Shown: piece by piece, positions 1 through 64,000 of the stretch | Position numbering within the stretch: the first letter of the stretch is position 1 | Layout of the letters: each line of letters starts with the position of its first letter | Source of the DNA: Methylobacterium sp. 17Sr1-1 | Lineage (GTDB): Bacteria; Pseudomonadota; Alphaproteobacteria; Rhizobiales; Beijerinckiaceae | DNA: 64,000 nt | Reading direction: 5' to 3' | NCBI RefSeq assembly: GCF_003173775.1 | Contig: NZ_CP029552.1 | Location: 2,704,001-2,768,000 of the forward strand | Position numbers and translations under genes: made by a program | The notes under the pieces: model-generated | Told to the model about the DNA's origin: nothing | Database searches by the model: none | What the model saw: only the letters and a program-made list of their open reading frames with translations

Positions 1-686
1 GCCTCGTCCCCCATCCCGGCCTCCACCACCCGCTCGGTCCGCACCAGTCCCGGCGCCAGCGCCAGAGCGGTGACGCCGTAGGGCTTCAATTCCTCCGCCA
101 TCGCGAAGGCGAGGCGGTTGGTGGCGGCCTTGGCGAGGTCGTAGAACAGGTCGCCGAGATAGGCGTCGGTGTCGAACGAGACCAGCGCCAGCAGGCCGCC
201 CTTGGCCGAGACCATGGCGGGGGCCACCGCCCGGGCGAGGATCAGGCCGGCGAGCGGGCCGGTCTCGAGGTTGTGGCGCAAGGGGGCGAGGCCGCGGCGC
301 CAGAAGGCGGTGCCCCATGTGGCGCCGTCGGGGTAGCGCACGCCGTCATAGCCCTCGTTGCCGCCCCAGACGCTCGACACCGCGACGTCGATGCGGCCGA
401 AGCGGCGTAAGACCCAGCGCACCATCGCGTCCACCTCCGGCTCGCGGGTGTGGTCGCAGAGGTAGTGGTGGCCGCGCCCGCCCGCGAGGTCGACCTCCCG
501 GGCGGTGTCCTCCAGAGCCTCGTTGCGCTGGTCGGTGCGCCGGCCGGTCTCGCTGGAGCGGGCGGTGACGACCACCGTGGCCCCCGCCTCGCCGAGCGCC
601 CGCGCGATGCCGCGCCCGACCCCGCGCGAGGCGCCGGCGACGAGGCAGACCTTTCCAGAGAGATCCGGGATTCCGGCAGGCCTCAC
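1..686 (-). CDS. SDR-family oxidoreductase (partial, cut by left edge)
   Basis: NAD(P)-dependent short-chain dehydrogenase/reductase; 228 codons are visible and the C-terminus lies outside the window. The N-terminus has the Rossmann glycine motif GASRGVGRG (residues about 14-22). Further on come GRIDVAVSSVWGG and the catalytic layout Ser...YDLAKAA (Tyr-x3-Lys). The conserved HHYLCDHT-type block and SVWGG segment resemble the DHRS1-like SDR branch. The GTG start at 684-686 overlaps the stop of the upstream crotonase gene (GTGA), so the two are translationally coupled. The substrate is unknown; the neighbours suggest acyl-CoA or alcohol metabolism, but that is inference. Confidence 0.85.
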   Translation of the reverse strand, partial: MRPAGIPDLSGKVCLVAGASRGVGRGIARALGEAGATVVVTARSSETGRRTDQRNEALEDTAREVDLAGGRGHHYLCDHTREPEVDAMVRWVLRRFGRIDVAVSSVWGGNEGYDGVRYPDGATWGTAFWRRGLAPLRHNLETGPLAGLILARAVAPAMVSAKGGLLALVSFDTDAYLGDLFYDLAKAATNRLAFAMAEELKPYGVTALALAPGLVRTERVVEAGMGDE

Positions 687-1441
687 CGGGTGCCGCGGGA
701 CAGGAAGCGCTGGAACGCCGCTTGCGCCTCGGGCGAGCGGAGCGCCGCATCGAAGGCCGCGGCCTCAGCGTCCATGGCGGCGCGCATCGCCTCGTGGTCG
801 CCGCGAATCAGCCGGCGGGCGGCGGCGAGCGCCTGGCGGGGCTTCGCTGCCAGCTTCGCACCCTGCGCCAGGGCGTGTTCGAGCAGTCCGTCGGCCGGGA
901 CGACCGCGTTGGCGAGGCCGAGCCGCACCGCCTCGTCGGCCCCGAAGGCCTCGCCGAGGAGCAGGAGCTCCGTCGCCTTCGGCAGCCCGACCCGGCGCGG
1001 CAGAAGGTAGCTCGACGCCGCCTCCGGCACGAGGCCGAGATCGACGAACGGCATCCGGAAGGTCGCGGCGGGCGCGACGTAGACGAGGTCGCAGTGCAGC
1101 GTCAGCGTGGTGCCGACCCCGACCGCGAGCCCGTCCACCGCCGCCACCATCGGCGTGCGGGTCACGGCGAGCTGGCGGATGAAGCGCAACGACGGCGCCT
1201 CGCCGAAGGACTTTTCCGCCCGGGCGACGAAATCGGCGATGTCGTTGCCGGCGGTGAACACCCCCTCGACGCCGGCGAAGACCACGGCGCCGACGCCCGA
1301 GCCTTCGTGATCCGCCGATTCCAGCGCCTCGCGCATGGCGTCGTACATGGCGCCGGTGAGGGCATTCTTCTTCTCGGGGCGGACGAGCTGGACGAGGCGG
1401 ACGCCGCCGGGCTGGTCGGTGATGCGGACGTGGTCGGTCAT
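683..1441 (-). CDS. Enoyl-CoA hydratase/isomerase family protein
   Basis: Crotonase-fold protein of 252 residues, the usual length. It shows the oxyanion-hole segments FTAGNDIADF (near residue 60) and AVDGLAVGVGTTLTLHCD. The position of the first hydratase glutamate is Thr in GVGTTLTL, while a glutamate is kept in LGLVPEAASSYLLP. That pattern fits isomerase-like or otherwise specialised crotonases better than classical enoyl-CoA hydratase (inference). I chose the ATG at 1439-1441 because the longer reading frame runs into the palindromic repeat at 1495-1657. First gene of a two-gene unit with the SDR. Confidence 0.88.
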   Translation of the reverse strand: MTDHVRITDQPGGVRLVQLVRPEKKNALTGAMYDAMREALESADHEGSGVGAVVFAGVEGVFTAGNDIADFVARAEKSFGEAPSLRFIRQLAVTRTPMVAAVDGLAVGVGTTLTLHCDLVYVAPAATFRMPFVDLGLVPEAASSYLLPRRVGLPKATELLLLGEAFGADEAVRLGLANAVVPADGLLEHALAQGAKLAAKPRQALAAARRLIRGDHEAMRAAMDAEAAAFDAALRSPEAQAAFQRFLSRGTR

Positions 1442-1494
1442 GGAGTCACCAGCAGATAGTTTCGAGCGGGCAATGGTCTGCCCAATCAACGGAA

Positions 1495-1657
1495 TGACCC
1501 CCTCCGCGTCATTCCGGGGCCGCGAAGCGGAGCCCGGAATCCAGAACCGCAGGTGGTATAGAAAGAAGCGGAACGCGCCTCGCTCTAGTCTCATCCATCC
1601 GCGGTTCTGGATCCCGGGCTCCGCTTACGCGGCTCCGGGATGACGCGGAGGGGGTCA
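1495..1657. repeat. Dispersed palindromic repeat, family 1, copy A (full length)
   Basis: A 163 bp element with terminal inverted arms of about 55 bp. The left end TGACCCCCTCCGCGTCAT is mirrored at the right end with very few mismatches. Each arm contains its own smaller palindrome around CGGGGCCGCGAAGCGGAGCCCGG. It lies between the acyl-CoA dehydrogenase stop and the crotonase start. Related copies lie at 8439, 33578, 48709 and 50213. Confidence 0.85.
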
Positions 1658-1699
1658 GGACAGGATTTTGATCTCGGAGAGGTACCGCACAGCGCCCCC

Positions 1700-3469
1700 T
1701 CACCCCGCGAGCGCCAGCGCCCCGTCCTGCAGGAAGCCGCCGCCCCCGGTCACCGTCTCCTCCAGCCCGCGCGCGGCCGTCGCGAGGTTCTCGGCGAAGA
1801 ACCGGGCGAGCGCGATGCGGGCCGGATGCGCCGGGTCGCTCTCGCCTCCTTGCGCCGCCGCATGCGCCGCCAGCGCCGCTTGCGCCAGGCAGGTGCCGCC
1901 TTGCGCGAGGCCGAACAGGCGCAGGTACGGGGTGGCGCCGGCGAGCGCCTCCTCGGGCCGGTTCGAGCCCAGCGCCTTCAGGAGGTAGCTCGTCGCCCGG
2001 TCGAGGGACTCGATCGTCTCGCGCAGGCGCGGGGCGGTGTGGCCGAAGGCGGGCCCGCCCTCCTTCAGCACCCGCTCGGCGACGAGGCGCATCGCGCCGA
2101 TCTGGCGGCGCACCACCGCGCCGTTCTCCAGCGGCAGCTTGCGGGTGACGAGGTCGATCGCCTGGATGCCGTTGGTGCCCTCGTAGATCGCCGCGATGCG
2201 GGCGTCGCGCAGGTGCTGGGCGGCGCCGGTCTCCTCGACGAAGCCCATGCCGCCATGGACCTGGATGCCGAGCGAGGCGACCTCGATGCCGATATCGGTC
2301 GAGAAGGCCTTCGCCACCGGGGTCAGCAGCGAGGCCCGGGCCTGCGCCGCCCGGCGCCCCGCCTCGTCCGGCGCCCGGTGGGCGCGGTCGATCGCCTCGG
2401 CGGTGAGGTAGCAGATGCCGCGGGAAGCGCCCGTCAGCGCCTTCATGGTGAGCAGCATCCGCTGCACGTCGGGATGCTCGATGATCGCGCTGGCGCCCTC
2501 GCCCGCAGCGCTCGCCCGGCCCTGGCGGCGGTCGCGGGCGTAAAGAAGAGCCTGCTGGTAGGCGCGCTCGGCGATGGCGACGCCCTGGAGGCCGACGCCG
2601 AGGCGGGCGTTGTTCATCATCGTGAACATGCAGGCCAGCCCCCGGTTCGGCTCACCGACGAGCCAGCCGATGGCGCCGTCGTAGACCATGGTGCAGGTCG
2701 GCGAGCCGTGGATGCCGAGCTTGTGCTCGATCCCGGCGCATTTCAGCGCGTTGCGCGAGCCGTCCGGCAGCACCTTCGGCACCAGGAACAGCGAGATGCC
2801 GCGGGTGCCGGCCGGCGCGTCGGGGAGCCGGGCGAGCACCAGGTGGACGATGTTGTCGGTGAGGTCGTGCTCGCCCCAGGTGATGTAGATCTTCTCGCCC
2901 GAGATCCGGAAGCTGCCGTCGCCGGCGGGCTCGGCGCGGGTGCGCATCACCGAGAGGTCCGAGCCGGCCTGCGGCTCGGTGAGGTTCATGGTGGCGGTCC
3001 ACTCGCCCGAGACCAGCTTCTCGAGGTAGCGGGCGCGCAACTCCTCGCTGCCGTGCCGGCTCAGCGCCTCGACGCCGCCGGCGGTGAGCAGCGGCCCGAG
3101 GCCGAAGGCCATCGCGGCGGAGTTCCACATCTCGATGCAGGCGGCGTTGAGCAGGATCGGCAGGCCCTGGCCGCCATACTCCACCGGGCCCGGCAGGGCG
3201 TTCCAGCCGCCCTCGGTCCAGGCACGGTAGGCCTCGCGGTAGCCCGGCGGCATCGTCACGACGCCGTCCTTGAGCGGGGTGCCGTGGCGGTCGCCGACCG
3301 TGTTCAACGGCGCCACCACGTCGTTGGCGAAGCGGCCGGCCTCCTCCAGGATGGTGTCGACGAGATCGTCCGAGAGGTCGCCGTGCAGCCCCTCGGCGAT
3401 GGCGCGGTCGAGCCCGGCGACGTGACGGAGGGTGAAGGCCATCTCGGCCACGGGCGCGCGATAGGTCAT
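1700..3469 (-). CDS. Acyl-CoA dehydrogenase with C-terminal extension domain (DmdC-like)
   Basis: FAD-dependent acyl-CoA dehydrogenase of 589 residues, longer than the roughly 380-residue classical enzymes. This is the size of the branch that carries an extra C-terminal domain and includes 3-methylmercaptopropionyl-CoA dehydrogenases. Visible motifs are the substrate/FAD loop MNLTEPQAGSDLS (about 165-178), ISGEKIYITWGEHD, and YEGTNGIQAIDLV (about 435), whose Glu is the expected catalytic base. The start ATG at 3467-3469 is preceded by AGGAG. Alone on its strand, with a repeat element just downstream. The substrate cannot be read from sequence. Confidence 0.93.
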   Translation of the reverse strand: MTYRAPVAEMAFTLRHVAGLDRAIAEGLHGDLSDDLVDTILEEAGRFANDVVAPLNTVGDRHGTPLKDGVVTMPPGYREAYRAWTEGGWNALPGPVEYGGQGLPILLNAACIEMWNSAAMAFGLGPLLTAGGVEALSRHGSEELRARYLEKLVSGEWTATMNLTEPQAGSDLSVMRTRAEPAGDGSFRISGEKIYITWGEHDLTDNIVHLVLARLPDAPAGTRGISLFLVPKVLPDGSRNALKCAGIEHKLGIHGSPTCTMVYDGAIGWLVGEPNRGLACMFTMMNNARLGVGLQGVAIAERAYQQALLYARDRRQGRASAAGEGASAIIEHPDVQRMLLTMKALTGASRGICYLTAEAIDRAHRAPDEAGRRAAQARASLLTPVAKAFSTDIGIEVASLGIQVHGGMGFVEETGAAQHLRDARIAAIYEGTNGIQAIDLVTRKLPLENGAVVRRQIGAMRLVAERVLKEGGPAFGHTAPRLRETIESLDRATSYLLKALGSNRPEEALAGATPYLRLFGLAQGGTCLAQAALAAHAAAQGGESDPAHPARIALARFFAENLATAARGLEETVTGGGGFLQDGALALAG

Positions 3470-3606
3470 CGAGGGCTCCTCCCGACAGAGCTCAAGGCGG
3501 CTTCGCCGGGCGAACCACCCTTTGGATTTGACGTGCGGCGGCCGCCGACGCTACGGCCGGCGGCATGGTGACGGATAGTTTAGACGTGAACGATGATCGC
3601 GGGTCA

Positions 3607-4578
3607 ATGCCGACCCGCCGCCTCGCCGCCGATGCCGCGGGCGTCGCCGAGGCCGGCGCCCTTCTGCGCGCCGGCAAGCTGGTGGCGATCCCCACCGAGA
3701 CCGTCTACGGCCTCGGGGCCGATGCGAGCGATCCGGCGGCGGTGGCGGGCATCTACGCCGCCAAGGAGCGGCCGCGGTTCAACCCGCTGATCGCCCACCT
3801 GCCCGACGTTGCGGCGGCCCGGCGCGAGGGGGTTCTCGGTCCGGACGCCCTGTCGCTGGCCCAGGACTTCTGGCCCGGACCGCTCACCCTGGTGGTGCCG
3901 GTGGCTGTGGGGGGCACCGTCTGCGACCTCGCCCGGGCGGGGCTGTCGAGCGTCGCGCTCCGGGTGCCGGGCAGTGCGCTGGCCCGGGCGGTGCTGGCGG
4001 CGGCGGGCCGTCCGGTGGCGGCGCCCTCGGCCAACCGCTCGGGGCGGGTGAGCCCGACGGAAGTCGATCACGTGCTCGGGGACCTCGACGGCCGGATCGC
4101 CGCGATCCTCGACGGCGGATCCTGCCCGGTCGGGGTCGAATCGACCATCGTCGCCTGCCTCGACGGCCCGCCGGTGCTGCTGCGCCCCGGCGGCGTGCCG
4201 CGGGACGCGATCGAGGCGGTTCTCGGCCGCGAACTGGCCCTGCCGAGCGCGCCGGAAGGGGCTGCGCCGGTCTCGCCGGGGTTGCTGGCCTCGCATTACG
4301 CGCCCCGCGCCGCGGTCCGCCTCGACGCGACGGGGATCCGGCCCGGCGAGGCCGCCCTGCTGTTCGGGCCGGTCCGACCGGACGGGCTCGCCGACGCCGC
4401 GCTCTCGCTCAACCTCAGCCCGGCCGGCGACCTGGCGGAGGCGGCGTCCCACCTCTTCGCCCACCTGCGACGCCTCGACGCCGCCGGCCCGGCGACGATC
4501 GCGGTGGCGCCGATCCCGGAGCACGGGCTGGGCGAGGCGATCCGCGACCGGCTGGCGCGGGCGGCGGCGCCGCGGTGA
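3607..4578 (+). CDS. tsaC: L-threonylcarbamoyladenylate synthase (Sua5/YwlC type)
   Basis: Makes threonylcarbamoyl-AMP from threonine, bicarbonate and ATP for the t6A37 modification of ANN-decoding tRNAs. The 323 residues have two parts. The N-terminal YrdC/TsaC domain shows VAIPTETVYGLGADA, the basic KERPRFNPLIAHL segment, and PSANRSGRVSPT near residue 145. The C-terminal Sua5 domain carries the signature SPGLLASHYAPRA near residue 230. Proteins of this length are two-domain Sua5 rather than single-domain TsaC. A start at 3565 is possible in frame (14 more residues), but 3607 begins at the conserved domain. Divergent from the acyl-CoA dehydrogenase gene. Confidence 0.93.
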   Translation: MPTRRLAADAAGVAEAGALLRAGKLVAIPTETVYGLGADASDPAAVAGIYAAKERPRFNPLIAHLPDVAAARREGVLGPDALSLAQDFWPGPLTLVVPVAVGGTVCDLARAGLSSVALRVPGSALARAVLAAAGRPVAAPSANRSGRVSPTEVDHVLGDLDGRIAAILDGGSCPVGVESTIVACLDGPPVLLRPGGVPRDAIEAVLGRELALPSAPEGAAPVSPGLLASHYAPRAAVRLDATGIRPGEAALLFGPVRPDGLADAALSLNLSPAGDLAEAASHLFAHLRRLDAAGPATIAVAPIPEHGLGEAIRDRLARAAAPR

Positions 4579-4622
4579 GCGGTTGTGCGGCTCGAGAGAA
4601 GCGGCCCACGCCACAACCTACT

Positions 4623-4771
4623 CTCCCACTCGCAACCTCGTCCTGCGGTGCCGGCCGATCGCAGATCGGTTGGCGTCAATGGAGGGCTCCAGGACCCGCC
4701 GAGGAATCTGGAGCCCTCCTTCGAGGCTCACTGCGTTCGCACCTCACGATGAGGTCGCGAGCGGGAGGGAC
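4623..4771. repeat. Dispersed palindromic repeat, family 2, copy 1
   Basis: About 150 bp with nested inverted repeats. The outer arms read CGCAACCTCGTCCTGCGGTGC and, at the other end, GCACCTCACGATGAGGTCGCG. The inner arms are GGAGGGCTCCAGG and CTGGAGCCCTCCTT. A second copy with the same order lies at 42561-42705. Both copies sit just 3' of a plus-strand gene. Confidence 0.8.
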
Positions 4772-4904
4772 GGAGAGCATCGTCCGAAAGGGCTTCGAGG
4801 GGCCGGCCGAACTTTTTTGAAGATCGCGTGGAACCACTCCCGCCGGCCCCGCGTTGAGAGGGCCTAGAAGGTCACCTAAGCCCCCATCGACCTTCCGCCT
4901 CAGA

Positions 4905-4930
4905 AGCCCGGACCTGTCCGGGCTTTTTCT
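4905..4930 (+). terminator. Intrinsic terminator, plus strand
   Basis: Stem AGCCCGGAC (4905-4913), 2-nt loop, GTCCGGGCT (4916-4924), followed by TTTTCTTT. The T-run is only on the plus strand, so it does not serve wrbA, which ends at 4944 on the other strand. Confidence 0.75.
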
Positions 4931-4943
4931 TTGGCAGAACGCC

Positions 4944-5543
4944 TCACCCGGCGAGCTTCGCCGCGATGCCGGCGACGTGGCGTCCCTGGAAGCGGGCGCC
5001 CTCCAGCTCGACCGCGCTCGGCTGGCGGCTGCCGTCGCCGCCCGCGATGGTCGAGGCGCCGTAGGGCGAGTTGCCCATCACCTCGGCGGTGCCGAGCTGG
5101 CCCTGGAAGCTGTAGGGCAGGCCGACCACCACCATGCCCTGATGCAGGAGCACGGTGTGGAAGCTCAGGATCGTCGATTCCTGGCCGCCATGCTGCGAAG
5201 CCGTCGAGGTGAAGACTGACCCGACCTTGCCGACGAGGGCGCCCTTGGCCCACAGGCCGCCGGTCTGGTCGATGAAGTTCTTCATCTGCGACGCCATGTT
5301 GCCGTAGCGGGTCGGCGTGCCGAAGATGATCGCGTCGTAGGACGGCAGTTCGTCGACGGTGGCGATCGGCGCCGCCTGGTCGAGCTTGTAGTGCGACGTC
5401 CGCGCGATCTCCTCCGGCACCAGCTCGGGCACCCGCTTGACCACGACCTCGGCGCCGGCCTCGCGCACGCCCTCGGCCACCGCGTAGGCCATCTGCTCGA
5501 TATGGCCGTAGGTCGAGTAGTAGAGGACCAGAACCTTCGCCAT
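4944..5543 (-). CDS. wrbA: NAD(P)H:quinone oxidoreductase WrbA
   Basis: FMN flavoprotein that reduces quinones by two electrons and protects against redox cycling. At 199 residues it has the family length. The flavodoxin-like start [17 protein letters not shown] binds the FMN phosphate. [25 protein letters not shown] and [12 protein letters not shown] are characteristic WrbA blocks. The ATG at 5541-5543 has AAGGAG in front. It is divergent from a LysR-type regulator across a 114 bp gap with inverted repeats, so control by that regulator is likely but inferred. Confidence 0.96.
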
Positions 5544-5612
5544 CGGGGGATCTCCTTCACGTGTCGGGGGCGGACCATCGCGGATCGCGGGCGCGCCGAA
5601 AATGGCCTATGC

Positions 5613-5640
5613 TGCAAGCCCGCGCTTGCACATGCGCAAG
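5613..5640. promoter_or_regulatory. Candidate LysR operator (overlapping GCAAG/CTTGC palindromes)
   Basis: TGCAAGC-CCGC-GCTTGCA (5613-5630) is a perfect 7-bp-arm palindrome. The right half also pairs with GCAAG at 5636-5640, giving three half-sites. It lies between the divergent wrbA and LysR starts, close to the LysR ATG, as expected for an autoregulated LysR pair. Confidence 0.5.
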
Positions 5641-5657
5641 GTCAGGAGGCCACCCCC

Positions 5658-6575
5658 ATGACCGCCGCCCTCGCCTGGGACGATTTCCGGCTGGTGAAGG
5701 CCATCACCGACCAGCGCGGTCTGACCCAGGCCGCCGAGCGGCTCGGCATCAACCACTCCACCGCCTTCCGGCGCCTCGGCCAGATCGAGGCGGCCCTGCG
5801 TACGCCGCTCTTCGAGCGCCACCGCACCGGCTACGTGCCGACGCCGGCCGCCGAGGAGATGGCGCGCATCGCCGCCCGGATGGAGGAGGAGGTGCTCGCC
5901 TTCACCCGCCGGATCGAGGGCCAGGGCCTGAGCCCCGCCGGCGAACTCCGCATCACCACCGCGGCCTCGCTGCTGACCGGCCTGCTCACCCCGATCCTCG
6001 CGGCGTTCTGCGCCCGCTGCCCGGAGGTGCGCCTCGACGTGGTGGTGTCGGAGCAGGCGCTCAACCTCGCCAAGCGCGACGCCGACGTGGCGCTCCGCGC
6101 CACCAACGACCCGCCCGACACCCTGGTCGGCCGGCGCCTCGCCACCATCGCCTGGGCGCTCTACGGCCGGGCCGACCTCGACCGGACCGTCCCGTTGCCT
6201 GAGCAGCGCTGGGTCTCGCCGGCACCGCGGCTCGGGGCGGCCGCCGTCGCGCGCTACGTCCAGGAGCGCACGACCCCCGAGCGCGTCGTGCTGCGCCTCG
6301 ACACCGTGCAGGGCCTGGCGGATGCGGTGGAGGCCGGAATCGGCATCGGTCCCCTGCCCTGCGTCATCGGCGATCGCCGGCCCGTTCTCGTGCGGCTCTC
6401 CGGGCCGGAGCCCGAGCTCGCCGCCGGACTCTGGCTCCTCACCCATCCGGACCTGCGCCGGGCCGCCCGGGTGCGGGCCTTCCTCGACTTCGTCGGCGAC
6501 GCGATCGCCCGCGAGCGCGACCTGATCGAGGGCCGCGTCCCGCTTCAGCGCACGGAGACGATCTCGACCTCGTGA
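5658..6575 (+). CDS. LysR-family transcriptional regulator
   Basis: 305 residues. The N-terminal winged helix-turn-helix (about residues 1-62) shows LTQAAERLGINHSTAFRRLGQIE followed by TPLFERHRTGYVPT. The substrate-binding domain follows from about residue 90. The start ATG at 5658-5660 has AGGAGG 8 nt upstream. It reads divergently from wrbA, which is its best candidate target. Its last 31 bp overlap the 3' end of the convergent Gre-type gene. The effector is unknown. Confidence 0.9.
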   Translation: MTAALAWDDFRLVKAITDQRGLTQAAERLGINHSTAFRRLGQIEAALRTPLFERHRTGYVPTPAAEEMARIAARMEEEVLAFTRRIEGQGLSPAGELRITTAASLLTGLLTPILAAFCARCPEVRLDVVVSEQALNLAKRDADVALRATNDPPDTLVGRRLATIAWALYGRADLDRTVPLPEQRWVSPAPRLGAAAVARYVQERTTPERVVLRLDTVQGLADAVEAGIGIGPLPCVIGDRRPVLVRLSGPEPELAAGLWLLTHPDLRRAARVRAFLDFVGDAIARERDLIEGRVPLQRTETISTS

Positions 6576-7006
6576 CCCGCCACCTCGACGGTGTCGCCGG
6601 CCTGCTTGCCGGTGAGGGCCCGGGCGAGCGGCGCCACGTAAGCAAGGGAGCCCTTGGCCGGGTCGGCCTCGTCCTCGCCGACGATGTGGAAGGTCTGCTC
6701 GGTGCCGTCCTCGCGCGCGATGGTGACGGTCGAGCCGAAATGGACCGTGTCGCCGGGCGGCTGCTCCACCACCTGGGCCGAGTTGCGCCGGGCGGTCCAG
6801 TAGCGCAGGTCGCGGTTCACCCGCGCCATGTTCGCCTTGTCGTCGGGCGACAGGCCGGCATGCTCGGTGTGCAGCCGGTCCAGCTCCGCGTCGATCAAGG
6901 CGAGGCCCTCCGGCGTGACGAAGTTCGGGTGCGGGGAGACGGGACGGTCGGGGAGATCCTCGAAGGCCTCCCCGCCCTCCTTCTCGCGAACGAAGGCGAT
7001 GCTCAT
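6545..7006 (-). CDS. GreA/GreB-family transcription elongation factor
   Basis: 153 residues with the two-part Gre layout. The N-terminal helical region has NFVTPEGLALIDAELDRL (about 28-45), and a long polar helix holds the RDLRYWTARRNSAQVV segment. The C-terminal FKBP-like domain has VHFGSTVTI, a IVGEDEADP block and LTGKQAGDTVEV near the end. Gre factors stimulate transcript cleavage by stalled RNA polymerase; Rnk-like paralogues share the C-terminal domain, so the exact role is open. ATG at 7004-7006 chosen over an in-frame upstream start because the extra residues have no family character. Confidence 0.85.
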   Translation of the reverse strand: MSIAFVREKEGGEAFEDLPDRPVSPHPNFVTPEGLALIDAELDRLHTEHAGLSPDDKANMARVNRDLRYWTARRNSAQVVEQPPGDTVHFGSTVTIAREDGTEQTFHIVGEDEADPAKGSLAYVAPLARALTGKQAGDTVEVAGHEVEIVSVR

Positions 7007-7180
7007 GAAGCAGGCAATGCGCGGGTCCACGCCAAGGTTCCGCGCGAGGCGCACAACCCGGGTTAGCCCCGGCTATGACCTGTGCCGTGGCCTTCCGACC
7101 CACGCCGCCTTATGGGAGCGGCGCCGCGCCGCAGCGGAAGGCTCCCGCGGCACGGCCACGACCAGTCTCGGAACATCGTC

Positions 7181-8068
7181 ATGGAACGTGCGCAAGCCGC
7201 CGCCCTCGCCAGCGCCGGGGTCGGCCTTCTGGTGCTCGCCCTCAAGTTCGGCGCCTGGTGGATCACCGGGAGCCTCGCGCTCTATTCGGACGCGCTCGAG
7301 AGCATCATCAACGTCGTGGCGGCGATGACCGCCTTCGTGGCCCTGCGCGTCGCCGCCCGGCCCGCCGACCAGGACCACCCCTACGGCCACCACAAGGCCG
7401 AGTACTTCTCGGCGGTGATCGAGGGCGCGCTGATCATCGTCGCCGCGGTGGTGATCCTGCGCGACGCCTACGATGCGATCCAGGCGCCGAAGATGCTCGA
7501 CGCGCCGCTCGCCGGCGTCGCGGTGAACGGCCTCGCCACGGTGATCAACCTCGTCTGGGGGGTGATGCTGGTCCGGCGCGGGCGCGACTGGCGCTCGCCC
7601 GCCCTGGTGGCGGACGGCAAGCACGTGCTGGCCGACGTGTTCACCTCCGGCGGCGTGCTGATCGGGCTGGGACTCGCCACCGCGACCGGCTGGGCGATCC
7701 TCGATCCGGTCATCGCCGTGGTGGTGGCCCTCAACATCCTGTGGTCGGGCGGCGCCATGGTGCGCGACTCGGTGAGCGGCCTGATGGACCAGGCGGCGCC
7801 GGCCGAGATGGTGGGGCAGATCCGCCGGCTGATCTCCGAGCATGGCGAGGGCGCGCTGGAAGCCCACGACGTGCGCACCCGCCACGCCGGCCAGGTCACC
7901 TTCATCGACTTCCACCTCGTGGTGCCGGGCGAGATGACGGTGGCGGAGTCGCACGCCATCTGCGACCGGCTGGAATCGGCGATCGAGGGCGCGGTGGCGG
8001 GCGCCGTGGTGACGATCCACGTCGAGCCCGCCGAGGAGGCCAAGCAGCGCGGTTTACCCGTTATCTGA
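7181..8068 (+). CDS. Cation diffusion facilitator family metal transporter
   Basis: Exports divalent metal (Zn, Co, Fe or Mn type) against protons across the inner membrane. 295 residues. It has the usual six-helix layout, with YSDALESIIN in TM2, the cytoplasmic-facing HPYGHHKAEYFSAVIEG signature, and the HVLADVFTS (HxxxD) site in TM5. A cytoplasmic C-terminal domain contains DFHLVVPGEMTV and ends in TIHVEP. The ATG at 7181 starts directly before TM1; the longer frame from 7082 is low-complexity. The metal cannot be assigned by eye. Confidence 0.92.
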   Translation: MERAQAAALASAGVGLLVLALKFGAWWITGSLALYSDALESIINVVAAMTAFVALRVAARPADQDHPYGHHKAEYFSAVIEGALIIVAAVVILRDAYDAIQAPKMLDAPLAGVAVNGLATVINLVWGVMLVRRGRDWRSPALVADGKHVLADVFTSGGVLIGLGLATATGWAILDPVIAVVVALNILWSGGAMVRDSVSGLMDQAAPAEMVGQIRRLISEHGEGALEAHDVRTRHAGQVTFIDFHLVVPGEMTVAESHAICDRLESAIEGAVAGAVVTIHVEPAEEAKQRGLPVI

Positions 8069-8135
8069 CGCGCCGCCCCTTGCGGCGGGCCGCTCCGCCC
8101 GGTGACAACGCCCGCGCAACGGAGGATGGACGGGC

Positions 8136-8432
8136 GTGACGGGTGCGGACGACGATTACGTGTACGACGAGGCGACGGGCGAGTGGCGCCCCGCCGGCGA
8201 GATGAAGGCCGCCGCGGTCCGCGAGGTGCGCGACGCCTCCGGCACGCTCCTGAGCGACGGCGATTCCGTCACCCTGATCAAGGACCTGAAGGTCAAGGGC
8301 GCCAACCAGACCCTCAAGCAGGGTACGGTGATCCGTTCGATCCGCCTCACCGACAACGACGACGAAATCGATTGCCGCCACGACACGATCAAGGGGCTGG
8401 TGCTGCGCACGGAATTCGTGCGCAAGCGGTGA
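8136..8432 (+). CDS. PhnA-like protein (YjdM C-terminal domain only)
   Basis: 98 residues. The C-terminal two thirds match the PhnA/YjdM domain: LLSDGDSVTLIKDLKVKG, TLKQGTVIRSIRLTD, DDEIDCRHDTIKGLVL and a closing TEFVRKR. Standard PhnA proteins begin with a four-cysteine zinc ribbon; here the equivalent stretch (DYVYDEATGEWRPAGEM) has no cysteine pair, so the ribbon has been lost. The family is named after phosphonate loci, but its biochemical role is not settled. GTG start at 8136 with GGAGG about 10 nt upstream. It follows the metal transporter by 67 bp. Confidence 0.8.
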   Translation: MTGADDDYVYDEATGEWRPAGEMKAAAVREVRDASGTLLSDGDSVTLIKDLKVKGANQTLKQGTVIRSIRLTDNDDEIDCRHDTIKGLVLRTEFVRKR

Positions 8433-8438
8433 GTGGGA

Positions 8439-8598
8439 TCACCCTCCACGTCATCCCGGGGCCGCGCAGCGGAACCCGGGATCCCTAACCGCTGACGCTG
8501 CCGGGCGAGGCGGAGCGCGTTCCGACATCTTCCGAATCGTCAGCGGTTTGGATCCCGGGTTCTTGCCTGCGGCGAGCCCCGGGATGACGCAGGTGTCA
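8439..8598. repeat. Dispersed palindromic repeat, family 1, copy B
   Basis: About 160 bp with inverted arms. CGTCATCCCGGGGCCGCG starts the left arm and CCCCGGGATGACGC closes the right. Both arms carry AACCGCTGAC or its complement at the inner edge. It lies between convergent genes (PhnA-like and aminotransferase). Confidence 0.8.
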
Positions 8599-8608
8599 TG
8601 GGCTGTGC

Positions 8609-9817
8609 CTAGAGTTCGCTCAGCACCGGCACCATCCGCCGCATCGCCTCGGCGAGATCTGCCGCCGAACGGGCGAAGCACAGCCGTAAGAATCCCTCGC
8701 CGCCGGGCCCGAAGGCCGAGCCTGGAGCGAGGCCGACATTCGCCTCGTCGACGAGGCGCTTGGCGAGGCGGACGTCGTCCGGCTCGGCCGGCACGCGCGG
8801 GAAGGCGTAGAAGGCGCCGGGAGGCGCCGGCAGCTCGACGCCCGGCACGGCGCTCAAGGCGTTGCGGACGATCTCGCGCCCGGCCCGGGCCTGCGCCACC
8901 TGCTCGGCCACCAGCGCCTCGCCCTCGCGGATCGCCGTGACGGCGGCGTGCTGGAGGAAGGTGGCGATGCCGGACGTGCCGTAAAGGACGAGCCCGTCGA
9001 CGATCCGGCCGATCGATTCGGGCCCCTCCAGCCAGCCGACCCGCCAGCCGGTCATCGCCCAGTTCTTCGAGAAGGTCTGGACGAACAGCACCCGGTCGCG
9101 GTCCTCGGGCTGCCAGACGTCGCGGATCGACGGCGCCCGGCCTGAGGCCTCGTGGGCTGGATCGAAGCAGAACCGGCCGTAGATCTCGTCGGCGACGATC
9201 CAGAGCCGGTGCTCCCGAGCGATCGCCAGCACCGCCTCGAGATCGGCCCGGGTGGCGACCCAGCCGGTCGGGTTCGCCGGGGTGTTGAGCACGATGGCCC
9301 GGGTGCGCGGGGTGATCGCCGCGGCGATCCGGGCGATGTCGAGGCTCCAGCCGGCTGCCGCGTCGAACTGCATCGGCACGGCTAAGGGCCGCGCGCCCTG
9401 CATCGCGACCGCGCCGAAGAAGTTCGACCAGGTCGGAGTCGGCAGCACCACCTCGTCGCCGGGCTCGGCGGCGATGCGGATCGCGGTGTGGAAGGCGTGC
9501 ATGCCCCCCACCGTCACGAAGAACCGCCCCGGCCCGACGGGATCGCCGTAGAGCCGCGAGACGTACTCCGCCAGGGCCTCGCGCAGGGGCGGTATGCCGA
9601 GCATCCTCGTGTAGAAGGTGGCGCCGTCGCGCAGCGCCCGCTGCGCCGCCTCGCCGATGAAGGCCGGCGTCGGCCGGTCGCCCTCCCCGACCCAGAGCGG
9701 GATCAGCCCGGGCCGCTCGACGCCGTAGGCCACGAGCGCGCCGATGCCGCTCGGCAGCACCCCGGCCGCCTCGCGGCTCACCGGCGGCATCGTGTCGGGC
9801 AGGGGCGGGACGGTCAT
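8609..9817 (-). CDS. Class I/II pyridoxal-phosphate-dependent aminotransferase
   Basis: 402 residues, fold type I. It shows the N-terminal VGEGDRPTPAFI substrate loop, NTPANPTGWVATR (the conserved NPTG segment), VADEIYG (the Asp that pairs with the PLP ring nitrogen) and TFSKNWAMTGWRVGW, whose Lys forms the internal aldimine. The C-terminal RLCFAR contains the carboxylate-binding Arg. Aspartate/aromatic-type aminotransferases look like this; the amino acid cannot be told from sequence. The ATG at 9815-9817 is preferred because the upstream 27 residues of open frame are compositionally unlike the protein. Confidence 0.92.
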   Translation of the reverse strand: MTVPPLPDTMPPVSREAAGVLPSGIGALVAYGVERPGLIPLWVGEGDRPTPAFIGEAAQRALRDGATFYTRMLGIPPLREALAEYVSRLYGDPVGPGRFFVTVGGMHAFHTAIRIAAEPGDEVVLPTPTWSNFFGAVAMQGARPLAVPMQFDAAAGWSLDIARIAAAITPRTRAIVLNTPANPTGWVATRADLEAVLAIAREHRLWIVADEIYGRFCFDPAHEASGRAPSIRDVWQPEDRDRVLFVQTFSKNWAMTGWRVGWLEGPESIGRIVDGLVLYGTSGIATFLQHAAVTAIREGEALVAEQVAQARAGREIVRNALSAVPGVELPAPPGAFYAFPRVPAEPDDVRLAKRLVDEANVGLAPGSAFGPGGEGFLRLCFARSAADLAEAMRRMVPVLSEL

Positions 9818-9904
9818 GCGGGGGCCTTCGAGCGAAGCGATTCGAGGCCCAAGGCTTCGCAAGAGGCGCGCCGCGGCGCAAGCTGGAAGGAATGACAAGA
9901 AGGT

Positions 9905-9958
9905 CGCTCCGGCTCGGCCGGAGCGACGGGATCCGGCGCGGCCCCGCCGGGCCGCGCC
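9905..9958. terminator. Twin hairpins downstream of glgB
   Basis: Two perfect stems: CGCTCCGGC-TCG-GCCGGAGCG (9905-9925) and GGCGCGGCCC-CGCC-GGGCCGCGCC (9935-9958). They begin 10 nt past the glgB stop (glgB is on the minus strand). There is no T-run, so Rho-independent termination is uncertain; mRNA 3'-end protection is equally possible. Confidence 0.55.
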
Positions 9959-9967
9959 GTGCAGGCC

Positions 9968-12487
<2,520 letters not shown>

Positions 12488-12490
12488 GGG

Positions 12491-15754
<3,264 letters not shown>

Positions 15755-15861
15755 CGCGTCAGAGCCTCATTCGATCGGGTCGTGGCGCCGGGCGGAAGGC
15801 CTGTCGTCGGGCTTGGGCTCAACGCGGGGCGCCGGGGAGAGTTCGGGAGCCTTGAAGCCTG

Positions 15862-15892
15862 CCGGCACGGACGGGTGATCCGTCCGCGCCGG
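15862..15892. terminator. Hairpin between glgE and treS
   Basis: CCGGCACGGACGG (15862-15874) pairs with CCGTCCGCGCCGG (15880-15892), with one internal mismatch and a 5-nt loop. It lies 10 nt beyond the glgE stop. No T-run, so likely a processing/stability stem or partial terminator. Confidence 0.5.
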
Positions 15893-15901
15893 TAAGCCCG
15901 G

Positions 15902-19309
<3,408 letters not shown>

Positions 19310-19348
19310 CGGCCCGGTCCTGCCTGCTCTCTCTCGATCCATTCAGGC

Positions 19349-19382
19349 GGGCTCGGCCGGACCGGTGGGTCCGGCTGAGCCC
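19349..19382. terminator. Hairpin between malQ-treY and glgE
   Basis: GGGCTCGGCCGGACC (19349-19363) pairs with GGTCCGGCTGAGCCC (19368-19382) through 15 bp with a single G-U, 4-nt loop. It sits 7 nt past the malQ-treY stop. No T-run. Confidence 0.55.
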
Positions 19383-19388
19383 GAGGTC

Positions 19389-22300
19389 TCAACTGGCGGA
19401 CTGACGCAGAACCGCCAGGGGGAGACGCGCGAAGAGTCGCTCGACGCTCACGCGTCCGCCCTCGGAACGGACCTCGTCGCCCGTCACCAGATCGCGCCAG
19501 ACGCTGCCCTCCGGCACCGGCAGGCTCGTCCCGGCGAAGGCGCCGGCGAGGTTCGGGGTCTCCGCCGCCGCGACGCGGCGGGGCACCGCGACGAGAAGGT
19601 CGCCGGCCTCCGATCCCGCCGTCGCGTCCTGGCGCAGGAAGGCGACGACGCGCTCCGCACCCTTCCCCTCGGCCGCGACCGGGGCGTAATCGGCCTCGGC
19701 GTAGAAGCCGGGATACGCGGCGCGGTCGGCGAGCAGACGGGCGAGGACCGCCTGCTTGATTCGTCCATCCGGCCAGGATGCCAGCAGGTCCTCGACCGCC
19801 GCGTCCTGCCCGAGCGCCGCCTCGCGCTCGGCGTAATCGACCGGGCGACGGTTGTCGGGATCCACGAAGGAGAAATCCCAGAACTCCGTGCCCTGATAGA
19901 TGTCGGGCAGGCCTGGCAGGGTGCATTTCAGCGCCGAACGGGCGAGGCCCGTCACCATCCCGACCCGCGCCAGCCGCTCGGCGAAGGGCCGGAATTCCTT
20001 GAGGAACTCCGATCCAGGCGCCACCAGGGCGTCGAAGAGCTTGGCGACCGCCCCCTCGTAGGCCTCGTCGACATTGACCCAGCTCGACCGGCGCTTGCCC
20101 TCGCGCATCGCCTTCTCGGCATAGGCGCCGAGGCGCTTGCGGAACTCCTCGACGTCCTTCGTCTCGGGAGACTCCGTCAGCAGCTCCAGCGGCCAGGCGC
20201 CGAGGATGGCTTGCAGGAACATCCACTGATCGTTGGCGTCTGGCGCCGCCTCGCCCTCGACCTCCGACAGGTGCGGCTGCACCAGCCGCCCCCACAACGC
20301 CCAGGCCTCCTCCCATTCCGCCGGGATCTCGGAGAGCGCCAGCAGCCGGGTGCGGGCATCCTCGCCGCGCTTGGTGTCGTGAGTGGCCGTGGTGATCATC
20401 GCGTTCGGCCAGTCGCGGGCGCGGGCGGCCTGGAGCGCGTGGAAGTGCTCGGCCGTCAGCCCGTACTCGCCGGGATCACCCCCGACCTCGTTGAGCGCCA
20501 GAAGCTCGACGAAGCGGTAGAACAGGGTGTCCTCCAGGCTCTTGGCCATCACGGGGCCGGTGAGCTGCTGGAAGCGGCGGCGGAAGCGGCGCACCACCTC
20601 CGGGTCGGGCCGGCCCGGTCCCTCGGTGTCGAGCCGCCCGAGCAGCACCCGCTCAGTGAAGTCGTGCACCGAGCGGTCGGGCAGGCTGGAGCGGCGCTTG
20701 GCCTTGCGCACCGTGTCGCCGATGAGCTTCAGGTCCTCCGGCTCGATCTCGTTCTCGTCGAGGTCCGAGCCCAGGTAGCTGCGATAGACCGGGAAGCGGG
20801 CGATGATCTCCGACAGGGCCTGACGCAGCGCGTTGACCGAGAAGTCGCGGGTGCGCCGGTCGGCGTCGGCCACCTGCTTGAGGTCCGAGGTCAGGACTTC
20901 CAGCTCGCTGGCGAAGCTGGTCTCCAGGATCTCGCCCTTCACGGTGCGCAGGAGCCAACCGTAGGGCTCGTCCATGCCGGTCGCGCCGGCATAGAGCCTG
21001 GCGACGTCCTCGCGCTTCCCCTGGTCGACGAACAGCCCGTCGATCTGGTTGAGCACGTCGTAGCCGGTGGTGCCGGCGATCGGCCAGGGCCGGAGCTTCT
21101 CGCCCGGCTCCAGGATCTTCTCCACGACGATGTAGAAGCCCGGGCCGAGCGCCGCCTGGAGCGCGCGGGCATAGCCCGCCGGATCGGCGAGGCCGTCGAT
21201 ATGGTCGATGCGCAACCCGTCGATCCGCCCCTCGCGGATCTGCCGGAAGAGCATCGCGTGGGCGCCCTCGAACACCCGCTTGTCCTCGACCTTGAGGCCG
21301 GCGAGCGAGTTCACGTCGAAGAAGCGGCGGTAATTGATGTCGCTCGCCGCGACCCGCCAATGGGCGAGGCGATAGGCCTGGGCCTCCAGGATGCGGTGCA
21401 GCGCCCCGAAGCTGTCGGGATGGCCCTTGAAGCCGTTGACGAGGGTCACCGCCCGGTCGATCGCCGCCTTCAGGTCGGACGAGGCCGCGACCGCGTGGGC
21501 GAGGCGCCGCTTCAATCCTTCCGCTTCCTCCGGGAAGGCGGCCTGACGCTCCGCGTTGGTCTCGTCACCCATCCGGCGCAGTCGCTCGGAGATCGACAGC
21601 ACTTCCGCCGAGGCCTCGTCGCCGACCTCCGACAGCGCCGCGAGGGCCCGGTCGAGGACGATCGGATAGCTCAGCGGGTTGACCGGGAAGCGGTGCTCGA
21701 AATGCCAGACGCTGAGGGAGCCCTCCTCCGGGTCGAAGGCGAGCTTCAGGTCGCCCTTCTCCAGGGCCTCGCCGTAGCGGTCGCCGAGGAAGGGCACGAC
21801 GAGCTTGTTGCGGGCCCCTAACCGGCCCCAGTCGATGTCGAAGGCGTCGGCGGCCGGCGAGAGCGCCCCCCATTCGAGCACCGAGAGCCACCACGGGTTG
21901 TCGGCGCCGCCGACGCCCATGTGGTTGGGCACGATGTCGAGCAGGAATTTCAGCCCGTGCTCCTTCAGCCCATCGCTGAAGCGGATGAACGCCTCCTCGC
22001 CGCCGAGCTCCGGGTTGATCTCGCGGTGGTCGACGATGTCGTAGCCGTGCATCGAGCCCGGCCGCGCCTTGTGGATCGGCGAGGCGTAGACGTGGCTGAT
22101 GCCGAGCTTGGCGAGGTACGGGACGATCTTCGCCGCGTGGTCGAAGGTGAAGTCCTTGTGGAACTGCAGCCGGTAGGTCGCCCGCGGCGGCGGCGAGGCC
22201 AGCCGCGCCGCGCCAGAGCGCGGCCCGCGCTCCTCGGACGAGAGCGACGAGGCGAGCTTGGCGAGCGGCCCGCCCGGCGCCGCGATTGCCGCGAGGTCGC

Positions 22301-24311
22301 GGTCGAGCTTGCGCCGCCAGTTCGGGTAGCCCTCGGTGACGCCCGGCATGTTGGCCTGGCTCACCTCGCCGAGGATGTCCTCGTACTGCACCGCCGTCAG
22401 CACCGACGGCGCCCGGGCGAGGAAGCGCACCGCCGCCTCGAAGGGCGGCTCGCCCGGCACGTCGGCGGTCGGGATCAGGCCCTCCTGGTTCAGGGCCTCC
22501 GTCAGGCGCCGGCGCTCGTGCACCCGCTCCTCGCGCTCGGCTCCGGCGCGCTCGGCGTCGTAGAGGCCGAGGGACTGGCGCAGCTCCGTGTCGACCCCGC
22601 GCCACCAGCCGACGAAGGTCGGCAGGTCGTGGGTGGTGATGGCGCAGAGCGCGTCGCGCGGGTACTCGGCCGGGCGCTTGAACGTGCCGCCCTCGCCCCG
22701 CTCGAAGGACAGGATGCGGTAGCTCAGGATGCCGGCCTGCATCAGCGCGTCGGAGAAGCCGGCCGGCGCGGTGCCGAGATCCTCGGCGATGACGAGGCAC
22801 TTCGCCCGGTGGCTCTCGAGGCGCAGGACCGCCAGCATCGCCTCGAACGGCATCGCCACGTAGGCGCCGCCCTTCGCGCCCACCCCGACCGGGATCAGGA
22901 ACAGCCGGGCGAGCTGGAACGCGTGGTCGATGCGGATCGCGCCGGCGTGCCGCATGTTGGCCTGGACGAGCGCCCGGAAGGCCGCGAGGCCGTCGCGCTC
23001 CAGCTCCAGGGGATCGAAGGGCGGCAGGCCCCAATCCTGGCCGTTCGGCGCCAGGATGTCCGGCGGCGCGCCGATCGACAGCCCGGCGGCGAAGCGCTCG
23101 GGATGCGACCAGATCTCCGAGCCGCCGCGATCGGCGCCGACCGCGAGGTCGCGGTAGAGCCCGAGCCGCATGCCGGAGGAGAGCCCTTGCGCCGCGGCGC
23201 GGGCGAGCTGCCGGTCGGCGAGGAATTGCAGCCAGGCGTGGTAGGAGACCCGCTCCTGGTGCTCGGCCGCGAAGGCCGAGACCTCCGGCGTGCCGTTGCG
23301 GCGGTAAGCCTCCGGCCAGTCGCCGAGCCAGTTGGCGCCGTCTCCCGAGAAATGCTCGGCCAGGGCCTCGAAGGTGGCGTGCGCCTCCAGGTTCTCAGCC
23401 CCCGCGGCGCGGAACGCGAGGAAGTCCGTGTCCCGCCCGGCCCGGGCGGGCGAGTCCAGCCACAGGGCTTCGAGCACCGGGCTCAAGACCTGCCAGACGC
23501 CGGCATGATCGACGAGGGAGGCGTCGCGCAGGCGTGCGATCTCGGAACTGGCGTCCTTCAGGAGGCGCTCGGCCCGGCTGCCGGGAAGCCCCGGCAGCGA
23601 GGTCGGATCGATGAAGAGCGTCTCGAGGAACAGTCGCGAGGACGGCGAGTAGGGCGAGACCTTCTGCCGGTCGGTCGAGAACAGGGCGTGGACCGGGCTC
23701 AAGCCGAGGAAGGCGGCGCCCCGCGCCCCGGCATCGGCGGCGGCGCGCCCGGCATCGGCGTAGGTGCCGATGCCGAGATTGGTGTCGGAGCGCAGGCCGT
23801 AGAGCTGGGCCGCCAGGCCCCAGTCCCGCGCGCCCTCGTCGCCGAGCGCCCGGGGACGCCAGCACCGCTGCGGCGCGGCGATCACCGTCGCCTCGGCGCG
23901 CTGCTCGCCGAACGTCACCGTGAGGCGGTGGTAGCCGGGGGTGAGCGGCGGCAGCTCGATCGCGTCGGCCTCGGGGCCCAAGGCCACGCGCCCGTCGCGC
24001 GCCGTGCCGCGCTCGTCGACGATCCGCCAGCTCACCGTGCCGGCCGCCTCGCCCAGCCGGACCGGGACCCGCGCGGCGCGGCGCGCCTCGACCGGCACCA
24101 GCGGCGGCACCAGGCCGTGCCGCAGGGCGCGGATGCGCTCCAGGCTCGCTCGCGCCTCCGCGTCGGTCCCCGCCGGCAGGCCCAGGGCCGCGAGCAGCCC
24201 CTGGCGCACGGAGAGCGGGGTCTCGACGCGCCGGCCGAAGGCGTCGGTGTAGTCCGCGGCGATGCCCGCCTCATCGGCGAGCCGCGCGACGACATCCTCG
24301 GTCACGGCCAT
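19389..24311 (-). CDS. malQ/treY: 4-alpha-glucanotransferase (MalQ)-maltooligosyltrehalose synthase (TreY) fusion
   Basis: 1640 residues. Residues 1 to about 700 are a GH77 amylomaltase: KVSPYSPSSRLF, AIRIDHAFQLARLF (nucleophile Asp), VIAEDLGTAP (Glu) and ITTHDLPTFVGWW. A short Ser/Pro/Arg-rich linker leads to TreY at about 705-1640: ATYRLQFHKDFTF, SPIHKARPGSMHGYDIVDH, LLDIVPNHMGV, DGLRIDHIDGLADP (nucleophile Asp), VVEKILEPGE (Glu), TATHDTKRGEDARTR (Asp). MalQ lengthens malto-oligosaccharides and TreY turns their reducing end into a trehalosyl group for TreZ. Starts 1 bp after the treZ stop, so the pair is co-translated. Confidence 0.95.
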   Translation of the reverse strand: MAVTEDVVARLADEAGIAADYTDAFGRRVETPLSVRQGLLAALGLPAGTDAEARASLERIRALRHGLVPPLVPVEARRAARVPVRLGEAAGTVSWRIVDERGTARDGRVALGPEADAIELPPLTPGYHRLTVTFGEQRAEATVIAAPQRCWRPRALGDEGARDWGLAAQLYGLRSDTNLGIGTYADAGRAAADAGARGAAFLGLSPVHALFSTDRQKVSPYSPSSRLFLETLFIDPTSLPGLPGSRAERLLKDASSEIARLRDASLVDHAGVWQVLSPVLEALWLDSPARAGRDTDFLAFRAAGAENLEAHATFEALAEHFSGDGANWLGDWPEAYRRNGTPEVSAFAAEHQERVSYHAWLQFLADRQLARAAAQGLSSGMRLGLYRDLAVGADRGGSEIWSHPERFAAGLSIGAPPDILAPNGQDWGLPPFDPLELERDGLAAFRALVQANMRHAGAIRIDHAFQLARLFLIPVGVGAKGGAYVAMPFEAMLAVLRLESHRAKCLVIAEDLGTAPAGFSDALMQAGILSYRILSFERGEGGTFKRPAEYPRDALCAITTHDLPTFVGWWRGVDTELRQSLGLYDAERAGAEREERVHERRRLTEALNQEGLIPTADVPGEPPFEAAVRFLARAPSVLTAVQYEDILGEVSQANMPGVTEGYPNWRRKLDRDLAAIAAPGGPLAKLASSLSSEERGPRSGAARLASPPPRATYRLQFHKDFTFDHAAKIVPYLAKLGISHVYASPIHKARPGSMHGYDIVDHREINPELGGEEAFIRFSDGLKEHGLKFLLDIVPNHMGVGGADNPWWLSVLEWGALSPAADAFDIDWGRLGARNKLVVPFLGDRYGEALEKGDLKLAFDPEEGSLSVWHFEHRFPVNPLSYPIVLDRALAALSEVGDEASAEVLSISERLRRMGDETNAERQAAFPEEAEGLKRRLAHAVAASSDLKAAIDRAVTLVNGFKGHPDSFGALHRILEAQAYRLAHWRVAASDINYRRFFDVNSLAGLKVEDKRVFEGAHAMLFRQIREGRIDGLRIDHIDGLADPAGYARALQAALGPGFYIVVEKILEPGEKLRPWPIAGTTGYDVLNQIDGLFVDQGKREDVARLYAGATGMDEPYGWLLRTVKGEILETSFASELEVLTSDLKQVADADRRTRDFSVNALRQALSEIIARFPVYRSYLGSDLDENEIEPEDLKLIGDTVRKAKRRSSLPDRSVHDFTERVLLGRLDTEGPGRPDPEVVRRFRRRFQQLTGPVMAKSLEDTLFYRFVELLALNEVGGDPGEYGLTAEHFHALQAARARDWPNAMITTATHDTKRGEDARTRLLALSEIPAEWEEAWALWGRLVQPHLSEVEGEAAPDANDQWMFLQAILGAWPLELLTESPETKDVEEFRKRLGAYAEKAMREGKRRSSWVNVDEAYEGAVAKLFDALVAPGSEFLKEFRPFAERLARVGMVTGLARSALKCTLPGLPDIYQGTEFWDFSFVDPDNRRPVDYAEREAALGQDAAVEDLLASWPDGRIKQAVLARLLADRAAYPGFYAEADYAPVAAEGKGAERVVAFLRQDATAGSEAGDLLVAVPRRVAAAETPNLAGAFAGTSLPVPEGSVWRDLVTGDEVRSEGGRVSVERLFARLPLAVLRQSAS

Positions 24312-24312
24312 C

Positions 24313-26133
24313 TCAAGCCACCTCTTTCACGAACACGCCCGACCACGCGGGCAGGACCAGGGAGCCGTCCTCGTCCTGCGAGACGGAAGGAGAACGCCAG
24401 ACGACGCGGCCGGGCAGCGGCCCGGGCTCGTAGGATGCGCCGCCGAACACGCCGACGAAGCGCAAGGAGCCCCCGGCATAGCGCCACGTCACGTCGATCA
24501 CGTCGGGCCGCGGCAGCGCGTACCGTCCGCCCTGCCAGGCGGTCTTCGTCAGCGGCACCACCTCGCGCTGGCGCAGCGCCAGCAGCGCGGTGGTGTCGGC
24601 CAGGACCTCGCGGTGGGGCGAGCGTTCCCGCTCCGCCCAATCGAGCTTGGAGCGCCGGAACGTCTCCTCGGCCGTGGGATCCGGGATCGTCTTCGCCTTC
24701 TCCTCGTCGGCGAAGGCGGCGAAGCTCTTGAACTCGCGACGCCGGCCGTCGCGGACCGCCTTGTTCAGATCCTCGTCGGGGGCGAAGTCGACGAAGAACA
24801 GGAACGGCGTCGAGGCCGACCATTCCTCGCCCATCCACAGCATCGGGATCTGCGGGCTGAGCAGCAGCCCGGCCCGGGCGAGCGCCAGCTTGTCGGCATC
24901 GGCGAGGTGGCTCAGGCGCTCGCCGAGCGCCCGGTTGCCGACCTGGTCATGATTCTGCAGGAAGGTGACGAAGGCCGACGGCGGCAGGTGGGCCGAGGGC
25001 TCGCCGCGGGGGTGGTTGTCGAGCGTCTTGAACGGCTCGCCCTGATAGGCGAACCCTTCCGCGAGGCTGCGGGCGAGGTGGGCGGCCGGCTTGTCGGAAA
25101 AACTCTCGTAGTAGCCGGAATCCTCGCCCGTCAGCAGGATGTGCCAGCCGTGATGGGTGTCGTCGGCCCATTGCGCGCTGTGGTAGCGCGGCTGACCCGC
25201 GTCGTCCCGCTCCAGCCACGAGGCCTGGTTGGCCTCGTTCTCCAGCATCAAGTGGATCGGCCGCTCGGGGAACGCCCCGCGGATTCGCTCGGCCAACTCG
25301 CCGAGGAAGTGTTTGTCGGAGTCGTCCAGGATCGCGTGGACCGCGTCGAAGCGCAGGCCGTCGATATGGAACTCCTCTAGCCAGTACAGCGAGTTGTGGA
25401 TGAAGTAGTCCCGCACCACCTCGCCGCTGGTCTTGCCGTCGAAATTGATGCCGGCGCCCCACGGCGTCTGGTGCCGCTCGGTGAAGAACGACTTGGCGTA
25501 GGCGTGGAGGTAATTTCCGGCCGGGCCGAAATGGTTGTAGACGACGTCGAGGAAGACCATCAGCCCGAGGGAATGGGCCCGGTCGACGAGGCGGCGCAGG
25601 TCGTCGGGGCTACCGTATGCGGAATCCGGCGCGTAGGGCAGCACGCCGTCATAGCCCCAGTTGCGACTGCCCTTGAAGTCGGCGAGCGGAAGCAACTCGA
25701 TCGCGGTGACACCGAGGTCGCGCAAGGATTCGAGCTTGCCGGTCAGCGCCGCGTAGGTCCCCTCCGGCGTCGCGGTGCCGACATGGCACTCGTAGATCAC
25801 CGTCTCCTCGAACGGGCGCCCGGCCCAAGTCTGGTCGGTCCAGGCGAAGGATGCGGGATCGACCACCTCGCTCAAGCCGGACACGTCCTCCGGCTGGAAG
25901 CGCGAGGCCGGATCGGGCACCACGAGGTCGCCGTCGATCCGGTAGCCGTAGCGGGCGCCGGCGCGCACGCCCGGCACCGTCACGCGCCGCCAGCCCTCGC
26001 CCTGGTCCTCCAGCGGATGCTCGGTCCCGTCGAGCACCAGGGCGACGCTCGCCGCGGTCGATGCCCAGAGGGCGAAGCGCACGCCCTCCGGTCCGATTTC
26101 CGCACCGAATGGCATGCTGTGGGTGCGCCGCAT
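24313..26133 (-). CDS. treZ: Malto-oligosyltrehalose trehalohydrolase TreZ
   Basis: Releases free trehalose from the maltooligosyl-trehalose made by TreY (GH13_10). 606 residues. An N-terminal CBM48-like module (VRFALWASTAASVALVLDG) is followed by the barrel with YECHVGTATPEGTY, VVYNHFGPAGNYL, HIDGLRFDAVHAI (nucleophile Asp), LMLENEANQ (Glu) and FLQNHDQVGNRALGERL (Asp). First gene of the minus-strand trehalose/glucan operon. The ATG at 26131-26133 has GAAGGA upstream; an in-frame TTG at 26157 would add 8 residues that overlap this signal. Activity on maltodextrins is known for the family. Confidence 0.95.
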   Translation of the reverse strand: MRRTHSMPFGAEIGPEGVRFALWASTAASVALVLDGTEHPLEDQGEGWRRVTVPGVRAGARYGYRIDGDLVVPDPASRFQPEDVSGLSEVVDPASFAWTDQTWAGRPFEETVIYECHVGTATPEGTYAALTGKLESLRDLGVTAIELLPLADFKGSRNWGYDGVLPYAPDSAYGSPDDLRRLVDRAHSLGLMVFLDVVYNHFGPAGNYLHAYAKSFFTERHQTPWGAGINFDGKTSGEVVRDYFIHNSLYWLEEFHIDGLRFDAVHAILDDSDKHFLGELAERIRGAFPERPIHLMLENEANQASWLERDDAGQPRYHSAQWADDTHHGWHILLTGEDSGYYESFSDKPAAHLARSLAEGFAYQGEPFKTLDNHPRGEPSAHLPPSAFVTFLQNHDQVGNRALGERLSHLADADKLALARAGLLLSPQIPMLWMGEEWSASTPFLFFVDFAPDEDLNKAVRDGRRREFKSFAAFADEEKAKTIPDPTAEETFRRSKLDWAERERSPHREVLADTTALLALRQREVVPLTKTAWQGGRYALPRPDVIDVTWRYAGGSLRFVGVFGGASYEPGPLPGRVVWRSPSVSQDEDGSLVLPAWSGVFVKEVA

Positions 26134-26224
26134 CGGGCCACCATCCTTCAAGAGCAAGAGTGTGCGAACGGCGTGGGGTGCCGCTCAGGAAATTCGGGTG
26201 GATTGCGCAGGTTCCGCGGGCCGA

Positions 26225-26239
26225 TCCCGCATTGCGGGA
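26225..26239. promoter_or_regulatory. Candidate operator palindrome upstream of treZ
   Basis: TCCCGCA-T-TGCGGGA, 7-bp perfect arms around a single base, about 90 bp upstream of the treZ ATG in the gap before the trehalose/glucan operon. Position fits an operator, but no regulator gene is adjacent. Confidence 0.35.
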
Positions 26240-26327
26240 GTTGCATCGCGAGGCGGGAGCTAAGGCGCTCCCCGCCCGCGGCAATGGCAGGGCCCTGTGG
26301 TCGCCGGGGACGGTCCGCGCGGGGGCC

Positions 26328-26516
26328 TCAGAACGCCCAGGCGAGGGTCGCCGCGAAGGCCGCCGCGACGGCCGCGCCGGTCGCCGTCATCGCCACGCGG
26401 CCGATCCCGACGGCGGCCGCGGCGACGCCCTCCTCGGCGAAGCCGAAGGCCTGGCCGGCGGCCTGCTCGGCACGGGCGAGGGAGAGATGACGAGCATGGC
26501 GGTTGACGGATTTCAT
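26328..26516 (-). CDS. Small hypothetical membrane protein
   Basis: 62 residues, MKSVNRHARHLSLARAEQAA... with a polar, basic N-terminal half and an Ala/Val-rich C-terminal helix (about residues 30-62) that can span the membrane and ends in LAWAF. AGGAGCG lies about 11 nt before the ATG at 26514-26516. It sits alone between treZ and the divergent parE. I do not recognise the family. The high Ala content could also be an accident of GC-rich DNA. Confidence 0.45.
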   Translation of the reverse strand: MKSVNRHARHLSLARAEQAAGQAFGFAEEGVAAAAVGIGRVAMTATGAAVAAAFAATLAWAF

Positions 26517-26771
26517 CGTCGGAACGCTCCTGCGGCGCGCCGCCCGTCCGGCGTCGGGAGCGGCCACCCGGACAACGGGCGGTCACGGCCGAGGTTCCGG
26601 GGGGTATCGTGCGCGTCACCGGGCTTTAAGGGAATTTGTTTACGTCTCGGTGACTCTGGTACGGGTTCTGCGGCGCGGCGATTCCACGCCGCCCGGCCAC
26701 GCCCGTTCGCCACACCCTGCAGCCGCGCAAAGGCTCTTTTTGTTCCGCGTTTGTTCCGGTATAGGGAAAGG

Positions 26772-28901
26772 ATGACCTCGAATGCTGCCAGAGCCCTTCC
26801 CCCACCGCGAGGCCGTCGCGTGAGCGAGGCCGCACGAGACCTGTTCGGACCGGGGGGCAAGCCTCCCGGTGCCAATCCCGCCGGATCGAAGCCGCCGGCG
26901 GACCCGCTCAAGGCCGAGGCCGTGAAGCGGATCAAGCCCGTTGCCGTGCCTCCACCCGCGGAGGAGGCCGGCTACGACGCCTCGGCGATCGAGGTGCTGG
27001 AGGGGCTGGAGCCGGTGCGGCGCCGGCCCGGCATGTATATCGGCGGCACCGACGAGAAGGCGCTGCACCACCTCTTCGCCGAGGTGATCGACAACTCGAT
27101 GGATGAGGCGGTGGCGGGACATGCCAGCTTCATCGAGGTGGAGCTGGAGGAGAGCGGCTGCCTCGCCGTGACCGACAACGGCCGCGGCATCCCGATCGAT
27201 CCGCACCCGAAATTCCCTGGCAAGTCGGCGCTCGAGGTCATCATGACCACGCTGCATGCCGGCGGCAAGTTCGACTCGAAGGTCTACGAGACCTCGGGCG
27301 GCCTGCACGGCGTCGGCATCTCGGTGGTGAACGCCCTGTCGGACGTGCTCGAGGTCGAGGTCGCCCGCAACCAGACCCTCTACCGGCAGACCTTCTCCCG
27401 CGGCCACGCGCAGGGGCCGATCGAGACGGTCGGCCGGGTGCAGAACCGGCGCGGCACCAAGGTGCGCTTCCATCCCGATGCCGAGATCTTCGGCGAGCAC
27501 AGGTTCGATCCGCGCCGCCTGTTCAAGATGGCGCGCTCGAAGGCCTACCTGTTCGGCGGCGTCGAGATCCGCTGGCGCTGCGCCCCGTCCCTGCTGGAGG
27601 GCGTCGAGAACGTGCCGGCCGAGGCCGTGCACCGCTTCCCGGCGGGCCTGAAGGACTATCTCGCCCGCGAGATCGACGGCAAGGAACTCGTCGCCGACAA
27701 CGTCTTCTCCGGCAAGGTCACCAAACCCGGCAGCCACGGCTCCCTCGAATGGGCGGTGGCCTGGCTCGCGAACGACGACGGCTTCTCGTCGTCCTACTGC
27801 AACACCATTCCAACGCCCGAGGGCGGCACCCACGAGAGCGGGATGCGGGTGGCCCTGCTGCGGGGCCTGCGCGACCACGCCGAGCGGGTCGGCCAGGTCA
27901 AGCGGATGGCCTCGGTCACCGCCGACGACGTGATGGCGACCTGCGCGGCGATGCTGTCGGTCTTCATCCGCGAGCCCGAGTTCCAGGGCCAGACCAAGGA
28001 CAAGCTCGCGACGCTGGAGGCCTCCCGCATCGTCGAGGCGGCGATCCGCGACGCCTTCGACCATTGGCTCGCCGCCTCGCCGACCCAGGCCAACAAGCTC
28101 CTCGACTGGGTGATCGACCGGGCCGAGGAGCGCCTGCGCCGGCGCCAGGAGAAGGAGGTCGCCCGCAAGACCGCGACCCGCAAGCTGCGGCTGCCGGGCA
28201 AGCTCGCCGATTGCTCGAAGGCCGGCGCCGCCGGCTCCGAGATCTTCATCGTCGAGGGCGATTCGGCCGGCGGCTCGGCCAAGCAGGCGCGCGACCGCGC
28301 CACCCAGGCGATCCTGCCCCTGCGCGGCAAGATCCTCAACGTCGCCTCGGCGAGCCGGGACAAGCTCGGGGCCAACCAGCTCCTCTCCGACCTGATCCAG
28401 GCGCTCGGCTGCGGCATCGGCAAGCAGTACCGGCACGACGACCTTCGCTACGAGAAGGTCATCATCATGACCGACGCCGACGTCGACGGCGCCCACATCG
28501 CCTCGCTGCTGATCACCTTCTTCTACCGGCAGATGCCGGAGCTGATCGAGGGCGGCCACCTGTACCTGGCGGTCCCTCCCCTCTACCGGCTGACCCAGGG
28601 GGCGAAGAGCGCCTATGCCCGGGACGACCGCCACAAGGAGCAGCTGCTCAAGACCACCTTCAAGTCGGGCAAGGTCGAGATCGGGCGCTTCAAAGGCCTC
28701 GGCGAGATGATGCCCGGCCAGCTCAAGGAGACCACGATGGACCCCAAGAAGCGCACGCTCCTGCGGGTCGAGGTGGTGGAGGAGGCGCGCGACGCCACCG
28801 GCGACACGGTCGAGCGGCTGATGGGCAACAAGCCCGAGGCCCGCTTCGCCTTCATCTCCGAGCGGGCGGTCTTCGCCGACGAGATCGAGCTCGATATCTG
28901 A
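26772..28901 (+). CDS. parE: DNA topoisomerase IV subunit B
   Basis: ATPase subunit of topoisomerase IV, which decatenates daughter chromosomes with ParC. 709 residues. The GHKL ATPase region has EVIDNSMDEAVAG, VTDNGRGIPID and TSGGLHGVGISVVNALS. The TOPRIM region has IVEGDSAGGSAKQARDR, PLRGKILNV and MTDADVDGAHIASL. The absence of the long gyrase-specific insert and the short C-terminal end (RAVFADEIELDI) support ParE over GyrB. The start is ambiguous: ATG 26772, or GTG 26820, which would begin at SEAARDLFG, the usual ParE N-terminus, with GAGG before it. Strong terminator downstream. Confidence 0.95.
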   Translation: MTSNAARALPPPRGRRVSEAARDLFGPGGKPPGANPAGSKPPADPLKAEAVKRIKPVAVPPPAEEAGYDASAIEVLEGLEPVRRRPGMYIGGTDEKALHHLFAEVIDNSMDEAVAGHASFIEVELEESGCLAVTDNGRGIPIDPHPKFPGKSALEVIMTTLHAGGKFDSKVYETSGGLHGVGISVVNALSDVLEVEVARNQTLYRQTFSRGHAQGPIETVGRVQNRRGTKVRFHPDAEIFGEHRFDPRRLFKMARSKAYLFGGVEIRWRCAPSLLEGVENVPAEAVHRFPAGLKDYLAREIDGKELVADNVFSGKVTKPGSHGSLEWAVAWLANDDGFSSSYCNTIPTPEGGTHESGMRVALLRGLRDHAERVGQVKRMASVTADDVMATCAAMLSVFIREPEFQGQTKDKLATLEASRIVEAAIRDAFDHWLAASPTQANKLLDWVIDRAEERLRRRQEKEVARKTATRKLRLPGKLADCSKAGAAGSEIFIVEGDSAGGSAKQARDRATQAILPLRGKILNVASASRDKLGANQLLSDLIQALGCGIGKQYRHDDLRYEKVIIMTDADVDGAHIASLLITFFYRQMPELIEGGHLYLAVPPLYRLTQGAKSAYARDDRHKEQLLKTTFKSGKVEIGRFKGLGEMMPGQLKETTMDPKKRTLLRVEVVEEARDATGDTVERLMGNKPEARFAFISERAVFADEIELDI

Positions 28902-28944
28902 CGATCGCCCGGGAACGGCGTTGCCGTTCCCGGATCCGGTTCCG

Positions 28945-28990
28945 ACGCAAGAAGGGCCCGGCCGCGCGAGCGGCCGGGCCCTTCTTGCGT
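28945..28990. terminator. Large perfect hairpin after parE
   Basis: 21-bp perfect stem ACGCAAGAAGGGCCCGGCCGC (28945-28965), loop GCGA, and its complement at 28970-28990. Located 44 nt past the parE stop. Symmetric and likely bidirectional, although there is no long U-tract. Confidence 0.75.
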
Positions 28991-29036
28991 TCGGCCGGTG
29001 CCCGCCGTGACGGACGACCGCGCCTGCCCCAACGCG

Positions 29037-29061
29037 AAAAGCCCGGCCGTGAGGCCGGGCT
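29037..29061 (-). terminator. Intrinsic terminator of the outer-membrane protein gene
   Basis: Read on the minus strand: AGCCCGGCC, loop TCAC, GGCCGGGCT followed by TTTCGC. It lies 31 nt past the omp stop at 29092. Confidence 0.75.
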
Positions 29062-29091
29062 CCGCTCCGTCGAGGTGACGGAGTGCGACGA

Positions 29092-29955
29092 CTAGAAGCC
29101 GTTGAACTTGTAGTTCAGGCCGGCGCGGACGACCGCGAACTCGGTGTCGCGACGGGCCTGGCCCGGGTTCACGACGACCACGCCCGGCGAAGCGGTGGTG
29201 ATCACGGTGCCGGCGTTGTTGATCGCGAAGGCGCCGTTGTTGCGGTTGCCCTGATCCAGGTTCACGTACAGGCCTTCGACCTTCACGGTCACGGCCGACG
29301 AACGGAAGAAGTTCAGGAACGAGTCGGTGGGCAGAGCGTACTCGACGCCGCCGCCGACGACCCAGCCGGTCTGGAACTCGTCACGCGAGCTGTTCGGCAG
29401 GCCGAAGTCGCGGCCGCCGCCCGAGCCGTAGGCGAAGCCGCCGGTGCCGTACACGAGGGTGCGGTCGAAGGCGTAGCCGAGGCGGCCGCGGACGGTGCCG
29501 AAGTAGTCGAGGCCCGCGATGCCGGCCGGGCTGAACACCTGCTGCGCGGCGATCGGGCCGGTGGCGGCGAAGCGGTTGCGGTCACGGCCGAAGTCGACGT
29601 ACTGGGCGTCGGCCTCGATGCCGACCACCACGCCCGAGCCCGGGGTGAACTGGTAGTTGTAGCCGACCTGGCCGCCGCCGACGAAGCCGTCCGTCGAACG
29701 CTGGCCTGGGAAGGCGATCACGGTGGGGGTGACGACGAGGCCGGTGGCCGGGCCGACACCGACCACCGGGCCGGCGCGGTTGTCGCTGGTGCCGAAGCCG
29801 TAGCCGGCGTTGAAACCGGCGTAGAAGCCCGTCCAGGTGAAGACCGGCACCGGCGTGAAGACCGGCGGCGGGGCGGCGCGGCGCGGCAGGTCGGCGGCCG
29901 ACGCAGCGGCGGACAGGCCGACGAGGGCCACGGAGGCGAGGAGGATCTTCTTCAT
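29092..29955 (-). CDS. Outer-membrane beta-barrel protein (porin family, Omp25/Omp31-like)
   Basis: 287 residues. Sec signal peptide MKKILLASVALVGLSAAASA, then a proline-rich linker (RRAAPPPVFTPVPVF) and WTGFYAGFNAGYGFG, the typical start of rhizobial small barrel proteins. Alternating Gly/aromatic strands follow (VGGGQVGYNYQF, RLGYAFDRTLVYGTGGFAYG) and the chain ends in the aromatic residue of YKFNGF, the outer-membrane assembly signal. Start at 29953-29955 with AGGACC upstream. Single gene with its own terminator. A structural or immunogenic surface protein rather than a classical trimeric porin; precise role unknown. Confidence 0.9.
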   Translation of the reverse strand: MKKILLASVALVGLSAAASAADLPRRAAPPPVFTPVPVFTWTGFYAGFNAGYGFGTSDNRAGPVVGVGPATGLVVTPTVIAFPGQRSTDGFVGGGQVGYNYQFTPGSGVVVGIEADAQYVDFGRDRNRFAATGPIAAQQVFSPAGIAGLDYFGTVRGRLGYAFDRTLVYGTGGFAYGSGGGRDFGLPNSSRDEFQTGWVVGGGVEYALPTDSFLNFFRSSAVTVKVEGLYVNLDQGNRNNGAFAINNAGTVITTASPGVVVVNPGQARRDTEFAVVRAGLNYKFNGF

Positions 29956-30177
29956 TGTCTTACTGGTCCTGGTTGGCGAGAGCCGGCGCGCTTCTATCCC
30001 CGGTCGGTCACCCGGTCTGTCGCATTCCTGCAACGAGGCCAGGGTTTACCCCTCCACCCGTCAACGAAACGTGAATCGGCGGCGACCACCGATCGGAAAA
30101 ATCGAGCGACCACGGTCACTTAGGATTAACCATGCTCCCCCAGGGTCAATCCACAGGATGACCGCTGAGGAACCGAG

Positions 30178-30423
30178 ATGGACGCTTCCGGGCGCGAGGC
30201 CGCACCCCCTTCCCTGCTCCGCCGCACCTGGAGGATCGCCTTGTTCGCGGTCGCGGGCTCGCTCGCGGCGACTCACTACCTCGCCTCGCGCAACGTCGCC
30301 GACCCGCGCCGGGAGACGGTCGCGTCCTTGCGCGGCCTCGTCGAGCCGGAGACCACCGGGTCGATCGCCGGGCCCGCGGCGCGCACGCGCCTCGACCCCT
30401 GCAACGCGCCCCTGCGCCCCTGA
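30178..30423 (+). CDS. Small hypothetical membrane-anchored protein
   Basis: 81 residues. RTWRIALFAVAGSLAATHYLA forms one likely transmembrane helix (about 17-36), followed by a short Arg/Pro-rich tail with a single Cys (DPCNAPL) near the end. Good GAGGAA ribosome site before the ATG. A TTAACCAT sequence lies about 50 bp upstream (30127-30134), resembling a CtrA half-site, but only one half is present. No recognised family. Confidence 0.6.
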   Translation: MDASGREAAPPSLLRRTWRIALFAVAGSLAATHYLASRNVADPRRETVASLRGLVEPETTGSIAGPAARTRLDPCNAPLRP

Positions 30424-30709
30424 CGCTCGGCAGCGCGGCGTCGCGCCCCTGACGCGCGCCCGCGTCGCGGCACGGCGGCGGGCGGCCCTTTGCACCGAAT
30501 AAATCCCGGTCAGCACTTGACAAATGGGCCCGCATCGGGCGTGTCCTGCGGGCGGTCGCGTGCCCGACGCGACGGAGCAATGGCGTGAACGTCCCGCCCC
30601 GGCGCCGCCGGCGCGACGAGGCTGCAACACGACCTTGCCTGCCGGCCGTTGCCGCGACGGTGTCTTACGTGCCGGCCCGACCCGCCCGCGCGCAACGGTT
30701 CTCTTCAGG

Positions 30710-32266
30710 ATGTCATTCGCCGAACTGGGTTTAAGCGAGAAGGTGCAGCAGGCCGTCGAGGCCGCGGGCTACACCACGCCGACCCCGATCCAAGCCCAAG
30801 CCATTCCGCATGTCCTCGCGCGGCGCGACGTTCTGGGTGTCGCCCAGACCGGCACCGGCAAGACGGCGGCGTTCACGCTGCCGATGCTGACCCTGCTGGA
30901 GCAGGGCCGGGCCCGCGCCCGGATGCCGCGCACGCTGATCCTCGAACCGACGCGCGAGCTCGCCGCGCAGGTCGTTGAGAATTTCGAGCGCTACGGCTCG
31001 AACCACAAGCTCAACGTCGCGCTCCTGATCGGTGGCGTCTCGTTCGCCGACCAGGACCTCAAGATCACCCGCGGCGTCGACGTGCTGATCGCGACCCCCG
31101 GGCGGCTGCTCGACCATTTCGAGCGCGGCAAGCTGCTGCTCACCGGCGTCGAGCTCCTCGTCATCGACGAGGCCGACCGGATGCTCGACATGGGGTTCAT
31201 CCCCGACATCGAGCGCATCGTGAAGATGGTGCCGTTCACGCGCCAGACCCTGTTCTTCTCCGCGACGATGCCGCCGGAGATCCAGCGGCTCGCCGACGAC
31301 TTCCTGCACAATCCCGTGCGCATCGAGGTGGCGCGCCCCGCCTCCACCGCCTCGACCATCACCCAGCGGCTGGTCGCGACGGGGCCTGAGGGGCACCAGA
31401 AGCGCAAGACCCTGCGCAAGCTGATCCGCGCGGCGGAAGAGCTCAACAACGGCATCATCTTCTGCAACCGCAAGCGCGACGTCGCGCAGCTGCAGAAGTC
31501 GCTGTCGAACCACGGCTTCAACGTCGCGGCCCTGCACGGCGACATGGACCAGCGCGCCCGCATGGCGGCGCTCGACGCGTTCCGCTCCGGCGAGGTGCCG
31601 CTGCTGGTCGCCAGCGACGTGGCGGCCCGTGGCCTCGACATCCCGGCGGTGAGCCACGTCTTCAACTTCGACGTGCCGCACCACGCCGAGGACTACGTCC
31701 ACCGGATCGGCCGCACCGGCCGGGCCGGCCGCTCCGGCGCCGCCTTCACCCTGGTCGGCCGCGGCGACGAAAAATCCCTCGCGGCGATCGAGACCCTGAT
31801 CGGCCAGCCGATTGCCTGGGCGGAGGGCGATCTCGCCAGCCTGCCCGACGACGAGGCCGCCGAGCCGGGCGAGCGCCGCGGCCGGGGCGGCCGCGGCCGC
31901 CGGGACGAGGGACGGCCTGCAGGCCGCCGCGACGAGCCGCGGCGCGACGAGGGCCGCCGGGACGAGACCCGCCGGCGGCGCGCGCGGAGCAACCGGTCGG
32001 AGGCCCCACAAGAGGATCGCCCGCAGGAGGCGGCCCCCGCCTCGCCGCCCCCGCGCCGCAACGGCGAGGCGCCGCGGCCGATCGCCGAGCGGCGCGTCCC
32101 GGACGAGCGCCGTCACGGCGACGAGCGCTCCCCCGGCCGGCGCAACGACCGCGGCCGCCACCGGGACGACGACGCGATGCCGGAGGCCGAGATCGGCATG
32201 GGCGCACACGTTCCAGCCTTCCTGCTACGGCCGGTTGTACTGAAGAAGCGGACAGAGGGCGAATAG
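30710..32266 (+). CDS. rhlE: DEAD-box ATP-dependent RNA helicase (RhlE type)
   Basis: 518 residues. All helicase motifs are visible: the Q motif (YTTPTPIQAQAIP), AQTGTGKTAAF (Walker A), PTRELAAQ, TPGRLLDH, VIDEADRMLD, FSATMPPE, IIFCNRKRDV, ASDVAARGLDIP and HRIGRTGRAG. After about residue 385 comes a 130-residue Arg/Asp/Glu/Gly-rich disordered tail that likely binds RNA. The start at 30710 begins the conserved FAELGLS; the 286 bp before it have no gene and form a long GC-rich leader. RhlE helicases act in ribosome assembly, mRNA decay and cold response. Confidence 0.93.
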   Translation: MSFAELGLSEKVQQAVEAAGYTTPTPIQAQAIPHVLARRDVLGVAQTGTGKTAAFTLPMLTLLEQGRARARMPRTLILEPTRELAAQVVENFERYGSNHKLNVALLIGGVSFADQDLKITRGVDVLIATPGRLLDHFERGKLLLTGVELLVIDEADRMLDMGFIPDIERIVKMVPFTRQTLFFSATMPPEIQRLADDFLHNPVRIEVARPASTASTITQRLVATGPEGHQKRKTLRKLIRAAEELNNGIIFCNRKRDVAQLQKSLSNHGFNVAALHGDMDQRARMAALDAFRSGEVPLLVASDVAARGLDIPAVSHVFNFDVPHHAEDYVHRIGRTGRAGRSGAAFTLVGRGDEKSLAAIETLIGQPIAWAEGDLASLPDDEAAEPGERRGRGGRGRRDEGRPAGRRDEPRRDEGRRDETRRRRARSNRSEAPQEDRPQEAAPASPPPRRNGEAPRPIAERRVPDERRHGDERSPGRRNDRGRHRDDDAMPEAEIGMGAHVPAFLLRPVVLKKRTEGE

Positions 32267-32390
32267 ACCCCGATTCGTCCGTCTGTCAGGCCATAAATTC
32301 CTCCGCGCTTTAACTGCTTCTCCACGGACCGCCTCTACAGGTCTGAGGAAGGCGGCGGCACGAAGCCGGCGCCCAGCGCGGAGATGTTCG

Positions 32391-33455
32391 ATGCCTGACC
32401 TGAGCAGCGCCGAGCTTGATCGGAGCTTCTTGTTCGGTCAGCGTGCCATGGAGCTGATGAAGGCGTATCGCTCGTCAGCCACGCCGCGCAGCTACGCCGT
32501 CTGGTACACCTACGTCGCGGGCCTGAACGTACAGCTCATCGAGGCCGTCAAGCGGATCACCGCCGAGCACGGAATCCTGGCCGACGCCCAGGTCGACCAG
32601 CTCTTCGAGACCTATCTCGAAGGCCGCCGGCTCACGACCGAGACCGAGCGAGCGAGCGCTGGCGTGCTCGCCGAGATCGAGCAGATCATGGAGATGCTGG
32701 ACACGGCGCTCGGCTCGACGGCGCGCTACGGCGCCTCGCTGCAAGCCTTCACCCAGGATCTCGCCGCGCCGGCGGTGAACCGCGCCCGGGTGCGGGAGAT
32801 CGTGTCCTCGCTCGTCGTCACCACCCGGGACGTGGCCGCCAACAACCGCACCCTCGAGGCGCGGATGCGCGAGAGCCGCAACGAGATCGAGACCCTGCGC
32901 GAGACCCTGGAGGCGGTGCGCGTCGAGTCGCTGACCGATCCCCTCACCGGCATCGGCAACCGCAAGCATTTCGAGGAGATGCTGCACAAGGCGGTCGATC
33001 ACGCCGCGGTGCAGGGCCAGCCGCTCTGCCTCATCGTGCTCGACATCGATCATTTCAAGCGCTTCAACGACCTCTACGGCCACCTCACCGGCGATCAGGT
33101 GCTGCGGCTGGTGGCGATGACCATGCGCGAATCGGTCGAGCCGCGCACGACCATCGCGCGGTTCGGCGGCGAGGAATTCGGCATCATCCTGCCGGGCAGC
33201 GACCGGGACGAGGCGCGGGAGATCGCCGAGAAGGTCCGCACCAGCGTGATGGGCCGCGAGCTGGTCAAGCGCTCCACCGGCGAGAGCCTGGGGCGGATCA
33301 CCATCTCGGTCGGCCTCGCGGCCTACCGGCGCGGGGACACCGCGGTGTCGCTGCTCGAGCGCGCCGACCATTGCATGTTCACCGCCAAGCGGGCGGGCCG
33401 CAACCAGGTGATCGACGACGGCGTGCCGGTCGAGACCATGAACGACGTCGCGTGA
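32391..33455 (+). CDS. Diguanylate cyclase (GGDEF domain)
   Basis: Makes c-di-GMP from two GTP. 354 residues. An N-terminal ~175-residue helical domain without transmembrane segments or a recognisable sensor fold leads through a coiled coil (RMRESRNEIETLRETLEAVR) to GGDEF (about 185-345). It shows DPLTGIGNRK, VLDIDHFKRFND, the active site RFGGEEFG and ISVGLA. The allosteric I-site RxxD five residues before GGEEF is not present, so product inhibition at that site is unlikely. Cytoplasmic. Confidence 0.92.
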   Translation: MPDLSSAELDRSFLFGQRAMELMKAYRSSATPRSYAVWYTYVAGLNVQLIEAVKRITAEHGILADAQVDQLFETYLEGRRLTTETERASAGVLAEIEQIMEMLDTALGSTARYGASLQAFTQDLAAPAVNRARVREIVSSLVVTTRDVAANNRTLEARMRESRNEIETLRETLEAVRVESLTDPLTGIGNRKHFEEMLHKAVDHAAVQGQPLCLIVLDIDHFKRFNDLYGHLTGDQVLRLVAMTMRESVEPRTTIARFGGEEFGIILPGSDRDEAREIAEKVRTSVMGRELVKRSTGESLGRITISVGLAAYRRGDTAVSLLERADHCMFTAKRAGRNQVIDDGVPVETMNDVA

Positions 33456-33577
33456 GTCCTCGACGGGATCCTTTTACCCGGACGGCGTGAGCGCGCCGGC
33501 CGAGGGTCGAGGTTTTGCGCCTCAGGGCGCGATTGCCGGCTGCATCGGGCGCTGGCTACGAACCCCGGCATGTCCCT

Positions 33578-33712
33578 TCGCATCCCGGAGCGAGCTTTGG
33601 CGAGAGCCCGGCACCGCTGGCGGCACCGCACTCCGCCGGACGCGATCCGCCCCATTCTGAACCGTCGGCGGCTATGGATCCCGGGTTCCGCTGCGCGGCC
33701 CCGGGATGACGA
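33578..33712. repeat. Dispersed palindromic repeat, family 1, copy C (diverged)
   Basis: The right arm TGGATCCCGGGTTCCGCTGCGCGGCCCCGGGATGAC (33675-33710, given in pieces elsewhere) is well kept. The left arm GCATCCCGGAGCGAGC..GAGAGCCCGG is degraded. Located between the convergent diguanylate cyclase and sufA genes. Nothing else is visible in the 288 bp gap. Confidence 0.65.
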
Positions 33713-33743
33713 TGGAGGATGGGACTGCGATCGGTGAGCCCGA

Positions 33744-34124
33744 TCAGGCGTGGGCGGCGACCAGCGCGTTCGGGTCGGCGGGGGTGATCGCGACCGATTC
33801 GCCGCAGCCGCAGGCCGAGGTCTGGTTGGGATTGTTGAACACGAACTGCGACGCGAGCTTCGTGGTCTGGAAATCCATCTCGGTGCCGAGCAGGAACAGC
33901 ACCGCCTTCGGGTCGATGAAGACGCGCACGCCCTTGTCCTCGACCACGTCCTCGCCGGCCTTGCGCTCCTCGGCGTATTCCATCGTGTAGCTCATGCCGG
34001 CGCAGCCGCCGTTCTTGACTCCGACGCGCAGGCCCGCAATGGGGCGCTCGGCGTCGGCCATGATGCGCTTGATCCGCTCGGCGGCAGCGTCGGTCAGCGA
34101 CATCACCTTGAAGCTCGGTGCCAT
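33744..34124 (-). CDS. sufA: A-type Fe-S cluster carrier (SufA/ErpA/IscA family)
   Basis: 126 residues. Three conserved cysteines: KNGGCAGMSY (first), and SACGCGES (CxC near the C-terminus). They bind or pass on [2Fe-2S]/[4Fe-4S] clusters to client proteins. The ATG at 34122-34124 has GGAGAG upstream. It follows the nifS-sufBCDST operon in orientation but is separated from sufT by an opposite-strand Uma2 gene, so it probably has its own promoter in 34125-34257. Confidence 0.93.
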   Translation of the reverse strand: MAPSFKVMSLTDAAAERIKRIMADAERPIAGLRVGVKNGGCAGMSYTMEYAEERKAGEDVVEDKGVRVFIDPKAVLFLLGTEMDFQTTKLASQFVFNNPNQTSACGCGESVAITPADPNALVAAHA

Positions 34125-34257
34125 GTTCAAAACTCTCTCCGACGGCCGGGTTCAAGGCCCGGGCGGTTGAGGCGTGACGTTACAGCCGCAAGATAAGCAT
34201 CCCGTCGCCCGTGGTCCACCGCGGGACGTGCTAGGACAGGACGTGACGGAGGCGGCG

Positions 34258-34851
34258 ATGGCGGATGCGTCGCACCGGCGGATGACGCCGGAGGAATTCT
34301 TTGCCTGGCAGGAGCATCAGGACGAGCCGTTCGAGCTCGTCGATGGCGTTCCTGTGCCCAAGCACCGGATGATGACCGGGGCGAGCGTTCAGCATGACCG
34401 GGTGACGGTGAACGTCATTGGCATTTTGTACGGCCAGCTTCGCGGGTCACGCTGTCGTCCCACCACGGACGACGTCTCGCTGCGCACCAGTATCACCACG
34501 ATCCGGAGACCCGACGTCACGGTCGAGTGCGGCGAGATGGTCTATGACACGCACGAGGCCCGCGAGCCGCGCCTCGTCGTCGAGGTCGCCTCGCCCTCCA
34601 CCACCGCCGTCGACCGGACCGTGAAGCTGGAAGAGTACAAGCGCCACCCGACGCTCCGGTACATCTTGCTCCTTGAGACCGTCGCGCCGGTCGCCCTGCT
34701 CTATCGCCACGAGGCGGAGGGCTGGCGACCGGAACTGTTCGAGGGACCGGACGCCGTCATCGAACTCCCCGAGATCGGCGCGCGGCTGGCCCTGGCGGAG
34801 GTCTATGACGGCCTCGCCTTCCCGGCCCGCATAACCGACGCAATGCGCTGA
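34258..34851 (+). CDS. Uma2-family (DUF820) putative restriction endonuclease-like protein
   Basis: 197 residues of the PD-(D/E)xK-like DUF820 fold: MTPEEFFAWQE, FELVDGVPV (Glu), RRPDVTVECGE (Asp), LVVEVASPSTTAVD (Glu) and TVKLEEYKRHP (Lys). This family is abundant in cyanobacteria and some alphaproteobacteria and its cellular function is not established. Good GGAGG before the ATG. It lies inside the suf region on the opposite strand, convergent with sufT (6 bp between stops) and divergent from sufA, which suggests insertion by transfer (inference). Confidence 0.85.
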   Translation: MADASHRRMTPEEFFAWQEHQDEPFELVDGVPVPKHRMMTGASVQHDRVTVNVIGILYGQLRGSRCRPTTDDVSLRTSITTIRRPDVTVECGEMVYDTHEAREPRLVVEVASPSTTAVDRTVKLEEYKRHPTLRYILLLETVAPVALLYRHEAEGWRPELFEGPDAVIELPEIGARLALAEVYDGLAFPARITDAMR

Positions 34852-34857
34852 CCCGCC

Positions 34858-35247
34858 TCACCACATGTCGAGCGCGATGCGGGCCTCGTCCGACATCCGG
34901 CTCTGGTCCCACGGCGGATCGAACACCATCGTGACGTTGCAACCGGCGACGCCCGGCACCGCCGAGACGGCGTTCTCGACCCAGCCCGGCATCTCGCCGG
35001 CGACCGGGCACCCCGGCGCCGTCAGGGTCATGTCGATCGCGATGGTGCGGTCGTCGGCGATGTCGACCCGGTAGATCAGGCCGAGCTCGTAGATGTCGGC
35101 CGGGATCTCAGGATCGTAGACGGACTTGAGCGCCGCCACGATGCCGTCGGTCAGCCGGTCCATTTCCTCCGGCGGGATCGCGGAGGCGTTCACTTGGGCG
35201 TTCAGCTGCGGGGCATTGGCGCCGCCCGCGGCAGGGGTCTCGGTCAT
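34858..35247 (-). CDS. sufT: SUF-associated MIP18/DUF59 protein SufT
   Basis: 129 residues. DUF59 domain with SVYDPEIPADIYELGLIY (the conserved DPE motif), the hydrophobic core LTAPGCPVAGEMP with its reactive-type Cys, and VFDPPWDQSRMSDEAR. SufT proteins help Fe-S maturation or cluster transfer. Seven bp after sufS, last gene of the main suf operon. Confidence 0.93.
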   Translation of the reverse strand: MTETPAAGGANAPQLNAQVNASAIPPEEMDRLTDGIVAALKSVYDPEIPADIYELGLIYRVDIADDRTIAIDMTLTAPGCPVAGEMPGWVENAVSAVPGVAGCNVTMVFDPPWDQSRMSDEARIALDMW

Positions 35248-35254
35248 GGTATCC

Positions 35255-36499
35255 TCACGCGAACATCCGCTCGGCCCGGGTCAGGGCCGAGACGAGAGCG
35301 TCGATCTCCGCCGTCGTATTATACAGGCCGAACGACGCGCGACAGGTCGAGGTGGTGCCGAACCGCCTCAAGAGCGGCATGGCGCAGTGGGTGCCGGCCC
35401 GCACCGCGACGCCCTGGCGGTCGATCACCGTCGCGACGTCGTGGGCGTGGGCCCCCTTCATCTCGAAGGAAATCACCGCGCCCTTGGTCCTGGCGGTGCC
35501 GATGATCCTGAGGCTGTTCATCCCGCGCAGCCGCTCCTGCGCGTAGGCGAGGAGATGCGCCTCGTGGGCGGCGATGCGCTCGCGCCCGAGGCTCATCATG
35601 AATTCGAGCGCGGCGCCGAGTCCGATCGCCTCGATGATCGCCGGGGTGCCGGCCTCGAAGCGGTGCGGGGGCGCGTTGTAGGTGATGCGCTCCTCCTCGA
35701 CGATCTCGATCATCTCGCCGCCGCCCTGGTAGGGGGGCAAGCGCTCCAGCCACTCCTTCTTGCCGTAGAGCACGCCGATGCCGGTCGGACCGTAGACCTT
35801 GTGGCCGGTGAAGACGAAGAAGTCGCAATCGAGCGCCTGGACGTCGACCGCCTGGTGCACCGCGCTCTGGGCTCCGTCGAGCAGAACCGGCACGCCGCGC
35901 TCGTGGGCGATGCGGACGATCTCCGCCGCCGGTGTCACCGTGCCGAGCACATTCGACATGTGGCTGATCGCCACCATCTTGGTCTTCGGCGTGAAGAGTT
36001 TTTCGTATTCCTCGACCAGGAAGTTGCCCTCGTCGTCGACGGGGGCGAATTTCAGCACGGCGCCGCGGCGCTCGCGCAGGAAGTGCCAGGGCACGATGTT
36101 GGAATGGTGCTCCATGATCGACAGGATGATCTCGTCACCCTCGCCGATCAGCCCGGCCCAGCCCATGCAGGTCGCGACCAGGTTGTAGGCCTCGGTGGCG
36201 TTGCGGGTGAAGATGATCTCGTCGGTGGAGCGGGCGTTGAGGAATTGCCGCGTGGTCTCGCGGGCGCCCTCGAAGCCTTCCGTCGCGGCGTTCGCCATGA
36301 AGTGCAGGCCGCGATGCACGTTGGCGTAGGCCGTCTCCATCGCCCCCGACATCGCGTCGATCACGGCCTTCGGCTTCTGCGCCGAGGCGGCGTTGTCGAG
36401 GTAGACCAGCGGCTTGCCGTAGACCTGCTGCGACAGGATCGGGAATTGCGCCCGGATCGCCTCGACGTCGTAGGGGGTCTGGAGGACGGGTGCGTTCAT
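35255..36499 (-). CDS. sufS: Cysteine desulfurase SufS
   Basis: Takes sulfur from L-cysteine as an enzyme persulfide for the SufBCD scaffold. 414 residues, group II. The PLP lysine lies in FTGHKVYGPTGIG; the substrate loop is preceded by SIMEHHSNIVPW; the persulfide Cys lies in TTSTCRASFGLYNT near residue 385. No sufE/sufU gene is visible in the operon. A second, NifS/IscS-like desulfurase begins the same operon, so this locus carries two types. Confidence 0.95.
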   Translation of the reverse strand: MNAPVLQTPYDVEAIRAQFPILSQQVYGKPLVYLDNAASAQKPKAVIDAMSGAMETAYANVHRGLHFMANAATEGFEGARETTRQFLNARSTDEIIFTRNATEAYNLVATCMGWAGLIGEGDEIILSIMEHHSNIVPWHFLRERRGAVLKFAPVDDEGNFLVEEYEKLFTPKTKMVAISHMSNVLGTVTPAAEIVRIAHERGVPVLLDGAQSAVHQAVDVQALDCDFFVFTGHKVYGPTGIGVLYGKKEWLERLPPYQGGGEMIEIVEEERITYNAPPHRFEAGTPAIIEAIGLGAALEFMMSLGRERIAAHEAHLLAYAQERLRGMNSLRIIGTARTKGAVISFEMKGAHAHDVATVIDRQGVAVRAGTHCAMPLLRRFGTTSTCRASFGLYNTTAEIDALVSALTRAERMFA

Positions 36500-36527
36500 G
36501 GCGGGCTCTCGTGCAGGGGCGTGAGAG

Positions 36528-36549
36528 GGGCCGGCCCGTAGGCCGGCCC
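36528..36549. other. Hairpin between sufD and sufS
   Basis: GGGCCGGCC-CGTA-GGCCGGCCC, a perfect 9-bp stem with a 4-nt loop in the 63 bp gap inside the operon. No T-run; possible mRNA processing or translational tuning site. Confidence 0.5.
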
Positions 36550-36562
36550 GATACGATTGGTT

Positions 36563-37882
36563 TCAGCCGCGACGGGCGAGCCAGCCCTCGATCTCGGCGA
36601 TCATCGCCGCCCGGGCGCCCTCGTGGGTGACCGCCTCGATCGCCTCTCCGAGAAAGGCCTGGACCAGCAGGCTCTCGGCCTGGGCGCGCGGCAGGCCGCG
36701 GGCCATCAGGTAGAACAGGAGGTCGTCGTCCGGCGCGCCGCAGGTCGCGCCGTGGCCGCAGGCCACGTCGTCGGCGAAGATCTCCAGCTCCGGCTTGTTC
36801 ATCATCTGCCCCTCGTCGGTGAGGAGGAGGCAGTCGGACTTCATCTTGCCGTCGGTCTTCTGGGCGACCTGGCGGACGATGATCTTGCCCTGGAACACGC
36901 CGGTGGCGTCGCCGTCGATCACCGTCTTGAACTGCTCGCGGCTGATCCCGCCGAGGGCGGCGTGGTCGGCCAGCAGCGTCGAGTCGGCGAGCTGGCCGTC
37001 GCGGATCATCGCGGCGCCGTTGACGGTGGCGGTCGCGTCGTCGCCCGCGAAGTGCAGGTAGAGCTGGTGGCGCGACAGCACCGCCCCGGTCACCACGTTG
37101 ACGGTCTCGATGTGCGAGCCGGCGCCGAGGCGGGCCGAGACGGTCGAGAGCGCGATGGCCGCATCACCCTCGATGTTGAGCCGGCTGTGCAGCACGCGGG
37201 CGCGGTCGCCGACCACGACGTCGAGGACGTCGTTGGGCTGGTAGGCGATCCCGTCCGGGCCCTCGTGGCTCTCGATGAGCGTGACCTCGGATTCCGCGCC
37301 GGCGACGACGAGCACGCGGGTCGCGGTCGAGAACGGCGCGGAACCGGTGCCGACGAAGCGCAGGTGCAGGGCGCGCTCGATCTTCGCGCCCTCGGCGACC
37401 CGGATCACCGCCCCGTCCGCCATGAAGGCGGCGTTGAGCTGGTAGATCGGGTTCTCGCGGGTCTGCTCGACCGGGGCGAGGTGGTCGAGGAGCGGGTGCC
37501 CCTCGGCCATCGCCTTCGCAAAGGGCACCACCTCCAGGCCCTCGGGCAGGCCGGCGAGGTCGGAGAGCGCCGCGACCAGGTGGCCGTTGACGAAGGTCAG
37601 GCGCGCCGCCTCGATCCCGGCGAAGCCCCGGGCCGTCTTGACGGCGTTGCGGGCGGTCTCGGCATCCGGGGCGTCGGCCGGCGGTGCCGCCTCGCGAACG
37701 GCGGCGCGCAGGTCGGTGTACTTGAACGCCTCGACGCGGCGATGCGGCAGGCCCGCCGCCTCGAAATAGCGAAAGGCCTCCTCGCGGGCGATCGCGGCAC
37801 CCGGGAGCTTGAGCCGCTGGACCTCGAACAGCTTCGAGAGCCCAGTCTCGGCGGCGGTGCGGAGCGTGGTGACGTCGGCCAT
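36563..37882 (-). CDS. sufD: Fe-S cluster assembly protein SufD
   Basis: 439 residues. Part of the SufBC2D scaffold. The C-terminal beta-helix core is recognisable by GKIIVRQVAQKTDGKMKS (about 315), LLTDEGQMMNKPELEIFADDV and CGHGATCGAPDDDLLFYLMARGLP, which holds the conserved His. The ATG at 37880-37882 lies 2 bp past the sufC stop; an in-frame GTG at 37888 overlaps that stop. Confidence 0.94.
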   Translation of the reverse strand: MADVTTLRTAAETGLSKLFEVQRLKLPGAAIAREEAFRYFEAAGLPHRRVEAFKYTDLRAAVREAAPPADAPDAETARNAVKTARGFAGIEAARLTFVNGHLVAALSDLAGLPEGLEVVPFAKAMAEGHPLLDHLAPVEQTRENPIYQLNAAFMADGAVIRVAEGAKIERALHLRFVGTGSAPFSTATRVLVVAGAESEVTLIESHEGPDGIAYQPNDVLDVVVGDRARVLHSRLNIEGDAAIALSTVSARLGAGSHIETVNVVTGAVLSRHQLYLHFAGDDATATVNGAAMIRDGQLADSTLLADHAALGGISREQFKTVIDGDATGVFQGKIIVRQVAQKTDGKMKSDCLLLTDEGQMMNKPELEIFADDVACGHGATCGAPDDDLLFYLMARGLPRAQAESLLVQAFLGEAIEAVTHEGARAAMIAEIEGWLARRG

Positions 37883-37884
37883 GG

Positions 37885-38637
37885 TCACGCGGCCTCGTTC
37901 GCCCGGTACTCGGCATAGCCCGAGGCTTCGAGCTCAAGGGCGAGCTCCTTGCCGCCGGACTTCACCACCCGGCCCTGCGCCATCACGTGCACGGTGTCGG
38001 GCACGATGTGGTTGAGGAGGCGCTGATAGTGGGTGATGACCAGGAAGCTGCGGTTCTGGGCCCGGAGCGCGTTCACGCCCTCGGAGACGATGCGCAGCGC
38101 ATCGATGTCGAGGCCGGAATCGGTCTCGTCGAGGACGCAGAAGCGCGGCGACAGGAGCGCCATCTGGAGGATCTCCATGCGCTTCTTCTCGCCGCCGGAG
38201 AACCCGACATTGAGGGCGCGCTTGAGCATCTCGCGGTTGATCTCGAGCTTGTCGGCGGCCGCGAAGACCTGGCGCATGAAGTCGGGGGTGGTCAGCTCCT
38301 CCTCGCCGCGGGTCTTGCGCTGGGCGTTCATCGCCGCCTTGAGGAAGGTCATCGTGCCGACGCCGGGGATCTCCAGCGGGTACTGGAAGGCCAGGAAGAT
38401 GCCGGCGGCCGCGCGGGCATCGGCCTCCATCTCCAGGATGTTCTCGCCGTCGAGCAGGATCTCGCCGTCGAGGACCTCGTAGTCCTCCTTGCCGGCGATG
38501 ACGTAGGACAGGGTCGACTTGCCGGAGCCGTTCGGCCCCATGATGGCGGCGACCTCGCCGTCGTTGACGGTCAGGCTGAGGCCGTTGAGGATGCGCTTGT
38601 CCTCGATGTTGACGACCAGGTTCTTGATCTCGAGCAT
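37885..38637 (-). CDS. sufC: Fe-S cluster assembly ATPase SufC
   Basis: ABC-type ATPase, 250 residues. Walker [16 protein letters not shown]-loop [13 protein letters not shown], signature [12 protein letters not shown], Walker [15 protein letters not shown], and switch His in [10 protein letters not shown]. Drives conformational change of the SufBD heterodimer. The start at 38637 is 5 bp after the stop of the small CxxC gene; a TTG at 38646 would overlap that stop. Confidence 0.96.
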
Positions 38638-38642
38638 TTTCG

Positions 38643-38891
38643 TCAAATTCCTTCAAAACCGCGCCGGTGCATCGCCTGTAGGAAAACTCGGTCTCCCACT
38701 GGAAAGCCCGACCGATCGCCGATCACCGCATCGATGCCGCAACGGGGACAGAGGGCGGTACCTTCTTCGGCGATCCAATCCGTGATCTCGTTCGGTGAGA
38801 AAACTTCGAGGCAGTAGAAGCATCCGCACCGGGCGCTGCTCCCGACCTCGTCGGCATGCCGAGACGTGTGCTTGTGCGCAGCGTCCAGCAT
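38643..38891 (-). CDS. Small zinc-binding-type protein embedded in the suf operon
   Basis: 82 residues with two cysteine pairs: [10 protein letters not shown] (CxCxxC) and [13 protein letters not shown] (CxxC), the layout of a small zinc or iron-binding protein. The N-terminus is [12 protein letters not shown]. Similar short hypothetical proteins occur in bacteria and are usually not linked to Fe-S assembly. Here it lies in frame with the operon direction, 25 bp after sufB and 5 bp before sufC, and so is co-transcribed. Function unknown; a metal-handling accessory is a guess from context. Confidence 0.85.
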
Positions 38892-38916
38892 GCCGTCGTC
38901 GAAGGTGCCGTTCAGG

Positions 38917-40386
<1,470 letters not shown>

Positions 40387-40454
40387 ACCCGTCTCCTACC
40401 GCTGACGGCTTCAAGGGCCGCGAGGTGATGACACGGCCGGAAGGGGCTGCGCGC

Positions 40455-41630
40455 TCACGCGGCCCGTTCCCGGCGCTTATATAGGGATGAAACCAGCCGA
40501 TCGAAGGCCGCGAGGAAGCTTTCCCCGTCCTCTTCCCGGCTGTCCCACCCCAAACTCACGCGCAGCGCCCCCGCGGACAGGGTGGAGGCCACCCCCATCG
40601 CCGCGAGCACGCCGGAGCGCGACACCTTGCCCGAGGCGCAGGCCGCCCCGGACGAGACCGCCACGCCGTCGAGGTCGAGGGCGATCAGGGCCGTCTCGGC
40701 CTTGAGCCCCGGCACGGCGAAGCACGATGTGTTGGGCAGACGCTCGGCTCCCGCCCCGAACACCACCGCGTCCGGCGCGCGGGCCTGCACGCCCGCCTCG
40801 ATCGCGTCGCGCAAGGCGGCGAGGCGGACGGCCTCGGCCGGCATCGCCGCGAGCGCCAGTTCCGCCGCGACGCCGAAGCCGACGATGCCCGGCACGTTCT
40901 CGGTCCCGGCCCGCAGGCGCGCCTCCTGCCCGCCGCCGCGCAGGAATGCGGCGTCCAGGGTCGCGCCCTCCCCGAGGACGATCGCGCCCACGCCCTTCGG
41001 CGCACCGAGCTTGTGGCCCGACAGGGTCAGGGCGTCGGCGCTGAATATATTGCGCGCAACCGATATCCGTCCAGCGGCCTGGACCGCGTCGCTGTGGAGC
41101 AGGGCGCCGTGCTGGCATGCGAGCGCCGCAATCCTCGCCACGGGCTGGACCACGCCGGTCTCGTTGTTGGCGGCCTGGACCGACACGAGCGCGGTGACGC
41201 CCTCGGCCGCCAGAGTCACGAGCCGCGCCTCCAGGACGTCGAGGCGCATCACGCCGTCGGCATCGACCGGCAGGATCTCGGTGTCGTCCGCGACGAAGCG
41301 GTGACCCTGGAGGCAGCAGGGGTGCTCGGTCGCGCCGATGAGCAGCCGGGTCGGCGCCGGCAGGCCGCGCCGCCGCAGGGCACCCGACAGGACGGCATTC
41401 GCCGCCTCGGTGCCGCCGCTGGTGAACACCACCTGCGACGGCGATACCCCGGCGAGAGCCGCGACCTTGCTCCGAGCCGCTTCGACGGCTGAGCGGGCCG
41501 CCCGCCCCTCGCGGTGGATCGAGGACGGGTTGCCGGGCAAGTCCACGAGCGCGCGCGCGACCGCCTCCGCCACCTCGGGCCGCAAGGCCGAGGTGGCGTT
41601 ATGGTCGAGATAGGCGCGCGCGCGCTCCAT
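40455..41630 (-). CDS. Cysteine desulfurase, NifS/IscS type
   Basis: 391 residues, group I desulfurase. YLDHNATSALRPE at the N-terminus, TSGGTEAANAVL, SVQAANNETGVVQP, the PLP lysine in LSGHKLGAPKG, and the active Cys in SSGAACASGK. Leads the operon nifS-sufB-(CxxC)-sufC-sufD-sufS-sufT, an order usual in rhizobia-type bacteria. ATG at 41628-41630 with AAAGGAA upstream; the longer frame to 41687 is unlikely. The tandem ICE-like boxes lie 116-151 bp upstream. Confidence 0.93.
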   Translation of the reverse strand: MERARAYLDHNATSALRPEVAEAVARALVDLPGNPSSIHREGRAARSAVEAARSKVAALAGVSPSQVVFTSGGTEAANAVLSGALRRRGLPAPTRLLIGATEHPCCLQGHRFVADDTEILPVDADGVMRLDVLEARLVTLAAEGVTALVSVQAANNETGVVQPVARIAALACQHGALLHSDAVQAAGRISVARNIFSADALTLSGHKLGAPKGVGAIVLGEGATLDAAFLRGGGQEARLRAGTENVPGIVGFGVAAELALAAMPAEAVRLAALRDAIEAGVQARAPDAVVFGAGAERLPNTSCFAVPGLKAETALIALDLDGVAVSSGAACASGKVSRSGVLAAMGVASTLSAGALRVSLGWDSREEDGESFLAAFDRLVSSLYKRRERAA

Positions 41631-41745
41631 GCGCTGAATTCCTTTGCCTTTCCCCCCGGGGACCGTGCTAAGGCCCGCCCCGGACACACGTAATCAAATG
41701 GTGCGTTCTCAGCCGTGCGAAGCGCGGGACTGCGGCACCCGGTTC

Positions 41746-41781
41746 TTTAGAACGATTCTAATCCTTTAGAACCGTTCTAAG
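41746..41781. promoter_or_regulatory. Tandem Irr/ICE-like iron-control boxes
   Basis: TTTAGAACGATTCTAAT (41746-41762) and TTTAGAACCGTTCTAAG (41765-41781), both fitting the TTTAGAA-N3-TTCTAAA iron control element described for Irr in rhizobia and relatives. Centres are 19 bp apart, so both face the same side of the helix. Located between the divergent suf operon and the hydrolase gene. Irr represses or activates by haem/iron status; which promoter is hit cannot be seen. Confidence 0.75.
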
Positions 41782-41887
41782 GGTGCTTTTATGGGAGACG
41801 GACCCCGAGTCAAGCTGCGGGCCCGGGCTCATCGTCCGGTTTAAGCGCGGCGCTCACGCACCCTTGAAGCTCGAGAAGAGGTCGTTC

Positions 41888-42544
41888 ATGCCCGAGGTCA
41901 TCTTCGCCGGTCCCGCCGGTCGGCTGGAGGGGCGCTACCAGGCGCCGAAGCAGAAGGGCGCCCCGATCGCCATCGTGCTGCATCCGCACCCGCAATTCGG
42001 CGGCACGATGAACAACCAGATCGTCTACAACCTGTTCTACACGTTCGCGAATCGCGGTTTCGCCGCCCTGCGCTTCAACTTCCGTGGCGTCGGCCGCAGC
42101 CAGGGCGCGTTCGATCACGGCGTGGGCGAATTGTCGGACGCGGCCGCTGCCCTCGATTGGGTGCAGGCGGTCAACCCCGAGGCGCGGGCCTGCTGGATCG
42201 CCGGCGTGTCGTTCGGCTCGTGGATCGGCATGCAGCTGCTGATGCGCCGCCCGGAGATCGAGGGCTTCATCTCGATCGCCGCGATGGCCAACCGCTACGA
42301 TTTCAGCTTCCTCGCCCCCTGCCCGTCCTCCGGCCTGTTCGTGCACGGCTCCGAGGACCGGGTCGCGCCGGCCCGCGAGGTGATGCCGGTGATCGAGAAG
42401 GTGAAGACCCAGAAGGGCGTCATCATCGAGCACCAGATCGTCGACGGCGCCAACCACTTCTTCGACGGCAAGGTCGACGAGCTGACCCAGACTGTGGACA
42501 CGTATCTCGACAAGCGGCTGGGGAAGCGGGACGAGGCGGCCTGA
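41888..42544 (+). CDS. Alpha/beta hydrolase (dienelactone-hydrolase-like)
   Basis: 218 residues. HPHPQFGGTMNN, RFNFRGVGRSQG, the nucleophile elbow GVSFGSWIG (Ser near residue 112), HGSEDRVAP (Asp) and GANHFFDG (His) give a full Ser-Asp-His triad. Cytosolic, no signal peptide. The start at 41888 begins at MPEVIFAGPAGRLEG. Divergent from the nifS-suf operon across the ICE boxes, so iron regulation is possible. Substrate unknown; esterase or serine-type lyase. Confidence 0.88.
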   Translation: MPEVIFAGPAGRLEGRYQAPKQKGAPIAIVLHPHPQFGGTMNNQIVYNLFYTFANRGFAALRFNFRGVGRSQGAFDHGVGELSDAAAALDWVQAVNPEARACWIAGVSFGSWIGMQLLMRRPEIEGFISIAAMANRYDFSFLAPCPSSGLFVHGSEDRVAPAREVMPVIEKVKTQKGVIIEHQIVDGANHFFDGKVDELTQTVDTYLDKRLGKRDEAA

Positions 42545-42560
42545 GGGCTCGCTGTCTCTA

Positions 42561-42705
42561 TCCCACCCACGACCTCATCCTGAGGTGCCCGGCCGATCGA
42601 AAGATCGGCCGGTCCTCGAAGGAGGGCTCCAGGGATCGCGAGGTTTCTGGAACCCTCCTTCGAGGCTCGTTTCACTCGCACCTCAGGACGAGGTCGCGGG
42701 TTGGA
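42561..42705. repeat. Dispersed palindromic repeat, family 2, copy 2
   Basis: About 145 bp. Outer arms CGACCTCATCCTGAGGTGC and GCACCTCAGGACGAGGTCG form a near-perfect inverted repeat. Inner arms are GGAGGGCTCCAGG and CTGGAACCCTCCTT. Same design and order as 4623-4771. Confidence 0.8.
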
Positions 42706-42732
42706 TGGAGGGACCTGTGCAACCAGGGCTCG

Positions 42733-43686
42733 TCAATCCGGCACCGTCACCCCCGTCAGATCCGCCTTTGGCTCCGGAAAGCGCGGGTCCATCAGCTCCA
42801 GCGTGTCGGCGATCAGCCGCGCCACCGCGAGGTTGCGGAACCACTTGCGGTTCGCCGGCACCACGTGCCAGGGCGCGAGCCGCGTGCCGCACAGGGTGAG
42901 CGCGTCCTGGAACGCCGCCTGGTAGGAATCCCAGGCCTGCCGCTCGACGAGGTCGGCGGGGTCGAACTTCCAGTTCTTGGTCGGGTCGGCGAGGCGGCTC
43001 TCCAGCCGCTCCTTCTGCTCCGCCTTCGAGATGTGCAGGAAGATCTTGAGCACGGTCGTGCCCGAGAGCGTGAGCAGGCGCTCGAAATCGTTGATCAGGT
43101 CGTAGCGCGGCCGCCAGACCGCCTCGGGCACCAGCTGCTTGACGCGGACGATGAGCACGTCCTCGTAATGGCTGCGGTTGAACACCCCGATCATGCCGCG
43201 GGCCGGCGCCTCGCGGTGGTAGCGCCACAGGAAGTCGTGGTCGAGCTCCTCCGGGCTCGGCGTCTTGAACGACGAGACCCGGCAGCCCTGCGGGTTCACG
43301 CCCTCGAAGACGTGGCGGATCGTGCCGTCCTTGCCGCCGGTGTCGATGGCCTGCAGCACCACCAGCAGGCTGCGCTTGCGCTCGGCGTAGAGCCGCTCCT
43401 GCAAGGCCTGGATGCGGGCACGCACCGCCGCGAGCTCCTCCTCCGCCGCCGCCTTGCCGTCGGAGGAGCCCGGCGCGTCCGGGTCGATCTCGGCGAGCCG
43501 GCACGGCGCCTCGGGCCGGCACTGCACCACCCCGGGCGGCGGCACCGGCAGGGTCGCGCCGTGCTCGGCGAGGAAGGCGGGGTTCGCGGCCGCCAGCGAC
43601 CCGGCCGCGTTCGCCCAGGCGGCGGAGGACGGGCGCGGATGGCCGGGGAGCGAAACCGGCTTGTCTTTCGGGGTCTTCTTCGACAT
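42733..43686 (-). CDS. ppk2: Polyphosphate kinase 2 family protein
   Basis: 317 residues. PPK2 transfers phosphate between polyphosphate and nucleotides. Walker A-like LQAIDTGGKDGTIRHVF, lid/Walker B region FNRSHYEDVLIVRV, then HISKAEQKERLESR and WHVVPANRKWFRN. The single-domain form with about 90 N-terminal residues of low complexity fits class III (AMP/ADP-phosphorylating) or similar, which I cannot fix by eye. Convergent with the hydrolase across the family-2 repeat. Confidence 0.92.
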   Translation of the reverse strand: MSKKTPKDKPVSLPGHPRPSSAAWANAAGSLAAANPAFLAEHGATLPVPPPGVVQCRPEAPCRLAEIDPDAPGSSDGKAAAEEELAAVRARIQALQERLYAERKRSLLVVLQAIDTGGKDGTIRHVFEGVNPQGCRVSSFKTPSPEELDHDFLWRYHREAPARGMIGVFNRSHYEDVLIVRVKQLVPEAVWRPRYDLINDFERLLTLSGTTVLKIFLHISKAEQKERLESRLADPTKNWKFDPADLVERQAWDSYQAAFQDALTLCGTRLAPWHVVPANRKWFRNLAVARLIADTLELMDPRFPEPKADLTGVTVPD

Positions 43687-43780
43687 CGGGAGGTGGGGGC
43701 TCCGGCGGGGACAGCGGCGTGCGACGATTCGTGGAAGAAATAACGGCGGGCAAGCGGGGCCGTTCCGCGAGGTGCGGCCG

Positions 43781-44374
43781 GTGAGCCGCGCCCCGCTCTA
43801 CTTCGTGCGCCACGGCGAGACCGACTGGAACGCCGAAGGCCGCCTGCAGGGCCAGCGCGACACGCCCCTCAACGCCAAGGGCCACGCCCAGGCGGCGGAG
43901 GCCGGCGAGCGCCTACGGACCTTGCTCGGCGATGCCATCGGCACCCTGCCCTACCTCGCCAGCCCGATGGAGCGCACCCGCCACACGATGGAGGGCCTGC
44001 GCGCGGCGCTCGGCCTCGATCCGGCCGGCTACACGGTCGACCCGCGCCTGCGCGAGATCGGCTTCGGTGCCTGGGAGGGCCTGACCTGGAAGGAGGTCCG
44101 GCGCAGCGATCCCGCCCGCTCCCAGGCGCGGGACCGCGACCGCTGGGGCTTCTGCCCGCCGGGCAAGGGCGCGGAGAGCTACGCCATGGTGGCCGAGCGG
44201 GTGCGCCCGCTCCTCGACGCCCTCGACCGGCCGGCGGTCATCGTGGCGCATGGCGGCGTCGCCCGCGCCGTCATGGTGACGCTGGGCGCGGCGAACAGCG
44301 AGGAGGCGCCCCACCTGGAGATTCTCCAGGGCCGGATCCTGGTCTTCGAGGGCGGCGCCCGGCGCTGGGTCTGA
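43781..44374 (+). CDS. Histidine phosphatase family protein (phosphoglycerate-mutase-like)
   Basis: 197 residues. Catalytic YFVRHGETDWN (RHG), the paired basic residues ASPMERTRHTMEG, acid/base region REIGFGAWEGLTW, and VIVAHGGVARAVM with the second catalytic His. GTG start at 43781 begins at the core of the fold; GAGG lies about 10 nt upstream. Substrate not readable; members act on phosphoglycerate, sugar phosphates or nucleotide phosphates. Confidence 0.9.
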   Translation: MSRAPLYFVRHGETDWNAEGRLQGQRDTPLNAKGHAQAAEAGERLRTLLGDAIGTLPYLASPMERTRHTMEGLRAALGLDPAGYTVDPRLREIGFGAWEGLTWKEVRRSDPARSQARDRDRWGFCPPGKGAESYAMVAERVRPLLDALDRPAVIVAHGGVARAVMVTLGAANSEEAPHLEILQGRILVFEGGARRWV

Positions 44375-44570
44375 GCGGTCCGGACACGACGCCCGGGCGG
44401 TGCCCGAGCCCGCGCCGGATGACGCCGCGTTTTGTGCCCGACCGTGCCTTGAACCGGCCCCGGTTCTCGTCCACCTCCCGCGGGCCCGAGATCGGGCCGA
44501 AGTCAGCGCCGGAGGCCGGTTCCGGTCGGCGCCTTGAAGCTCAACGGCCCGCCCGGGCCAGCGGAGTCGC

Positions 44571-47500
44571 TTGATGAACCACACCGCCGGGACCGTCCGC
44601 ACGCCCAGCCCCGGGACGCGCCCGCCGGCCGTCCCGCCCGCAGGCGCGGCGGTTTTGCGCGGCCCCGTCCGGCCGGACCTCGTCCGCGACGAGGTGCTGG
44701 CCGAGGTGTTTCGCGAGACCGCCCGCGCCCGCCCCGAGCACACGGCGCTGATCGACGCGGCGAGCGGCGGCGACGCCGCCTCGCGCACCCGCCTGTCCTA
44801 CGCCGAGGTCGACCGGCGCTCCGACGCGATCGCCTCGGGCCTCGCGGCGCGGGGCATCGGGCCCGGCGACGTGGTGGGCCTGTGGATGGCGCGCTCGCCC
44901 GACCTCCTGGTGGCACAGATCGGCATCACCAAGGCCGGCGCCGCCTGGCTGCCCTTCGACGCCGAGGCGCCGTCCGACCGCGTCGCAATCTGCCTGAAGG
45001 ATGCCGACGCCAAGGCGCTGGTGACCTCCTCGGCGCTCAAGGACAAGGCGCCGCCCGAGTCCTGCCCGGCCCTCACCCCGGACGAGGTCGCCGCAGGGGC
45101 GAGCGGCCCGGCGCCGGACCTGCGCGCCGCCGGGCTGACGCCTGAGCACCCCGCCTACCTGATCTACACCTCGGGCTCGACCGGCGTGCCGAAGGGCATC
45201 GTCATCAGCCACCGCAACATCTGCCACTTCCTGCGCTCGGCCAACGACCTCTACGGCGTGACCGGCGACGACGTGGTGTTCCAGGGCGCCTCGGTCGCCT
45301 TCGATCTCTCGATGGAGGAGATCTGGGTTCCGTATCTCGCCGGCGCGACGCTGTTCGTGGCGAGCCCGGCCCAGATGGGCGATGCCGAGGCGCTGCCCGA
45401 CATCCTGATCGAGGCCGGCATCACCGTCCTCGACACGGTGCCGACCCTCCTCGGGCTGATGACGAAGGACGTGCCGCGCCTGCGTCTGATCCTGCTCGGC
45501 GGCGAGGCCCTCCCCGAGCCGCTGATCGCCCGTTGGGCGACGCCCTCGCGAAAGCTGTTCAACACCTACGGGCCGACCGAGGCGACCGTGGTGGCGACCG
45601 CGGCCGAGATGAAGCCGGGCGACCCCGTCACCATCGGCGGGCCGATCGCCAACTACACCGCCTACATCGCCGACGAGGGGCTGAACCTCGTCGGGCCCGG
45701 CGTGCAGGGCGAACTCCTGATCGGCGGCCCCGGCATCGCCCAGGGCTACCTCGCCCGGCCGGAGCTGACGGCGGAGAAGTTCATCGCCAACCCCTATGGC
45801 GGCGACGGGTCCGACCCGGTGCTCTATCGCTCCGGCGACGCGGTCTCGCTGGATCACGCCGGCCGCATCGTCTTCCACGGCCGCATCGACGACCAGGTGA
45901 AGGTCCGCGGCTTCCGGGTCGAGCTCGGCGAGATCGAGGCCCGGATCCGGGCGCAGGCCGGGATTTCCTCCGCCGCGGTGGTGCTGCGCCAGGACGACGG
46001 CGTCGACCGGCTCGTTGCCTTCGTGGTGCCCGAGCGCGGGGCCGAGTTCGACCGCGGGCGCCTGCGCGCGGCGCTCGCCGAGACGATGCCGCCCTACATG
46101 ATCCCGGCGCATTTCGAGGTGGTGGAGAGTCTCCCCGTCCTCGCCGCCTCCGGCAAGGTCGACCGCAAGGCCCTGCGCGCTCGCCCGCTCGCGGTGGTCG
46201 AGCCCTCGGGCGAGCAGGAGGAGCCCCGCGACGAGACCGAGACCGCCCTTCTCGCTGCGGCGCAGAAGGTGTTCGGCAACCAGCCGATCCCGTTCGAGGC
46301 CGATTTCTTCGGCGATCTCGGCGGCCACTCGCTGCTCGCCGCCCGCTTCGTCTCGGCGGTGCGCGAGGTGCCGGCCTTGGCGGCGATCACGCTCCAGGAC
46401 GTCTATAACGGCCGCACGCTGCGGGCGATGGCCGAGACGCTGATCGAGCGCACCGGCGGGGCGGGAGCGGCCGCCGCAACCCACGACCTGTCCTTCGCGC
46501 CGCCGCCGCTCATGCGGCGCTTCCTGTGCGGCCTCGCGCAGGCGGTGGTGCTGCCCTTCGTGATCGCGCTCGCGACCGCGCAGTGGCTCGGCATCTTCGT
46601 CACCTACCTGCTGATCACCGGCGGCGAACTCGGCTTCTTCGCCGAGATGGCGGTGCTGCTGCTGGTCTATATCGGCCTCAACGCCGCGACGGCCTTGATC
46701 GCCATCGCGATGAAGTGGCTGGTGCTCGGCCGCACGAAGCCCGGCCGCTATCCCCTCTGGGGCACCTACTATTTCCGCTGGTGGCTGACCCAGCGCCTGA
46801 CGCCGCTCGTCCACGTGAAGTGGCTCCAGGGCTCGCCGATGATCCGCATCTACCTGCGGCTCCTCGGCGCCAAGATCGGCGAGGACGCGCTCATCTCCGA
46901 CATCGAGATCGGCGCGCCGGACCTCATCAGCATCGGGCGGGGCGCCTCGCTGGGCGGCCGGCTGACGCTCGCCAATGCCGAGGTGGTCGGCAACGAGCTC
47001 GTCATCGGCCCCGTCTTCATCGGCGACGACGTCGCCATCGGCACCTCCTGCGTCGTCGGCTACGACACCCGGATCGAAGACCACGCCGAACTCGCCGACC
47101 TGACCACCGTGCCGTCCGGGACCCTGGTCGGCCGCGCCGAGGCCTGGGACGGCTCGCCCGGCCGCAAGGTCGGCCTGGTCGACGTCTCGCACCTGCATCC
47201 GGTGCCGGAGGCCTCGCCCCGACGTCGCGCCGTGTTCTTCCTGATCTACGCGCTGCTCCTCGCCGCGATCCCGGCGGTGGGCCTGCTGCCGATCTTCCCG
47301 GCCTTCTACATCTTCGACCAGATCAGCGACACGCTGGCGACGCTCACCGACGTCGATTACCACGTCTACCTGCCGCTCCTGACCTGGCCGACCGCGATGC
47401 TGATGACCGCCGGCACGGTCGGGCTGATCGCCGGCATCCGCTGGGCGGTGCTGCCGCGCCTGCGCGAGGGCAGCTACTCGATCCACAGCGGCACCTATCT

Positions 47501-48656
47501 GCGCAAATGGGCGGTGGCCCTCGCCGCCGAGGTGACGCTCGAGACCCTCTCCTCGCTCTTCGCCACGGTCTACATGCGGGCCTGGTACCGGCTGATGGGC
47601 GCCGGGATGGGCCAGGGCGCCGAGATCTCGACGAACCTCGCCGGCCGCTACGACCTCGCCGAGGTCGGTCCGCGCAACTTCATCGCCGACGAGGTGGTGT
47701 ATGGCGAGGAGGAGGTGCGCCGCGGCGTGATGGAGCTGGCGCCGGTCCGCACCGGTGCCCGGGTCTTCGTCGGCAACGACGCGGTGGTGCCGCCGGGCGC
47801 GATCATCCCGGACGACGTGCTGATCGGCATCAAGTCGAAGCCGCCGGCCAACGACCGCATGGCGCCGGGCGAGACCTGGTTCGGCTCGCCGCCGATCAAG
47901 CTGCCGGTCCGCCAGAAGGTCGATCTCGGCCAGGCCCAGACCTTCGAGCCGGGCCTGTGGCCGCGGCTGCGGCGCGGCATCTTCGAGGCGTTCACCTCGT
48001 CGTTCTCGCCGATGCTGTTCATCACCTTCGCCATCCTGGCGATCGACTTCATCTTCTACCCGGCGATCCTGGCCGGCGACTGGGCGGGTCTCGCCGTCAG
48101 CTTCGTCGCCACCAGCGTGGTGATCGCGGTGCTGCAGACGCTGGTGGTGATCGGCGTCAAGTGGCTCCTGATGGGCCGCTACGAGCCCGGCATGCACCCG
48201 ATGTGGTCGTGGTGGGCGATGCGCACGGAAGCGGTGGCGGTGATGTACTGGGGCTTGGCCGGCAAGGTGCTGCTCGAGCACCTGATGGGCACGCCGTTCC
48301 TGCCCTGGGTGCTGCGCCTGTTCGGCACCCGCACCGGCGAGGGCGTGTGCATGCTCGCCACCGACATCACCGAGTTCGACTGCGTCACGATCGGCGACTT
48401 CGCCTCGGTCAACCGGATGTCGGCGCTCCAGACCCACCTCTACGAGGACCGGGTGATGAAGGTCGGCCGGGTCGAGGTCGGCCGCGGCGTCAGCGTCGGC
48501 GCCTTCGCGACGGTGCTCTACGACACCAAGGTCGGCGACTACGCCCAGCTGCGCCCGCTCACCATCGTGATGAAGGGCGAGACCATTCCGGCGAATTCCC
48601 GCTGGGAGGGCGCGCCGGCGGTGCCGGTGGTGCACCAGGCGGTGGCCGCGGAGTAG
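44571..48656 (+). CDS. Membrane-anchored single-module NRPS of the Pls/PosA type
   Basis: 1361 residues. Adenylation domain (about 45-545): LIYTSGSTGVPKG, FDLSMEEIW, NTYGPTEATV, YRSGDAVSL, GRIDDQVKVRGFRVE, ASGKVDRKAL. Thiolation domain (about 555-625) with phosphopantetheine Ser587 in DLGGHSLLAA. From about 640 the chain repeats three times a pair of transmembrane helices followed by a hexapeptide-repeat segment (about 757-870, 1005-1095, 1243-1350). This A-T-[TM-C]x3 order is that of epsilon-poly-L-lysine synthetase (Pls), which has no thioesterase and no separate condensation domain. By-eye specificity residues are D-L-E-D-L-G-T-V-V-K; acidic residues at positions 239 and 278 often go with basic amino acids (inference). 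Likely makes a short homopolymer or amide at the membrane. Confidence 0.9.
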   Translation: MMNHTAGTVRTPSPGTRPPAVPPAGAAVLRGPVRPDLVRDEVLAEVFRETARARPEHTALIDAASGGDAASRTRLSYAEVDRRSDAIASGLAARGIGPGDVVGLWMARSPDLLVAQIGITKAGAAWLPFDAEAPSDRVAICLKDADAKALVTSSALKDKAPPESCPALTPDEVAAGASGPAPDLRAAGLTPEHPAYLIYTSGSTGVPKGIVISHRNICHFLRSANDLYGVTGDDVVFQGASVAFDLSMEEIWVPYLAGATLFVASPAQMGDAEALPDILIEAGITVLDTVPTLLGLMTKDVPRLRLILLGGEALPEPLIARWATPSRKLFNTYGPTEATVVATAAEMKPGDPVTIGGPIANYTAYIADEGLNLVGPGVQGELLIGGPGIAQGYLARPELTAEKFIANPYGGDGSDPVLYRSGDAVSLDHAGRIVFHGRIDDQVKVRGFRVELGEIEARIRAQAGISSAAVVLRQDDGVDRLVAFVVPERGAEFDRGRLRAALAETMPPYMIPAHFEVVESLPVLAASGKVDRKALRARPLAVVEPSGEQEEPRDETETALLAAAQKVFGNQPIPFEADFFGDLGGHSLLAARFVSAVREVPALAAITLQDVYNGRTLRAMAETLIERTGGAGAAAATHDLSFAPPPLMRRFLCGLAQAVVLPFVIALATAQWLGIFVTYLLITGGELGFFAEMAVLLLVYIGLNAATALIAIAMKWLVLGRTKPGRYPLWGTYYFRWWLTQRLTPLVHVKWLQGSPMIRIYLRLLGAKIGEDALISDIEIGAPDLISIGRGASLGGRLTLANAEVVGNELVIGPVFIGDDVAIGTSCVVGYDTRIEDHAELADLTTVPSGTLVGRAEAWDGSPGRKVGLVDVSHLHPVPEASPRRRAVFFLIYALLLAAIPAVGLLPIFPAFYIFDQISDTLATLTDVDYHVYLPLLTWPTAMLMTAGTVGLIAGIRWAVLPRLREGSYSIHSGTYLRKWAVALAAEVTLETLSSLFATVYMRAWYRLMGAGMGQGAEISTNLAGRYDLAEVGPRNFIADEVVYGEEEVRRGVMELAPVRTGARVFVGNDAVVPPGAIIPDDVLIGIKSKPPANDRMAPGETWFGSPPIKLPVRQKVDLGQAQTFEPGLWPRLRRGIFEAFTSSFSPMLFITFAILAIDFIFYPAILAGDWAGLAVSFVATSVVIAVLQTLVVIGVKWLLMGRYEPGMHPMWSWWAMRTEAVAVMYWGLAGKVLLEHLMGTPFLPWVLRLFGTRTGEGVCMLATDITEFDCVTIGDFASVNRMSALQTHLYEDRVMKVGRVEVGRGVSVGAFATVLYDTKVGDYAQLRPLTIVMKGETIPANSRWEGAPAVPVVHQAVAAE

Positions 48657-48708
48657 TAGGGGTGGCAGGACTGTCGGAGGATGTTCACTCCCATGATCCT
48701 GCCACGCT

Positions 48709-48850
48709 CCGCGTCATCTCTGGGCCGCGAAGCGGAGCCCGGGATCCAGAAACTCAAGTGAGAGCGAATGAGGCGGAACGCTGCCCGCCTTCATCTGACA
48801 GATCCGCGGCTCTGGATCCCGGGCTCCGCTTCGCGGCCCCGGGATGACCC
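48709..48850. repeat. Dispersed palindromic repeat, family 1, copy D
   Basis: Two inverted arms: GCGTCATCTCTGGGCCGCG on the left, GCGGCCCCGGGATGACC on the right, separated by a centre with GCGGAACGC also seen in copies A and B. Located between the convergent NRPS and DUF3775 genes; nothing else in the 233 bp gap. Confidence 0.8.
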
Positions 48851-48889
48851 TGCGGGTTTCAGATCCGCGAGAGCGGATCGATCAGTTGG

Positions 48890-49279
48890 TTACACCTCCG
48901 AGTTCAGTCCCAACGCCGCCAGCCCCTCGTCGAGCAGATCGCCCACGTTCGGGATCCCGAGCAGGTAGTCGGCGGTGCGGGTGCCGGCGGCCTCGCGCTC
49001 GCGGGCGAGGCGGACCGCGTCGGGGAATTCCTCCGGCTCCATGTCGCCGCGGCCGACGAACAGGATCGCCACCAATTCGGCCCGCTCGTCGTCGTTGAGG
49101 CCGGCGATCATCTCGCGCAATTCCTCCTCGGTCGCGTCGTCGGTGCCGTCGACCAGCACGTCGCGGGCGCCGTCGTCGATCGGGTTCGAGCCGGAATCGG
49201 GATCGCTCAACCCCTCCTTCACGTCGAGGGCCCGGGCCCGCAGGATGAACTCACTGACCTTGTCAACGGCGATGTCCAT
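48890..49279 (-). CDS. DUF3775 domain protein
   Basis: 129 residues. The C-terminal half has ERAELVAILFVGRGDMEPEEFPDAVRLARER followed by TADYLLGIPNVGDLLDEGL, which is the DUF3775 pattern. Acidic and probably cytosolic. Start at 49277-49279 with GGAGG 8 nt before. Convergent with the NRPS; function unknown. (Read the two motif strings as separate consecutive segments.). Confidence 0.82.
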   Translation of the reverse strand: MDIAVDKVSEFILRARALDVKEGLSDPDSGSNPIDDGARDVLVDGTDDATEEELREMIAGLNDDERAELVAILFVGRGDMEPEEFPDAVRLAREREAAGTRTADYLLGIPNVGDLLDEGLAALGLNSEV

Positions 49280-49407
49280 CGGTCGAACCTCCATTCCGCA
49301 CACGTGACGTTTGGTGCTGCCTCAACCCGCGAAGCGTGACGCGGTTCGCCCCTGGACGGCGAGGCCGTTCGGCATCAAGTGAGCGGTGCGCCACCCCCGA
49401 GGTCCCG

Positions 49408-50157
49408 ATGCTCATCAACGCCGCCTTCGCGGCCCTGCGGCAGGTCTTCTCCCGCCCGCTCCGCGCGATCCTGTGGAAGTCGCTCGGCCTCACGGTCGGG
49501 CTGCTCGCCCTGATCTGGGTCCTGCTCACCAAGGGCATCGCGGCGCTGATCGCCGCCCACCCGATCTCGACCGACTACGCGATGGTCAACGCCGTGGCGT
49601 CGTTCCTCGCGGGGGCCGGTTTGTTCGTCGGCCTCGCCTACATCCTGCCGCCGGTCTCGATCCTGGTGGCGGGCTACTTCCTCGACGACGCCGCGCTCAT
49701 CGTCGAGCGCACCGACTTCCCGGACGAGGTGCCGGGCCGGGCGATGCCGTTCAGCCAGGCGATGCTCTACACCGTGCGGTTCGCGGGCCTCGCGCTCGCC
49801 GTCAACCTCGCGGCGCTCGCGCTGCTGCTGGTGCCGGGCATCAACGTCGCGGCGTTCTTCCTCGCCAACACCTACCTGCTGGGGCGCGAGTATTTCGAAC
49901 TCGCCGCCGCCCGGTTCCGTCCGCTGCCGGAGGCCGGGGCCATGCGGCGCTACCATACCGGGACCGTGATGCTCGCCGGCGCGCTGCTCGCCGGGCTGAT
50001 GCTGATCCCGGTCCTCAACCTCCTCACGCCGCTCTTCGGCATCGCCCTGATGGTCCATGTCCACAAGGGCCTGAGCCGCGACCGGCTGCTGATGCCGCCG
50101 GCGACCCGGCCGCCGGTGGCGATGGACCGCGACCGGCTCGGTGCGGGCCGGCGCTGA
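49408..50157 (+). CDS. CysZ/EI24-like membrane protein
   Basis: 249 residues with about four strongly hydrophobic stretches (residues about 22-45, 68-95, 128-150, 185-210) and the conserved FLANTYLLGREYFELAA motif that marks EI24/CysZ proteins. Family members act as sulfate permeases in enterobacteria, but in alphaproteobacteria the role is not proven. ATG at 49408 with GAGG upstream; the longer frame from 49336 lacks family character. Confidence 0.8.
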   Translation: MLINAAFAALRQVFSRPLRAILWKSLGLTVGLLALIWVLLTKGIAALIAAHPISTDYAMVNAVASFLAGAGLFVGLAYILPPVSILVAGYFLDDAALIVERTDFPDEVPGRAMPFSQAMLYTVRFAGLALAVNLAALALLLVPGINVAAFFLANTYLLGREYFELAAARFRPLPEAGAMRRYHTGTVMLAGALLAGLMLIPVLNLLTPLFGIALMVHVHKGLSRDRLLMPPATRPPVAMDRDRLGAGRR

Positions 50158-50212
50158 CCCGGTTGCGGATCGCCGGGTTGCGGCGCTTGCCCGACGTGAT
50201 CGACAGTCCTGA

Positions 50213-50268
50213 CACCCTCCGCGTCATCCCGGGTTCCGCTGCGCGGCTCCGGGATGACGCGGAGGGTG
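50213..50268. repeat. Dispersed palindromic repeat, family 1, solo arm copy E
   Basis: A single 56 bp perfect palindrome: CACCCTCCGCGTCATCCCGG (50213-50232) and its complement at 50249-50268, around a GC-rich loop. It equals one terminal arm of the longer family-1 copies. Between convergent genes. Confidence 0.8.
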
Positions 50269-50305
50269 GCCATTTTGCAGAAGACAACGAACGATCTTCA
50301 AGATT

Positions 50306-50701
50306 TCACCCGAACACCACGTGTCCCATGATGCGCCCGGGCAGCAGGGTGAACAATCCGGTGATCACCAGCGCCCCGAGATAGAGTCCGATCATCGTCC
50401 AGCGATGGGCCGTGATGTTGCCCCGCCGCGCGTAGAGCACCGCCCGCACCAGAGCAGCGAGCGTGAACACCGACAGAGCGTGAATCCAGCTGAACGGCCC
50501 GACCTGGCGCAGGCCGGAGATGCCGAACGAGCTCAGGGCCACCACCGCCACCAGCCCGACCCAGAGCCGGCCCAGCCACCGCTGCCGCCCGCCTCCGCGC
50601 CGCAGGCCGAATTGCAGCGCCCCGAGCACCAGGGCGGCGAGCGCCGCCGCGGCGTGGGCCTGGATCACCGGCGAGGCCTGGAGGAGCGGCTGCAAGGTCA
50701 T
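50306..50701 (-). CDS. DUF2306-type four-helix membrane protein
   Basis: 131 residues with four transmembrane helices. Conserved His and Arg positions are visible: VIQAHAAAALAALVLG, RWLGRLWVGLVAV, SWIHALSVFTLAALV, HRWTMIGLYLG and LFTLLPGRIMG. The function of the family is unknown. Divergent from the adjacent TetR gene across a clear palindromic operator, so it is the likely repressed target. ATG at 50699-50701. Confidence 0.82.
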   Translation of the reverse strand: MTLQPLLQASPVIQAHAAAALAALVLGALQFGLRRGGGRQRWLGRLWVGLVAVVALSSFGISGLRQVGPFSWIHALSVFTLAALVRAVLYARRGNITAHRWTMIGLYLGALVITGLFTLLPGRIMGHVVFG

Positions 50702-50757
50702 GGCGGAGGCGTCTCGAGGCGCGCCGGCTCCCGTACCTTGCGGTCCGCCGCGTCGCG

Positions 50758-50805
50758 CGTATGTTGACAGGCGCAACATACGAGGAATGTGGGCATTGTC
50801 AACAT
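50758..50805. promoter_or_regulatory. Candidate TetR operator (nested palindromes)
   Basis: CGTATGTTG-N7-CAACATACG, 9-bp perfect arms (50758-50782). A second 9-bp inverted pair ATGTTGACA (50761-50769) with TGTCAACAT (50797-50805) shares the left arm. Spans the gap between the DUF2306 and TetR genes and runs into the TetR start, as for autoregulated TetR repressors. Confidence 0.6.
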
Positions 50806-51341
50806 CCGAGGGCGGCAGTGCCTATCACCACGGCGACCTGCGCCGTGGCCTGATCGCGGCGGCGCACGAGCTGCTGGAGGCCGGCGGCGTTGAAGCGGTC
50901 ACGCTGCGGGAGGCCGCGCGCCATGCCGGTGTGTCGCACAACGCGCCCTACCGCCACTTTGCCAGCCGCGAGGCGTTGCTCGCCGCCCTCACGACCGAGG
51001 GGTTCCAGGCGCTGCGCCGGGCACTCGAGGAGGCCGGGAGCGAGGCGGGGCCGACCGGCCGGCTCGAGGCCCTCGGCCGGGCCTACCTGCGCTTCGCCGA
51101 TCGCGACCGGGCGACCTTCCGACTGATGTTCGGCGGCGTGATCGAGCGCGCAGGCCACCCGGACCTCGCCGAGGCCGCCGCCGCCGCGTTCGGGGCGTTG
51201 CGGAGCGTCGTGGCGGAGCGCGAGCCCTCGGACCGCGCCGAGCGCGAGGCCCTGCGCGCCTGGGCCCTGGTGCACGGCCTCGCCCATCTCGTCGCCGACC
51301 GGCAGATCGATGCCGCGCAAGCGGAGGCCTGCCTCACGTGA
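50787..51341 (+). CDS. TetR/AcrR-family transcriptional regulator (WHG domain)
   Basis: 184 residues. N-terminal helix-turn-helix (about 14-60): YHHGDLRRGLIAAAHELL, VTLREAARHAGVSHNAPYRHFASREALLA. The C-terminal ligand domain has ALGRAYLRFADRDRATFRLMFGG, the TetR_C WHG type. The ATG at 50787 sits only 1 nt past its GAGG; a TTG at 50796 would have better spacing. Divergent from the DUF2306 gene; likely represses it and itself. Confidence 0.9.
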   Translation: MWALSTSEGGSAYHHGDLRRGLIAAAHELLEAGGVEAVTLREAARHAGVSHNAPYRHFASREALLAALTTEGFQALRRALEEAGSEAGPTGRLEALGRAYLRFADRDRATFRLMFGGVIERAGHPDLAEAAAAAFGALRSVVAEREPSDRAEREALRAWALVHGLAHLVADRQIDAAQAEACLT

Positions 51342-51438
51342 GGGCAATTTGAGCGGGATCGTTCGCCTTCGAACGAGGCAGCCCGAAATTTAGGCATCGT
51401 CGTTGCCCGAAAACCGGGCTTCGCCTCCGGGAACCAAC

Positions 51439-51454
51439 TGGCAAGTCTCTTGCA
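51439..51454 (+). promoter_or_regulatory. Sigma-54-type promoter of the oligopeptide ABC operon
   Basis: TGGCAAG-TCTC-TTGCA matches the sigma-54 consensus TGGCACG-N4-TTGCW at all positions but one, with exact -24/-12 spacing. The -12 element ends 38 bp before the start of the binding-protein gene. An activator of the NtrC type would be needed; none is encoded here. Confidence 0.65.
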
Positions 51455-51492
51455 AACCCGTCCCCGTCACTCACCACCGGGGATGTTTCACG

Positions 51493-53115
51493 ATGCCGCT
51501 GCCCACCCGCCTGCCCCTGCGCCCGCTCGGGCGGACCCTCTCCGGTCTCGCTCTCGCCCTCGCGCTGGTGGGGCCTGCGAGCGCGCAGGGCGTGCTGCGC
51601 ATCGGGATGACCGCTTCCGACATCCCGCTCACCACCGGCCAGGCCGACAACGGCGGCGAGGGCATGCGCTTCACCGGCTACACGGTGTACGACGCCCTCA
51701 TCAACTGGGACCTCAGCCGGGCCGACAAGGCCTCCGACCTGACCCCCGGCCTCGCCACCTCCTGGAAGGTGGATCCCGCCGACAAGACCCGCTGGATCTT
51801 CACGCTCCGGCCCGGCGTCACCTTCCACGACGGCTCCGCCTTCGACGCCAATGCGGTGGTGTGGAACCTCGACAAGCTGCTGAAGTCGGACAGCCCGCAA
51901 TTCGACCCGCGCCAGTCGGCGCAGGGGCGCACCCGCATCCCGGCCGTCGCCTCCTACCGGGCGGTCGACCCGATGACGCTGGAGATCGTCACCAAGACCC
52001 CGGACGCGACCTTCCCCTACCAGCTCGCCTGGATCCTGATGTCGTCTCCCGCCAACTGGGAGAAGCAGGGCAAGAGCTGGGACGCGGTGGCGAAAGCGCC
52101 CTCCGGCACCGGGCCCTGGAAGGTGACCGGCTTCGTGCCGCGCGAGCGCCTGGAGCTGGTGCCGAACAAGGAGTACTGGGACAAGGGCCGGGTGCCCAAG
52201 CTCGACAAGATGGTGCTGGTCCCGCTCCCCGAGGCCAATGCCCGTGTCGCGGCGCTCCGGTCTGGCCAGGTCGACTGGATCGAGGCGCCGGCGCCGGACG
52301 CGGTCGCGTCGCTCAAGTCGGCGGGCTTCGCCCTGGTCACGAACCTCTACCCGCATAACTGGACCTGGCACCTGTCGCGGGCCGAGGGCTCGCCGTGGAA
52401 CGACGTGCGGGTGCGCAAGGCCGCGAACCTCGCCGTCGACCGCGAGGGCCTGAAGGAGTTCCTCGGCGGCCTCGCCACCCCGGCCGAAGGCTTCCTGACC
52501 CCCGGCCATCCGTGGTTCGGCAAGCCCACCTTCAAGGTCGCGTACGATCCGGAAGCGGCGAAGAAGCTCCTGAAGGAGGCCGGCTACGGCCCGAACAAGC
52601 CGCTGACCACCAAGGTGCTGATCTCGGCCTCGGGCTCGGGCCAGATGCAGCCGCTGCCGATGAACGAGTTCATCCAGCAGAACCTCGCGGAAGTCGGCAT
52701 CAAGGTCGACTACGAGGTCGTGGAGTGGAACACGCTGATCAACATCTGGCGCGCCGGCTCGAAGTCCGACAGCGCCCGCGGCGGCACCGCGATGAACTAC
52801 TCCTACCTGATCCAGGACCCGTTCACCGCCTTCATCCGCCACGCCCAGTGCAACCTGGCGCCGCCGAACGGCACCAACTGGGGCTACTACTGCGATCCGG
52901 CGATGGACAAGCTGTTCGACGAGGTCCGCTCGACCTTCGAGCCGAAGGATCAGGTCGCGGTGCTGCAGAAGATCCACGAGAAGTTCGTCGATGACGCGCT
53001 GTTCCTGATGGTCACCCACGACGTCAACCCGCGGGCGATGAGCAAGAAGGTGCAGGGCTTCGTCCAGGCCCAGAGCTGGTTCCAGGACTTCTCGCCGATC
53101 ACGATGGCGAAGTGA
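51493..53115 (+). CDS. Peptide/nickel-type ABC transporter substrate-binding protein
   Basis: 540 residues, SBP family 5. Sec signal peptide to about residue 31 (LALALALVGPASA-QG), so periplasmic. Family motifs: VYDALINWD, PGLATSWKVDP, FTLRPGVTFHDGSAFDANAVVWNLDK, and AYDPEAAKKLLKEAGYG. The start at 51493 gives the signal peptide directly; the longer frame lacks it. First gene of a five-gene importer. Ligand unknown: dipeptides, oligopeptides, nickel-chelates and similar are known for the family. Confidence 0.94.
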   Translation: MPLPTRLPLRPLGRTLSGLALALALVGPASAQGVLRIGMTASDIPLTTGQADNGGEGMRFTGYTVYDALINWDLSRADKASDLTPGLATSWKVDPADKTRWIFTLRPGVTFHDGSAFDANAVVWNLDKLLKSDSPQFDPRQSAQGRTRIPAVASYRAVDPMTLEIVTKTPDATFPYQLAWILMSSPANWEKQGKSWDAVAKAPSGTGPWKVTGFVPRERLELVPNKEYWDKGRVPKLDKMVLVPLPEANARVAALRSGQVDWIEAPAPDAVASLKSAGFALVTNLYPHNWTWHLSRAEGSPWNDVRVRKAANLAVDREGLKEFLGGLATPAEGFLTPGHPWFGKPTFKVAYDPEAAKKLLKEAGYGPNKPLTTKVLISASGSGQMQPLPMNEFIQQNLAEVGIKVDYEVVEWNTLINIWRAGSKSDSARGGTAMNYSYLIQDPFTAFIRHAQCNLAPPNGTNWGYYCDPAMDKLFDEVRSTFEPKDQVAVLQKIHEKFVDDALFLMVTHDVNPRAMSKKVQGFVQAQSWFQDFSPITMAK

Positions 53116-53160
53116 TCACCAGAAGGTGATCACCAGGGCGAAGTGACCGCCTGACACCCA

Positions 53161-53213
53161 CCCGTCTCGCGCGACGGGCCATGGGACATCCCGCCCGGCC
53201 TCCCGCCGGGCGG
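53161..53213 (+). other. Two hairpins between binding protein and first permease
   Basis: CCCGTC-N6-GACGGG (53161-53178) and CCGCCCGGC-N5-GCCGGGCGG (53191-53213) in the 127 bp gap. Such stems often stabilise the binding-protein mRNA and lower expression of the downstream permeases. TGATCACCAG is repeated directly at 53113 and 53127, just at the gene end. Confidence 0.5.
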
Positions 53214-53242
53214 ACCACGACACCGACAACCGGCGCCGCCTC

Positions 53243-54196
53243 ATGATCCTCTTCATCCTCAAGCGCATCGGCTACGCCGCCCCGGTCGCCCTGGGCGTCA
53301 GCTTGGTGTGCTTCCTCCTCGTCCACCTCGCCCCCGGCGATCCCCTGAGCGCGATCCTGCCGGTCGACGCCACCGCCGAGATGCAGGCGCAGATGCGCGC
53401 CGCCTACGGTTTCGACAAGCCGCTGCCGGTGCAGTACGGCCTGTGGCTCTGGAAGGTGCTGCACGGCGATCTCGGCACCTCGATCGCCACCGGCCGCCCG
53501 GTCCTGGCGGAGGTCGGCCGCGCCGTCGGCAACAGCCTGATCCTCGCCTCCGTCGCGACGCTGATCGGCTTCACCTTCGGCACCTTCTTCGGCTTCGTCG
53601 CCGGCTACGCCCGCGATTCCTGGCTCGACCGGGTGGCCTCCGCCATCGCGGTGTTCGGAGTCAGCGTGCCCCACTACTGGCTCGGCATCGTGATGGTGAT
53701 CGTGTTCTCGGCCACCCTCGGCTGGCTGCCGCCGACGGGTGCGGGGCCGCAAGGATCGGGCAACTGGTTCCCGGACCTCGAGCACCTGCGCTACATCCTG
53801 CTGCCGGCCATCACCATGTCGGTGATCCCCATGGGGGTGATCTCCCGCACCGTCCGGGCCCTCGTCGGCGACATCCTGCACCAGGACTTCGTCCAGGCGC
53901 TCCGCGCCAAGGGCCTGTCGGAATTCGGCGTCTTCCGCCACGTGGTGAAGAACGCGGCCCCCACCGCCATCGCCATCATGGGGCTGCAGCTCGGCTACCT
54001 GCTGGGCGGCTCGATCCTGATCGAGACCGTCTTCGCCTGGCCGGGCACCGGCTTCCTCCTCAACGCCGCGATCTTCCAGCGCGACCTGCCGCTGCTTCAG
54101 GGCACGATCCTGGTGCTGGCGATGTTCTTCGTCACCCTCAACCTCCTGGTCGACGTGGTGCAGACCGCCCTCGACCCCCGCATCGAGAGGGCGTGA
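53243..54196 (+). CDS. ABC transporter permease (DppB/OppB type)
   Basis: 317 residues, six transmembrane helices. Begins LFILKRIGYAAPVALGVSLVCFLLVHLAPGDPL (split here as ILKRIGYAAPVALG and LVHLAPGDP). The cytoplasmic coupling EAA-like loop is VQALRAKGLSEFGVFRHVVKNA. C-terminal ETVFAWPGTGFLLNAAI is the family hallmark. Inner membrane; pairs with the next gene, 4 bp downstream. Confidence 0.94.
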   Translation: MILFILKRIGYAAPVALGVSLVCFLLVHLAPGDPLSAILPVDATAEMQAQMRAAYGFDKPLPVQYGLWLWKVLHGDLGTSIATGRPVLAEVGRAVGNSLILASVATLIGFTFGTFFGFVAGYARDSWLDRVASAIAVFGVSVPHYWLGIVMVIVFSATLGWLPPTGAGPQGSGNWFPDLEHLRYILLPAITMSVIPMGVISRTVRALVGDILHQDFVQALRAKGLSEFGVFRHVVKNAAPTAIAIMGLQLGYLLGGSILIETVFAWPGTGFLLNAAIFQRDLPLLQGTILVLAMFFVTLNLLVDVVQTALDPRIERA

Positions 54197-54200
54197 TCCC

Positions 54201-55115
54201 ATGACGATCCAGACCTCCCTCGCCACCGGCGATCCCGTCGCGGCGGTCGCGGCCCCCGAGATCCCGGTCGTCGCCTCGCGCGGCTACTGGGGCAGCGTCC
54301 TGCGGCGCCTTGCCCGCGATCCGGTCGCGATGGCGGCCGCCTTCGTGATCCTGTGCATCGTGCTCGCGGCGATCTTCGCGCCGCTGATCGCCCCGATGGA
54401 CCCGTTCAAGGGCTCGATGGTCCGGCGCCTGCGCCATGTCGGCGACGCCACCTACTGGCTCGGCTCGGACGAGCTCGGCCGCGACATGCTCACGCGTCTC
54501 CTCTATGCCGGCCGCCTGTCGCTGTTCATGGGCGTGCTGCCGGTCGTCATCGCGTTCTTCGTCGGCTCCGGCCTCGGGATCCTCGCGGGCTATGCCGGCG
54601 GCTGGGTCAACACGCTGATCATGCGCGTGGTCGACGTGTTCTTCGCCTTCCCGTCGGTGCTGCTCGCCATCGCGCTCTCCGGCGCGCTCGGGGCCGGAAT
54701 CCTGAACTCGATCGTCTCGCTCACCGTCGTGTTCGTGCCCCAGATCACCCGCGTCGCCGAGAGCGTCACGGTGCAGATCCGCAACCGCGACTACGTCGAG
54801 GCGGCCCGGGTCTCGGGCGCCCACCCGTTCACGGTGGTGCGGGTGCAGGTGCTCGGCAACGTGCTGGGACCGGTCTTCGTCTACGCCACTAGCCTGATCT
54901 CGGTCTCGATGATCCTGGCCTCGGGGCTCTCCTTCCTCGGCCTCGGCGTGAAGCCGCCGGAGCCGGAATGGGGCCTGATGCTCAACACCCTGCGCACCGC
55001 GATCTACGTCAACCCGGTCGTGGCCGCGCTCCCCGGCGTGATGATCTTCCTGACCTCGATCTCCTTCAACCTGCTCTCGGACGGCCTGCGCTCGGCCATG
55101 GAGGTGCGCCAGTGA
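54201..55115 (+). CDS. ABC transporter permease (DppC/OppC type)
   Basis: 304 residues. N-terminal cytoplasmic region, then [22 protein letters not shown], a conserved DppC segment. The coupling loop is [23 protein letters not shown]; the C-terminus has [17 protein letters not shown]. Inner membrane. The stop overlaps the GTG start of the next gene (GTGA). Confidence 0.94.
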
Positions 55116-56152
55116 CCGAGCTCGATCCCCGCGACCGCGGCGGTCCCGCGCAGCCGCTGCTGACCGTCGACGGCCTGGTGAAGCATTTTGCCGGCAAGGG
55201 CGGCCTGTTCGGCAAGGGCCCGGCGGTGCGCGCCGTCGACGGCGTCGACTTCTCGGTGATGAAGGGCGAGACCCTGGGTGTCGTCGGCGAGTCCGGCTGC
55301 GGCAAGTCGACGACGGCGCGCCTCCTGATGCAGATCAGCAAGCAGGATCGCGGCGACATCGTCTTCGACGGCGAGCTGCTCGGCTCCCGCGCCCTCGACC
55401 TGAAGGCCTATCGCCGCCAGGTGCAGATGGTCTTCCAGGATTCCTACGCCTCGCTCAACCCGCGGCTCACGGTCGAGGAGTCGGTGGCGTTCGGCCCGCG
55501 AGCGCACGGTCTCTCGGCGGCGGCCGCCCTGTCGCGCGCCCACGACCTCCTGCGCCGGGTCGGCCTGGAGCCGCGGCGCTTCGGCGGGCGCTATCCGCAC
55601 GAGGTGTCGGGCGGCCAGCGCCAGCGGGTCAACATCGCCCGGGCGCTCGCCCTCGAGCCGCGGCTGCTGATCCTCGACGAGGCGGTCTCGGCCCTCGACA
55701 AGTCGGTGGAAGCGCAGGTGCTCAACCTGCTCACCGACCTCAAGACCGAGTTCGGCCTGACCTACATCTTCATCTCGCACGACCTTAACGTCGTGCGCTT
55801 CATGTCCGACCGGGTGATGGTGATGTATCTCGGCCGGATCGCCGAGATCGGCCCGGCCGACGCGATCCTCGGGGCACCGCGCCACCCCTACACGGCGGCG
55901 CTCCTCGCGTCCCAACCCTCGACCGACCCGGACGCCCGGCTGGAGGAAGCTCCGCTCTCCGGCGACCCGCCGAACCCGATCAACCCGCCCCCGGGCTGCC
56001 GCTTCCACACCCGCTGCCAGTTCGCCGCGGAGGTCTGCCGCACCCGCGAGCCCGACCTCGATCCGGTCGCGCCGGCCCACTTCGCCGCCTGCCACATGGC
56101 GGTGGCGGGCTCCGGCCATCCGAGGGCTCCCGCAATCCCGCTGGCGGCGTGA
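55112..56152 (+). CDS. Oligopeptide ABC transporter ATP-binding protein (DppF/OppF type)
   Basis: 346 residues. GTG start overlapping the permease stop. Walker [16 protein letters not shown], signature [16 protein letters not shown], Walker [15 protein letters not shown], switch [12 protein letters not shown]-terminal oligopeptide-transporter domain with [14 protein letters not shown], the four-Cys motif that binds an Fe-S cluster in some homologues. Ends 7 bp before the second ATPase. Confidence 0.94.
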
Positions 56153-56159
56153 GGCCCTC

Positions 56160-57173
56160 ATGAACGCACCCCTGCGCAACCCCGACACCGCCACCACCGA
56201 CGCCCTGATCGAGGTCCGCGACCTCACGGTCGATTTCCTCGGTGGCCGCAAGCCGGTCCGAGCGGTCGGCGGGGTCGACTTCTCGATCCGGGCCGGCGAG
56301 GCCCTGGCGCTCCTCGGCGAATCGGGCTCGGGCAAGTCCGTGACCCTGCGGGCGCTGATGCGGCTCCTGCCGGAATCGCGCACCCGCATCGGCGGCCATC
56401 TGCGCGTCGACGAGCACGACGTGCTGACGCTGAAGCCGAAGGCGCTCTCGGCCTATCGCGGCGGCACCGTCGCGATGATTTTTCAGGATCCGGGCCTCGC
56501 CCTCGATCCGGTCTACCGCATCGGCGACCAGATCGCCGAGGCCGTGATGCGCCACGAGCGCGTGTCGCGCGCCGCCGGGCGGGCCCGGGCGCTCGAACTG
56601 TTCGAGCGCGTCCACATCCCCTCGCCGGCTCGCCGGCTCGATGCCTACCCGCACGAACTGTCCGGCGGCATGCGCCAGCGGGCGATGATCGCGCTCGCGC
56701 TGGCCTGCCGGCCGAAGGTGCTCCTCGCCGACGAGCCGACGACGGCCCTCGACGCCACGGTGCAGATCCAGATCCTGCTCCTGCTGCGCGAGCTGCAGCG
56801 CGACCTCGGCCTCGCGGTGATCTTCGTCACCCACGACGTCGGCGTGGCGGTGCAGGTCGCCGACCGGGTGGCGGTGATGTATGGCGGCCACCTCGTCGAG
56901 GTCGGCGCGAGCGGCGCGGTCGTCGGCACGCCGGCGCATCCCTACACGCGGGGGCTGCTCGCCTCCCGCATCACCCCGGATTCGCCGAAGGGCGTGCGGC
57001 TCGCCACGATCCCCGGCTCGCCCCCCGACCTCGCCGACCCGCCCCCCGGCTGCCCGTTCGAGCCCCGCTGCGGGCTCGTCGTCCCGGCCTGCCGGGAGGG
57101 CCTGCCGGCGCGGGTTGCTGTCGGGGCCGGCCATGCGGCGCGGTGCGTGCGGCTCAGCGAGGCCGTAACCTAA
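56160..57173 (+). CDS. Oligopeptide ABC transporter ATP-binding protein (DppD/OppD type)
   Basis: 337 residues. Walker [17 protein letters not shown], signature [16 protein letters not shown], Walker [14 protein letters not shown], switch [10 protein letters not shown]-terminal [14 protein letters not shown] keeps the cysteine-pair motif. The gene order (binding protein, two permeases, F-type, then D-type ATPase) has the two ATPases reversed relative to the dpp operon of Escherichia coli. Followed by an 83 bp gap. Confidence 0.94.
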
Positions 57174-57256
57174 GTCCGGATGCCGCGTTGCGCCCGCTCC
57201 GGCCCAGGGTTAACCACGCCCCAGGATACGGTGACGGAACGGGAGACCGGGGCGCG

Positions 57257-57583
57257 GTGAGCAAGGCCGAGGTGACGAAACGCGGGCCGGCCAAGGCGGC
57301 GACCGCGCCCTTCGCCGAGATCGTGATGGTGTGCGCCAAGTGCGCCAAGCGGCAGGGGGTCGGCGCCAAGGCGGTGCGGGGCGGGCTGAAGCGCGCCCTC
57401 AAGGCGGATCACCGCGGCCGCAAGGTGCGGGTGGTCGAGACCGGCTGCCTCGGCCTGTGCCCGAAGCGCAGCCTGACGCTCGCCACCGCCGGCTCCCTCG
57501 GCGCGGGCCGGCTCCTGGTGCTCGATCCGACCCTCGAACCCGCCGCGATGCTGGACGCCCTTCTCCCGGGCGACGCGCCGTGA
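57257..57583 (+). CDS. (2Fe-2S) thioredoxin-like ferredoxin domain protein
   Basis: 108 residues. Four cysteines in the thioredoxin-like ferredoxin pattern: VCAKCAKRQGVGAKA (CxxC) and ETGCLGLCPKRSLTLA (CxxxC). Basic, cytosolic. The cluster is inferred from the cysteine pattern only; the electron partner is unknown. GTG start at 57257. Its stop overlaps the GTG start of the next gene, so the two proteins are likely made together. A TTAACC sequence lies upstream at 57210. Confidence 0.78.
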   Translation: MSKAEVTKRGPAKAATAPFAEIVMVCAKCAKRQGVGAKAVRGGLKRALKADHRGRKVRVVETGCLGLCPKRSLTLATAGSLGAGRLLVLDPTLEPAAMLDALLPGDAP

Positions 57584-58650
57584 CGGCGGCGGAAACCGGA
57601 GCGGCCCGGGCCGGGACGCGTCCGAGCCTCGGCCGCCGCCTGCTGCGGCGGGTGCCGCTGCTGGGCGCCGCGATCGGCGTGGTGCTGGCCCTCTGGCTCG
57701 TCGCCGCCAACGACGTCGGCGCGGTGGCCGACGCCTTCGGGCGCGTCGGCCTCCTCGGCATCGTCGCGGTGGTGGGGGTGCGCGTCGCGATCATCGGACT
57801 GTGCGGGCTCGCCTGGGCCCGGACCCTCACCGGCCTCGTCGCGGTGGCCGCCGGGCCGTTCGTGCTGCTGCGCTTCGTGCGCGAGGGCGTCAACGTGCTC
57901 CTGCCCGTCGCCTCGGTCGGCGGCGAGGTTTTGGGCGCACGCCTCCTCACCTTCTGGGGCGTGACGGGAGCGGCGAGCGCCGCCGGCATCCTGGTCGACA
58001 TGTTCTTCCAGGTCGTCACCCAGGCCCTGTTCGCGCTGACCGGCGTCGTGCTCCTGTCGCAGCTCGAAGGCGAGCAAGCCGCGACCCTGGCGGCGTGGTG
58101 CGCCAAGGGGCTCGCCTTGAGCGGGGTCGTCCTCGCCGCCTTCTTCGCCGTGCAGCGCTACGGCGGCGCCGCCTTCATCGAGCGCCGGGTGACGATGCTG
58201 GCCCGCCGCTTCGCCGCCGAGGGCGGGACGACGCCGGCCGGCGGCGGCGTGCAGGCCGCCCTCGACGCGGTCTGGGACCGCCGGCGCTGGCTGCCCCTCG
58301 GCCAGGGCTTCCTGCTCCACCTCGCGGCCTGGTTCCTCGGCGCCCTGGAGATCTGGATCGCCCTGCACTGCATCGGCATCCAGGGCGTGACCCTCGCCGA
58401 GGCGGTGGTGCTCGAGTCGCTCAGCCAGGCGATCAAGTCCGCCGCCTTCCCGGTCCCGAGCGGGCTCGGCGTGCAGGAGGGCGGCTTCGTGCTCCTCGGC
58501 AGCCTGTTCGGCATCGATCCCCACACCGCGCTCGCCCTCTCCCTGGTCAAGCGGGTGCCGGACGTGGTGCTGGGCCTGCCGGCGCTGATGGCCTGGCAGA
58601 CGATCGAGGCCCGGCGCGGGCTGATGGTGAAGGCGCCGCCAGCGGTTTAG
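57580..58650 (+). CDS. Lysylphosphatidylglycerol-synthase-TM/flippase-like membrane protein (UPF0104)
   Basis: 356 residues with about eight transmembrane helices. It matches the UPF0104/HpnL-like group: VREGVNVLLPVASVGGEVLGARLL in the middle and AFPVPSGLGVQEGGFVLLGSLFG (about 284-306), the conserved loop of these flippase-like proteins. Members include lipid flippases (MprF N-terminal part) and hopanoid-cluster proteins; the lipid moved here is unknown. GTG start overlaps the ferredoxin-like stop. Confidence 0.85.
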   Translation: MTAAETGAARAGTRPSLGRRLLRRVPLLGAAIGVVLALWLVAANDVGAVADAFGRVGLLGIVAVVGVRVAIIGLCGLAWARTLTGLVAVAAGPFVLLRFVREGVNVLLPVASVGGEVLGARLLTFWGVTGAASAAGILVDMFFQVVTQALFALTGVVLLSQLEGEQAATLAAWCAKGLALSGVVLAAFFAVQRYGGAAFIERRVTMLARRFAAEGGTTPAGGGVQAALDAVWDRRRWLPLGQGFLLHLAAWFLGALEIWIALHCIGIQGVTLAEAVVLESLSQAIKSAAFPVPSGLGVQEGGFVLLGSLFGIDPHTALALSLVKRVPDVVLGLPALMAWQTIEARRGLMVKAPPAV

Positions 58651-58655
58651 TGTCT

Positions 58656-58722
58656 CTCACAAAACTCCCGATTGCCGTTGTCGCTGGCTGTGGCGGCGTC
58701 AGCGCGGCGGGAGTTTTGTGAG
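58656..58722. repeat. Long inverted repeat downstream of the flippase-like gene
   Basis: CTCACAAAACTCCCG (58656-58670) and CGGGAGTTTTGTGAG (58708-58722), 15 bp perfect arms around a 37 bp centre. It begins 6 nt past the stop codon. No poly-T end. Could be a stem protecting the transcript end or the ends of a small mobile palindrome. Confidence 0.6.
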
Positions 58723-58759
58723 GTGCACTTAGTGCGCTTCCCGATTGCGCTGCAATCGC

Positions 58760-58836
58760 CAAGCGCTCTAAATATTTGATACTGCCGCATTTTCTTCGAT
58801 GAGCCGGTGTCCACTTCGTCGGAAAATGCTCTAGCC
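58760..58836. repeat. Palindromic repeat, family 3 (GCATTTTC...GAAAATGC type)
   Basis: GCATTTTC (58787-58794) and GAAAATGC (58822-58829) enclose TTCGATGAGCCGGTGTCCAC and its partial complement; GCTCTA flanks both sides. This type of palindrome is common in Methylobacterium and related genomes (recollection). Its right end overlaps the last bases of the ankyrin gene. Confidence 0.6.
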
Positions 58837-59382
58837 CGACTGGCCGGTCGCCCGAGCCAGCACCTCCGGCGTATCCGGCGCGTTCATCGCGCGGGCGGCG
58901 CTCTCGGCGGTGTGGCCGCTCGCGTCCTGGCGGCCCGGATCGGCACCGCGGGCGAGCAGCGTCTCCACCATCTCGACGCGGTTGAACATCGCCGCCGTCA
59001 TCAGGGCGGTGCGCCCGTCCGGCCCGGCGCCGTCGATGGCGGCCCCGCTATCGAGGAGGGCCAGCACCACCGGCATCGCGCCCTTGAACGCCGCCGCGGC
59101 GAGGGGGGTCTGGCCGCGGTCGTTGGCGATCTCCGGATCGGCCTTGTGCGCCATCAGCACGCCGACCGTCTCGACGTGGCCGTGATAGGCCGCGAGCATC
59201 AGCAGCGTATCGCCCTTGTCGTTGCGCAGGTTGGGCGGCAGGCCCATGCCCAGCAGCTCGCCCAGCTCCGCGTGGTGGCCGAGGCGGGCATACTGGAAGA
59301 CCCGGCCCGCGAAGGCGATCGTGTCCTCGTCCAGCGTCGGCCGCGCCGGGGCGCCGGGCTCTTCATTCTGCATCGCGCTCAC
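58831..59382 (-). CDS. Ankyrin-repeat protein
   Basis: 183 residues with four ankyrin repeats, about residues 30-165: DKGDTLLMLAAYHGHVETVGVLM, DRGQTPLAAAAFKGAMPVVLALL, DGRTALMTAAMFNRVEMVETLL and SGHTAESAARAM (each string a separate repeat). No signal peptide. Mediates protein-protein contact; partner unknown. GTG start at 59380-59382 has GAGGA upstream; the ATG at 59373 is too far from it. Confidence 0.9.
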   Translation of the reverse strand: MSAMQNEEPGAPARPTLDEDTIAFAGRVFQYARLGHHAELGELLGMGLPPNLRNDKGDTLLMLAAYHGHVETVGVLMAHKADPEIANDRGQTPLAAAAFKGAMPVVLALLDSGAAIDGAGPDGRTALMTAAMFNRVEMVETLLARGADPGRQDASGHTAESAARAMNAPDTPEVLARATGQSG

Positions 59383-59582
59383 GTCCGTTCCTCGTCGCGG
59401 ACGGATATCGGTCGACGGCTCCGGCCTGCCAAGAGCCGGAGGGACCCCGAGGAAAGAGCCCGGGGCGGGAGGGCCCGGAAAGGAATCCCGCCGAGCCGCC
59501 GTCGCGATCGGCCGCCGGGCTCATTAGGAACAAATTCACTACGTGACACGGAAATGATCGGGACGGGCAAGAGACAACATGG

Positions 59583-62006
59583 ATGTTCATCACCCCAGCG
59601 CACCTGATTGGGCACAAAGAGCCCGCACATGGGACGCTGATCGTGATCGCCCTCTACGATTGTATTACTGGAACTCACGACCTCAAGTTGGTTTTGCTCG
59701 CGGCGGTTGTATGCAACCTTGCTGCGGCGACCAGCCTGGCGCTCCTCGACCATGCCCGCGTCAATGCTGGCCGGGAGCGCCGGCTGTGGCTCGCCACCGC
59801 CGCTCTGGCGGGCGGGACAGGGATCTGGGCGACGCATTTCATCGCCATGCTGGCCTTCTCGCCGGGCATTCCCTCCGCCTACGACCTCGGCCTGACCGGT
59901 TTGTCCCTCTTGATCGGGATCGGCATGGCGGCGGCGGGCTTCTGGATCGCCCTGCGCCCGGGCCTGCCCGGGGCGGCGTGGATCGGCGGCGCGCAGATCG
60001 GCCTCGGCGTCGGCGCCATGCACTTCACCGGCATGGCGGCCTTCGAGGTGGCCGGCCGCATCGTCTGGGATCCCGGCCTCGTCCTGGCGGCGCTCGCGGC
60101 GGGTGCGGGTCTCGGCAGCCTGGCGCTGGCCACCACCCTGCGGGCGGCGTCCGTCGGGGTGAAGCTCGCCGGAGCCGGCCTGATGGTGGCGGGCATCTGC
60201 GGCCTGCACTTCACCGCGATGAGCGCGGCGGTGATCGTGCCGGATCCGGCTATCGCCCTGTCCGGCACGGCGGTGCCGGCGGCGATCCTCGCCGTGGCGG
60301 TGGCGCTGGCCAGCATCACGATCCTGGTCCTGGCCTTCGCCGGGCTGTGGCTGCACCTGCGCGACGAGCGCCGCTCGGTGCTCGAGGGCGACCGGATGCG
60401 GGGGCTCGCCAACGCCGCCGCCGAGGGGCTGGTGGTCTGCGACGGCGACCGGATCGTCACCCTGAACGACAGCTTCGCCGACCTGGTCGGCCTCACCCCC
60501 GAGGCTCTGACCGGGGCGGCTTTGTCGGGCATCCTCGTCGAGCCGGCCGCCACCGACGCCGCGGAGGCGCTCGAGGCGCAGCTGCGCCGGCACGACGGCG
60601 GCCTGGTGCCGGTCGAGGTGATCCGCCGGGTCATCGACTTCGCCGGTCGCCCGCACGCCGCCCTGGCGGTGCGCGATCTGCGGGCGCGCAAGCGCGCCGA
60701 GGCGCGGATCGCCTACCTCGCCCACCACGACGCCCTGACGGGGGTACCGAACCGCAACAGCTTCAACGCCCGGCTGGCGCAGGAGCTCGCGCTCGCAGAG
60801 GCCGCCGGCCGGCCGCTGGCGGTGCTCTGCGCCGATCTCGACCGGTTCAAGGAGGTCAACGACCTGTTCGGCCACGCCGCCGGCGACGGCCTGCTGCGCG
60901 CGGTCTGCGCGGCGATCACCGCCGTGCTCGGCCGCGGCCAGATGCTGGCGCGGCTCGGCGGCGACGAGTTCGCCGTGCTGGCGCCGAATCTCGACGCGGC
61001 CGGCGCCGAGGCCCTCGGCGAGGCGATCCTGGCGGCGCTCCGTCAGGCCGAGACCGGGCCGGCCGGGGTGATCGCGGCGGCGAGCCTCGGCATCGCGGTC
61101 TTCCCGCATGACGGCGTCGAGGCCGAGACCCTGATGATCCAGGCCGACACCGCCCTCTACCGCGCCAAGCAGGAGGGCCGCGGGCGCCTGCGCTTCTACG
61201 AGGCGCGGATGGGCGTGCAGGTCCGCGAGCGGCGCCAGATCGAGCACGACCTCCGCCACGCCGTCGAGCGGGGGGAGTTCAGGATCGTCTACCAGCCCCA
61301 GACCCGCATCGATACCGGCGAGGCGGTGGGCTTCGAGGCGCTCCTGCGCTGGCACCATCCGGAGCGCGGCACCATCCCGCCCGACCTGTTCATCCCGATC
61401 TCGGAGGAGACCGGCAGCATCTTGCAGATCGGCGAGTGGGTCCTGCGCGAGACCTGCCGCGAGGCCGCGGCCTGGGACAAACCGCTGCGCATCGCCGTCA
61501 ACGTCTCGGCGGTGCAGCTCCACGCTCCCGGCTTCTCGGAGCTGGTGCACGAGGTGCTGTTCACCACCGGGCTGGCTCCCGCCCGCCTCGAACTCGAGAT
61601 CACCGAGACCGCGCTGATCCGCGACCTGCCGCGGGCGCTCGCCACCCTGCGGCGGGTCAAGGCGATGGGGGTGCGGATCGCGATGGACGATTTCGGCACC
61701 GGCTACTCGTCGCTGTCGAACCTGCGCGCCTTCCCGTTCGACAAGATCAAGATCGATTCTTCCTTCACCCGCTCGGTCGATACGAGCGAGCAGGCCGCGA
61801 CGATCGTGCGCACGGTGCTGGGCTTGGGGAGAGGCCTCGGGCTGCCGGTGCTCGCCGAGGGAGTCGAGACCTCGGCCGAGCTGGCCTTCCTGGGGGCCGA
61901 GGCCTGCCACGAGGCGCAAGGCTACCTGTTCGGCCGCCCGGCCCCGATCGAGGCCTTCCGCCACCTGACCACCGGCCGGCCGCGCGGGGAGGAGGCCGCC
62001 GCGTGA
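59583..62006 (+). CDS. MHYT-PAS-GGDEF-EAL c-di-GMP signalling protein
   Basis: 807 residues. N-terminal MHYT sensor with seven helices and metal-type HF motifs (ATHFIAMLAF, GAMHFTGMAAFE, GLHFTAMSAA), to about 255. A PAS domain (about 270-375) follows, then GGDEF (about 385-540) with DALTGVPNRN, DLDRFKEVND and intact GGDEFAVL. EAL follows (about 555-800) with YQPQTRI, EALLRWHHPE, the metal-binding EITETAL, and DDFGTGYSSL. Both catalytic sites look intact, so it may be bifunctional. No RxxD I-site before GGDEF. Start ATG 59583; GTG 59643, closer to the MHYT core, is an alternative. Confidence 0.9.
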   Translation: MFITPAHLIGHKEPAHGTLIVIALYDCITGTHDLKLVLLAAVVCNLAAATSLALLDHARVNAGRERRLWLATAALAGGTGIWATHFIAMLAFSPGIPSAYDLGLTGLSLLIGIGMAAAGFWIALRPGLPGAAWIGGAQIGLGVGAMHFTGMAAFEVAGRIVWDPGLVLAALAAGAGLGSLALATTLRAASVGVKLAGAGLMVAGICGLHFTAMSAAVIVPDPAIALSGTAVPAAILAVAVALASITILVLAFAGLWLHLRDERRSVLEGDRMRGLANAAAEGLVVCDGDRIVTLNDSFADLVGLTPEALTGAALSGILVEPAATDAAEALEAQLRRHDGGLVPVEVIRRVIDFAGRPHAALAVRDLRARKRAEARIAYLAHHDALTGVPNRNSFNARLAQELALAEAAGRPLAVLCADLDRFKEVNDLFGHAAGDGLLRAVCAAITAVLGRGQMLARLGGDEFAVLAPNLDAAGAEALGEAILAALRQAETGPAGVIAAASLGIAVFPHDGVEAETLMIQADTALYRAKQEGRGRLRFYEARMGVQVRERRQIEHDLRHAVERGEFRIVYQPQTRIDTGEAVGFEALLRWHHPERGTIPPDLFIPISEETGSILQIGEWVLRETCREAAAWDKPLRIAVNVSAVQLHAPGFSELVHEVLFTTGLAPARLELEITETALIRDLPRALATLRRVKAMGVRIAMDDFGTGYSSLSNLRAFPFDKIKIDSSFTRSVDTSEQAATIVRTVLGLGRGLGLPVLAEGVETSAELAFLGAEACHEAQGYLFGRPAPIEAFRHLTTGRPRGEEAAA

Positions 62007-62050
62007 ATCCGCCCGCGCAGGCTGGCACGCGGCGGCGGGAGGCGGCATAA

Positions 62051-63739
<1,689 letters not shown>

Positions 63740-63785
63740 GGGCGGCCGGCGATGTCCGCGCGATCGGTTTGAATCGAAACAGAGC

Positions 63786-63814
63786 GCACGTCCCCTCTCC
63801 TGTGGGGGACGTGC
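63786..63814 (+). terminator. Hairpin after pgm
   Basis: GCACGTCCCC (63786-63795) pairs with GGGGACGTGC (63805-63814), 9-nt loop. It lies 47 nt past the pgm stop. No U-tract. Confidence 0.55.
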
Positions 63815-63929
63815 AGAGGCAAACGGCTTTTGGTTGATTGGAGCAGCTCAGCTGTCTGGCCAGGGTGACCTGTAGAGGCCAGTGAAACAGGCTCTCAGCG
63901 CGACCCCGGTCACGGTTTCGAGCAACGGC

Positions 63930-64000
63930 TCAGGACAGCCGCGACAGGGCCGCCGGCGTATCCACATCGATCAGCACGCCCGGTTCATCCACCGGCAATT
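63930..64000 (-). CDS. C-terminal end of a MobA/nucleotidyltransferase-like protein (partial)
   Basis: Only the last 23 codons before the TGA at 63930-63932 are visible. They contain GVLIDVDTPAALSRLS, whose DVDTP motif is typical of the C-terminus of MobA-like NTP transferases (molybdenum cofactor and related nucleotidylyltransferases). Cut by the right edge. The identity rests on this one motif. Confidence 0.5.
   Translation of the reverse strand, partial: LPVDEPGVLIDVDTPAALSRLS

Follow-up and report, generated by a model that had tools for sequence, protein, structure and literature searches.

The window, a 64,000-nucleotide stretch of Methylobacterium sp. 17Sr1-1 DNA (NZ_CP029552.1), contains an open frame of 1361 codons at 44571-48656 on the forward strand, which bears out the coordinates and strand assigned in a first-pass annotation made from the letters alone. 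The list of open reading frames starts the gene at TTG 44571. ATG 44574 is the likelier start as judged from the sequence, and a GGAG at 44563-44566 (+) is its probable RBS. From this ATG, the gene (44574-48656, +; 1360 residues, or 1361 from the TTG), referred to here as pls, would encode an NRPS of the Pls/PosA family with an A-T-terminal membrane domain organization. A histidine phosphatase open reading frame on the same strand (PF00300; 43775-44374, +; start codon provisional) is a conserved upstream neighbor of pls; it stops at 44374, leaving 199 nt before the ATG, and it is plausible that pls is monocistronic.

Pfam searches (E 0.001) identified AMP-binding (276.5 bits), Hexapep, AMP-binding_C, and PP-binding (26.9 bits, cut-off 20.8) matches. 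As the first-pass annotation had claimed, neither a thioesterase nor a condensation domain was found in the protein at this threshold, and PF00668 had no match anywhere in the genome. The adenylation domain (44709-46181, +; residues about 47-537) scores 406.6 bits with TIGR01733 (cut-off 317.4) and is followed by a thiolation (carrier) domain (46248-46442, +; residues 560-624) and by a terminal domain (46536-48620, +; residues 656-1350) in which predicted pairs of membrane helices alternate with three left-handed β-helix repeats. The terminal domain matches TIGR02353 (NRPS_term_dom, the Pls/PosA terminal domain) with 560.8 bits, above the cut-off of 423.1, and is the one match over that cut-off in the whole genome. 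Among the best 25 of 110 matching NCBIfam models, TIGR02353 and TIGR01733 alone exceed their respective cut-offs, and the best homology is thus to the Pls/PosA family rather than to a different group of carboxylate-activating enzymes. The top single-A-domain chain among the best 60 of 222 matches in the PDB is 8G95 (387 bits), which is PosA according to its depositing authors. All of the A-domain motifs that were looked up are present, and the proposed Ppant attachment residue, Ser587 (codon at 46329-46331), lies within GGHSLLAAR and is Ser in 87/87 aligned representatives. Loss of catalytic residues from the A domain and membership in a different carboxylate-activating family were both looked for, and neither was found. 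These results support the interpretation that the gene is a member of the Pls/PosA (CHPA, NAPAA) family, as its sequence features indicate.

The three C-terminal membrane/hexapeptide repeats that had been proposed to follow the A-T module are predicted by an AlphaFold model covering residues 545-1361 (mean pLDDT 87.4, pTM 0.88) as three helix-pair/left-handed β-helix repeats. A plain hydropathy scan, which gave one false strong segment within the A domain, detects strong segments around residues 647-719 and 1140-1202 and just one segment (885-916) in the middle repeat. Foldseek comparison with the PDB matches the terminal-domain model to β-helix proteins, and VIA-align of the model returned mostly carrier-domain matches among the 50 matches listed. 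Conservation over the 87 representatives points to a cluster in repeat 3 around His1289 as the likeliest candidate for the active site (48372-48581, +; residues 1268-1337), consisting of E1268, Q1287, H1289, E1292, K1297, K1335, and E1337, with a putative catalytic role. Q1287, H1289, and E1337 are identical in 87/87 representatives and are common to the PosA-type, DFE-coded, and DAES-coded sequences. Sections 13 and 14 of PMC10522769 assign no residues to the polymerizing active site, and a search of the literature from 2022 on did not find a cryo-EM structure paper on the poly-L-lysine synthetase terminal domain. In two Streptomyces proteins whose code is of the lysine type, three residues of the cluster are replaced (E1292 to H, K1297 to R, and K1335 to R), and six DFEA-coded sequences vary around the proposed motif; both observations count against the repeat-3 assignment.

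The adenylation code was read anew at ten columns (residues 245, 246, 249, 288, 308, 310, 332, 340, 341, and 529) and is DLEDLGTVVK, the same as the code tentatively given before. As a control, the same columns in an Acinetobacter baumannii homologue yielded DMEHNGTVSK, the published code of PosA (PMC10522769). The best segment of an A. baumannii homologue is 41.8% identical to the window protein. PosA, the delta-poly-L-ornithine synthetase of A. baumannii, shares the A-T-terminal order and the terminal domain with the window protein (PMC10522769). Asp245 and Glu249 (code positions 1 and 3) and Thr332 are the equivalents of PosA Asp217, Glu221, and Thr304, and PosA mutants D217A and E221A have undetectable activity (PMC10522769). 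The code is nevertheless not that of PosA proper, from which it differs at four positions: Leu in place of Met218, Asp in place of His260, Leu in place of Asn280, and Val in place of Ser313, whose loss costs PosA 183-fold (PMC10522769); host clade and locus also differ. Pls, the epsilon-poly-L-lysine synthetase of Streptomyces albulus, likewise shares the domain order and terminal-domain family, but code position 2 is Ala in Pls and Leu246 in the window protein (PMC10522769). The lysine-type codes are represented in the trees by two Streptomyces proteins with the code DAESIGTVVK. The PDAP/PDAB synthetases, which are of the same family, have Phe at this position (PMC10522769).

Codes of the DLED type have previously been described for Methylobacterium as a unique signature (PMC10522769), and the exact code has been reported for the NAPAA cluster of Bosea sp. 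NBC_00550 (printed as DLedLgTVvK) together with seven other complete Bosea genomes (PMC10508160). That cluster belongs to a different genus, and its product is named nowhere in the excerpted text of PMC10508160; our literature search did not find a named product for any DLED-coded protein. What is new here is the single DLED group beside the PosA-type proteins, the family-wide counts, the locus order, and the repeat-3 candidate site. A Pls/PosA gene is present in 139/199 genomes of the bacterial family of the host (E 1e-60). DLED begins 123 of 150 readable codes, and all 123 have Asp and Val at positions 4 and 9, respectively, 80 loci behind this count having been picked for their likeness to the window; this constancy may reflect selection for another substrate or for another way of holding it. 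In two terminal-domain trees the DLED-coded proteins form one group, beside the PosA-type proteins; the DFE-coded sequences do not group with the window gene, and the two Streptomyces DAESIGTVVK proteins are far from it. A 3474-residue open frame (L139) considered as a multi-module relative matches Pls/PosA only in its last part; the first ∼400 A-domain residues are absent from it, and it was excluded from the code count and the trees.

The order fabI-phosphatase-pls-aroC is found at many DLED loci. The orders phosphatase-aroC and fabI-phosphatase-aroC also occur without pls, in genomes lacking the gene, suggesting that the phosphatase is part of an older locus at which pls was gained or lost. 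A functional phosphatase-pls operon, as adjacency might imply, is largely discounted on these grounds; a functional link between the two genes may still exist.

We consider it probable that the gene product is a membrane NRPS of the Pls/PosA (NAPAA) type that works as a stand-alone enzyme and makes a cationic homopolymer. The A domain would adenylate a basic α-amino acid, the likeliest being a diamino acid in the size range from ornithine to lysine, and an Sfp-type PPTase encoded elsewhere in the genome would install the Ppant arm on the carrier, with the aminoacyl group then loaded at Ser587. The terminal domain would act as one pseudo-trimeric catalyst that, in each round, passes the carboxyl to the amine on the side chain of the incoming residue; the result would be, at the membrane, a short polycation joined by isopeptide bonds. 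The wide retention of the gene at a chromosomal locus points weakly to a function in the envelope or at the surface, no less than to an antibiotic function.

Within this scheme, L-Orn as the preferred substrate, as for PosA, is a serious contender that we judge somewhat unlikely. Leu and Met have side chains close in size, and Leu246 is in this respect near PosA Met218; the retained Asp245, Glu249, and Thr332 and the position of the DLED group next to the DMEHN-coded proteins in the trees also favor L-Orn. However, Asp288 places an additional acidic residue at the position of PosA His260, Val341 replaces PosA Ser313, and the invariance of both residues among the DLED codes, in a sample partly chosen for likeness to the window, hints at another or a differently bound substrate.

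That no polymer is formed, and that one activated basic amino acid is instead transferred to a small amine, a lipid, or an envelope glycan to give a simple amide or a surface component that carries an aminoacyl group, appears improbable. The repeats do resemble β-helix acyltransferases and γ-carbonic-anhydrase-like proteins by Foldseek, the gene often occupies a stable chromosomal locus rather than an antibiotic-like cluster, and the four neighbors scanned with Pfam are the phosphatase, PPK2, DUF3775, and an EI24/CysZ-family membrane protein. Against this, the terminal domain passes the equivalog-domain model of Pls/PosA, the Q1287/H1289/E1337 set is common to the differently coded types, and the A. 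baumannii enzyme makes chains of 7-12 units in vitro (PMC10522769). By analogy with PosA and Pls, a homopolymer would be favored over a simple amide, both of which the first-pass annotation had entertained. A decayed or silent gene is highly improbable: a consensus scan of 44300-44650 and 48600-48900 found no sigma-70-like promoter or terminator, the consensus being little informative for this genus, but the 1361-codon frame is open, its best segments share 92-95% identity with orthologues from the nearest of the species listed, and the conserved polar residues are present.

In itself, the gene is an unremarkable representative of an established enzyme family. More speculatively, and with more doubt than confidence on our part, the DLED clade, which is frequent in this family of Alphaproteobacteria, might make a cationic isopeptide homopolymer from a monomer undescribed in this class, selected with the aid of Asp288 and polymerized in repeat 3 around His1289, as a retained cell-surface component and not an antibiotic. 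The DLED group offers a test case, with a single code type and clear predictions for the substrate pocket and the polymerizing site, in bacteria of a group that is easily grown. If the product is a conserved surface polycation, the view of such polymers would move from antibiotics towards normal parts of the envelope.

The Sfp-type PPTase gene of this genome is not adjacent to pls. PPTase matches were obtained in 98/139 pls-positive and 15/60 pls-negative genomes of the family, as raw counts over related genomes, and a match to the single divergent query is missing from 41/139 pls-positive genomes. The distance between the two genes and these 41 genomes count against a PPTase partnership. In favor of such a partnership, the PPTase frame stops directly before pls in Microvirga, and in Sphingomonas and Shinella an annotated PPTase gene overlaps the 3' end of pls.

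The pls open reading frame (44571-48656, + strand) spans 1361 codons; its more probable start is ATG 44574, preceded by GGAG at 44563-44566. The protein matches two NCBIfam models above their cut-offs, TIGR02353 (the Pls/PosA terminal domain; residues 656-1350) and TIGR01733 (residues 76-470), and a Pfam scan at E 0.001 returned AMP-binding, Hexapep, AMP-binding_C and PP-binding and no further domain. The first-pass annotation had called this gene a stand-alone Pls-type membrane NRPS, and the TIGR02353 match above cut-off bears out that call on gene and family. TIGR02353 has eight matches (E 0.001) in the host genome, a single contig of 6.54 Mb; pls is the only one over the cut-off. The genome is assigned to Methylobacterium because its nearest relatives (M. 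tarhaniae, M. platani, M. indicum, M. frigidaeris and others; best segments 92-95% identical) belong there.

The A-domain specificity code, DLEDLGTVVK, is formed by residues 245, 246, 249, 288, 308, 310, 332, 340, 341 and 529. Code columns were taken from alignments of 111, then 151 sequences; as a control, an Acinetobacter baumannii homologue reads DMEHNGTVSK, the code given for the ornithine polymerase PosA in the available text of PMC10522769, and residue numbers in the window protein differ from those of PosA by a constant 28. Asp245 and Glu249 retain the two residues without which, according to that text, PosA activity is undetectable. The size gate, Met218 in PosA, is Leu246 in the window protein (the same source places Ala here in lysine enzymes and Phe in DAP/DAB enzymes), whereas PosA His260 and Ser313 are replaced by Asp288 and Val341, respectively. 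Because of these retained and exchanged residues, the substrate is read as probably a basic amino acid in the size range from ornithine to lysine; ornithine is the single best guess from the code, with a less than even chance of being right.

Codes beginning DLED were found in 123 of 150 readable sequences, the window included and one locus whose frame lacks the start of the A domain (L139) excluded, in a sample biased toward the window since 80 of its loci are the 80 most similar to the window out of 244. The variants are DLEDLGTVVK (76), DLEDIGSVVK (37), DLEDIGTVVK (8) and DLEDVGSVVK (2). In the portions available, PMC10522769 lists as a unique signature 'D L E D I G T V T/V/I K', with Archaea, Rhizobia, Methylobacterium and others as its sources, and PMC10508160 reports DLEDLGTVVK in Bosea.

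A FastTree phylogeny of the terminal domain only (87 representatives at less than 85% identity, 64 with a DLED code) separated all DLED rows from the rest by a branch of support 100, adjoining five rows with a DMEHN code, the A. baumannii protein among them (support 99); long branches were flagged in several non-DLED rows. The same grouping, with supports of 100 and 99, was recovered in an IQ-TREE mixture-model tree of 33 rows (quick search, SH-aLRT only; 11 of the 64 DLED rows, hand-picked, and the long-branched L156 excluded), and the remaining DMEH rows fell at two further points nearby. Both trees therefore indicate that the A-domain code and the terminal domain go together. With the root drawn at the midpoint, the DLED code probably descended from a PosA-like ancestor.

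An AlphaFold model of residues 545-1361, built from 43 sequences (mean pLDDT 87.4, pTM 0.88), predicts long helices in three regions, with a beta-helix repeat after each. Among solved structures, Foldseek ranks gamma-carbonic-anhydrase-like proteins and hexapeptide acetyltransferases highest, with E values of 3.1e-5 and weaker and alignments mostly of 114-207 columns. The predicted fold and these matches agree with the pseudo-threefold model as described in the available part of PMC10522769. Within the terminal domain, fifteen positions with a charged, amide or His residue are conserved in 95% or more of the 87 representatives, two in repeat 1, four in repeat 2 and nine in repeat 3; Q657, R736, D1040, R1135, Q1287, H1289 and E1337 do not vary across the 87. 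From this conservation, repeat 3 around His1289 (QTHLYEDRVMK in the window) is proposed as a candidate polymerising site. The motif is not strict, however: in six rows with a DFEA code it is QAHSLEEGAFK or a similar string, and in two Streptomyces rows with a DAES code it is QTHLFHDR(I/V)MR, with MRGE replacing MKGE.

Pls is an ordinary gene for Methylobacterium, and all 10 same-genus genomes among those listed, a listing that takes in 20 of the 60 family genomes without a match, match TIGR02353 at E 1e-60. Within the Beijerinckiaceae, 139 of 199 genomes carry Pls/PosA genes of any code at this threshold (136 over cut-off), a tally that is slightly low because pls in one 'negative' genome (L219) is cut by a contig end. 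Wider draws, both including family members, gave 9 of 289 class and 27 of 398 phylum genomes. Among 40 fetched family genomes, 38 carry DLED codes and two (L198, L199) do not; other codes and second copies occur (L157, L158). The available text of PMC9964534 counts 47 NAPAA clusters in Arthrobacter, Methylobacterium and Microbacterium.

A histidine phosphatase gene (PF00300 in the window) lies upstream of pls, in the same orientation and no more than 4.5 kb away, in 52 of the 56 Methylobacterium-group loci that had sufficient sequence; the corresponding counts are 36 of 60 for other DLED loci and 0 of 27 for non-DLED loci. With neighbour gene names confirmed on two loci, fabI lies upstream in 25/55, 34/52 and 0/19 of these groups and aroC downstream in 0/54, 33/54 and 0/27; neither has a match anywhere within the window. 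The phosphatase was also present in 15 of 20 pls-negative genomes searched (out of 60), one being the contig-cut L219; in the other 14, aroC follows within 1.5 kb in 10, directly adjacent in six, and is absent from the fetched flank in four. In many members, therefore, pls occupies an older gene order of the chromosome or has been lost from it. That order is not universal, since 24 of the 60 other DLED loci have no adjoining phosphatase. A PPK2-family polyphosphate kinase gene (42733-43686, - strand) lies beside the phosphatase and pls genes; its match is retained in many Methylobacterium loci and absent from L085-L090, L092-L106 and L139-L168.

The host genome as a whole has no match to the condensation domain PF00668. 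PF01648 matches at two places, an Sfp-type PPTase with an AASDHPPT_N domain (C1:1835935) and one that by eye looks like AcpS. Relatives of the Sfp-type enzyme occur in 98 of 139 pls-positive versus 15 of 60 pls-negative family genomes (Fisher P 3e-9, a value that ignores kinship, counts pls of any code and uses one divergent PPTase query). In Microvirga a PPTase frame ends just 5' of pls. Annotated 4'-phosphopantetheinyl transferase genes overlap the pls end by 4 bases in Sphingomonas parapaucimobilis (L162, 8118-8675) and Shinella (L165, 6941-7615), where translational coupling is likely.

Three other loci were observed. L139 has a 3474-aa stop-free frame with a Pls/PosA terminal domain, but the N-terminal portion of its A domain falls outside that frame, possibly through a frameshift or assembly error. 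L156, from the same class as the window, has a terminal domain below the family cut-off (367.9 bits) and the code DSECYGGVTK, which the available text of PMC10522769 assigns to an enzyme from Bdellovibrionales that is modestly active on L-arginine. On a plasmid of Streptomyces sp. NBC_01527 (L166), a Pls/PosA gene (2910-9629, code DFECLSAVTK) is followed by annotated diaminobutyrate transaminase and aspartate kinase genes, and these adjoining annotations suggest a poly-diaminobutyrate pathway.
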